Shown here one piece after another: positions 1-39,290 of a stretch of DNA of 39,290 nt (its first letter is position 1; the number at the start of each line of letters is the position of its first letter). The notes beneath the pieces are model-generated. The model ran no database searches and was not told the origin of the DNA. It saw only the letters and a program-made list of their open reading frames with translations. The translations under genes and the position numbers were made by a program. This DNA comes from Micromonosporaceae bacterium. GTDB taxonomy: Bacteria; Actinomycetota; Actinomycetes; Mycobacteriales; Micromonosporaceae. Where the stretch lies: the NCBI GenBank assembly GCA_009377645.1, contig WHTQ01000037.1, positions 1 through 39,290 of the forward strand, given 5' to 3'.

Positions 1-579
1 CGTCACGAAGATTCCCGCGGCGATGACGAACCCGATGGCCAGGCCCGCCCCGGCCGGGATCGCCCGGCTGTCGGTGGCCGTGGCCAGCACAACCAAAACG
101 AGCAGGAAGCCGAGGATGAGCTCCGCCAGGAATGCGATCCCGGAACCCCGCTCGCCCGGCGCGGTGGCCCCCAGCGCCGGATCGCCGCGGCCCTCCCCGC
201 CGAACAGCGCCCAGATCGCCAAGGCCGCCAGGATCGCCCCGACCAGCTGCGCAATCAGGTACGCGGGCACCGCCCGCCAGGGAAACCGCCGCACGGCGGC
301 CAGGCCGATCGTGACCGTCGGGTTGATGTGCGCGCCCGACACGTGCCCGAATGCGTACACGGCTATCACGACCGCCAGGCCGAACGCGACCGATATCGCG
401 GTCACGTTGCTCGCCGCTTCGGGCTCGGCCAGTGTGACCGCCACGACGGTTCCCGCGCCGACGAAGACCAGAAGGAAGGTGCCGATTACCTCGGCCACCA
501 CCGCCCCGAGCAGAGATCCACCGAATCGCGGCACCGCCTTGGCAGTCGTACCCCTCGCTGCCTGGCCCACCCCGTTCAC
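1..579 (-). CDS. MIP-family aquaporin (3' end outside window)
   Basis: Membrane channel of the major intrinsic protein family, moving water or small neutral solutes across the cytoplasmic membrane. 193 codons are visible and the frame is still open at the window edge. The first half-helix motif reads SGAHINPTVTIG, so the usual NPA box is NPT. Hydrophobic helices are visible at about residues 20-40, 50-70, 95-115, 135-155 and 165-190. The second NPA box would lie just outside the window. The start is a GTG preceded by GGAGAGG at good spacing. It lies downstream of rnpB on the same strand with a 219-bp gap, so it probably has its own promoter. Aquaporin versus glycerol facilitator cannot be decided without the C-terminal selectivity-filter residues. 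Confidence 0.85.
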   Translation of the reverse strand, partial: MNGVGQAARGTTAKAVPRFGGSLLGAVVAEVIGTFLLVFVGAGTVVAVTLAEPEAASNVTAISVAFGLAVVIAVYAFGHVSGAHINPTVTIGLAAVRRFPWRAVPAYLIAQLVGAILAALAIWALFGGEGRGDPALGATAPGERGSGIAFLAELILGFLLVLVVLATATDSRAIPAGAGLAIGFVIAAGIFVT

Positions 580-798
580 CAGCCTCTCCGCACCGCGGCC
601 CCGTACTGCGCCCGGCGACCAGTCCGAACGCACACCGCCGTCCCGCGGCCGCCTTCGACCCCTCGGGTCATCTTCCCCCCCGGAAGCGCTGGCAAACGTC
701 GCAGAGTGCGAGGTTCCAGGTGCCGTGGCGGCGGCGGGGTTCCGGGCAGTGCCCGCTACCAGCAGCTCAGAGCTATGGTCAAGCGCGGGAGCAGGAGC

Positions 799-1222
799 GC
801 GACGGACGAGTCGGCCTGTACGCCGGATTCTGTGCACCGCCCACCTGCCGAGGCAGGCTGGCGGCCGGCGGCCATCCATCTCGGCCTGCCGTCGCCGGCA
901 GGCTCCAGCGGCCTACCCGCAGGCTCGGACGGGCCGTCCTCGGTCGCCTGCGCGGGCCACCACCGGCTGGCGGTGGCCCTTCTTGGCCTTGCTCCGGGTG
1001 GGGTTTACCGAGCCACCCCGGTCACCCGGGGTGCTGGTGGGCTCTTACCCCGCCGTTTCACCCTTACCGGCCGATAACCGGCCGGCGGTCTGTTTTCTGT
1101 GGCACTGTCCCGCGGGTCGCCCCGGGTTGCCGTTAGCAACCACCCTGCCCTGTGGAGTCCGGACGTTCCTCGGCGGCGGGACCTGCCCGCCGACGCGGCC
1201 GCCCGGCCGACTCGTCCGTCGC
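799..1222 (-). ncRNA. rnpB: RNase P RNA (bacterial type A)
   Basis: Catalytic RNA of ribonuclease P, which trims tRNA 5' leaders. On the minus strand the conserved cores are readable: GAGGAACGTCCGGACTCC near the 5' end, GGTAAGGGTGAAACGGC and GGTAAGAGCCCACCAGC in the middle, and ACAGAATCCGGCGTACAGG near the 3' end. The two ends (1205-1222 and 799-816) are perfectly complementary over 18 nt and form helix P1, which fixes the boundaries to within a few bases. The length of about 424 nt fits actinobacterial rnpB. All protein frames across this stretch are chance frames. Confidence 0.95.
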
Positions 1223-1229
1223 TCGTACA

Positions 1230-1235
1230 AGCTTA
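1230..1235 (-). promoter_or_regulatory. Candidate -10 box of rnpB
   Basis: TAAGCT on the minus strand ends seven bases before the first base of the P1 helix (1222), the expected -10 to +1 distance. No convincing -35 element is visible. The region is shared with the divergent TauE/SafE gene. Confidence 0.45.
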
Positions 1236-1271
1236 CGTCACCCGCGCACGCCGCGCCGGCAAGCAACCCCG

Positions 1272-1277
1272 TACGCT
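1272..1277 (+). promoter_or_regulatory. Candidate -10 box (near-leaderless) of the TauE/SafE gene
   Basis: TACGCT lies nine bases before the ATG at 1287, so transcription would begin at or just before the start codon. Only a weak CCAGG precedes the ATG. This is one of several TANNNT boxes hugging start codons in this window. Confidence 0.4.
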
Positions 1278-1286
1278 GTGGCCAGG

Positions 1287-2048
1287 ATGGATCTCGGCGA
1301 GGCTGCGTTGCTGCTCGCCGCCGGCGTCGCCGCGGGCACCGTCAACGCGGTAGCCGGCGGCGGCTCGTTGGTGACCTTCCCGACCCTGCTGTTCACCGGG
1401 TTGCCACCGATCGCGGCGAACGTCACCAACTCGATCGCGGTGTTCCCGGGCTACCTTGGCTCGGTGGCCGGTTCCCGGGCCGACCTGGCCGGCCAGCGCC
1501 GCCGGGTGCGCGGCCTGCTCCCCACCGCCGCCGCCGGCAGCGCCGCGGGCGCCGGTCTGCTGCTGCTGACCCCGGAGCGCGCGTTCGAGCTGATCGTGCC
1601 GTTCCTGGTGCTCGCCGCCACCGCCACGCTCGCGTTCCAGGACCGGCTGCGCCGGCTGGTCGGGCAGCCGCACCAGCTCTCCCGGCGGCGCGCCACCGGC
1701 TCGCTGCACGTGATGGTCGGTCTCGCCTCGGTGTACGGCGGCTACTTCGGGGCGGCGCTCGGGGTGATGCTGGTGGCGATGATCGCGCTGGTGCTGGATG
1801 AGACTCTGGCCCGGGTCAGCGCCCTGAAGAACCTCGCTTCGGCGGTGGTCGGGCTGGTCACGGTCGTCGTGTTCGCACTGTTCGGCCCGGTGGAGTGGCT
1901 CTCGGTGCTGGTGCTCGCGCCGGCCACGGTGATCGGCGGGTATGGCGGCGCCCGGCTGGCCCGCCGGTTGCCGGACACGGTGTGGAAGGTGATGATCGTC
2001 GCGTTCGGCACGGTGATCGGCGTGATCCTCCTGATCAGCGCGCTCTAA
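1287..2048 (+). CDS. TauE/SafE (TSUP) family membrane permease
   Basis: Integral membrane protein of 253 residues from the sulfite exporter TauE/SafE family, whose members move sulfur-containing or small organic anions. The family signature GTVNAVAGGGSLVTFPTLL is at residues 12-30 and continues into PPIAANVTNSIAVFPGYLGS. A second, related half begins near GLASVYGGYFGAALGVML, as expected for the internal duplication. About eight hydrophobic helices are visible. The ATG at 1287 is chosen because the family motif begins at once after it and a TANNNT box sits just upstream; the same frame stays open further upstream, into rnpB. The substrate cannot be told from sequence, and there is no sulfur gene nearby. 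Confidence 0.9.
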   Translation: MDLGEAALLLAAGVAAGTVNAVAGGGSLVTFPTLLFTGLPPIAANVTNSIAVFPGYLGSVAGSRADLAGQRRRVRGLLPTAAAGSAAGAGLLLLTPERAFELIVPFLVLAATATLAFQDRLRRLVGQPHQLSRRRATGSLHVMVGLASVYGGYFGAALGVMLVAMIALVLDETLARVSALKNLASAVVGLVTVVVFALFGPVEWLSVLVLAPATVIGGYGGARLARRLPDTVWKVMIVAFGTVIGVILLISAL

Positions 2049-2065
2049 CGCTGCGGTGAGACCTG

Positions 2066-2257
2066 CTAGCGTGGCCCACCCTCCCACCGGGCATCCTCCT
2101 CGTCCCACGCCTCGTTGCGCTCCCGCACCCGCTCCAGCGCGCGCTCGGCCTCGGCCGCGGTGTCGAACGGGCCGAGCCGGTGCCTCGCGGCGCACATGTT
2201 GTCACCGGACTCCACCCGTTTGTGCCGCAGGCACCAGTAGTATCCGTCGCTGCTCAT
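2066..2257 (-). CDS. Small conserved actinobacterial protein (SPOR-like)
   Basis: A 63-residue protein, MSSDGYYWCLRHKRVESG at its N-terminus, followed by a DNMCAARHRLGPF segment and a charged helix ending in AWDEEDARW. This layout (YYWCLRH, a cysteine, RLGPF, EAERALERV, NEAWDEED) matches a small conserved actinobacterial family sometimes labelled SPOR-domain protein. The two cysteines and two histidines could bind metal, which is inference only. It converges on the TauE/SafE gene, leaving 17 bp. The start was set at the ATG that opens the family-like sequence; an upstream in-frame GTG at 2293 is less likely. Function unknown. Confidence 0.7.
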   Translation of the reverse strand: MSSDGYYWCLRHKRVESGDNMCAARHRLGPFDTAAEAERALERVRERNEAWDEEDARWEGGPR

Positions 2258-2404
2258 AGCTTCACTGTGCACCCTCGCGCCGCCCGGCACCACCGAACCC
2301 CGTCGACTCTCTCCCTAAGACCCGGCTCACGGCACGGCACGTCGAAGGCCGCGATCAGGGCCGCGCACGCCCCGGGCAGGTTCGCCGGATCCCCGCTGCG
2401 GCGG

Positions 2405-4275
2405 CTACCGAAGCTGGGCGATCACCGGCCTGATCCAGGTCTCCAGCCGGGCCGCGCGCTCGCCCTCGTCGGCTCCGTCCCGGGGCACCTCCAGCCGGAC
2501 CTCGAGCAGGACGTTTGCGCGCACCAGCTGCAGCCAGTCCCGGCTGTCGTCGGCGGTCCCGTCCGTCCGGGGCTCGGAGGTGAGCAACCGGTAGCCGGTC
2601 CAACCGGCCACCTCGGTGTCCGCGACCGGCCCGGCGGCCTCGCCCCGGTCGGAGCCGCGCAGCACCTCGTGCCGGCCGGCGGCCTGGTCGGCGCTGGGCA
2701 TCACGGTCGCCAGGATCGAGACCGACCGGCCGAGGTCACCGGTGGCGAGCATCTGCGCGGCCGCCTGGGAGGTGCTCTGGTTGATGCAGTAGTCCGGGTC
2801 GTCCGCGCAGCTTCCGAGCAGGCCGTAGCCCTCCGGCAGGTCCGCTGCCGTGGGCAGCACGGCTACCAGCTGGTCGAACGTGTAGAGCGGGCCGGTCGTG
2901 GCCTCCCCGCCCGGGGGCGCGACCAGCTCCAGCATCCCGCGGATGTCCAGCAGGCCGGCACCGGCACCCACCGGCGGGTCCTGGTCGGCGAAGCCCGGCT
3001 CGTAACCCAGCGGCTGTGCGGACTCGATGAGGGCGTTGCGGATGTCGGCGGCCGACCGAGCCGCGTTCGCCGACCGGGCGATCGCCGCGGCGGCCGCCAC
3101 GTGCGGCGCCGCCTGGGAGGTCCCGGGCCGCACCTGGTGGCCGCCCGGGACGCTGGACAGGATGTCGTCGCCGGGCGCCACCAGCTCGACCAGGCCGTAG
3201 CGGGAGGAGAAGCCGGCCAGCTCCAGCCGCTCGTCGACCGCGCCGACCGCGATCACCTCGTTGAGCCGGGCGGGCACCAGCGGCGCGTCCGGGTGGTCGC
3301 AGTCGGTGTCCGGGCCGCAGTTTCCGGCGCTGGCGATGAGCACGATGTCCCGCTGCTCGGCCAGCCGGATCGCCGCCGCCACCGCCGTGAACTCTTCCAG
3401 GTTCGCGAGCGACTCCGGATCGTCGGGGTCGAACTCAAGGCCGTCGTAGTAGTAGCCGAACGACATGTTGATCACATCGGCGCCCTGGTTGACGGCCCAC
3501 TCGATGGCGGCCGCGATCGACCCGGCACCGGCGTTGTAGAGCTCCTCGCCGGCGTGCAGCGGCGCCGGGACGTCCAGCAGCGACACACCCGGCGCGACCC
3601 CGACGACTCCCCCGTTGCCGGCGCGGGCCGCGATGATCCCGGCCACGTGGGTGCCGTGACCCTCCGGGTCCGGGCGGGACTCGTCCTCACCCGGGTAGTG
3701 CCGGCGGGCGAGCACGGCACCGGCGAGATCGGGGTGCCCGGCGTCGATGCCGCTGTCGACCACCGCAACCGTCACACCGGCGCCGGCCGGCCACGGCAGC
3801 TGCGAGGAGCCCTCCGGCACGCCCAGCGCGTCCAGCCCCCACTGGTCCCCGCGGCGGTCGTCGGCCTGCAGCAGGGTCGGCACCGGCGTCACCGTCGCGG
3901 CCACCACCGTCGGGTCGTCGGCCAGCTCCTGCTTCCGCGCCTCGACCGCGCCGGCCGGGAGGTCACCGTGAAGCACCCGTCGACCACCCGCGCCACGTCC
4001 AGCGGGACCAGCTCGTCGCCCTCGGGCACCGAGGCGGGGCTGCTGGCGCAGTCCGGCGACGGCGTCGCGCTGTCGACCAGCGCGGTCGCCGCGTCGCCGA
4101 GCAGGTCGGCCGCCGCGATCCCGCCGCCTCCGGGCGGGTGGTCCGAGGAGTCACCCTGCGCCAGGACCCGGGAGATCACCAGGCCACCCGCGCCCAGCAG
4201 CACCACGGCCGCCACACCCGCCACCAGCCAGACCACCCGCGACGAGACCCGCCGCCGCCCCCATCGCACGGTCAC
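2405..4275 (-). pseudogene. Membrane-anchored S8 (subtilisin) peptidase, split by a -1 frameshift
   Basis: Two overlapping minus-strand frames together make one peptidase. Frame A (4275 to 3889) starts with a basic stretch and one membrane helix (VVWLVAGVAAVVLLGAG), then a short extracellular segment ending VARVVDGCFTV. Frame B (open from a GTG at 3976 to 2405) continues with DLPAGAVEARKQELADDPTVV, which reads like the rest of an I9-type propeptide, then the catalytic domain: Asp74 in VVDSGID, His107 in HGTHVAG, Asn219 in SAGNC and Ser287 in GTSQAAPHVA (frame B numbering). A C-terminal extension of about 160 residues is unassigned. A -1 shift near 3960-3976 is needed to join them, and no Shine-Dalgarno supports separate initiation of frame B. 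Cause: mutation, sequencing error or recoding. The catalytic residues are intact, so loss of function could be recent. TAGGGT at 4283-4288 sits seven bases before the GTG start. Confidence 0.75.
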
Positions 4276-4359
4276 CCGGCGGACCCTACCGTGGCGTCGC
4301 CACCCGCCCGCCAGCAGCAGCCCCGCGGCAGCCCCGTGGTAGCTGTCGGTGCCCGCGGC

Positions 4360-4365
4360 TACCGT
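4360..4365 (+). promoter_or_regulatory. Candidate -10 box for leaderless transcript
   Basis: TACCGT, then six bases (GGCGGC), then the GTG at 4372. No Shine-Dalgarno is present. The spacing places transcription start at the start codon. Confidence 0.45.
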
Positions 4366-4371
4366 GGCGGC

Positions 4372-5064
4372 GTGGCTGGAGCACCGAGATCACCCGCCCG
4401 ACCGAGGCTGCCGCCGTCCCTCGCCCCGGCCGATCCGGCCGAGCATGACCTCGGCGACGAGGCCACGCTGCGCCGGCTGGCGGTCGAGCTGGACCTTGCC
4501 GGCCGCAGCGCCGAGTCGGTCGAGCTCGACCAGTGCCGGTTCAGCGACGCGGACCTGAGCGGGTCCAGCCTGCACCGGGCCGGCGTGCGCGACTGCCGGT
4601 TCACCGGCACCAACTTGGCCAACCTGCGGGCCGAGCAGTCCTCGATGCTGCGCACCGAGCTGACCGGGTCCCGGCTGACCGGCCTGCACTGGCTGGACGG
4701 CACCCTCCGGGAGGTGCTGGTCGGCGACTGCCGGGCCGACCTGTCGGTGTTCCGGTTCACTCGCTTCCACCGGGTCCGGTTCGAGCGCTGCAACCTCACC
4801 CGGGCCGACTTCCAGAACGCCGACCTCGGCGGCGCGCAGTTCGTCGCCTGCGACCTGACCGGCGCCCAGTTCTCGTTCGCCCGGATGCACGGGACCCGGT
4901 TCGAGGGCTGCGCCCTGACCGACCTGGGCGGGATGCGCAGCTTCGACGGGGCGATCATCGACCCGGCCGACCTGATGCAGCTCTCGTACGCGATGGCGGC
5001 GGCGCTCGGGATCCAGCTGGCCGGCCCGGAGCCGGCTACCGCGGGAGATGGGAGGTGTCGTTGA
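4372..5064 (+). CDS. Pentapeptide-repeat protein
   Basis: A 230-residue protein whose central part is a right-handed beta-helix of A(D/N)LXX-type repeats, for example CRFSDADLSGSSLHRAGV, CRFTGTNLANL, CNLTRADFQNADLGGAQF and CDLTGAQFSFARM. The C-terminus (IIDPADLMQLSYAMAAALG) is the cap common in actinobacterial members. Some pentapeptide proteins mimic DNA and protect gyrase, but most have no known role, and nothing nearby points to gyrase. The GTG start is chosen from the TANNNT box six bases upstream; an earlier in-frame ATG at 4138 would add 78 residues of unlikely composition. Its 3' end overlaps the convergent RNase H/phosphatase gene by 29 bp. Confidence 0.85.
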   Translation: MAGAPRSPARPRLPPSLAPADPAEHDLGDEATLRRLAVELDLAGRSAESVELDQCRFSDADLSGSSLHRAGVRDCRFTGTNLANLRAEQSSMLRTELTGSRLTGLHWLDGTLREVLVGDCRADLSVFRFTRFHRVRFERCNLTRADFQNADLGGAQFVACDLTGAQFSFARMHGTRFEGCALTDLGGMRSFDGAIIDPADLMQLSYAMAAALGIQLAGPEPATAGDGRCR

Positions 5065-6232
5065 CCGTCCGCACCGCGACCACGCCCTCCGGGTAGGAGT
5101 CGACCAGCGAGATCCCGGCCGGGCTCAGCACCAACCGGTGCAGGAAGGCATCGCCGGCGGCGAGCGCGTCCCGCAGCATCACCTTGAGCGGCCAGACGTG
5201 CGACACCACCACCACCGGCAGGTCCGGGTACGCCTCCCGGAGGCTGGCCCCGACCCGGCGGACCCGCTTGGCCAGCTGCTGGAGCGACTCCCCGCCGGGC
5301 GGTGCCGCGGTGGCGGTGGTGAGCCAGGCGTCGAGCTGCTCCGGCCAGCGGGCCCGGATCTCGTCGAAGGTGCGGCCCTCCCACTGGCCGAGGTCACACT
5401 CGACTAGGTCGGGTTCGACGACCACCGGCGGGTCGCCGGCCTCCGCGCCGGCCTTCGCGCCAGCCGCGGCGCGAGCCACCGCACCGGCCGCAGCGGCGAT
5501 CGCGGCGGCGGTGGCGGTGCACCGGCTCAGCGGCGAGGTGACCACCGCCGCCAGCTCCGGCACCAGCTGGGCCACCCGGCGGGCGACCACCTCGGCCTGC
5601 TCCTCACCCGCCGGCGAGAGCGGGATGTCCGCCCGCCCGGCGTACCGGCGCTGTTCGGTCCGCTCGGTCGCGCCGTGCCGCACCAGCACCAGCCGGGTCG
5701 GTGGTCCGCCCGGCGGCTCCCAGCCGCCCCGGGGGCGCGGTCCCGCCGGGGGGCGGCCAGCCACCGCACCCGCTGACCCACCGGCCGACTTGGGCGGTGC
5801 TCCGCCGTTTCCGGCCGCGCCCGGACCGGCGGCGTCCATCGCCTGGTTCGCCAGCCGATCCGCGTCCCGGTTCCGCTCGCGCGGCACCCACTGCCAGGAC
5901 ACCCGGTCGAACCGGTGCAGCAGCGCCGCGGCCTGCGCCGCCAGCGGCCGCAGCCCCGGATGCCTGATCTTCCACCGGCCGGCCATCTGCTCGATCACCA
6001 GCTTGGAGTCCATCCGCACCTCGACCTCCGAGGCACCCAGGTCGGCGGCCGCCTGCAGCCCGGCGATCAGCCCGCCGTACTCGGCGACGTTGTTGGTGGC
6101 GGTCCCGATCGCCTCCGACCGCTCCACCAGCACCTCGCCGCTGGCCGGGTCCCGCACCAGCGCCCCCCAGCCGGCCGGACCCGGGTTGCCGCGGGCGCCC
6201 CCGTCGGCCTCCACCACCACCCGCACAGTCAC
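5036..6232 (-). CDS. Bifunctional RNase HI / histidine phosphatase
   Basis: A 398-residue fusion. Residues 1-135 form an RNase HI domain with the four acidic residues Asp10 (EADGGARGNPG), Glu51 (NNVAEYGG), Asp75 (VRMDSKLV) and Asp125 (NRDADRLANQ), for removing RNA from RNA/DNA hybrids. A linker rich in Gly, Ala and Pro follows (135-178). Residues 179-398 are a phosphoglycerate-mutase-like phosphatase with LVLVRHGATE (His186) and VVVVSHVWPL. The architecture equals M. tuberculosis Rv2228c, reported to combine RNase H with alpha-ribazole/acid phosphatase activity. The GTG start overlaps the stop of the upstream zinc-ribbon gene as GTGA, so translation is probably coupled. It is the last gene of the four-gene operon. 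Confidence 0.92.
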   Translation of the reverse strand: MTVRVVVEADGGARGNPGPAGWGALVRDPASGEVLVERSEAIGTATNNVAEYGGLIAGLQAAADLGASEVEVRMDSKLVIEQMAGRWKIRHPGLRPLAAQAAALLHRFDRVSWQWVPRERNRDADRLANQAMDAAGPGAAGNGGAPPKSAGGSAGAVAGRPPAGPRPRGGWEPPGGPPTRLVLVRHGATERTEQRRYAGRADIPLSPAGEEQAEVVARRVAQLVPELAAVVTSPLSRCTATAAAIAAAAGAVARAAAGAKAGAEAGDPPVVVEPDLVECDLGQWEGRTFDEIRARWPEQLDAWLTTATAAPPGGESLQQLAKRVRRVGASLREAYPDLPVVVVSHVWPLKVMLRDALAAGDAFLHRLVLSPAGISLVDSYPEGVVAVRTVNDTSHLPR

Positions 6233-6969
6233 AACCCGGACTCGGCGGTGCGCACCAGGATCCGGCGGCACTCGTCGCAGCGCACCACGTCGTCCGGGGC
6301 GGCCGTCTTGATCCGGGCCCGCTCGCTGCCGGACAGGTCCAACCGGCAGCCGCCGCACCGCCCGGAGCGCAGCAGCGCGGCACCCATCCCACCGGAGTCG
6401 TCGCGGATCCGCTCGTACAGCGCGACCAGGTCGGCCGGTAGCTGCTCGACCAGCGGCTCCCGGGCCTGGGTGCGATCCACCTCCTGCCCGGCGATCTCGG
6501 CCAGCGCCGCGTCCCGGCGGGTCTCGGTCTCCGCCCGCCGCAGCTGCGCCGCCTGCTGCCGATCGGTGATCTCGGCCAGCGCCGTCTCGGCCCGCTCCCG
6601 CCGCTCCATCAGCGCCAGCTCGGCGTCCTCCAGCTCGTACTGGCGCCGGTTCAGCGACTCCAGCTCGTGCTGCAGCGCCTCCAGCTCCCGGGCCGGGCCG
6701 GTGCCGGCGGTCAGCCGGGCGGAGTCCTTGTCCTTGCGCACCCGCACCTGGTCGACGTCGCGCTCCAGCCGGGCGATGTCCCGGTCCAGGTCGGCCACCT
6801 CCGCCTGTGCCCGGGCCCGTTCGTCCTCGGTGGCCGACAGCTCACGCGCCAGCCGGTCCAGCTCGGCGAGCTCCGGCAGGTTCGCCCGGCGGTGCGCCAG
6901 CTGGGACAGCGCGGTGTCGATGCCCTGCAGGTCCAGCAGCAGTGCCTGAGCGGTCGGGTCGGCCTTCAC
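6229..6969 (-). CDS. Coiled-coil protein with C-terminal C4 zinc ribbon
   Basis: A 246-residue protein: a long antiparallel coiled coil (about residues 10-175, with heptads of Leu/Ala and many Arg/Glu), then a zinc ribbon with Cys205/Cys208 (RCGGC) and Cys231/Cys234 (RCDEC). This is the DUF164/zf-RING_7 family, like M. tuberculosis Rv2229c and the structurally known HP0958 of Helicobacter. Family members are tied to RNA binding or translation control in a few species; the role here is not shown by sequence. It starts with GTG overlapping the Nif3-like stop (GTGA) and ends overlapping the RNase H/phosphatase start. The conserved linkage suggests a shared nucleic-acid role. Confidence 0.9.
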   Translation of the reverse strand: MKADPTAQALLLDLQGIDTALSQLAHRRANLPELAELDRLARELSATEDERARAQAEVADLDRDIARLERDVDQVRVRKDKDSARLTAGTGPARELEALQHELESLNRRQYELEDAELALMERRERAETALAEITDRQQAAQLRRAETETRRDAALAEIAGQEVDRTQAREPLVEQLPADLVALYERIRDDSGGMGAALLRSGRCGGCRLDLSGSERARIKTAAPDDVVRCDECRRILVRTAESGL

Positions 6970-7853
6970 GGTGACACCTCTCGAGGATCAGGGCGGCCCG
7001 CGCCGCGGGAGGGACCGGGCGCGTGCACGGTCCACGGGTCGGTGTCCAGGTCGGAGACGACCGGGTCCACTGCCAGGGTGGCACGCAGTACCGCCGCCAG
7101 CTCGTCCAGCCAGGGCCGTTCGGTGGCCCAGTGGGCGGCGTCGAGCAGCGCCGGCCCGCCCGCGGCGAGCTGCTCGCTGACCGGATGGTGCCGCAGGTCC
7201 GCGGTCAGGTAGGCGTCCACCCCGGCGACCACCGCGTCGGCCAGGTAGCTGTCGCCGGCGCCACCGCACACCGCGACCGAGCGGACCAGCCGGTCCGGCT
7301 CGCCGGCCGCCCGTACCCCCCAGGTGGTCGGCGGCAGCGCCTGCGCGGCGTGGTGGGCCAGGTCGGCGAGGGTACGCGGGTGCGGCAGCGTCCCGATCCG
7401 GCCCGCCCCCCGGCCACCGGCATCGGTGTCAGCTCCGTCCCCGACACCCGGTCGCAGCGGCCGCAGGTCGTGCAGGCCGAGCCGGGCGGCGAGCGCGTCC
7501 GAGACCCCGGGGTTGGCCACGTCGGCGTTGGTGTGCGCCACGTAGAGCGCCACCCCGTGCCGGATCAGCTGATGCACGATCCGCCCCTTGTAGGTGGTCG
7601 GTGCCACGCTGGACACCGGCCGCAGCAGCAGCGGATGGTGCGCCACGATCAGGTCGGCGCCGGCCGCGAGCGCCTCGGCAACGGTCTCGGGCACGCAGTC
7701 GACCACGCACAGCACCCGGCGTACGGGTGCCGCCGGCTCGCCGAGCACCAGCCCGACCCGGTCCCAGGAGGCCGCCCACTCCGGCGGGTAGCGCTGCGCC
7801 AGCACCGCCAGCACGTCCGCGAGGGTCGGGGCGGCGGCGGTGCGGGACGTCAC
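6966..7853 (-). CDS. Nif3-like dinuclear metal-centre protein
   Basis: A 295-residue member of the Nif3/YbgI/DUF34 family, which forms hexameric toroids with a two-metal site. Visible ligands: VAHHPLLL (His72, His73), VAHTNADVA (Asp111) and the C-terminal LLDAAHWATE. The length matches the compact form without the CutA-like insert. Biochemical role is still debated; GTP cyclohydrolase-like hydrolase activity has been claimed for some members. The start GTG overlaps the TGA of the HAD gene (GTGA), so expression is coupled. A TAACCT hexamer seven bases upstream could also give a separate leaderless transcript. Homologous to M. tuberculosis Rv2230c, with the same order of downstream partners. 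Confidence 0.92.
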   Translation of the reverse strand: MTSRTAAAPTLADVLAVLAQRYPPEWAASWDRVGLVLGEPAAPVRRVLCVVDCVPETVAEALAAGADLIVAHHPLLLRPVSSVAPTTYKGRIVHQLIRHGVALYVAHTNADVANPGVSDALAARLGLHDLRPLRPGVGDGADTDAGGRGAGRIGTLPHPRTLADLAHHAAQALPPTTWGVRAAGEPDRLVRSVAVCGGAGDSYLADAVVAGVDAYLTADLRHHPVSEQLAAGGPALLDAAHWATERPWLDELAAVLRATLAVDPVVSDLDTDPWTVHAPGPSRGAGRPDPREVSP

Positions 7854-8719
7854 GGCGGCGAGGTTACCCCAGCCAGGCCGCGATTCGCGCGCACGCCGCC
7901 CAGTCCAGCCGGCGCCAGGCCGGCCAGATCCGGCGCCAGGCCGGCCAGATCCGGCGCCAGGCCGGCCAGATCCGGCGCCAGGCCGTCCACAGCCAGCGCC
8001 AGGCCGTCCAGGTCTCGCGCCGGTCCATCCACAGCCAGCGCCGGGCGGTCCAGCAGCGCGACCACCTCGGTCAGCGACCGGACCACCGGACCGGCGAACT
8101 CCCGGTCCGGTGCGAAGACCAGGTGCCCGCCCAGGTCCGCGGCGGCCAGCCGGACCGCGGACATCCCGGCCGCGACCGCCCCGGTCAGCTCCTGGCTGCC
8201 CCCGTCCCCGACGTAGAGGCAGTGCTCCGGCGCCACCCCGAGCCGGTCGCAGGCGGCCGCGTACATCGCCGGATGCGGCTTGCACTCGCCGATGTGCACC
8301 GAGTAGACGCAGGTGTCGAGCAACGGGGCCACCGGCAGCTCCGGCAGGAACGCCGGCAGCTCGTACCCGCAGTCGCTGACCAGCCCGGTGCGCAGTCCCC
8401 GGGCGCGCACCCCGGCCAGCGCGCTGACCGCGTCCGGGCGCAGCTGGGCGTCGGCCCAGACCGCCGCCAGCCGGGCGCGCTGGGCGGCCCGCAGCCGGTC
8501 CGCCGGCGGGTCAACGCCGAGCTGGTCGCACACCCACCGTAGGGTGGCCTCGGCGGTGCCGAACACCCCCCGCGATCGGGCCTTGAACGACCGGTCCAGC
8601 ACCTCGGTGAACGCGGCCGGGTCGCAGCCCAGCCGGCGGGCGATCGCCGCGTGCCAGGGGCCGCGGGCCACCGCCTCGGTCAGCGTGCCGAAGAAGTCGA
8701 ACAGCACCGCGCGGAACAA
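7850..8719 (-). CDS. HAD-superfamily hydrolase with heptapeptide-repeat tail
   Basis: A 289-residue HAD-IA-type protein. Motif I is VLFDFFGTLTE, with the nucleophile Asp retained but the +2 Asp of phosphatases replaced by Phe, as in haloacid-dehalogenase-like branches. Motif II is TGLVSDCG, motif III Lys lies in GECKPHP, and motif IV is LYVGDGGSQE. After about residue 220 the protein passes into a low-complexity tail of seven-residue units (LAPDLAG) encoded by a 21-bp DNA repeat. The start is probably TTG at 8719, after GGAGG. It is the first gene of the operon that continues into the Nif3-like gene. Substrate unknown. The tail is unlikely to be part of the fold. Confidence 0.85.
   Translation of the reverse strand: MFRAVLFDFFGTLTEAVARGPWHAAIARRLGCDPAAFTEVLDRSFKARSRGVFGTAEATLRWVCDQLGVDPPADRLRAAQRARLAAVWADAQLRPDAVSALAGVRARGLRTGLVSDCGYELPAFLPELPVAPLLDTCVYSVHIGECKPHPAMYAAACDRLGVAPEHCLYVGDGGSQELTGAVAAGMSAVRLAAADLGGHLVFAPDREFAGPVVRSLTEVVALLDRPALAVDGPARDLDGLALAVDGLAPDLAGLAPDLAGLAPDLAGLAPAGLGGVRANRGLAGVTSPP
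7911..8057 (-). repeat. 21-bp tandem repeat (7 units) in the 3' end of the HAD gene
   Basis: Three identical 21-bp units at 7911-7931, 7932-7952 and 7953-7973, followed by four diverged units up to 8057. The unit begins GGCGCCAGGC on the plus strand and encodes L-A-P-D-L-A-G on the minus strand. The period is a multiple of three, so copy-number change keeps the frame. Confidence 0.9.
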
Positions 8720-8789
8720 GGAACCTCCGGGCTGCGCAGCGGTGAGGAGGGGGGTACGAGGGGTCCGCCGCCAACGGCCCAACCGAGTG

Positions 8790-8818
8790 AGCGTAAGCGA
8801 CAGTTCACGGTAAGTAAA
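8790..8818 (-). promoter_or_regulatory. Candidate promoter of the HAD-Nif3-zinc ribbon-RNase H operon
   Basis: On the minus strand, TTTACT (8813-8818) and TACGCT (8790-8795) are separated by 17 bp, a good sigma-70-type arrangement. The stretch is AT-rich for this genome. A leader of about 65 nt would precede the TTG start. Confidence 0.45.
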
Positions 8819-8866
8819 TAGCCTGTTCGACCTTTCTCGCGAAACGCGGGGAGCCCGAAACTGAGC

Positions 8867-8895
8867 GTGGACCGTTCGGCTACCCGGCGTACTAT
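8867..8895 (+). promoter_or_regulatory. Candidate promoter of the GAPDH-like gene
   Basis: GTGGAC (8867-8872), a 17-bp spacer, then TACTAT (8890-8895). The leader ends in a strong GGGGGAGGA ribosome binding site before the ATG at 8934. Confidence 0.5.
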
Positions 8896-8933
8896 CATCC
8901 GCTCTTCGATCGGAGACAGGTGGGGGAGGACCG

Positions 8934-9977
8934 ATGACCGTCCGGATCGGGATCAACGGCGTGGGACGCATCGGCCGCAATCTCTGGCGGATCATCCAAG
9001 CCAGCGCCCCCGACATCGAGATCGCGGTGGTGAACGACACCGCGGAGCTGGCGACCGTGGCGCACCTGCTGCGGTACGACACGGTCCGGGGCCGGTTCCC
9101 GGCGCCGGTCGGCCAGGTCAGCCGGCCCGGCGGCGAAGCGCTCACTGTGGACGGTGCGATCGTCCCGATGCGGCACGAACCGGTCCCGGACCGGATCCCC
9201 TGGGGCCGTTACGGGGTCGACCTGGTGGTCGAGTCGACCGGGCAGTTCGCCCGCGGCCAGGCCGCCCGCGGCCACCTGTCCGGCGGCGCCGGCCGGGTGA
9301 TCATCTCCACCGCCTCGCCGGACGCCGACGTCAGCCTGATGATGGGCGTCAACGAGCACGACTTCGACCCGGACCGGCACCGGGTGGTGTCCAACTCCTG
9401 CTGCACGACCTACTGCCTGGCGACGATGATCCACGCGCTGCGACCCCGGTACGAGGTGATCCGCGGCTCGGCAACCATCGCCTACTCCCACGGCAGCCGG
9501 CCCGGGCCGCTGCTGGACGGGGTGTTCCCGAACCTGCGGATGGCCCGGGCGAACGCGACCAGCATCGTGCCGGCCAACGTGCCCGGGGTGCGGCACGCCC
9601 TGGACCGGGTGCTGCCCGACCTGGCCGGCCAGATCACCGCGACCGCGATGCGGGTGCCGGTCCGGGCGACCTCGGCCGCGACGCTGCTGCTCCGGACCAC
9701 CCACCCGGCCGACCCGGACGAGCTGAACGCCACCCTGGAGGCGGCCGCCGCCAGCCTGCTCAAGGGCTACCTGGAGGTCAGCCGGGACCCGCTGGTCTCC
9801 TCCGACCTGATCGGCTCGGCCGCCTCCAGCGTGGTCGACGCCGGGCTGACCACCACCCTCGACGACCTGGTGCGGGTGGTTGGCTGGTACGACAACGAAT
9901 GGGGGTACGCGAACCGGCTGGTGGACCTGATCCGGTTCCTGGCCTGTCCGCCCGCGGCCGCACCGTGCCCGGGCTAG
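8934..9977 (+). CDS. Type I GAPDH-like protein with non-canonical active site
   Basis: A 347-residue homologue of glyceraldehyde-3-phosphate dehydrogenase. The NAD-binding start IGINGVGRIGRN, the STGQF segment and the C-terminal WYDNEWGYANRLVDL are typical. The active site is not. The usual SNASCTTNC is SNSCCTTYC (Cys157 kept, Asn replaced by Tyr160). The segment that should carry the catalytic His (TVHAYTND) reads ATIAYSHGSRPG, and the phosphate-binding STGAA loop is replaced by ANVPGV. Arg240 in MRVPV is retained. So it is probably not the main glycolytic enzyme, and no pgk or tpi follows. It has its own promoter and RBS, and its stop overlaps the convergent flavoprotein stop by 4 bp. It could act on another aldehyde or be regulatory. 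Confidence 0.85.
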   Translation: MTVRIGINGVGRIGRNLWRIIQASAPDIEIAVVNDTAELATVAHLLRYDTVRGRFPAPVGQVSRPGGEALTVDGAIVPMRHEPVPDRIPWGRYGVDLVVESTGQFARGQAARGHLSGGAGRVIISTASPDADVSLMMGVNEHDFDPDRHRVVSNSCCTTYCLATMIHALRPRYEVIRGSATIAYSHGSRPGPLLDGVFPNLRMARANATSIVPANVPGVRHALDRVLPDLAGQITATAMRVPVRATSAATLLLRTTHPADPDELNATLEAAAASLLKGYLEVSRDPLVSSDLIGSAASSVVDAGLTTTLDDLVRVVGWYDNEWGYANRLVDLIRFLACPPAAAPCPG

Positions 9978-10726
9978 GGCACCCGCAGGATCGCCGGCGC
10001 CGGGCGGGGCGCCGCCGGCGGGGCCGGGCGCACCCGGCGCCCCGTCGCCACCCGGCGACCGCGGTTGGCGAAGCCCAGCCGGCTGACCGCTCCCGGGGCC
10101 GGGCTCGGGCCGTGGTCGGCCGGCACCACCCGGCGCGGCGGCCCGAGTGCCGTGAGCGCCAGCTGCCACGGGAACTCACCGGCCTGGCCGGCGCCGGCAC
10201 CGGGTGCCGGCAGAGTGAGCACGTCCTCGCCGTACAGCACCCGCACCCCCCAGCTGCGCAGCCGGCGCAGGCTCTCCCGGAACGCCGGGTGCGCCGCCAT
10301 CGCGGTGTTCGTGTACGGCATCACCACGATCGGCACCCCCAGCCCGTACCCCTCGATCAGCATTCCCAGCGCCAGCGTGTCGGCGATCCCGCAGGCCCAC
10401 TTGTTGACCGTGTTGACGGTGGCCGGGGCGACCACGATCGCGTCCGCGACCGGCAGCACGTCCAGGTCGCCGGGGTTCTTGTAGCTGCTGCGCACCGGGT
10501 GCCCGGTCTGGCTGGCCAGGGCCGGGGCGTCGATGAACTTCCGGCCGTCCGGGGTGGCGACCACGCACACCTGCCACCCGGCCTGCTGGGCCAGCCCGAC
10601 CAGCCGCCCGATGTGGCCGGCTGCCGGAGAGCCGCAGGCGACCGCGTACAGCACGGGCAGCGGGACGGCCGGGGTGGGGGCGGCGGGCTCGGTACGGGCG
10701 GCCGGCTCGGTGGGGGGCTGGCTCAA
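9974..10726 (-). CDS. Flavoprotein of the PPC decarboxylase (HFCD) family
   Basis: A 250-residue homologue of FMN-dependent Cys-decarboxylase-type flavoproteins (CoaC/EpiD fold). After a Pro/Ala-rich N-terminus come LPVLYAVACGSPAAGH (nucleotide-binding strand-loop), VVAPATVNTVNKWACGIAD (the conserved APAT-N motif) and VVMPYTNTAMAAHPAF, in place of the usual PAMNxxMW loop. The C-terminal 70 residues are Arg/Pro-rich and probably disordered. It is not linked to CoaB, so a housekeeping coenzyme A role is doubtful. The TTG start overlaps the stop of the XRE gene (TTGA), making a two-gene operon. XRE-flavoprotein pairs next to PrimPol-like genes are, to my recollection, recurrent in actinobacteria without a known function. 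Confidence 0.8.
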   Translation of the reverse strand: MSQPPTEPAARTEPAAPTPAVPLPVLYAVACGSPAAGHIGRLVGLAQQAGWQVCVVATPDGRKFIDAPALASQTGHPVRSSYKNPGDLDVLPVADAIVVAPATVNTVNKWACGIADTLALGMLIEGYGLGVPIVVMPYTNTAMAAHPAFRESLRRLRSWGVRVLYGEDVLTLPAPGAGAGQAGEFPWQLALTALGPPRRVVPADHGPSPAPGAVSRLGFANRGRRVATGRRVRPAPPAAPRPAPAILRVP

Positions 10727-11952
10727 CCGCCGACCCCCACCTGTTCGGCCAGCTCGCACACGGCCGGCGGGGGCTCGCCGTGGGTGCGCCGGAGCACGTC
10801 GCCGAGGATCTCCCGAGCGATCGGCCGGGACCGCAGCTCGGTGGGGGCCAGCCGGTCCCCGGCCACCAGCATCTCGCCGGCCCGGTGGACGTCGCCGACC
10901 TGCGCCCAGCCGCGGGCCATGTCCAGCAGGTGGTGCACCCGGCGCTCCGGCACCAGCGCCGCGAACCCGTCCGCACCGATCTGCTCGTGGGTGGTCACCG
11001 CGTACCGCCCCTCCCCCATCTCCACCGCCGCCGCGACCCGGTGCAGCAGCACGTTGGTCGGCCCGAAGCTGCTCCAGTAGTAGTTGCCGTCGGTGCCGAG
11101 CAGCTTCGCCGCGTCTTCGGCGGCCGACAGCAGGTCCTGGGTGGTGGTCGAGTCTCCGAGCTTGGCCGCGGACATCGCGCCCTGCAGCAGCAGCATCCCG
11201 TAGACCGACAGCTGGCCCGGCCTGGCGTCGCCGGCGCAGGCCGGCGCCAGCCGGTTCGCCACGCTCACGTTGATCTCCAGCGCCGGCCGCGCCCGGCCCA
11301 TCGCCAGCAGTGCCATCCCGACCCGGAACGTGGCCACCCCGGCGAGCAGCTCGTCGCCGGCCCGCTGGGCGACGGTTACGGCCCGGTCGGCGGCCAGCCA
11401 GGACAGCTCCAGCTCCCCGAGGTTGCGCAGCGACGAGGAGGCGATCTGGTAGACCTGCCCGAGCAGGTTGGCGCTCTCGGTGGCCAGCTCGCTGCCGTGG
11501 TAGGCGGCGTCGGCGGCCTGCGCCGCGCGGAGCAGGTCGGGCAGGGACCGGGCCAGCGCGGTGCCCTTGGCGTGCTGGTAGGTCAGCCAGGCGTGCCGGA
11601 CCGCCTTGCGCACCTCGGCCAGGTCCGGCGGCTGCGGCGGTTGGTGGAAGAACGCGCTGACCTGGTCGTAGCGTTCCAGCGCCGCCCGGATCTCGGCGAT
11701 CTCGGACCGGCCGACGCCGGAGCCGCCGCCGTTGCGCGGCTCCGGCTCGTGGCCGAGCAGCAGCTGCGCATCGACCTGCAGCACGTCGGCGATGTCGTGG
11801 ATGACCGAAAACTTGTCCAGCCGCCGGACCCCGCGCTCGACCTTGTCGACCCAGCTCTTGCTCTTGCCGAGCCGGTCGGCGAAGACCTGCTGCGACATCC
11901 GCCGCCGGCCACGCCAGTACGCGACGCGGCGGCCGATTGGCAGCTCATCCAC
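10723..11952 (-). CDS. XRE-family regulator with TPR-like C-terminal domain
   Basis: A 409-residue protein. Residues 5-65 are a cro/C1-type helix-turn-helix (RMSQQVFADRLGKSKSWVDKVERG). The remaining 340 residues are alanine/leucine-rich helices with TPR-like spacing (for example ATESANLLGQVYQIAS and SWLAADRAVTVAQRAG), as in actinobacterial regulators that sense a ligand or peptide through helical repeats. GTG start after GGGAGGG. It is first in an operon with the flavoprotein and faces the PrimPol-like gene across a 217-bp divergent region, so it probably controls both transcripts. Signal unknown. Confidence 0.87.
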   Translation of the reverse strand: MDELPIGRRVAYWRGRRRMSQQVFADRLGKSKSWVDKVERGVRRLDKFSVIHDIADVLQVDAQLLLGHEPEPRNGGGSGVGRSEIAEIRAALERYDQVSAFFHQPPQPPDLAEVRKAVRHAWLTYQHAKGTALARSLPDLLRAAQAADAAYHGSELATESANLLGQVYQIASSSLRNLGELELSWLAADRAVTVAQRAGDELLAGVATFRVGMALLAMGRARPALEINVSVANRLAPACAGDARPGQLSVYGMLLLQGAMSAAKLGDSTTTQDLLSAAEDAAKLLGTDGNYYWSSFGPTNVLLHRVAAAVEMGEGRYAVTTHEQIGADGFAALVPERRVHHLLDMARGWAQVGDVHRAGEMLVAGDRLAPTELRSRPIAREILGDVLRRTHGEPPPAVCELAEQVGVGG

Positions 11953-12169
11953 GTCGGTCCCTCCCCTTGCCGGCAGCGCGCTGCCCAGGGTCGTGGCAGC
12001 CTGTCGTGCCGGGTCGCACAGGATGTACGTCGATTCTGGGCCTGATCCTCGTACTTCTTGATGAGTGTTGCAACCTCAGTCCCTCGCTTAGACAAACGAC
12101 CGCGTGTCGTGCGGGTGACGCCGCCGGTGTTCTGTTATGACGCCGGCCGTCGACTTGGGGGGTTAAGAG
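11953..12169. promoter_or_regulatory. Divergent control region, XRE operon / PrimPol-like gene
   Basis: 217 bp without a credible gene, carrying both RBSs (GGGAGGG for the XRE gene, GGGGGG before the ATG at 12170). The centre (12040-12075) is less GC-rich than its surroundings. I could not pick a clear operator by eye. Confidence 0.4.
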
Positions 12170-12778
12170 ATGGTTCTCGCTCGGCTCCGACTGCGGCGGG
12201 CGGCGCTTCGCCTGGCAGCCCGTGGCTGGCCGGTCACACCCGGTGCCTGGCTGCGGTCCGACCGGTTCGACTGTGGCCGGCCCGGCTGCCCGACCACCGC
12301 CTGCCACCCGGCGCTGGAGGCCTGGGAGCAGGCGGCCAGCGTCGATCCCGACCGGATCGGCCAGTGGTGGCGGTACGCCCCGCACGGGGTGCTGCTGCCG
12401 ACCGGCCTGGCATTCGACGTGCTGGAGGTGCCGGCACCGCTGGGCGCGCTCGCGGTCGCCTCGCCCGGCTGGCGGACCGCGGCGCGCGGCGCGGTCCGCG
12501 GCCCGGTCGCCACCACCCCGGCCGGCCGGTGGATGTTCTTCGTACGCGCCGGCGAGCCGCTGCTGCCGGAGCTGGCCAGCCGGCTGGACGTGGTCCAGCA
12601 CACCCGCGGTTCCTGGGTGCCGGCGCCGCCGACCCCGCTGGTGGACCACCCGGTGCGGTGGAGCGTGCCGCCCTCGGCGGTCGGGTGGCGGCTTCCGGAC
12701 GGGTACGCGGTGCAGCGGGTGCTCGCCACCTGCGGGAGCGCGCTGGCCGGCGCCGCTGCCGCACTCCCCGGCCGGTGA
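12170..12778 (+). CDS. Small PrimPol-like (bifunctional primase/polymerase) protein, degenerate
   Basis: A 202-residue protein with the layout of the primase-polymerase (AEP) domain: an N-terminal AALRLAARGWPV, a Cys/His cluster (CGRPGCPTTACHP, residues 35-46), LPTGLAFDVLEVP, PVATTPAGRWMFF, and the C-terminal LDVVQHTRGSWVPAPPT. In active PrimPols the second block holds D-x-D and the third a conserved His after Ser/Thr-Gly-Gly. Here they read Asp83-x-x-Glu86 and Arg-Trp, while Asp140 is kept. Catalysis therefore looks lost or altered, with nucleotide/oligonucleotide binding possibly retained. No helicase part is attached. It is divergent from the XRE-flavoprotein operon, and ATG 12170 follows a GGGGGG element. 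Confidence 0.75.
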   Translation: MVLARLRLRRAALRLAARGWPVTPGAWLRSDRFDCGRPGCPTTACHPALEAWEQAASVDPDRIGQWWRYAPHGVLLPTGLAFDVLEVPAPLGALAVASPGWRTAARGAVRGPVATTPAGRWMFFVRAGEPLLPELASRLDVVQHTRGSWVPAPPTPLVDHPVRWSVPPSAVGWRLPDGYAVQRVLATCGSALAGAAAALPGR

Positions 12779-12808
12779 CCGGAACGGCCCGGCCGGTGAC
12801 CGTAATGG
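12767..12808 (+). repeat. Two tandem 21-bp copies across the PrimPol-like stop codon
   Basis: 12767-12787 and 12788-12808 are the same 21-mer (beginning CCCGGCCGGTGACCG) with two mismatches. The first copy contains the stop codon, so the duplication extends only into non-coding sequence. Confidence 0.75.
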
Positions 12809-12935
12809 CTTCGACAAGCTGGCCCTAGCTCGCGAGGCGCTGTGTCTCGCTGTGACGGTCAGCAGTAGTTCGCGCTTCTCGGCGACGGTTATCGCCAGCA
12901 GTGACTGTGACGGCAAAGTTGCTGGCCGCTCGGGC

Positions 12936-13721
12936 TCAGTTGCTGGGCGGCCGAATCGGGTCCGTGGTTGGCGAGGCGATGGCGTAGTCACTCGGCCCGT
13001 CTCCGGGTGGGGCCAGTCGGCAGCCGAGGTAGGCGTCCAGTGCGGCGGCGCCGGTGAGCATGGCGCGGCTCCTGGCCGAGAGGCGGGCATGCCAGTCGCG
13101 CAGCATCGACGCGAGCGGCGCGACGCCTCCGGCGGAACGGACCTGGGCGATCAGCGGGGCGATCTGCTCCAGCAGGTAGCCGCCCCGTCTGAGCTGGTGG
13201 GCCAGTAGAGCGTCGCGTACGTCGGCTGCGCTGTAGACCCGGTAGCCCGTCTGCGGGTGGCGGCGCGGCTGGACCAAGCCAGCGCGTTCCCATTTGCGCA
13301 GGGTGGCCGGGCGTATGCCGAGCCTTCTTGCCAGGGGTCCGACGAGCGTGTCGCCGCCTTCCTGGGGTACGGGCTTGAGGTCGCGAAGCGCGGCTTCGAC
13401 GGCCTGGAGGGTGCGGCGGTCGTCGAGTAGCTGGGCGTGACGTTCGTCGATGAGCCGAAGCGCGTCCTCGGTGGCGTCCCGGTTGATCGCCTACATGATC
13501 GCCGTGGCCGTCTGGTGGCCGTGTCCGGGCACGAGCGCGAGGAATGCGCGCAGGGCTTGCGCGTGCCGCGGCGTGTAGGTGCGGTAGCCGTGCGGGGTGC
13601 GTTCAGCGCCCGGCAGGATGCCGGCCGCCTCGTAGTTGCGGATCGCCTGCGTGGACAGACCGTGCCCGCGCGCCAGGTCAACCGGCCTGAGCCGTCGACC
13701 GTCTTGAAGGTTTCGCCCCAC
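12936..13721 (-). pseudogene. MerR-family regulator with two helix-turn-helix domains, interrupted by an in-frame TAG
   Basis: One reading frame carries two MerR-like parts. The N-terminal part has VDLARGHGLSTQAIRNYE and HGYRTYTPRHAQALRAF; the C-terminal part has LARRLGIRPATLRKWERAG, TGYRVYSAADVRDALLAHQLRRGGYLLEQIAP and a helical tail. This twin-HTH layout is that of TioE-like MerR regulators. A TAG at 13491-13493 lies between them, directly after TATAIM, and the frame continues without another stop through AINRDATEDALRLIDERH to 12936. A single C-to-T change from CAG would give it, so the product is truncated unless TAG is read through. The start is uncertain (GTG 13721 or TTG 13751). It is divergent from the erythromycin-esterase gene, its likely target. 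Confidence 0.8.
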
Positions 13722-13746
13722 TGTCCTGCCAACATCGCGGAGAAGT

Positions 13747-13763
13747 TTCAATAGAGGATTGAA
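13747..13763. promoter_or_regulatory. Candidate MerR operator dyad
   Basis: Perfect inverted repeat TTCAAT-AGAGG-ATTGAA between the divergent MerR and esterase genes, AT-rich in a GC-rich background, 17-33 bp before the esterase ATG. MerR-type regulators bind such dyads within the target promoter. Confidence 0.55.
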
Positions 13764-13779
13764 CGATACCGTTGAGGGT

Positions 13780-14992
13780 ATGACTACTGGCATCAAGGAC
13801 ACCGCCCATGCCGTCGAGGCCGCGACCGTCATGGGGTTGCTCCCGGCCAGGCCGCCGCTGCTCGCCCTGGGCGAGCCCACCCACGGCGAGGACGTTCTAC
13901 TCGACCTGCGAAACGAACTCTTCCGGCAACTCGTCGAGCAGGAGGGCTACCGGACGATCGCGATCGAGAGCGACTGCATGATGGGCCTGGTCGTGGACGA
14001 CTACGTCACCTCGGGCACCGGCATCCTCGACGACGTCATGGAGCGCGGCTTCAGCCACCCCGACCTCGGGTTCGGCGCGTCCGCGGCCAACCGCGAGCTG
14101 GTGCGTTGGATGCGCACGTACAACGACGGCCGGCCCGCGTCCGAGCACGTGCGCTTCGCCGGGTTCGACGGCCCGGTGGAGATCACCGGCGCCGCGAGCC
14201 CCCGGCAGGCCCTCACCGCACTCCACGCCTACCTCACCGCCTGGGTTGACGCCGACCTGCTTCCCTGCACCGCGGAAACGCTCGACCGCCTGCTCGGCGC
14301 TGACGACCGGTGGACCAATCCCGCCGCGATGATGGACCCGTCCCAGTCCGTGGGGCAGACGCCCGACGCCAAACAGCTGTGGCTGCTCGCCAATGATCTG
14401 GTGGCCCTGCTCGACGCGCAGACGCCACACTTGATCGCGGCGTCCTCACGGGAGGACTGGCACCGGGCACGCCTGTACGGTCGTACCGCCACCGGGCTGC
14501 TGCGCCACCACTTCTGGATGGCCGACACGTCACCGAGCCGCATGGCGCGGCTGCTGGCCCTGCGGGACTCAATGATGGCCGCCAACCTGCTCGCCCTCGC
14601 CGAACGGGGCCCGACGCTGGTGAACGCCCACAACGGCCATCTGCAGCGGGACAAGAACACGATGCGGATGGGCGACCTGCCGCTGGAATGGTGGAGCGCC
14701 GGCGCGATCGTCAGCGCCCACCTGGGCGAGGGGTACGCCTTCCTGGCCACGGCCCTCGGCACGATCCGCCACCATGGCGTGGACACCCCGCCCCCGGACA
14801 CCATCGAAGGGCTCCTGTACGCGCTCCCGCAGCAGCGTTGCCTGGTCGACGCCCGCCGGCTGGCCGCCGCGCTCGCCGACGCGACGCCCCCCCCCCCGCG
14901 TGTCCCCGTGGTACGGCTACTCCCCGCTGGACCCGGCGCACCTGGCCAGCAACGACGGGATCGTGTTCGTCAAGGACGCCCCGCCGAGCTAG
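13780..14992 (+). pseudogene. Erythromycin-esterase-like protein, frameshifted at an 11-C run
   Basis: Homologue of the erythromycin esterase (EreA/EreB) family, which hydrolyses macrolide lactones; many chromosomal members have unknown substrates. Conserved blocks: LALGEPTHGEDVLL (family His), TIAIESD, VRWMRTYN, FAGFDG, NAHNGHLQRD and LEWWSAGA. At 14887-14897 there is a run of 11 C. In the original frame the protein then degenerates and runs to 15171. One base over, the expected C-terminus SPWYGYSPLDPAHLASNDGI appears and stops at 14992. Removing one C restores a protein of about 403 residues. Start ATG 13780 (an in-frame ATG 21 bp earlier exists). It is divergent from a MerR regulator that is also broken. 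Slippage, phase variation or a sequencing error in the homopolymer are all possible. Confidence 0.82.
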
Positions 14993-15004
14993 CCTCCTCA
15001 GCGT

Positions 15005-15335
15005 TCAGCGCCGACTGGCCGGCAACCGTCCAGGTGGCGACCGGGCGTCGTCGGCGACCTCGCACTCGGCCCACGGATATTTCCCGGGATCGCGCCGGCC
15101 GGGCAGCGGCCCGCCGTCGGGGCACCTTCCGGGCCACCGCATGCAGATCGGCCAGCAGCTGCGCCTCCTGATGCGCCACCAGCCGGCTGCGTGCCCGGGC
15201 CAACCGCAGCTGCCCGTCAGAGTCCAGATCGGACCGGTCGACCGACGCCAGCAGCACCGGCAGCTCCGGCCCAGGCGGCATTGCCTCCAGATCCTCCGGC
15301 AAGGTATCGCGGCTCACCAGCAGAGGGTAGTACAC
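15005..15335 (-). pseudogene. DUF222/HNH-endonuclease (13E12-type) N-terminal remnant
   Basis: The minus strand reads LPVLLASVDRSDLDSDGQL-RLARARSRLVAHQEAQLLADLHAVA, typical of the N-terminus of DUF222 proteins that carry an HNH nuclease at the C-terminus. About 60 codons on, the frame turns Arg-rich, while the next frame shows YPWAECEVADDAR and then a stop at 15005-15007, so at least one frameshift is present. No HNH motif (HxxP...H) follows. It abuts the erythromycin-esterase 3' end and looks like debris of a mobile or repetitive nuclease gene. Confidence 0.6.
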
Positions 15336-15345
15336 ACGTGCGATT

Positions 15346-15365
15346 GCTACGCAACATCGCGTAGC
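15346..15365. promoter_or_regulatory. Inverted repeat GCTACGC-N6-GCGTAGC
   Basis: A perfect 7-bp inverted repeat with a 6-bp spacer, just upstream of the DUF222 remnant and about 100 bp before the SHOCT gene. It could be an operator or a small hairpin. No direct evidence of function. Confidence 0.4.
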
Positions 15366-15462
15366 TCAAATGCCGCCGCCGGGCCGACGACGGGACCGGC
15401 CATCCGGCGCACGATTCCAGGGACGGCACGCAGCAGCGGGCCGACGAGACAGGGAGATCACG

Positions 15463-15747
15463 ATGTTGGCGACGATGACGACACTCGCGGCGTATGCCCA
15501 CCAGCACCCCGGGTGGACGGACGGGAACGGCGGCTGGGGCGGCGGCGGACCGGGCTGGTGGCTGGTCTTCCCGATCCTGTTCTGGGTGCTCGTGCTGTCC
15601 GTGCTCGGGTACCTGCTCTACCGCTGGTCGTCCGGCCAGTCCGCGCGGCGGGCGGCGGAGCGCACGCTGGCCGAGCGGTTCGCGGGCGGCGAGATCAGCG
15701 AGGACGAGCTGCGGCACCGCCGGACGGTGCTGCGCGGGAAGGCGTGA
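15463..15747 (+). CDS. SHOCT-domain membrane protein
   Basis: A 94-residue protein: a His/Gly-rich N-terminus (YAHQHPGWTDGNGGWGG), one membrane helix (WWLVFPILFWVLVLSVLGYLLYRW, about residues 28-51), and a C-terminal SHOCT domain (AERFAGGEISEDELRHRRTVL). SHOCT (short C-terminal domain) is common in small actinobacterial membrane proteins and probably mediates oligomerization. ATG start after AGGGAGA. It stands alone, convergent with the ABC importer, sharing a hairpin terminator. Function unknown. Confidence 0.85.
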   Translation: MLATMTTLAAYAHQHPGWTDGNGGWGGGGPGWWLVFPILFWVLVLSVLGYLLYRWSSGQSARRAAERTLAERFAGGEISEDELRHRRTVLRGKA

Positions 15748-15758
15748 CCGGGCAGCCG

Positions 15759-15788
15759 GGCGGGGGTGGGGCGGACTCCACCCCCGCC
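15759..15788. terminator. Bidirectional hairpin terminator without U-tract
   Basis: Stem GGCGGGGGTGG (15759-15769) pairs with CCACCCCCGCC (15778-15788) around an 8-nt loop, between the convergent SHOCT gene and ABC substrate-binding gene. There is no T-run, as is frequent in GC-rich actinobacteria. Confidence 0.65.
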
Positions 15789-15807
15789 GGTTGCCTGAGC
15801 CGGAGCG

Positions 15808-16809
15808 CTATCCCTGGTACACCACCTCATCGATCGGCGGGGCCTGGTCAATCAGTTGGTAGCGCACCATCAGGTCCGCGGTGAGCTGCACCGACGGTAC
15901 GTCCACCGGGCCGCCCCAGGTCGGGATGACCACCGCCTCGGCCACCTCCGGGTCCAGGTCGGCTAGGTCGACCAGGGCGGTCCGGAACTCGTCCGGGTTC
16001 TCCGCGATGGCCGTGCCGGCCGCGCTCACCCCGGTGACGAATCGCTCGATCACGTCCGGGTTCTGGGCGATGAACTCGTCCGAGCTGAAGTAGGAGCCGA
16101 TCGCCAGGCCCGGCTGCGTCCCGGCGTAGGGCGCGATCACCGGCCGCAGCCCCTGCTCCAGCCCGATCGACACGAACGGCTCGATCTCGAAGATCGCGTC
16201 GACCTGGCCGTCCTGCAGCGCGGGAATCATGTCCGGGAACCCGAGCTCCACGAAGTCGATGTTCTCGTGCCCGCCGCCGGCGTTCTCGATCGACGCCCGG
16301 GCGGTCACCTCCGCGACGTTGGCCAGAGTGTTGACCGCCACCGAGCGGCCGTCCAAGTCGGCCGGTCCCTGGATGTCGCTGTCGTCGGCGACCAGGATCT
16401 GCGCGAAGTCGGTCTCCGCGCTGTCCCCGCCGAACGTGCCGGCGCTGATCAGCCGCAGTCCGAGCCCCTGGCTGCGGGCGAGCAGGACCGAGACCAGGTT
16501 GGACCCGGCGATCTCGAAGTCACCCGCCGCCACGCCGGGGATGTTGGCCGCACCGCCCGGGTTCGGCTCGACCTGCACGTCGAGGCTCTGTTCGGTGAAG
16601 AAGCCTTGCTGGACCGCGTACTGCAGGAAGGCCGCCGGCGTGCCGAGCACGTCGCCGACCCGCAGCGTGACCTGCTCCGGCGCTCCCGAGGCCGCGGGTG
16701 GTCCGGCCGGCTCGGGATCGTCGTCGCCGCAGCCGGTCGCCAGCAGCGTGAGGACCGCCAGTCCGGCGGCGCCCCGCAGCATCCGGTGCCGGGCGGGTGC
16801 TGTCATCAT
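15808..16809 (-). CDS. ABC importer substrate-binding lipoprotein (NMT1/SsuA type)
   Basis: A 333-residue secreted lipoprotein. Residues 1-27 are a signal peptide ending in the lipobox LLATGC; a short linker rich in Asp, Pro and Gly follows. The body is a periplasmic-binding fold of the NMT1/SsuA/TauA type: VTLRVGDVLGTPAAFLQYAV, GVAAGDFEIAGSN, DLDGRSVAVNT, FPDMIPALQDGQVDAIFEIEPFV. Known ligands in this family are sulfonates, taurine, thiamine precursors or aromatic acids. It is the last gene of the importer operon, 26 bp behind the ATPase gene. ATG 16809 is preferred (GGAG 11 bp upstream), with a second ATG directly after it. The linked amidohydrolase suggests a carboxylated, perhaps aromatic ligand. 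Confidence 0.88.
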   Translation of the reverse strand: MMTAPARHRMLRGAAGLAVLTLLATGCGDDDPEPAGPPAASGAPEQVTLRVGDVLGTPAAFLQYAVQQGFFTEQSLDVQVEPNPGGAANIPGVAAGDFEIAGSNLVSVLLARSQGLGLRLISAGTFGGDSAETDFAQILVADDSDIQGPADLDGRSVAVNTLANVAEVTARASIENAGGGHENIDFVELGFPDMIPALQDGQVDAIFEIEPFVSIGLEQGLRPVIAPYAGTQPGLAIGSYFSSDEFIAQNPDVIERFVTGVSAAGTAIAENPDEFRTALVDLADLDPEVAEAVVIPTWGGPVDVPSVQLTADLMVRYQLIDQAPPIDEVVYQG

Positions 16810-16835
16810 CGTTACCACTGCTCCGTTCTGTCGCC

Positions 16836-17684
16836 TCAGGGGGATGCGGCCACCCGGGACGACCCGGGCGGTGCGCGGTGCTCCGAGCTGGCCGGCCCGC
16901 CGCCACCCACCTGGGCGATCGTGCGCATCACCTCGGTGCGCAGGCGCGTGAACTCCGGCAGCTCCTTGGTCGAAATCTGGTCGCGGGGCCGGGGCAGCCC
17001 GACCGTCACCTGCCGGGCGACAGTGGACGGCCGGCGGCTCAGGACTATCACCCGGTCCGCTAGGTAGACGGACTCGTCGATGTCGTGGGTCACGAACACC
17101 GTGGTCACGCCGTAGGTCGCCCACACGTCGAGCAGGAGGTCCTCGAGCTCGCCGCGGGTCTGGGCGTCGACCGAGGCGAACGGTTCGTCCATCAGCAGGA
17201 TCTCCGGCTGGTACGCGAGGGCGCGGGCGATCGCCACCCGCTGCTGCATGCCTCCGGACAGCTGCCACGGGTAGTGCCGCGCGAACTCCGACAGCCCGAC
17301 CACCCGCAACGCCTCGGCGGCCAGCTCGGCCCGGCGCCGCGCCCCGATCCCCTTGTGCCGCAGCGGGAAGGTGACGTTCTTGTCCACTTTCAGCCAGGGC
17401 AGCATGGAGTTGCTGTAGTCCTGGGACACGAAGCCCATCTGGGGCGGCGGCCGGCGCACCGGCGCTCCGGCCAGCCGCACCTCGCCGGCGCTCGGCGCGA
17501 GCAGCCCGGCCAGGCACCGCAGCAGCGTGGTCTTGCCGCAACCGGACGGCCCGACCAGGCACACGAACTCGCCCGGCGCCACGTCGAACGACACGCCGGC
17601 GACCGCCTCGGTCCGCCCGCCCCGCACCGGGTAGGACTTGGCCAGCGACGCCACTTCGAGGACCGCTGGCGGGCTGCTGCTCAT
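16836..17684 (-). CDS. ABC importer ATP-binding protein (SsuB/TauB type)
   Basis: A 282-residue ATPase. Walker A GPSGCGKT at 45-52, a Q-loop (FVSQDYSNSMLPWLKV), the signature LSGGMQQR at 142-149, Walker B ILLMDEPFAS at about 162-171, and the switch His in TVFVTHDIDES. Its closest family is nitrate/sulfonate/taurine importers. Its ATG overlaps the stop of the upstream permease gene (ATGA). The C-terminal 40 residues extend past the core and are Ser/Pro-rich. Confidence 0.92.
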   Translation of the reverse strand: MSSSPPAVLEVASLAKSYPVRGGRTEAVAGVSFDVAPGEFVCLVGPSGCGKTTLLRCLAGLLAPSAGEVRLAGAPVRRPPPQMGFVSQDYSNSMLPWLKVDKNVTFPLRHKGIGARRRAELAAEALRVVGLSEFARHYPWQLSGGMQQRVAIARALAYQPEILLMDEPFASVDAQTRGELEDLLLDVWATYGVTTVFVTHDIDESVYLADRVIVLSRRPSTVARQVTVGLPRPRDQISTKELPEFTRLRTEVMRTIAQVGGGGPASSEHRAPPGSSRVAASP

Positions 17685-18451
17685 CGGGCCAGTCCCTTCG
17701 ACTCCCGGTGCCACCGCAGCAACCGGCGCTCGGCCTGGACGAACAGGAAGTTCGCCAGGTAGCCGACGATCCCGAGCAGGATGATCCCGGTCCACATGTC
17801 GCTGATCGCGAACCGGCGCTGCGACTCCAGCACGAAGTAGCCTACGCCGTCCCGGCCGGCAACCATCTCGCTCACCACCATCAGGATGATCGCGATCGAC
17901 AGGCTGGTCCGCATCCCGGCCACCACCCGCGGAAGCGCGGCCGGCACGACGATCCCGCGGATCCGGCCCCACCGGCCGACCTGGTAGGCCCGCGCCATCT
18001 CCAGCATCCCCGGGTCTACGCCGCGAACCCCGTCGATGGTGTTCAGCAGGATCGGCCACACCGCGCCGACCACGATGATGAAGATCCGCATCGAGTCCCC
18101 GAACCCGAACACCAGCACGCCGAACGGGATCAGCGCCACCGCCGGCAGCGCCCGCAGGAACTCGGCGAGCGGCTGCACAGCCTGCTGGACCACCCGGGAC
18201 ACGCCGAGCAGCAGCCCGGCTCCGACTCCGAGCAGGACACACAGGACATAGCCGATCCCGAGCCGGCGCAGGCTCGGCAGCAGGTCGTCTGGGACCCGTT
18301 CGAACAGCCACAGCTGCGCGAACCGCTCCTGGATCGTGCCCAGCGGCGGGAAGTAGAACGACTGGGCGCGGGCGGCCCAGACCGCGTACCCGGCCAGCAG
18401 CAGCACCGGAACGGCGATCTCCAGCGTCAGCAGCAGGCCGCGGCGGATCAT
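17681..18451 (-). CDS. ABC importer permease 1 (SsuC/TauC type)
   Basis: A 256-residue membrane protein with about six helices and a BPD_transp_1 domain. The EAA-loop region is EMARAYQVGRWGRIRGIVVPAALP, which docks to the ATPase. Typical segments are AEFLRALPAVALIPFGVLVFG and GVGYFVLESQRRF. Coupled to the ATPase by a 4-bp overlap. No strong Shine-Dalgarno precedes its ATG. It is paralogous to the permease just upstream, so the importer probably uses a heterodimeric channel. Confidence 0.9.
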   Translation of the reverse strand: MIRRGLLLTLEIAVPVLLLAGYAVWAARAQSFYFPPLGTIQERFAQLWLFERVPDDLLPSLRRLGIGYVLCVLLGVGAGLLLGVSRVVQQAVQPLAEFLRALPAVALIPFGVLVFGFGDSMRIFIIVVGAVWPILLNTIDGVRGVDPGMLEMARAYQVGRWGRIRGIVVPAALPRVVAGMRTSLSIAIILMVVSEMVAGRDGVGYFVLESQRRFAISDMWTGIILLGIVGYLANFLFVQAERRLLRWHRESKGLAR

Positions 18452-18491
18452 CGGGCGCCACCACCGGCACCGGCGGCGGCCGGGCAGCGGG

Positions 18492-19292
18492 TCACGCCAG
18501 GACCTCCTTGCGTTGCGCGGGATGCCAGTGCAGCAGCCTGGCCTCGACGGCGTGGAAGCCGGTGCTCAGCAGCCAGCCGAGGATGCCGGTGACCGCGATC
18601 AGCGCGTACATCCGGGGGACCTGGGCGGCGGTCTGGGCGGTGACGATCGCCCGGCCCAGGCCGGCCGCCCCCACCACCAGCTCAGCGGTCACCGCCAGGA
18701 TCAGCGCGATCGCCGAGGAGATCCGCAGCCCGGTGGCGACGTAGGCCAAGGTGCTGGGCAGCACCACCCGACCGAACCGGGCGAGCGGGCCCAGCCCGTA
18801 CGCCCGGGCGGTCTCCTTCACCCCCGGGCTGACGTCCTGCACGCCGTAGACGGCCTGGAACAGGATCGGCCAGAACGCGGCGAACGCCACCAGGAAGACC
18901 TTCATGCCGGTCCCGATCCCGAACAGCAGCACGGCCGCCGGGATCAGCGCGACCGACGGGATCGGCCGCAGGAACTCGATCACCGCCCGGCAGGCCCGGT
19001 AGGCCGGCTCGACCGACCCGATCAGCAGGCCAAGCGGGACCGCCAGCCCGGCCGCCAGGCCCAGGCCGAGCGCCCAGCCCTGCAGGGTCCGGCCGACGTC
19101 GGCCCACAGGTCCCCGGTGGGCAGCAGCTCGATCAGCGCGCCGAAGACCACCGTGACCGGCGGGAACCACCGGGCCGGCAGCAGCTCGAACCGGGCGACC
19201 AGCTCGAGGGTGACCAGCACCACCAGCACCCCGACCAGGCCCAGCCAGAACGAGCGGCGCGGCCACCGGCCTGGATGGGCTACCTCCACCAC
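18492..19292 (-). CDS. ABC importer permease 2 (SsuC/TauC type)
   Basis: A 266-residue membrane protein of the same family as permease 1: LRPIPSVALIPAAVLLFGIG, an EAA-loop KETARAYGLGPLARFGRVVLP, and AAGLGRAIVTAQ. First gene of the importer operon, GTG start with a strong GGGAGGTG. Its promoter lies in the divergent region shared with the IclR gene, 40 bp before the next gene. Two distinct permeases in an SsuABC-like operon are unusual but known for some importers of this superfamily. Confidence 0.9.
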   Translation of the reverse strand: MVEVAHPGRWPRRSFWLGLVGVLVVLVTLELVARFELLPARWFPPVTVVFGALIELLPTGDLWADVGRTLQGWALGLGLAAGLAVPLGLLIGSVEPAYRACRAVIEFLRPIPSVALIPAAVLLFGIGTGMKVFLVAFAAFWPILFQAVYGVQDVSPGVKETARAYGLGPLARFGRVVLPSTLAYVATGLRISSAIALILAVTAELVVGAAGLGRAIVTAQTAAQVPRMYALIAVTGILGWLLSTGFHAVEARLLHWHPAQRKEVLA

Positions 19293-19417
19293 CGCGGCAC
19301 CTCCCGGATCATCCCGGAATGCTCTCGTCTGCCGGCTTCGGGGTTCTGCACAGTGGTACGTTATGCGTTAGCATTCTATAATTCGGGACACGCACCGCGT
19401 CAACAGGGAGACGAGGG
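19293..19417. promoter_or_regulatory. Divergent promoter region, ABC importer / iclR-amidohydrolase
   Basis: A perfect TATAAT is at 19377-19382 on the plus strand, with a poor -35 (TGGTAC, 19354-19359) 17 bp upstream. GGAATGCT (19316-19323) and AGCATTC (19370-19376) form an inverted repeat that frames the region, and CCCGGAAT/ATTCGGG extends the symmetry. This is a plausible IclR operator set. Confidence 0.5.
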
Positions 19418-20197
19418 TTGACTGAGCTGGCGCTGCCTCCCGCCGCCCCGGGCTATCCGGTGCGGTCGGTCGCGAAGGCGCTGGAGCTGCTGTTGCTGCT
19501 GCGCGACCGGGAGACGATCGGAGTCGCGGAGGCCAGCCGTGACCTGGGGATCGCCCGCTCCACAGTGCACCGTCTGCTGAGCATGCTCGCGCAGTACGGG
19601 TTCGCGCAGCGGGAGCCGGCCGGGCGCGGCTACCGGGCCGGCCCGGCGCTGGTGAGCCTCGGCCTGGCCGCGGTGGTCCGGATGGACATCCGGCGGCAGG
19701 CCCGCCCGCACATGGAGCGGCTGGCCGGTGAGGTCGAGGAGACGGTGACGCTGATGGGCCTGGAGGGGGCCAGCGTCCGGTTCCTTGACTGCGTGGAGAG
19801 CCCCCGGCCGATCCGGGTGGCCGGCCGAACCGGCCTGCTGCGCCCGGCGCATTGCACGTCGGTCGGCAAGGCCATCCTGGCCCAGCTCCCCCAGGCACAG
19901 CTCGCGCAGCTCTATCCGGACGAGCTGCTGCCCGGGCTGACCGACCGCTCGATCACCAGCCGCCGCCGGCTGTTCTCGGTGCTGGCGGAGGTCCGGCAGG
20001 CCGGCTACGCCACCAACCTCGGCGAGAGCGACTCCGACCTGGTGGCGGTCGGGGTGGCGATTCCCCGGCTGACCGACCCGCCGTACGCCGGGCTGGGCAT
20101 CTCGGCACCCGCGACCCGGCTCTCGCCGGCGCAGATCCAGCGGATCGCAGACGCCGCGCTGCGCACCGCGAGCGCGATCACCCACACGTTCGAGTGA
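19418..20197 (+). CDS. IclR-family transcriptional regulator
   Basis: A 259-residue regulator. Residues 14-75 are the winged helix (SVAKALELLLLL, VAEASRDLGIARSTVHRLLSMLAQYGF) and 90-259 the effector domain (HMERLAGEVEETVTLMGLEG, HCTSVGKAILAQLP, ATNLGESDSDLVAVGVAIP). IclR proteins usually sense small carboxylates and control catabolic or uptake genes. TTG start after GGGAGACGAGGG. It is 10 bp from the amidohydrolase gene and divergent from the ABC importer, so it is the likely regulator of both. Confidence 0.92.
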   Translation: MTELALPPAAPGYPVRSVAKALELLLLLRDRETIGVAEASRDLGIARSTVHRLLSMLAQYGFAQREPAGRGYRAGPALVSLGLAAVVRMDIRRQARPHMERLAGEVEETVTLMGLEGASVRFLDCVESPRPIRVAGRTGLLRPAHCTSVGKAILAQLPQAQLAQLYPDELLPGLTDRSITSRRRLFSVLAEVRQAGYATNLGESDSDLVAVGVAIPRLTDPPYAGLGISAPATRLSPAQIQRIADAALRTASAITHTFE

Positions 20198-20207
20198 AGG
20201 AGCCGGA

Positions 20208-21221
20208 ATGCTGAAGATCGATGTCTTCAACCACATCTTCCCGGTGCGGTTCTTCGACCGGATGAACCAGGTGGCACCCGGGCTGGCGGACATGGGCAAG
20301 CGGGTCCGCAACATCCCGGTGCTGGTCGATGTGGACGCCCGGCTGCGGATGCTGGAGCAGTTCGGCGACGACTACCGGCAGGTGCTGACCCTGGCCTCAC
20401 CGCCGATCGAGCGGCTGGCCGGGCCGGAGGTCACGCCGGAGCTGGCCACGGTGGCCAACGACGGGATGGCCGGGCTGGTCGCCACGCACGACCGGTTCGT
20501 CGGGTTCGTGGCCTCGCTGCCGATGAACAACCAGGACGCGAGCCTGGACGAGGCGAAGCGGGCGATCGACCAGCTCGGCGCCACCGGGGTCCAGCTGTTC
20601 ACCAACGTCAACGGGCGGGCGCTCGACCACCCGGAGCTCCTGCCGCTGTTCGAGCTGATGGCCGCCTACGACCTGCCGGTCTGGGTCCATCCGGCGCGCG
20701 GTGCCGAGATGCCCGACTACCTCGACGAGGACCGTTCCCGGTACGAGATCTGGTGGACCTTCGGGTGGCCGTACGAGACCAGTGCGATGATGGCCCGCTT
20801 GGTCTTCAGTGGACTGTTCGACCGGTTCCCGGACCTGAAGATCATCACACACCATCTGGGCGGGATGACGCCCTACTTCGAGGGCCGGGTCGGCCCGGGC
20901 ATGGACCAGCTGGGCGCCCGCACCACCAGCGAGGACCTGACCGTGATCCGGGACCGGCTGGCGAAGCGCCCGCTGGACTACTTCAAGCAGTTCTACGGCG
21001 ACACCGCGGTGTTCGGCTCGGCCGCCGCCACCCGGTGCGGGCTTGAGTTCTTCGGGGCGGACCGGGTTCTGTTCGCCTCCGACTGCCCGTTCGACCCGGA
21101 GCGGGGGCCCGGCTACATCCGGGAGACGCTGCGGGTGCTCGACGGTCTCGACCTTACCGACCAGGTCCGGGCGCAGATCTACGAGGGCAACGCCCGGCGA
21201 CTGCTGCGGCTGCAGCTGTAG
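20208..21221 (+). CDS. Amidohydrolase-family protein (ACMSD-like)
   Basis: A 337-residue metal-dependent hydrolase/decarboxylase of the amidohydrolase-2 superfamily. The first metal motif, normally HxH, is DVFNHIFP here, so one His is Asn/Phe-substituted, as in one known branch. Other ligands are visible: WVHPARG, IITHHLGGM and FASDCPFD. Related enzymes (ACMSD, gamma-resorcylate and 5-carboxyvanillate decarboxylases) act on aromatic or muconate acids. ATG start after AAGGAG. Operon with iclR, and together with the importer a likely aromatic-acid uptake and breakdown module. Confidence 0.88.
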   Translation: MLKIDVFNHIFPVRFFDRMNQVAPGLADMGKRVRNIPVLVDVDARLRMLEQFGDDYRQVLTLASPPIERLAGPEVTPELATVANDGMAGLVATHDRFVGFVASLPMNNQDASLDEAKRAIDQLGATGVQLFTNVNGRALDHPELLPLFELMAAYDLPVWVHPARGAEMPDYLDEDRSRYEIWWTFGWPYETSAMMARLVFSGLFDRFPDLKIITHHLGGMTPYFEGRVGPGMDQLGARTTSEDLTVIRDRLAKRPLDYFKQFYGDTAVFGSAAATRCGLEFFGADRVLFASDCPFDPERGPGYIRETLRVLDGLDLTDQVRAQIYEGNARRLLRLQL

Positions 21222-21282
21222 CCTCCGGGTGCCCCGCTCACCGCCAGCGGCGCCGGCAGGGCCATAGGTATATGTTGGCAAC

Positions 21283-21323
21283 CCACATCCGGGTGGATGT
21301 GGTTCACATCGACCCGGATGTGG
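21283..21323. terminator. 41-bp imperfect palindrome between convergent genes
   Basis: Outer arms CCACATCCGGGT (21283-21294) and ACCCGGATGTGG (21312-21323) are perfect complements. Inside, GATGTG (21296-21301) pairs with CACATC (21305-21310) around a 3-nt GTT loop, broken only by one G-G mismatch. Alternative short hairpin: CCACATCC/GGATGTGG. It lies between the convergent amidohydrolase and peptidase genes, so it is best read as a bidirectional terminator, although no T-tract follows. Confidence 0.6.
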
Positions 21324-21357
21324 TCGGCGGCAGGTACCCCAACCCCGGCGGGCACGA

Positions 21358-24300
21358 TCACTCCAGCGAGAGCGATCCCATCGCGCCGCCGAACCACACC
21401 GTCTCCGGGTCCGAGCAGTGGCTGGTGCCGGCGTCGCAGACCCGGTACGTGTAGCTGCCGGGGCCCCGACCGAAAACTAGGTCGGTGTGCGAGCCGGTGT
21501 TCGGGACGGTCGTCAGCAGGTCACCGTCCCGGTGAATGTCGACCTGCGGCGCGGTGGCGTCGCGCCAGGCGAGGTCCACCGTGTGGCTCCCCCGAACCCG
21601 GCGCGCCTCGGCCGCCAGGACGATCTCCGGCAGGGCGGCCCGGTGCGCCAGCGTCAGGTAGTCGGCGCCGGAGCCCTCACCCACGCTCTGGCCGGTCACC
21701 AGCACCCGGGAGCCGTCCGGGCTGACCGCCAGCGCGGTCCCGGCGTCGCCGTCGTTGACCGGGCCGTTGTACCGCGCCTGCCAGTGCTGCTCGCCGGTGG
21801 CCGCGTCGTAGGCGAGCGTGGCGAAGTCGAAGCTCACGCCGACGCTGTTGCCGGTCACGAACACCTCCGAGCCGTCCGGGCTGGTGCCGATCGCGGCGGC
21901 CACATCCGGGCCGCCGACCGGCCCGTCGTACCGGGCGGCCCACCGCTGCGCCCCGGTGGCCACGTCGTAGGCCACCGTCCCGTAGTCGCCGGAGCTGCCA
22001 CCGGTCACCACCACCCCGGCCCCGTCCGGGCTCACGCTCACCGCGGACGCCGCGTCCGAGCCGCCGGGCAGCCCGTCGTACCGGGCGACCCACTGCTGGT
22101 CGCCGGTGGCCGGGTCGTAGCTGATCGTGGCGTAGTCGGCACCGGTGTCCACGCCGGCGCTGCCCCCGGTGACCAGCACCCGGGACCCGTCCGGGCTCAC
22201 GCCCAGCGCCTCCGCCCGGTCCACCCCGGCCGCCGGCCCGTCGTACCGGGCGGCCCACCGCTGCGCCCCGGTGACCGCGTCGTACGCGACCGTCGCGTAG
22301 TCCTCAGTGAACGATCCGCCCAGCTGGCTGGCGCCGGTGACGAACACCGTGCCGCCGTCCGGGCTGACGCCTAGCGCCTCTGCGGAGTCCAATGTGCTGC
22401 CCGGCCCGTCGTACCGGGCGAGCCACCGCTGCTCGCCGGTGGCCGCATCGTAGGCGATCGTGGTGTAGTCGGTGCCGAAGATCGAGGACGTGAACCGGCT
22501 GGCGCCGGTGACGAACACCGTGCCGCCGTCCGGGCTGACGCCCAGTGCCCGGGCGCCGTCCTGGTTCTCGCCGGGCCCGTCGAACCGGGCCACCCACAGC
22601 TGGTCACCGGTGGCGGCGTCGTAGGCCACCGTCGCATAGTCCGCATCGGAGCTGAACGAGCCGGTGGCGCTGTTACCGGTCACGAACACCCGGGAACCGT
22701 CCGGGCTCAGGCCGATCGCCCACGCCTCGTCGGTCTTGCTGGCCGGTCCGTCGAACCGGGCCAGCCACCGCTGGTCGCCGGTGGCGGTGTCGTACGCGAC
22801 CGTCACGTAGTCGGTGAGCGTACCGTCGCCGCCGTTGCGGCCGGTCAGGTACGCGGTGCCGCCGTCCGGGCTCAGCACCAGGTCGTGCGGGACGTCGCTG
22901 TCGGTCCCGGTGCCGGTGTAGCGGGACAGCCAGAGCTGTGCGCCCACCGGCGTGGTGCCGGTGCCGAGCAGGGTGACGGTGCTCGCTCTGTTCGGGCCGT
23001 TGCTGACCAGCCTTACGGTGGCCTCGGCCGGTCCCTGCAGGCTCGGGGTGAACCGGTAGTCCAGGGTGCAGTGCTCCAGCCGGGCCAGGGTGAACGGGGC
23101 GGCGCCGCAGCCGCCGCCGGCCGGCTCGAACCCGGAGTCCGGGACCGAGACGTCGCTGACCGTGAGCGGCTCGCCGCCGGTGTTGGTCAGGGTCAGGCTG
23201 GCCGGCTCGCTGGCGGACAGGGCCGCCACCTCACCGAAGTCGAGCGGGTTCGGCGAGACGCTCAGCTGCGGCCCGTCCGGGGCCGCCAGCGGGAAGTGCC
23301 GCTCGGTGGTCGTACCCTCGGCGATGCTGACCTGGTCCTGCTGCGGCCGGTACCCGAACGCGGCCGCCGAGACCTGGTACTCCCCCACCGGCAGGGTGAA
23401 CGAGTAGCCGCCGTCCGGGCCGATCGTGCGCCGCCGTTCCACGGCTCCGGTCACGGAGACGGTGGCGCCGGCGATCGGATCCCCGGTGCCGGCGTCGGTG
23501 ACGGTGCCGGTCAGCCGGCCGGTGGGTCCGCGCGGCGACTGCTCCACCGCGGCGAACGCGTCCAGCTGGCCCTGGCCCCACACGTTGTTGTCGCCCGGGG
23601 TGCCGCCACAGGTCAGGTCCGAGACGTCGACGGCGGTCAGGTCCAGCAGCTCCCGGGTGGCGACGATGTCGCGCTCCAGCTCGGGCGCCGCCGACCACAT
23701 CAGCGCCACCGTGCCGGCCACGTGCGGGGAGGCCATCGAGGTGCCGCTGTTCGCCCCGAAACCGTTGCCCGGCACCGAGGAGCGCACCGCCACCCCGGGC
23801 GCCGAGAGGTCCGGCTTGATGATCTCGGCGCCGAACGCCGACGGGCCGCGGTTGGAGAAGGCCGCGATGTTGCCGTTGATGTCGAACGCGCCGGCGGCGT
23901 AGCTCTCCGGCAGGTTCCCCGGGTCCGAGGACGAGCCGCACGGCGCCACCCCGGTGGTGGTGTTGCCGTTGGCGAACTGCGGGAAGATCCCGGCCGCCAC
24001 CCAGGCCTGCACGGTCGGCTGGTACCACGGGTCGGCGGTCGCCCCGCCGCCCCACGAGTTGTTGAGCACGTGCGGGCGCCGGTCCGGGTTCGCGTTCTCC
24101 CCCGCCAGGTCGGTCGGGGCCAGCATGAACTGCCCGCTGGCCAGCAGCGCCGCCTGCGAGCAGGACAGGCTCTCGCAGCCCTTGGCCGCGATCCAGGTCG
24201 CACCCGGGGCGACCCCGATCTGGTTGCCGGCACCGTCGTCGCCCACCATCGTGCCGATGGTGTGGGTGCCGTGCCCGTTGTTGTCGCACGGCACCAGCGA

Positions 24301-25005
24301 CGGGAAGCCGCAGACGCTGGACGGGTCATACCAGTTGTAGTCGTGGTCGAACTCGCCGTTGCCGAGGTTGCCCCGGTACTGCGCCACCAGCGCCGGATGG
24401 TCGAACTGCGCGCCGCTGTCGATGCTGCCGACCACGATGTCCTGGCCGGTAGTCCCGAACGTGGTCCACACCTGCGGAGCGCCGATCCGGTCGACGTTCC
24501 ACTCCACCGCGTCGATCCGTGGCTGCTCCGCGGCCGGAGTCGGCTCCGGCAGCCGGTACACCCGGTCCCCGGTCACCTGCGCCACCTCCGGCAGCGCCGC
24601 GATCCGGTCCAGCAGCTGCCGGTCCCCGCGTACCTGCACCGCGTTGGCGATCCAGTACGGCTGGTACTCCGCATGCGCGGCGTCCAGCATCGACACCAGC
24701 TCCGACTGGCTGGCCCGGGCCGTCCCGGTCAGCTGCTCGTACACCCAGCTGCCCTGGGCGGACCGGTCCGGCATCCGGGCGGCCGCCGCGAGGTCGGCCT
24801 GACCCCGCAGGTACACCCAGAACGTGGCGGACTGGCCGGTCGCCAGCTGGTCGAGCAGCTGCGGCTCCACCGTCCGGTCGCCGGTCGCCGGCGGCTGCGC
24901 CGACGCCGGTGGCGCGGCCGCGGCCAGGCCGGCCGCCAGGATGGTCGCGGCCAGGCCGGCCAACCACCTGCGGTGGCGATCGCGGGAGTCCCGACGGTGC
25001 AGCAC
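21358..25005 (-). CDS. Secreted S8 peptidase (bacillopeptidase F-like) with eight-repeat C-terminal propeller-like region
   Basis: A 1,215-residue secreted protein. Order: signal peptide (1-36, ends PASAQ); prodomain; S8 catalytic domain with Asp196 (GSIDSGAQ), His245 (GHGTHTIG), Asn347 (FANGN) and Ser423 (GTSMASPHVAG); a carboxypeptidase-regulatory-like domain near 495-575 (GRLTGTVTDAGTGDPIAGA); an Ig-like choice-of-anchor domain (590-690); eight repeats of about 55 residues with YDxATGDQxWxARYDGP and LGVSPDGxxVFVTG (about 690-1120); and a C-terminal Fn3-like piece. GTG start after GGAAGGGG. No sortase motif and no membrane anchor at the C-terminus. It probably degrades external protein. The frame is intact, unlike the S8 gene at 2.4 kb. 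Confidence 0.92.
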   Translation of the reverse strand: MLHRRDSRDRHRRWLAGLAATILAAGLAAAAPPASAQPPATGDRTVEPQLLDQLATGQSATFWVYLRGQADLAAAARMPDRSAQGSWVYEQLTGTARASQSELVSMLDAAHAEYQPYWIANAVQVRGDRQLLDRIAALPEVAQVTGDRVYRLPEPTPAAEQPRIDAVEWNVDRIGAPQVWTTFGTTGQDIVVGSIDSGAQFDHPALVAQYRGNLGNGEFDHDYNWYDPSSVCGFPSLVPCDNNGHGTHTIGTMVGDDGAGNQIGVAPGATWIAAKGCESLSCSQAALLASGQFMLAPTDLAGENANPDRRPHVLNNSWGGGATADPWYQPTVQAWVAAGIFPQFANGNTTTGVAPCGSSSDPGNLPESYAAGAFDINGNIAAFSNRGPSAFGAEIIKPDLSAPGVAVRSSVPGNGFGANSGTSMASPHVAGTVALMWSAAPELERDIVATRELLDLTAVDVSDLTCGGTPGDNNVWGQGQLDAFAAVEQSPRGPTGRLTGTVTDAGTGDPIAGATVSVTGAVERRRTIGPDGGYSFTLPVGEYQVSAAAFGYRPQQDQVSIAEGTTTERHFPLAAPDGPQLSVSPNPLDFGEVAALSASEPASLTLTNTGGEPLTVSDVSVPDSGFEPAGGGCGAAPFTLARLEHCTLDYRFTPSLQGPAEATVRLVSNGPNRASTVTLLGTGTTPVGAQLWLSRYTGTGTDSDVPHDLVLSPDGGTAYLTGRNGGDGTLTDYVTVAYDTATGDQRWLARFDGPASKTDEAWAIGLSPDGSRVFVTGNSATGSFSSDADYATVAYDAATGDQLWVARFDGPGENQDGARALGVSPDGGTVFVTGASRFTSSIFGTDYTTIAYDAATGEQRWLARYDGPGSTLDSAEALGVSPDGGTVFVTGASQLGGSFTEDYATVAYDAVTGAQRWAARYDGPAAGVDRAEALGVSPDGSRVLVTGGSAGVDTGADYATISYDPATGDQQWVARYDGLPGGSDAASAVSVSPDGAGVVVTGGSSGDYGTVAYDVATGAQRWAARYDGPVGGPDVAAAIGTSPDGSEVFVTGNSVGVSFDFATLAYDAATGEQHWQARYNGPVNDGDAGTALAVSPDGSRVLVTGQSVGEGSGADYLTLAHRAALPEIVLAAEARRVRGSHTVDLAWRDATAPQVDIHRDGDLLTTVPNTGSHTDLVFGRGPGSYTYRVCDAGTSHCSDPETVWFGGAMGSLSLE
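21650..22950 (-). repeat. Eight imperfect ~165-bp coding repeats (propeller blades)
   Basis: Eight copies of the YDAATG...ARYDGP...SPDG...VFVTG unit. Conservation is also high at DNA level between neighbouring copies, so unequal crossing-over could change the number. The limits are approximate. Confidence 0.65.
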
Positions 25006-25110
25006 AGCGTTCCCCTTCCCTCGCCCGCCCCCCACTGGTGCGAGAGTGGCATGGTCGGCCGCCGGAAGCTATGCGTAAGACAACGTAAAGAATGCCCGGA
25101 GGGTGCTCGG

Positions 25111-25440
25111 CTACCGGGCGCGCTCGCGGACCACCCGGGCGACGTCCAGGCGGCGGATCGCGAGCATCGCCGGCAGTTGCGAAGCCAGCCCGGCCAGCAG
25201 CACGCCACCGGCCGCCGCCGCCAGGGTCGGCCAGGACAGCGCCGGCTCGAACGTGAACAGGTCGCTGTTGAACGACTCCAGGAACCACCAGGACGCGAGC
25301 GCGCCGGCCGCCAGACCGAGCGGCACGCCGAGCGCCACCGCCGCCAGGTTCTCGTTCGTGACGACGGCGGCGATCCGCCGCACCGGCACCCCGGCCGCCC
25401 GCAGCGTGGCCAGCTCGTTGGTACGCTCCGCCAGGGCCGC
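25111..25440 (-). pseudogene. C-terminal fragment of a FtsX/MacB-type permease
   Basis: The minus-strand frame reads LAERTNELATLRAAGVPVRRIA, a helix-rich LAAVALGVPLGLAAGALASWWF, and LPAMLAIRRLDVARVVRERAR: the last membrane helices and terminal motif of an FtsX-domain permease. Upstream of about 25440 the similarity ends abruptly. There is no N-terminal permease, no periplasmic domain and no partner ATPase, so it is a truncated relic. It is 105 bp upstream of the peptidase start. A short GTG-initiated piece (25389) could still be translated. Confidence 0.7.
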
Positions 25441-25570
25441 GCACCCTATCGTGTGGGCGCCACAGAGCTCGGCCGCGGACCATCCGCGTGCCCTACACCG
25501 TCGAGCGTGACGAGGACGGGGTGTGCCCGGCTGCCTGACGCTCTCGTTTGGGCCGGAGTGAGGGCCGATC

Positions 25571-25576
25571 TAGGCT
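25571..25576 (+). promoter_or_regulatory. Candidate -10 box for leaderless transcript
   Basis: TAGGCT followed by six bases (GGCGCC) and the GTG at 25583, with no Shine-Dalgarno. Confidence 0.45.
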
Positions 25577-25582
25577 GGCGCC

Positions 25583-26665
25583 GTGTCTACGCTCGGGTGG
25601 CTGCGCCGGCAGGCGGTCGGCTGGTCACTGCCCCGGCGGGGCGGCACTCTGGGCTCGACGCTGGCGGAGCTGGAGTTCGTGCAGGCCGACCCGATCCAGG
25701 CGCCGGCCCGGGCACAGGAGCTGATCCTGCGGCAGCGGGTCGCTGGCTACCGGGTCGGCGATCTCGACCGGCACTACCCGTCGCTCGACGTTGACGAGGA
25801 CTTCCTCTACGCGTACGGGTTCGTGGCGCGCCGACTGCGCCGGTTCCTGCACCCACGGTACGACCGGCACAGCCCGGACGGGCGGTATGTGCCCGGCGAT
25901 CTGGCCGCCGAGGTGCTGGCGTTCGTCCGTGAACGTGGGGTGGTGCACCCGCGCGACGTGCAGGTCCACTTCGGGCACGAGCGCAGGACCAACGCCTGGG
26001 GCGGCACCTCTTCGTCCACCACTATGGAGCTGGACCGGCTCCGCCACCACGGCCTGCTGCGGGTGGCCGACCGGGTCGGCGGAGTGCGGCGGTACGAGGC
26101 GGCCGCCGCACCGCTGGGCGATCCGTTGAACCCGGTCGACCGGCTGCGCAGGCTGGTGCTGCGGGTGGCGCGCACCCTCGCCCCGGTGTCGGAGAAGACG
26201 TTGAGCACCGCGGTGAGCCGCCTCGCCCTGTGGGCGGGCAGGCCACACGGGCGCCCGGGCGGGCTGCCGGTGATCCGGGACCTGCTGGCCCGGGGCGAGC
26301 TGGCCGCCGTCGACGTCGCGGGCACCCGCTACGTATGGCCGGCCGATCTGGTTCCGGTCGACGCCGATCCGCCGGCGCGGGTGCGGTTCCTAGCACCGTT
26401 CGACCCAGTGGTGTGGGACCGGCGACGGTTCGGGCAGCTGTGGGGCTGGGAGTACCGGTTCGAGGCGTACACGCCGGTCGAACAGCGGGTGCACGGGTAC
26501 TATGCGATGCCGCTGTTGTGGCGTGACCGGGTGATCGGCTGGGCCACCTGCCAGGGTCGCGAGGTCGTGGTGGGCTACGTCGAGTCCGCCCCCGCGGGCC
26601 GGTCCTACGCGGCAGCGCTGGACGCGGAGATCGTACGGCTGAGACGTTTCCTTGCTCCGGAGTGA
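25583..26665 (+). CDS. YcaQ/AlkX-family DNA glycosylase (HTH_42)
   Basis: A 360-residue winged-helix protein of the AlkZ/AlkX/YcaQ superfamily, which unhooks DNA interstrand crosslinks or alkylated bases. The catalytic-type motif is QxD (Gln34, Asp36) in EFVQADPIQAPARAQ, like E. coli AlkX rather than the QxQ of AlkZ. Other family marks are VHPRDVQVHFG, LAPFDPVVWDRRR, YRFEAYTPVEQRVHGYY and PLLWRDRVIGW. It stands alone, not in a crosslinker biosynthetic cluster, which fits a housekeeping AlkX-type repair role. The start is set by the leaderless TANNNT box. Confidence 0.85.
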   Translation: MSTLGWLRRQAVGWSLPRRGGTLGSTLAELEFVQADPIQAPARAQELILRQRVAGYRVGDLDRHYPSLDVDEDFLYAYGFVARRLRRFLHPRYDRHSPDGRYVPGDLAAEVLAFVRERGVVHPRDVQVHFGHERRTNAWGGTSSSTTMELDRLRHHGLLRVADRVGGVRRYEAAAAPLGDPLNPVDRLRRLVLRVARTLAPVSEKTLSTAVSRLALWAGRPHGRPGGLPVIRDLLARGELAAVDVAGTRYVWPADLVPVDADPPARVRFLAPFDPVVWDRRRFGQLWGWEYRFEAYTPVEQRVHGYYAMPLLWRDRVIGWATCQGREVVVGYVESAPAGRSYAAALDAEIVRLRRFLAPE

Positions 26666-26773
26666 TCGCGCTCTCCCATCGCACCCCGCCGGCGGCCGCA
26701 CGGCTGTATGATCGACGAAATATGACGAAGCGGCGTATTTGCGGTGATCGGAGCGACCTGAGGCGGTAACCGA

Positions 26774-27811
26774 TTGAGCGAACACGCGACCCCGCTCGTT
26801 CCAGCCACACACGTCGGACCGGCAGACCGGATCCTGCGGTCGTGTGTGAGCGGTGCCGTGCGTGCCAGCCTGCTGGTAAGCCCCCGTCCCGCGGCGCTGC
26901 TGGTGCGCCGGCTGTTCGCCGCGGGCGGCGCACGGTTCGCGCGGGGCCTGGACAAACATGCGCCGTCGGGAGTCGTCGCGCTCACCGACGAACGTTACGG
27001 CGACGAGGCTGACACGCTCATGGACGTCGTGTACCCGGGGGCGGCCACCACGCGGCTGCCGCTCGTGCTGTGGGTGCACGGCGGGGGTTGGGTCGCAGGC
27101 TCGAAGGACGAGCTCACCAGCTACTTCAAGATCATTGCGAAGGACGGGTACGTCGTCGTCGGACCCCGCTACTCGCTGGCTCCCGAGCACCGCTACCCGA
27201 CCCCACTCCGGCAGCTGATGCAGGCGCTGAAGTATCTGCAGGCCAACGCCGAGCGCTACCAGATCGACCCCGAGCGGCTAGCCCTCGCAGGCGACTCCGC
27301 AGGAGCCCAGATCGCCGCCCAGCTCGGCGCTCTGGTCACCACACCCGGCTACGCCGAAACCGTCGGCGTAGCCCGGGCGGTCACGGCCCGCCAACTACGC
27401 GGCCTCGTCCTCGCCTGCGGCCCCTACGACATCGGCCTGGCCAGCCAGGCGAACACGGCCGCCGGCCGCCGCTTCATCAAGGCCGTCCTGTGGGCCTACA
27501 CCGGCAACCGCCACTTCCTCAACGACCCGGCCTCCACAACCTGGTCCATCACCGACAACGTCACGCCCGCGTTCCCGCCGACGCTCATCACGGTAGGAAA
27601 CGCGGATCCGCTCCGGCGGCACTCCGAGCTCCTCGCCGACAAGCTTCACGCGCTCGGCGTCAACACCGAGACGCTCTTCTACCCTCCGGACCACCAGCCG
27701 CCGCTCCCGCACGAATACCAGTTCAACCTCGACACCAGCGACGGTCAGCTCTTCCTCGAACACATGCTCAGGTTCCTACGGCGACGGCTCGCTGCACCGG
27801 GACGCCCGTAA
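26774..27811 (+). CDS. HSL-type alpha/beta hydrolase (carboxylesterase/lipase family IV)
   Basis: A 345-residue esterase. The oxyanion-hole motif HGGGW is at 102-106, the nucleophile Ser175 in GDSAG, Asp278 in VGNADPL and His313 in LPHEYQF. This is the hormone-sensitive-lipase family, acting on short acyl or acetyl esters. A first hydrophobic stretch near residues 20-50 may be a cap helix or membrane contact. TTG start with GAGGCGG upstream. The codon choice in the second half (many C-ending codons but fewer G) differs slightly from its neighbours. Substrate unknown. Confidence 0.85.
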   Translation: MSEHATPLVPATHVGPADRILRSCVSGAVRASLLVSPRPAALLVRRLFAAGGARFARGLDKHAPSGVVALTDERYGDEADTLMDVVYPGAATTRLPLVLWVHGGGWVAGSKDELTSYFKIIAKDGYVVVGPRYSLAPEHRYPTPLRQLMQALKYLQANAERYQIDPERLALAGDSAGAQIAAQLGALVTTPGYAETVGVARAVTARQLRGLVLACGPYDIGLASQANTAAGRRFIKAVLWAYTGNRHFLNDPASTTWSITDNVTPAFPPTLITVGNADPLRRHSELLADKLHALGVNTETLFYPPDHQPPLPHEYQFNLDTSDGQLFLEHMLRFLRRRLAAPGRP

Positions 27812-27923
27812 CGTGGAGCGTGTGCCCGGCACTACCGGTGGCCGGCGTGGTCGACAGCCCGGTGCCGCTGTGCAAGCTGCCACGGTGATGTGGTGTCGAG
27901 CGTTTTCCCCTGGTCAGTACGGA

Positions 27924-27998
27924 TGGTGGGCGCGGCTGGTTTCGAACCAGCGACCTCCCGCTTGTAAGGCGGGTGCTCTCCCGCTGAGCTACGCGCCC
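27924..27998 (-). tRNA. tRNA-Val(UAC)
   Basis: A 75-nt cloverleaf with encoded CCA. Acceptor GGGCGCG/CGCGCCC, D-arm GCTC...GAGC, anticodon stem CCCGC/GCGGG with loop CTTACAA (anticodon TAC, reads GUA), and T-arm GCTGG-TTCGAAA-CCAGC. All four stems are perfectly paired. Confidence 0.97.
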
Positions 27999-28064
27999 CG
28001 ATCGCGCTGGCCCGGCGCCCGGGACCGGCTTCGGACGGGACCGGACGGCCGACAGCCTACCCCT

Positions 28065-28082
28065 CCGGTGGGTGGCCACCGG
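28065..28082 (-). terminator. Hairpin downstream of the DUF3052 gene
   Basis: CCGGTGG-GTGG-CCACCGG, 7-bp stem with 4-nt loop, lying 15 bp past the DUF3052 stop and before tRNA-Val. No T-tract. Confidence 0.5.
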
Positions 28083-28097
28083 GACCGGCGGCGGTGG

Positions 28098-28535
28098 TCA
28101 GCGTTTGCGACTGGTGGCGCGCGGCGGCACCAGTCGGGCGCCGCTCCAGTCCCGGCCGGCGCTGATGGTGGTGGTCTGCTGCAACCCGGCGGTCGGTGCC
28201 GCCTCGGTGATCTCGCCCGGCTCGACGTGGCCCGGCCGGCCCGCCTTCGGGGTGAGCAGCCACACCACCCCGCTGTCGGCCAGCGGGCCGAGCGCGTCGA
28301 CCAGCAGGTCGACCAGGTCGCCGTCGTCTGCCCGATACCACAGCAGGACGGCGTCGACGACCTCGTCGGTGTCCTCGTCGACCAGCTCCCCGCAGCGTTC
28401 GATCAGGGCGTCCCGGAGCTCGTGGTCGACATCGTCGTCGTACCCGATCTCCATCACGACCATTCCCGGCTCCAGGCCGAACCGGTCCGCCGGGCTGCGT
28501 ACGCCCTCAGCGGCCTGACCAGCGGTCGCGCTCAC
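28098..28535 (-). CDS. DUF3052-domain protein
   Basis: A 145-residue acidic protein typical of the actinobacterial DUF3052 family: RFGLEPGMVVMEIGYDDDVD, ELVDEDTDEVVDAVLLWYR, DGDLVDLLVDALGPLADSG, VWLLTPKAGRPGHVEP and TAGLQQTTTISAGRDWSGAR. GTG start with a full AGGAGG nine bases upstream. In mycobacteria (Rv2239c) and streptomycetes its gene usually lies near aceE. Here aceE is 4 kb away on the other strand, behind an inserted block. No biochemical role is known. Confidence 0.92.
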   Translation of the reverse strand: MSATAGQAAEGVRSPADRFGLEPGMVVMEIGYDDDVDHELRDALIERCGELVDEDTDEVVDAVLLWYRADDGDLVDLLVDALGPLADSGVVWLLTPKAGRPGHVEPGEITEAAPTAGLQQTTTISAGRDWSGARLVPPRATSRKR

Positions 28536-28720
28536 TGTCTACTGCCTCCTTTAGCTGCAGCTGCGTCCTTCGAGCAAGCTTCTCACGCGGATTCGGTCTT
28601 CGCGCAACCTACCGGACCGACCGCGCAAGGTGAGCCGCACTGAGGGCCGGCACGCCGATTGGTACCCGACCGGAGGCCGGGTTCGGCGAGACGGACGGAT
28701 GCCCCGGCCAGACCGCCTGG

Positions 28721-30166
28721 TCAGTCGGGACGGACCGACCGGACCCGGCGGGCGCAGCCGGCGCCGACCAGCAGCAGTCCGATCACGACCGCGGTCACCG
28801 CGATCAGGCCGGCCGCGGACCGGCCGGGGGCGTCGGCGACCGCCAGGTAGACGCTGCCGACCGCCGCCACCCCGAACACGCCGGCCAGCAGCGAGCCGGT
28901 CGAGCCCATCCCGGACAGGGTCGCCGCGTACCGTGGCTCCACCCAGCTGAGCACCCGGGCGAACAGCGGCGTGAACCCGGCGGCGTGCCCGGCGCCGGCG
29001 AGCAGCAGCAACGGCACGGCCAGCACCGCCGGCCAGCCACGACCACCCGGATCGAGCACCGCCGGCCAGCCACCGCTGCCCGCTCCGAGCACCGCCAGCG
29101 CCAGCAGCCCGATCGCCCCGGCGAACAGGAGCGGCCCGGCCACCGGCAGGGCCGCCCGCAGCCGCGCCGGCAGCCGCTGCTCGCCCAGGCTGACCAGCGC
29201 GAACCCGGCCGGATACGGCAGGAAGGTCAGCCCGGCGGCCAGCGGCCCGAACCCGAGCCCGTCCTGCAGGTGCAGCATCAGCGCGAACAGGTACGCCGCA
29301 TAGCAGCCCATGATCAGGAAGCCGGCCACCAGCCCGGGCCGCACTCCGGCCGGCCGCAGCGCGGTGAGCTCCACCAGCGGCGCCCCGCCCCGACCGGCCA
29401 GCCGGTGCTCGTACCACCGGAAGCTCACCAGCCCGACCGCCGCGACCAGCAGGCTGCCGCCCATCGCCCAGGCCGGCCACCCCTGCTCCCGCCCGATCAC
29501 CACCGGCAGCACGGCCGCGAGCATCGCGGCCGACAGCAACCCGACCCCGACCAGGTCCAGCCGGGTGGCGGCGGCGCCGGCGGTACGCGGGGGTAGGTGC
29601 CGCCGGGACGCGACCAGCAGCACCACGCCGACGGGCAGGTTGAGCAGGAACGCCGGGCGCCACGCCAGCCCGCCGAGGTCCAGGGCGACCACCAGGCCCC
29701 CGACCAGCTGCCCGGCGGCGACCCCGAGCGCGAGCACCATCGAGTAGAGCCCGATCGCCCGCGCCCGGCGCGCGCCCTGGAAGCTGAGCTGGATCATCGA
29801 CAGCACCTGCGGCACCATCAGCGCCCCGGTGGCGCCCTGGACGATCCGGGCGACCACCAGGGTGGCCGGGTCCGGGGCCAGCCCGCAGGCGAGCGAGGCG
29901 AGGGTGAACCCGGCCAGCCCAAGCCGGAACGCGGTGGCGTGGCCGAGCCGGTCCCCCAGCCGGGCGCCGGTGACCACCAGCACCCCGAACGCCAGGGTGT
30001 AACCGGCCAGCGTGAGCTGGATCGCGGCGTCTCCCGCCCCGAGGGTGTGCCGGATCGTGGGGATCGCCACGGCCACGATCGAGCCGTCCATGGAGGCCAT
30101 CGCCTGGCCGACCAGCAGCACGGTGAGCAGGGGCACGGCGCGCCGGCCGGGTGCGAGAGTGGTCAC
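28721..30166 (-). CDS. MFS drug/proton antiporter (DHA2, 14-helix type)
   Basis: A 481-residue exporter. The N-terminal helix MASMDGSIVAVAIPTI carries the DHA2 motif D1 (LDxTIVNVALP); loop 2-3 has GARLGDRLGHATAFRLG, and motif C is VLALGVAAGQLVGGLV. Its length and hydrophobic segments suit 14 helices. DHA2 members export drugs and dyes or antibiotics. The GTG start (30166) is 88 bp from the divergent AraC-type regulator, whose gene would be the natural controller. Within the gene an 18-bp word (GCACCGCCGGCCAGCCAC) is repeated 37 bp apart near 29022 and 29059, encoding a short duplicated GWPAVL. Confidence 0.88.
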   Translation of the reverse strand: MTTLAPGRRAVPLLTVLLVGQAMASMDGSIVAVAIPTIRHTLGAGDAAIQLTLAGYTLAFGVLVVTGARLGDRLGHATAFRLGLAGFTLASLACGLAPDPATLVVARIVQGATGALMVPQVLSMIQLSFQGARRARAIGLYSMVLALGVAAGQLVGGLVVALDLGGLAWRPAFLLNLPVGVVLLVASRRHLPPRTAGAAATRLDLVGVGLLSAAMLAAVLPVVIGREQGWPAWAMGGSLLVAAVGLVSFRWYEHRLAGRGGAPLVELTALRPAGVRPGLVAGFLIMGCYAAYLFALMLHLQDGLGFGPLAAGLTFLPYPAGFALVSLGEQRLPARLRAALPVAGPLLFAGAIGLLALAVLGAGSGGWPAVLDPGGRGWPAVLAVPLLLLAGAGHAAGFTPLFARVLSWVEPRYAATLSGMGSTGSLLAGVFGVAAVGSVYLAVADAPGRSAAGLIAVTAVVIGLLLVGAGCARRVRSVRPD

Positions 30167-30242
30167 GCCGCCCACTCTGGCCGCCGGCCCGCGCCGGGTC
30201 TTGAACATCGTTGCGGCCGCACCCACTGTCGTACGCCGACCG

Positions 30243-30248
30243 TACGCT
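30243..30248 (+). promoter_or_regulatory. Candidate -10 box for leaderless transcript
   Basis: TACGCT, then six bases (GGCCGG), then the GTG at 30255, with no Shine-Dalgarno. Confidence 0.45.
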
Positions 30249-30254
30249 GGCCGG

Positions 30255-31076
30255 GTGCGCACCGCCGAGCTGCTGGCCGACCATCCGGAGTTTGCGATCC
30301 GGGTGGTTCGCTGCCGCGACGACCACCGCGGCTGGTCGGCGGCCGAGCCGGTGACCGGGTTCGGGATGGTGCTGGTCCGCACGGGCGTGTTCCGCCGCAC
30401 CGGCCGGGCCGGCGAGCTGCTCGCTGACCGAGCGGTCGGCTACCTGTCGATGCCCGGCGACGAGGCGCGGTTCGCCCATCCGGTCGGCGGGGATGTGTGC
30501 ACGTCCGTCCAGATCTCGGCCGGGGTGTGGGAGGACATGCGCGGCGGCGCCACCGTCCCCGGGGCGGTCTACGTCGACGCCCGGCTGGAGCTGGAGCACC
30601 GGCTGCTGCTGCGGGCGGCCCGGTCCGGTGACCTGGACCACGCCGCCGCCGAGCGGCTGGTCCGGCTGCTGGCTGAGCCGGCGGCCGCCGGCCCGGCACC
30701 CATCGGCGACCGGCGCACCGTCCAGGCGGCCCGAGAGGCGGTCACCGCCGGTCATCCGGCCGCGGCCGGGCTGCTCCCGTTGGCCCGGCTGCTGGGCGTG
30801 TCGCCGTACCGGCTCAGCCGCAGCTTCCAGCGCCAGGTCGGGGTGCCGCTGACCCGGTTCCGCAACCGGGTCCGGGTCGCCGCGGCGCTAGACCGGCTGG
30901 AGCAGGGCGAGCCGAGCCTGGCCCGGCTCGCCGCCGACCTCGGCTTCGCCGACCAGGCCCACCTAACCCGGACGGTCCGGACCCACCTCGGATATACGCC
31001 GGGGGGGCTCCGAAGGCTCCTCGGGCACCATCGCCGGGACACATCGTCGATGTGTCATAATGGAGGCACCATCTGA
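30255..31076 (+). CDS. AraC-family transcriptional regulator
   Basis: A 273-residue regulator. The N-terminal half is a cupin-type sensing domain (LVRTGVFRRTGRAGELLADR, VGYLSMPGDEARFAHP). The C-terminal half has two HTHs (LARLLGVSPYRLSRSFQRQV; LARLAADLGFADQAHLTRTV) ending HLGYTPGGLRRLL. The start is set by TACGCT six bases before the GTG. It is divergent from the MFS exporter, so it probably regulates export of its ligand. The vapBC promoter overlaps its last codons. Confidence 0.9.
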   Translation: MRTAELLADHPEFAIRVVRCRDDHRGWSAAEPVTGFGMVLVRTGVFRRTGRAGELLADRAVGYLSMPGDEARFAHPVGGDVCTSVQISAGVWEDMRGGATVPGAVYVDARLELEHRLLLRAARSGDLDHAAAERLVRLLAEPAAAGPAPIGDRRTVQAAREAVTAGHPAAAGLLPLARLLGVSPYRLSRSFQRQVGVPLTRFRNRVRVAAALDRLEQGEPSLARLAADLGFADQAHLTRTVRTHLGYTPGGLRRLLGHHRRDTSSMCHNGGTI

Positions 31077-31106
31077 CGACAACGTGCGAGCCAGGGAGTG
31101 ACACAT
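31050..31106. promoter_or_regulatory. Candidate vapBC operator/promoter
   Basis: ATGTGTCA (31050-31057) and TGACACAT (31099-31106) form an 8-bp inverted repeat. A CATAAT -10 box is at 31056-31061, inside the last codons of the AraC gene. The right arm covers the vapB ATG. VapBC complexes usually bind such inverted repeats to repress themselves. Confidence 0.55.
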
Positions 31107-31311
31107 GAGCCGGACGATGATCGACTTGGATGACGAGGCGGTTGCGGCCGCCCAGCGGGTGCTCAGGACGAGAACCAAGCGGGAGACGGTCAACGCCGCC
31201 TTGCGCCGGGTCGCCGCTGAGCTGGCCGCCGCTGAGGAGTTCGAATGGTGGGCAACAGATCCGCTTCCTGACCTTAGGGATCCTGCGGTGATGGCCGAGG
31301 CGTGGCGGTGA
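31105..31311 (+). CDS. vapB: Type II antitoxin VapB
   Basis: A 68-residue antitoxin. MSRTMIDLDDEAVAAAQRV is the ribbon-helix-helix start, followed by TKRETVNAALRRV, as in the VapB/DUF2191 family. The C-terminal half (EEFEWWATDPLPDLRDPAVM) is the flexible toxin-binding tail. ATG start after AGGGAG. It is followed 70 bp later by the PIN toxin. Confidence 0.88.
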   Translation: MSRTMIDLDDEAVAAAQRVLRTRTKRETVNAALRRVAAELAAAEEFEWWATDPLPDLRDPAVMAEAWR

Positions 31312-31384
31312 CCACCCCTGATGGCCCGGACGGTGACGACGCCGGCGATGACCTCGCTGGCGGAGCCACGCACACAATGTTCTG

Positions 31385-31786
31385 GTGGACAAGAGTGCGC
31401 TGGCCCGTGCCCACCATCCACAGGTGCGCGGTGTGCTGGAGCCGCTGGCGGCTCGAGCCCGGCTGGCGACCTGCACGATCATCGACCTGGAGCTCCTCTA
31501 CAGCGCACGCGGCCCAGCAGAATACCGGGAGATCCTCCGGATGCGACGGGCCAACTACCGGACCATGCCCGTCACGCAGCAGATCTGCGATCGGGCGATC
31601 GAGGTGCAGGCGGCGCTGGCTGAGCGGTCGCTACACCGGGGAGCCTCGATCCCAGACCTGGTGATCGCCGCCTGCGCCGAGCACCACGGCGCCACGCTGC
31701 TCCACTACGACGCGGACTTCGACCTGGTCGCCACGGTCACTGGGCAGTCGGTCCGCTGGGTCGCACCCCGCGGTTCACTACCGTGA
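31385..31786 (+). CDS. vapC: Type II toxin VapC (PIN ribonuclease), N-terminus disturbed
   Basis: A 133-residue PIN-domain ribonuclease, VapC type. Acidic residues: Asp in VDKSALAR, Glu in IIDLELLYSAR, Asp in GASIPDLVIAACAE and Asp in HYDADFDLVA. The only in-frame start is GTG 31385, giving MDKSALAR and losing the first strand residues. No Shine-Dalgarno is suitable. An ATG at 31377 with GGAG 11 bp upstream starts one base out of frame; one extra base after ATGTTC would give the canonical MFLVDKSALAR. So a 1-base deletion in the natural start is likely. Toxin activity is uncertain. Confidence 0.75.
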   Translation: MDKSALARAHHPQVRGVLEPLAARARLATCTIIDLELLYSARGPAEYREILRMRRANYRTMPVTQQICDRAIEVQAALAERSLHRGASIPDLVIAACAEHHGATLLHYDADFDLVATVTGQSVRWVAPRGSLP

Positions 31787-31900
31787 CCAGCCTGCTGAAC
31801 CTAGCCGGAGGAGAGGAATCTCCTTCCGCTGGGTGAGCCGCCAGTGGTTGCCGAACAGGTCCCGAAAGGCCGCGTCGATGCCGTAGAACCGTTGCGGAAC
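31778..31900 (-). pseudogene. C-terminal remnant of a VOC/glyoxalase-like protein
   Basis: The minus strand reads RFYGIDAAFRDLFGNHWRLT, then QRKEIPLL, resembling the last strand of VOC (PhnB/bleomycin-resistance-like) proteins with their D-x-F-G-N-x-W motif. Nothing upstream continues the fold; the sequence instead passes into a 12-bp inverted repeat. It overlaps the vapC stop by a few bases on the opposite strand. Confidence 0.5.
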
Positions 31901-31914
31901 CGCCCGCCCATCCC

Positions 31915-31976
31915 GTTGATCATGGAGTTGCGGCACGACACGCCGGGCGACCTGCCGACGGAAGTCCATGATCAAC
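31915..31976. repeat. 12-bp perfect inverted repeat with 38-bp spacer
   Basis: GTTGATCATGGA (31915-31926) and TCCATGATCAAC (31965-31976). The right arm contains the yjbQ-type gene stop. The spacer has no coding potential. It lies exactly between an intact gene and the VOC remnant. Possible readings are a terminator with a large loop, a recombination scar or an operator. Confidence 0.7.
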
Positions 31977-32379
31977 TGGAAGGGAGGAAGGAGAACCGGA
32001 CCTGCCGGGTCGGGTTGTCCCGGTTCGGGTCGACCAGACAGATCGACTGCCAGGTGCCGAGCATGATCTGCCCCTGTAGCACCGGCACGCTCGCGTACGG
32101 GGCGACCACCGCCGGCAGGACGTGATCGCGACCGTGCCCGGTCGAGCCGTGCCGGTGCCGCCACCGGTCGTCGGCCGGCAGCAGCTCGTCGACCGCCCGC
32201 AGCAGGTCCGCCTCGGTGCCGGAGCCGGTCTCGATGATGGCCACCCCGGCGGTGGCGTGCGGCACGAAGATGTGCAGCAGCCCGTCGCCCTCGCCGGCCA
32301 CGAACGCCTGGGCCTGCGCGGTGAGGTCCCGAACCGCCGGCCGGGTGCCGGTCTCGACCGTGATCATTTCGGTACGCAT
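31972..32379 (-). CDS. YjbQ family (UPF0047) protein
   Basis: A 135-residue beta-barrel protein of the YjbQ/UPF0047 family. Marks: VRDLTAQAQAFVAGEGDGLLHIFV, PHATAGVAIIETGSGTEADLL, WRHRHGSTGHGRDHVLPAVVAP, GQIMLGTWQSICLVD and QVRFSFL. Some members show weak thiamine-phosphate-synthase activity; the true role is unknown. ATG 32379 fits the homologous N-terminus; a GTG six codons upstream is possible. It is divergent from aceE, 149 bp away. Confidence 0.88.
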   Translation of the reverse strand: MRTEMITVETGTRPAVRDLTAQAQAFVAGEGDGLLHIFVPHATAGVAIIETGSGTEADLLRAVDELLPADDRWRHRHGSTGHGRDHVLPAVVAPYASVPVLQGQIMLGTWQSICLVDPNRDNPTRQVRFSFLPSS

Positions 32380-32528
32380 GAGGCGAGTGTCCCCCACGCC
32401 GGCGGGTCGGGCGCCCCCTTACGCGCGGCGGGTCGGGTGACCGGGTTGACGCCCCGGGCCAGGTGACGGTCGGCGGTCGGGCAGGGCAGGATGGAAGCGG
32501 AGAACCCAGACACCGACGAGGAGCACCC

Positions 32529-35294
32529 GTGGCCACAGAACCCGCGCGCGCCACCCCCCGCCGCCCCGTGATCAGCGACGGCCTACCCAGCCAGCTGCCC
32601 GACATCGACCCGGAGGAGACCGCCGAGTGGGTCGAGTCGCTGGACGGCGTGGTCGACACCGGCGGACCCAAACGTGCCCGGTACGTCATGCTCCGGCTGC
32701 TGGAGCGGGCCCGGGAGCGGCAGGTCGGGGTGCCGCCGCTTACCACCACCGACTACCTGAACACGATCCCGCCGGAGCGGGAGCCGTGGTTCCCGGGCGA
32801 CGAGCACACCGAGCGCCGGATCCGCGCGTACATCCGGTGGAACGCGGCGATGCTGGTGCACCGGGCACAGCGGCCGGAGATCGGCGTGGGCGGCCACATC
32901 TCCACGTACGCGTCGGCGGCCTCGCTCTACGAGGTCGGGTTCAACCACTTCTTCCGGGCCAAGGGCCATCCCGGGGGCGGGGACCAGATCTTCTTCCAGG
33001 GGCACGCGTCGCCCGGCATCTACGCCCGGGCGTTCCTGGAGGGGCGGCTGACCGCCCGGCAGCTGGACGGGTTCCGGCAGGAACTCTCGCACGCCGGCGG
33101 TGGGCTCCCCTCCTACCCCCACCCGCGGCTGATGCCGGGGTTCTGGGAGTTCCCGACGGTCTCGATGGGGCTGGGCGGGCTGAACGCGATCTACCAGGCC
33201 CGGTTCAACCGGTACCTGCAGCACCGCGGCGTCAAGGACACCTCCGCGCAGCACGTGTGGGCGTTCCTCGGGGACGGGGAGATGGACGAGCCGGAGGCGA
33301 TCGGGGCGATCGGGCTGGCCGCCCGGGAGGAGCTGGACAACCTGACCTTCGTGGTCAACTGCAACCTGCAGCGGCTGGACGGCCCGGTGCGCGGCAACGG
33401 CAAGATCATCCAGGAGCTGGAGGCGTTCTTCCGGGGCGCCGGGTGGAACGTGGTCAAGGTGGTGTGGGGCCGGGAGTGGGACCCACTGCTGGCCGCCGAC
33501 ACCGACGGCGCGCTGGTCAACCTGATGAACTCCACACCGGACGGTGACTACCAGACCTACAAGGCCGAGTCCGGCGCGTACGTGCGGGAGCACTTCTTCG
33601 GCCGCGACCCGCGCACCCGCAAGATGGTCGAGCACATGACCGACGACGAGATCTGGGGGCTGAAGCGGGGCGGGCACGACTACCACAAGCTGTACGCGGC
33701 CTACCAGGCGGCGATGAACCACACCGGACAGCCGACCGTGATCCTGGCCAAGACCATCAAGGGCTGGACGCTCGGCTCGCAGTTCGAGGGGCGCAACGCC
33801 ACCCACCAGATGAAGAAGCTGACCCTGGACGACCTGAAGGCCTTCCGGGACCGGCTCTACCTTGACATCCCGGACTCGGCACTGGAGGAGAACCCGTACC
33901 TGCCCCCCTACTACCGGCTGGACGAGAGCTCCGACGAGCTGGCCTACCTGAAGGAGCGGCGGCAGGCGCTGGGCGGGTTCGTGCCGGAGCGCCGGACCAC
34001 CACGATCCCGCTGGCGCTGCCCGGCTCGGACGCCTACGCGGACCTCAAGCGCGGCTCCGGCAAGCAGCCGGTGGCCACCACCATGGCGTTCGTACGGCTG
34101 CTCAAGGACCTGATGAAGGACAAGCAGACCGGGCACCGGTGGGTGCCGATCATCCCGGACGAGGCGCGCACGTTCGGGATGGACTCGCTGTTCCCGACCG
34201 CGAAGATCTACTCGCCGCACGGGCAGAACTACACCCCGGTCGATCGGGAGCTGTTTCTGTCCTACAAGGAGGCCATCGCCGGGCAGATCCTGCACGAGGG
34301 GATCACCGAGGCCGGCTCGGTCGCCTCGTTCACCGCCGCCGGCACCGCGTACGCCACCCACGGCGAGCCGATGATCCCGATGTACATCTTCTACTCGATG
34401 TTCGGGTTCCAGCGCACCGCCGACGGGCTGTGGGCGGCCGCCGACCAGATGACGCGTGGGTTCCTGCTCGGCGCCACCGCCGGGCGCACCACCCTGAACG
34501 GGGAGGGGCTACAGCACGAGGACGGGCAGTCGCACCTGATCGCGGCCACCAACCCGGCAGTGGTCGCGTACGACCCGGCGTTCGCCTTCGAGATCGCGTA
34601 CATCATGGAGGATGGGCTGCGCCGGATGTACGGGGAGCAGCCGGAGAACGTGTTCTACTACCTGACCGTCTACAACGAACCGGTAGTGCAGCCGCCGGAG
34701 CCGGAGGGTCTGGACACCGAAGGGCTGGTACGCGGGCTCTACCGTTACCAGCCGGGTGAGGGGGACGGTCCGCGGGCGCAGCTGCTCGCCTCCGGCACCT
34801 CGATGCAGTGGGCGCTGCGGGCGCAGCAGCTGCTGGCGCAGGACTGGCAGGTGAACGCCGACGTGTGGTCGGCCACCTCCTGGACCGAGCTGCGCCGGGA
34901 CGGGGTGGAGTGCGAGGAGCACAACCTGCTGCACCCGGACGCCGAGCCGCGCACCCCGTTCGTCACCCGGGCGCTGGCGGAGGCGGCCGGCCCGGTGGTG
35001 GCGGTGTCGGACTTCATGCAGGCGGTGCCGGACCTGATCTCTAGGTGGATACCTCACCGTGGCGTGCCGGGCGACTGGACCGCGCTGGGCACCGACGGGT
35101 TCGGGATGTCCGACACCCGGGCCGCCCTGCGCCGCCACTTCCACGTGGACGCGGAGTCGATCGTGGTGGCCACGCTGCGGCAGCTGGCGCGGCGGGGTGA
35201 GGTCCCGGCCGCGGTGGCCGCCGAGGCGGCGCAGAAGTACGCGATCGGCGAGGTCACCGCCGCCCCGTCCGGCGAGGCCGGCGGCCTCACCTGA
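32529..35294 (+). CDS. aceE: Pyruvate dehydrogenase E1 component, homodimeric
   Basis: A 921-residue ThDP enzyme that decarboxylates pyruvate and passes the acetyl group to the E2 lipoyl domain. The ThDP/Mg motif begins [12 protein letters not shown] at residue 248 and ends about 30 residues later at VVNCN. Other marks: [59 protein letters not shown]-type segment ([20 protein letters not shown]), [12 protein letters not shown] and the C-terminal [17 protein letters not shown]. Length is in the usual range (880-930). GTG start with GAGGAG. No E2 or E3 gene is near, as normal in actinobacteria. The expected neighbour DUF3052 is displaced. Confidence 0.97.
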
Positions 35295-35303
35295 GACCGC
35301 CGG
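35278..35303 (+). terminator. Hairpin at the aceE stop codon
   Basis: CCGGCGG (35278-35284) pairs with CCGCCGG (35297-35303), with CTC/GAG extending the stem inward. The stop TGA lies in the hairpin. No T-tract. Confidence 0.4.
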
Positions 35304-35607
35304 CCCGCGCCACGACCCGAGAGGCGAGACCTACCCTACAAAGATCAAAGTGTCCGATTGGCATGCCTCAACAAGTAGTGGATTCGGGATTCGCAGGGCG
35401 CTCTGCTGCGGAGGTCCGGACGCACCTGCCGGCGGTTACCCACCCGGCCCGGCCAGTCGGCAGTCGGTAACGGCGCCAACACATCCGGTGCGCAGTCATC
35501 CACATTAGAAGACCCTTAGGAGGACCTTTAAAAGACCTTGGGGTACTACAAGAAGCGCGGGCGCCGGAGTACTCTCCCCGAGACGGATGAGCGGGGGAGG
35601 TACTGCT
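35295..35607 (+). promoter_or_regulatory. Upstream region of the M23 peptidase gene with phased GACCTT repeats
   Basis: 313 bp without a gene. Two stretches are clearly AT-richer than the genome: 35338-35395 and 35500-35540. In the second, GACCCTT (35511), GACCTT (35523) and GACCTT (35534) recur every 11-12 bp, one helical turn, as for response-regulator direct repeats. GTAAC half-sites occur at 35467 and, inverted, near 35436. I saw no ydaO-type riboswitch signature. The RBS GGGGGAGG is at 35592-35600. Confidence 0.4.
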
Positions 35608-36828
35608 GTGAGACGCCGTCGCGGTCTGGTAGCGACCGTCGTAGTAGCGACTGGCCTACTGCTGGTGACGATGCCACCGAGCGTCTCGGCGGCCGCGGGG
35701 CTCCAGGAGGACCTGGAGCAGGCCGAGGAGGATGCCGCCGAAGCGCTGGAGCACGCCACCGAGGCGGAGCGGAAGGCGGCCGAACAGTACGCCGAGGCGA
35801 CCGAGGCGCTGCCGGCGGCGAAGGCCCGGCTGAAGGAGGCCCGGGCGTTGGTCGACGACGCCGGGGCGGCCGTGGAGTCGGCCGCGCAGGAGGAGGAGTC
35901 CGCCACCGAGGAGCTGGATCGCGTCACGCTGCGTCACGACCGGTTGCAGGTCGAGGTCGAGCGCGCCGCCGACCGGGTGGACACTATCGCGTCGGCCGCG
36001 TACAAGGGCAGTGGCATGTACAGCGCCGCCGCCGTGCTGTCCGCGAACGGTCCGCAGGACGCGATCAACCGGCTCGGGCTGATCGGGCGGGTGGCGGTCA
36101 GCGAGCGGGACGCGATGGAGGAGCTGGCGGCCGCCCAGGCCGACGCCGGTGTGGCCCGCGACCAGGCCGACGACGCCCGGCAGCGGGCCGAGGACGCCCG
36201 GCTGGCCGCCCAGGCGGCGCTGGACGACGCCCGCACCGCCGAGGAGGACGCCGAGCAGGCCGCCGACGAGGTGGCGGCGCTGATCGACGCCCGGGCGGAG
36301 GCGCTCGCGGTGGCGGAGCGGGAGCGCGAGAAGGCCGAGCAGGAGCTGGCGCAGATCGAGCAGGACCTGCGCGAGTGGGAGGAGGCCAACCGGGACACCG
36401 CGCCGGTGCTGGAGTCCGGCGAGCTGCTGATGCCGGTGCAGGGCGAGAAGACCAGCGACTACGGGATGCGGACCGACCCGATCACCGGCGAGCAGCGGCT
36501 GCACTCCGGAGTCGACTTCGCCGCCCCCGGCGGCACCCCGATCACCGCCGCGGCCGCCGGGACGGTCATCAACGCCGGGTGGAACGACGGCGGCTACGGC
36601 AACTTCACCTGCGTGAGCCACGGCACGTACGAGGGCCAGGGGCTGTCCACCTGCTACGCGCACCAGTCGGAGATCCTGGTCAGCAGCGACCAGTCGGTCC
36701 AGGCCGGCGAGCTGATCGGGCGGGTCGGCACCACCGGCAACTCCACCGGCAACCACCTGCACTTCGAGGTCCGGCTGGACGGCTCCCCCACCGACCCGCT
36801 GCCCTGGCTGCCAGACTGTCTGTGTTGA
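35608..36828 (+). CDS. Secreted M23 (LytM) endopeptidase with coiled coil
   Basis: A 406-residue secreted protein. Signal peptide (1-28: RRRR, LVATVVVATGLLLV, VSA). Residues about 30-258 are an Ala/Glu-rich coiled coil, interrupted near AAYKGSGMYSAAAVLSANGP, as in EnvC/RipA-type regulators. Residues about 270-400 are the M23 domain with zinc ligands in LHSGVDFAAPGG (His, Asp) and NHLHFEVRLDG, and the DYGMRTDPITG loop. It probably cleaves peptidoglycan crosslinks during division. GTG 35608 is chosen from the strong GGGGGAGG; an ATG 21 bp earlier overlaps that RBS. Two extra cysteines (C-V-S-H, ST-CYAH) may form a disulfide. Confidence 0.9.
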   Translation: MRRRRGLVATVVVATGLLLVTMPPSVSAAAGLQEDLEQAEEDAAEALEHATEAERKAAEQYAEATEALPAAKARLKEARALVDDAGAAVESAAQEEESATEELDRVTLRHDRLQVEVERAADRVDTIASAAYKGSGMYSAAAVLSANGPQDAINRLGLIGRVAVSERDAMEELAAAQADAGVARDQADDARQRAEDARLAAQAALDDARTAEEDAEQAADEVAALIDARAEALAVAEREREKAEQELAQIEQDLREWEEANRDTAPVLESGELLMPVQGEKTSDYGMRTDPITGEQRLHSGVDFAAPGGTPITAAAAGTVINAGWNDGGYGNFTCVSHGTYEGQGLSTCYAHQSEILVSSDQSVQAGELIGRVGTTGNSTGNHLHFEVRLDGSPTDPLPWLPDCLC

Positions 36829-36852
36829 CCCCGAGGCTCACAGGGGGTGAGG

Positions 36853-37563
36853 GTGCGGATCGGGCTGTTCGTCACCTGCGTGAACGACCTGCTGTTCCCG
36901 GACACCGGGCGGGCGGTCGTCACCATCCTGGAGCGGCTCGGCCACACCGTGGAGTTCCCGGCCGACCAGACCTGCTGCGGCCAGCTGCACGCCAACTCCG
37001 GCTACCGCGCCGAGGCGCTGCCGCTGGCCCGCGGCCTCGCCCGGGCGTTCGCCGGGTACCAGGCGGTGGTGGCGCCGTCCGGCTCGTGCGTGGCGATGGT
37101 GCGGGACGGGTATCCGCGGCTGGTGCCGGACGACCCGGCGGTCGCCGAGCTGGCGGCTCGCACGTACGAGCTGTCCGAGCTGCTGGTCGACGTACTCGGA
37201 GTGACCGACCTCGACGCGGCCTTCCCGCACCGGGTGACCTACCATCCGACCTGCCACGGGCTGCGGACGCTGCGGCTGGGTGACAAGCCGCACCGGCTGC
37301 TGTCGGCGGTGCGCGGGATCGAGCTGGTGGACCTGCCCGGCGCCGAGGAGTGCTGCGGGTTCGGGGGGACGTTCGCGGTCAAGAACGCCGCGGTGTCGGC
37401 GGCGATCCTGGCCGACAAGTGCGCCGCCGCGGCCGGCACCGGCGCCGCGTACCTGGCCGCGGCCGACAGCTCCTGCCTGGCGCACATCGGCGGCGGGCTG
37501 ACCCGCCGCCGGGCCGGGGTCCGGGCGATCCACTACGCCGAGATCCTGGCGGCGACCGAATGA
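36853..37563 (+). CDS. lutA: Lactate utilization protein A (Fe-S oxidoreductase)
   Basis: A 236-residue CCG-domain protein, subunit of the LutABC L-lactate oxidase complex (lactate to pyruvate). Two CCG units: QTCCGQLHANSGYR with APSGSCVAM, and TYHPTCHGLR with EECCGFGGTFAVKN and DSSCLAHIGGG. The cysteines bind the iron-sulfur cluster. GTG start at 36853 preceded by AGGGGGTGAGG; a GTG six bases earlier is possible. It ends in GAATGA, overlapping the lutB ATG. Confidence 0.92.
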   Translation: MRIGLFVTCVNDLLFPDTGRAVVTILERLGHTVEFPADQTCCGQLHANSGYRAEALPLARGLARAFAGYQAVVAPSGSCVAMVRDGYPRLVPDDPAVAELAARTYELSELLVDVLGVTDLDAAFPHRVTYHPTCHGLRTLRLGDKPHRLLSAVRGIELVDLPGAEECCGFGGTFAVKNAAVSAAILADKCAAAAGTGAAYLAAADSSCLAHIGGGLTRRRAGVRAIHYAEILAATE

Positions 37564-39023
37564 CCTACGGGACTGGGCAGATCAGCGCCGCCGAACCGTT
37601 CCCGGCCGCGGCCGGGGCCGCCCTGGCCGACCGGCAGCTGCGCGCCAACCTGCACCGGGCCACCCACACGATCGGCGCGAAGCGGGCCGGGGTGGTCGCC
37701 GAGCTGCCCGACTGGGAGCAGCTGCGAGCGGCCGGCGCCGCCATCAAGGCCGGTGTGCTGGCCCGGCTGCCGGAGCTGCTGGTCGAGCTCGAGGCGGCCG
37801 CGACCGCCGCCGGGGCGAGCGTGCACTGGGCCCGGGACGCCGCCGAGGCGGGCCGGATCGTCGCCGACCTGGCCCGGGCCGGCGGGGCCGGCGGGGATGC
37901 CCCGGTGGTCAAGGTGAAGTCGATGGCCACCCAGGAGATCGGGTTGAACGACACCCTGGCCGCCGCCGGTGTGACCGCGGTCGAGACCGACCTGGCGGAG
38001 CTGATCGTCCAGCTGGCCGGGGACACGCCGTCGCACATCCTGGTGCCGGCGATCCACTACAACCGGCACCAGATCCGGGAGATCTTCGTACGCGAGATGG
38101 GGGACCCGCCGGCCGACCTGACCGCCGAGCCGGCGGCGCTGGCCGAGGCGGCCCGCCGGCACCTGCGGCGGCGGTTCCTGACCGCCCCGGTGGCGGTCTC
38201 CGGGGCCAACTTCGCGGTCGCCGAGACCGGCACCCTGGTGGTGGTCGAGTCCGAGGGCAACGGCCGGATGTGCCTGACCCTGCCGGAGACCCTGATCTCG
38301 GTGGTCGGGATCGAGAAGCTGGTGCCCCGCTTCGCCGACCTGGAGGTGTTCCTGCAGCTGCTGCCGCGCTCGTCGACCGGGGAGCGGATGAACCCGTACA
38401 CGTCGATGTGGACCGGAGTGACACCGGGCGACGGACCGCGGCAGGTCCACATCGTCCTGCTCGACAACGGCCGCACCGCCACCCTGGCCGACCCGGTCGG
38501 TCGGCAGGCACTGCACTGCATCCGGTGCTCGGCCTGCCTGAACGTGTGCCCGGTCTACCGGCGGGTGGGCGGCCACGCGTACGGCTCGGTCTACCCTGGA
38601 CCGATCGGGGCGATCCTGTCCCCGCAGATGACCGGGCCGGGCTCGGTGGCCAACCGCACCCTGCCGTACGCGTCGACGCTGTGCGGCGCCTGCTACGACG
38701 TCTGCCCAGTGAAGATCAACATTCCGGAGGTGCTGGTGCACCTGCGGCAGACCGGGGTGGATGCCGCCCGCGGCCGGCCCTCGGTGCAGCGGACGGGGCT
38801 GCGCGGGCTGGCCTGGCTGATGCGCGGCCGCCGCCGGTACGCGGTCGCGCTGCGGGCCGCCGGGCTCGGGGCCGGGCCGCTGCGGCTGCTCGCGCGGCGG
38901 CGCGGCCGGAGCGCCGCCCGGCGGCTGCCGTGGCCGCTGTCGGCGTGGACCCGGGACCGGGACGCGCCGCTGCCTCCGGGCCAGACGTTCCGGGACTGGT
39001 GGGCTCGTGACCGTCCGGGATGA
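37560..39023 (+). CDS. lutB: Lactate utilization protein B (Fe-S/LUD domain)
   Basis: A 487-residue LutB-type protein: N-terminal LUD domain (VVKVKSMATQEIGLNDTL, SGANFAVAETGTLVVVESEGN, ISVVGIEKLVPR), two ferredoxin-like cluster motifs CIRCSACLNVCPVYRR and LCGACYDVCPVKINIPEVL, and a C-terminal helical segment. Translationally coupled to lutA (ATGA) and overlapping lutC by 17 bp. Confidence 0.93.
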   Translation: MTYGTGQISAAEPFPAAAGAALADRQLRANLHRATHTIGAKRAGVVAELPDWEQLRAAGAAIKAGVLARLPELLVELEAAATAAGASVHWARDAAEAGRIVADLARAGGAGGDAPVVKVKSMATQEIGLNDTLAAAGVTAVETDLAELIVQLAGDTPSHILVPAIHYNRHQIREIFVREMGDPPADLTAEPAALAEAARRHLRRRFLTAPVAVSGANFAVAETGTLVVVESEGNGRMCLTLPETLISVVGIEKLVPRFADLEVFLQLLPRSSTGERMNPYTSMWTGVTPGDGPRQVHIVLLDNGRTATLADPVGRQALHCIRCSACLNVCPVYRRVGGHAYGSVYPGPIGAILSPQMTGPGSVANRTLPYASTLCGACYDVCPVKINIPEVLVHLRQTGVDAARGRPSVQRTGLRGLAWLMRGRRRYAVALRAAGLGAGPLRLLARRRGRSAARRLPWPLSAWTRDRDAPLPPGQTFRDWWARDRPG

Positions 39024-39290
39024 GATCCTGGCCCGGGTCCGGGCCGCCCTGGCCGACAGGCCACCCCCGCCGCCGGTGCCGCCCCCGTCGGCGGCCGGTA
39101 CGCAGGAGCGGGCCGAGCTGGTCGCGCTGCTGTCCGACCGGCTGGTCGACTACCGGGCTAGCGTGTCCCGGGTCGGCCCGGATCGGCTGGCGGGCACGGT
39201 CGCCGGGTTGCTCGGTGAGGCGGCCGTGGTCGTGGTGCCGGCGGACGCGCCGCCGGACTGGTTGACCGGCCACCACGGTGCGATCCGGCC
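39007..39290 (+). CDS. lutC: Lactate utilization protein C (3' end outside window)
   Basis: A 94-residue N-terminus of a LUD-domain LutC/YkgG protein: VRDEILARVRAALADRPPPPP, DRLVDYRASVSRV, VVVVPADAPPDWL. GTG start inside the end of lutB. The frame is open at the window edge. Third subunit of the lactate oxidation complex. Confidence 0.85.
   Translation, partial: MTVRDEILARVRAALADRPPPPPVPPPSAAGTQERAELVALLSDRLVDYRASVSRVGPDRLAGTVAGLLGEAAVVVVPADAPPDWLTGHHGAIR

Follow-up and report, generated by a model that had tools for sequence, protein, structure and literature searches.

The window analysed here is a stretch of 39,290 nucleotides from a Micromonosporaceae bacterium (contig WHTQ01000037.1), in which an amidohydrolase gene and a subtilase gene on opposite strands converge on a 41-bp hairpin flanked by outer arms (Table 1). 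The stop codon of the amidohydrolase gene lies 61 bp before the hairpin and that of the subtilase gene 34 bp after it. The start of the subtilase gene is uncertain, the gene caller favouring a gene of 3606 bp, and relatives of the subtilase account for 25 matching stretches in the same genome, itself counted. An Rfam scan of the window gave no match at the gathering score on the hairpin and returned only a bacterial RNase P class A RNA (803-1214, reverse strand, 265 bits) and a tRNA gene (27927-27998, reverse strand, 73.6 bits).

Table 1. Features discussed in the text, with positions in the window unless a locus number (L) is given.
Feature	Position	Strand	Basis or remark
Left neighbour, amidohydrolase gene (Amidohydro_2)	20208..21221	+	ORF, gene model, Pfam PF04909 (E 4.1e-39)
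Left outer arm, GGTATATGTTGGCAAC	21267..21282	none	imperfect pairing with right outer arm; single-copy folds, alignment
Core 41-bp hairpin, two tandem 20-bp dyads, CCACATCCGGGTGGATGTGG t TCACATCGACCCGGATGTGG	21283..21323	none	fold, inverted-repeat analysis, covariance model
Right outer arm, TCGGCGGCAGGTACC	21324..21338	none	single-copy folds, alignment
Right neighbour, subtilase gene (Peptidase_S8)	21358..25035	-	ORF, Pfam PF00082 (E 4.8e-38)
IS200/IS605-type transposase gene	L061:1489-1896	-	adjoins a UvrD-like helicase reading frame
Inverted word arrays of genome G019	loci L170-L185 (core 1001-1056) and L188-L203

A sequence-only reading of the window had described a near-perfect palindrome at this place, and its coordinates and anatomy were borne out: two arms of 19 nt (21283-21301 and 21305-21323), 95% complementary, enclose a 3-nt loop, and folding reproduces the proposed paired stretches of 12 and 6 bp with one G-G mismatch at -33.6 kcal/mol on the forward strand (-31.0 kcal/mol on the reverse strand). 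None of 200 shuffles folded equally well on either strand (z -6.5 and -7.4), and the G+C content of the hairpin is 61%, compared with about 71% in the surrounding sequence. Three of the four CACATCC/GGATGTG words proposed in that reading are exact, while the fourth reads CACATCG. The alternative fold into two hairpins does exist in this copy, at -20.8 kcal/mol, but it hardly competes with the long fold, which is stronger by about 13 kcal/mol and makes up 0.91 of the ensemble. Imperfect pairing continues outward beyond the core and reaches 21267-21338; these outer arms rest on single-copy folds, because the consensus fold of an 87-column alignment missed them, and in the alignment the left one is similar to GGGTATGTTGCGCAGT of another copy, C21. 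The absence of a T-tract was also correctly noted, with no run of T following the hairpin on either strand. The hairpin lacks the form of a classical intrinsic terminator, that is, a GC-rich stem followed by a U-tract, and a terminator scan of the window did not return it. Inverted repeats with at least 12 matched pairs number 46 in 439 kb of the genome, the window included, against 8 in a control made of one Markov-shuffled sequence, in which the longest has 14 pairs compared with 18 in the window hairpin. The palindrome goes beyond chance, because copies of it occur elsewhere in the genome.

Membership in a repeat family, suspected from the sequence, is confirmed by 24 strong places in the genome (G000), and a search of the genome for further copies found many, which rules out a single copy. 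BLAST with 71 bases returned additional places, and the dyad CCACATCCNNNNGGATGTGG, with at most 3 mismatches, gave 120 forward matches compared with 22 for the reversed control. A covariance model built from 23 copies of the genome, the window copy among them, produced 52 rows at E <=1, which correspond to 27 places, 24 of them strong, with E 1.6e-8 or better on whichever strand matches best, and three weak (C196, C34 and C184). All but one of the strong copies (23 of 24) are the training set and match by construction, C69 alone being new, and the count is a lower bound, 150 of 3281 first-look candidates having been scored. The window copy, itself part of the training set, scores 57.2 bits on the forward and 51.4 bits on the reverse strand. 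Locus L047 (C184:29452-29471) holds a single-dyad form that looks like half an element, GGTGC/GCTACC-like arms enclosing one CACATCC..GGATGTG hairpin. A single word of the DNA-uptake kind was rejected as an explanation, CACATCC occurring 22 times in 439 kb compared with 22.3 expected, in a control that is weak at such word length. Other long hairpins with short loops, located in convergent or tandem spaces at L155:19728-19774, L144:7910-7954 and L149:8545-8584, have no full further copies in the DNA compared.

Conservation was examined by aligning 33 distinct copies, 23 from the same genome (C47, identical to C21, was dropped) and ten from G001, a genome of the same genus. The conserved unit consists of the nearly fixed words CCACATC and GATGTGG, separated by six hypervariable bases and mirrored about a short loop: alignment letters 3-6, 18, 24-26, 38 and 39 are invariant, and positions 8-13 and 29-34 are the most variable and change together. 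Across both species, 89.8% of the cells of the long 19-bp hairpin are paired and 90 are double-changed, compared with a shuffle mean of 30.0 (0 of 500 shuffles as high), and the covariation score is 0.390, against 0.153 in shuffles and at most 0.110 in slid controls; the copies of G000 alone have 30 double-changed cells compared with 12.7 in shuffles. Pairs with a double change are no more numerous than in shuffles (6 versus 5.4 in G000, 9 versus 8.6 in both species), pair 15-27 (A-U in 23 rows, U-A in 10) is as expected from one inherited difference between the species, and the relatedness of the copies inflates the covariation signal. Template-switch correction of quasi-palindromes can also yield covariation without selection.

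The competing folds proposed earlier do not hold up as a conserved feature, and a conserved two-hairpin fold was rejected, its double-changed cells (4 versus 3.2, and 4 versus 8.0) showing no covariation above shuffles. This fold has a mean of -15.9 kcal/mol in the 24 copies of G000 and is nearly lost in the ten G001 copies (-5.3 kcal/mol), the best fold reaching -26.5 and -25.4 kcal/mol, respectively; C181 and C116 of G000 do fold as two hairpins. What is kept is one long hairpin and no switch, since the long stem covaries and the two-hairpin fold neither covaries nor persists. Mismatches show no preference for an RNA strand (34 G-T and 24 A-C in G000, p=0.24; 5 and 5 in G001). Selection may therefore act on DNA, this balance singling out neither strand and giving no sign that RNA is the target.

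The same model was applied to 61 genomes, the source genome included, with stricter filters and 107 candidates scored per genome, and seven of them had a match at E <=0.01: G000 itself; its congener G001; G018, G019, G028 and G034, which represent other genera within the family; and G050 from another family, the matches of G028, G034 and G050 being single and weak. Another genome of the genus, G002, gave no match with this model or with a second one derived from five G001 copies, two of these in both orientations. This second model found 10 places of the sister form in G001 and recognised the G000 copies down to E 1e-10. The exact tandem-dyad pattern of G000 occurs 0 times in a genomic contig set and 0 times in viral contigs, and the G001 form 0 times in the genomic set, from which near relatives may be missing. 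A looser word pattern matched three of 101 genomes of the family (G000, G001 and G017), the G017 match resembling, as judged by eye, a different repeat. Plasmids yielded one weak 47-bit match, within a gene, and phages, probed with a MITE-type copy (see below) only, yielded none. The repeat family appears confined to the genus within the sequence searched. G001 and G002 have no close counterpart of the amidohydrolase (best identities 31% and 36%) and so offer no orthologous empty site for the window copy.

Gene contexts were assigned with a gene caller trained on the genome itself. Eight of the 24 strong copies lie in convergent, 12 in tandem and three in divergent spaces, with one at a contig edge; C196 and C34, both weak, also lie in tandem spaces. 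Called genes leave 22 of the strong copies clear, C3 and C69 overlapping weakly scored ORFs; C47, C119a, C69 and C72 have short, low-scoring ORFs as neighbours, so that single assignments may be wrong. The ratio of 8 convergent to 3 divergent copies gives p=0.006 when compared with intergenic bases (6662 convergent and 14461 divergent), p=0.001 with spaces of at least 75 bp (16 and 50) and p=0.14 with the full set of counted spaces (56 and 57). In tandem spaces, the hairpin is closer to the upstream stop codon in 9 of 12 measured cases, which include C34 and exclude C196 and C3 for overlap. The ten G001 copies comprise three convergent, four tandem and two divergent cases and one without assignment. 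These location counts favour gene ends, if not strongly by themselves.

Some of these properties recall REP and BIME sequences. Passages of PMC3733652 describe them as dispersed extragenic palindromes, often in inverted pairs and chiefly downstream of genes, which favour spaces between converging or co-directional ORFs and are proposed to act in supercoiling; its main text does not contain the words Actinobacteria, Micromonospora, Streptomyces or Frankia. The present repeat is likewise dispersed and extragenic over its 24 strong places, paired and near gene ends, and the counts given above show the same preference for convergent and co-directional spaces, whereas its design of words and spacers is its own. 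The REP tags GTAG and CGTC occur within 8 nt of the stem in 0 of 24 copies; within 25 nt, 4 of the 24 copies have GTAG on the outward strand (0 in the opposite-orientation control) and 2 of the 24 have CGTC (4 in the control). No RAYT transposase was found in the draft genome, which is 95% complete: the sole Y1_Tnp match belongs to the IS200/IS605 type (145.8 bits, with a cut-off of 55; REP_Tyr_transpos 33 bits, with a cut-off of 80), and the DNA examined around this gene has no copy of the hairpin, so a RAYT-driven REP was rejected. The repeat is REP-like in its behaviour but is no REP by the tests run. Integron attC sites, which stand in cassette arrays and carry boxes GTTRRRY/RYYYAAC, with two paired boxes and a spacer mirrored about a loop, have a similar folded two-box architecture. 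Nevertheless, identity with attC was rejected, because the words CCACATC/GATGTGG do not fit the boxes and the copies are dispersed over many contigs without cassette arrays. Among the papers ranked highest in literature searches, none describes the repeat family, as judged by titles and the openings of abstracts.

Many copies sit inside a longer imperfect palindrome. The flanks of 9 of the 24 hairpins match a 186-base probe around copy C31 (L050:1920-2105), and C31 and C164 have both ends of an element, CTAGTGGTGTGTCTC... and ...CACACTAG, about 165 bp apart. These ends are CTAG-ended terminal inverted repeats, CTAGTGGTGTGTCTC / GAGACGGCACACTAG, as in MITEs, a type to which the palindromic ERIC element belongs, and the CTAG at both ends could be either a target duplication or the end of the repeat. 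Other copies of the element are truncated at differing positions; in C152 and C200, both ends are present and the hairpin is missing. On the other hand, the probe matched neither the window copy nor any of the other 14 strong copies at E <=0.01. The window copy is of a shorter type with GGTAtgTTG-like outer arms, unlike the element type, and no terminal inverted repeats were seen at it, these being located in the element that carries or adjoins the nine hairpins. A search for a parent transposon with the same ends gave five matches, all of them element copies already found, and a parent IS was rejected. The copies would have spread as DNA, since flanks are shared at unrelated sites, which points to a non-autonomous element, and we infer that the repeat is mobile.

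A model for the function of the window copy comes from Streptomyces clavuligerus (72.5% GC). According to passages of PMC8269248, 353 of its 535 structured transcript ends have no U-rich tract, these HS-U-lack hairpins being likened to I-shaped terminators, and its 55 bidirectional ends, which overlap on opposite strands, have stronger and longer stems, shorter loops and less read-through. The window hairpin shares the long stem, short loop, missing U-tract and high GC content of these ends, which differ from it in being defined by mapped 3' ends and in that the same passages describe no sequence family. The reading preferred here, with a probability of roughly one half, is that the repeat is a genus-restricted palindromic repeat of the REP/MITE-like kind and that its window copy acts as a bidirectional transcript end without a U-tract; such an end is judged most likely, and the form of the hairpin fits the S. 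clavuligerus description. Both transcripts of the converging genes would cross the hairpin, and each would form the same structure with 19-bp arms and a short loop; the likely effect would be polymerase pausing, followed by ending of both messages or protection of their 3' ends. A bidirectional terminator agrees with the position of the hairpin and with its long covarying stem, although transcription across the hairpin and termination there are predictions.

Two rivals are serious. The contrast between near-fixed words and hypervariable spacers would also allow recognition of the words by a protein, and in the first alternative, which is on balance unlikely, CCACATC/GATGTGG would be sites for a DNA-binding protein, such as a transposase or a chromosome-organising or topology protein, the hairpin being a by-product of paired inverted sites. 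A topology protein would act where converging transcription piles up supercoils, in line with the supercoiling role proposed for REPs in PMC3733652. Near-invariance of the words beside six hypervariable bases agrees with this explanation, and so do the arrays of G019. In that genome, from another genus, the model of the present family found 18 places, 16 of which were fetched and two, at contig ends, omitted. The near-fixed words GATCCACATCC / GGATGTGGATC / GATCACGTC form inverted arrays there, each outward arm reading GATCACGTC-N5-GGATGTGGATC, often with a second GGATGTGGATC 19 bp further, and the half-site spacing CACATC-N6-GAYGTG matches that of the present family. The word columns are identical in 13-16 of the 16 copies and the 5-base spacers are freely variable; they are fully complementary between the two arms in 3 of 16 copies and pair at chance level in the other 13 (14 of 65 cells, versus 26% expected from composition). 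Nine of the 16 arrays are convergent, five tandem, one divergent and one unassigned, a ratio of 9 to 1 that gives p=0.003 when spaces are counted and 3e-5 when bases are, with the 16 surrounding stretches as background. If related, these arrays suggest that the words themselves may be read, besides the hairpin; their kinship is unproven, and they were retrieved with a word-seeking model, so that the likeness of the words was selected for. Moreover, the three copies with complementary spacers point to some constraint on the hairpin in G019 too, the spacers of G000 and G001 mostly stay complementary, which binding alone would not need, and single words are not over-represented in the genome (see the counts above).

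The other serious rival, which is also unlikely, holds that the copies are neutral debris, non-autonomous MITE/REP-like palindromes that survive in the least harmful places, downstream of genes, and have no function in transcription. Shared flanks, ragged ends and the two elements that lack the hairpin would be expected of such debris, gene ends are permissive sites, and the upkeep of the hairpin could be mutational. Against it stand the covariation of the long stem over two species and the scarcity of copies in divergent spaces, both of which would, however, also fit the purging of harmful insertions. A more specific proposal, that the repeat serves, folded or in arrays, as the target of a protein dedicated to reading the words (recombinase, transposase or a factor organising gene ends) and is present in two genera of one family with a preference for convergent genes, seems improbable. 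A plain single-copy bidirectional terminator that resembles other sites by chance is highly improbable: the position between converging genes would suit it, and eight other strong non-coding hairpins matched only themselves, one 16-nt match excepted, in a comparison over 602 kb that is biased in that many of the loci were chosen for matching the window, but the 24 strong copies with common words and geometry refute single-copy status.

The window hairpin is therefore one of about two dozen copies, mostly near gene ends, of a repeat family that is new but whose general kind is familiar, and the repeat probably helps to end transcripts that run towards each other. Since the same long hairpin with a short loop stands at many gene ends, the genome offers about 24 natural test sites, and its congener ten diverged ones. 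The combination of near-fixed words and hypervariable complementary spacers means that the reading of words and the formation of the hairpin are separable by experiment. Should a protein prove to read the words, the repeat would be a mark of gene ends that is read as DNA, instead of or besides an RNA hairpin.
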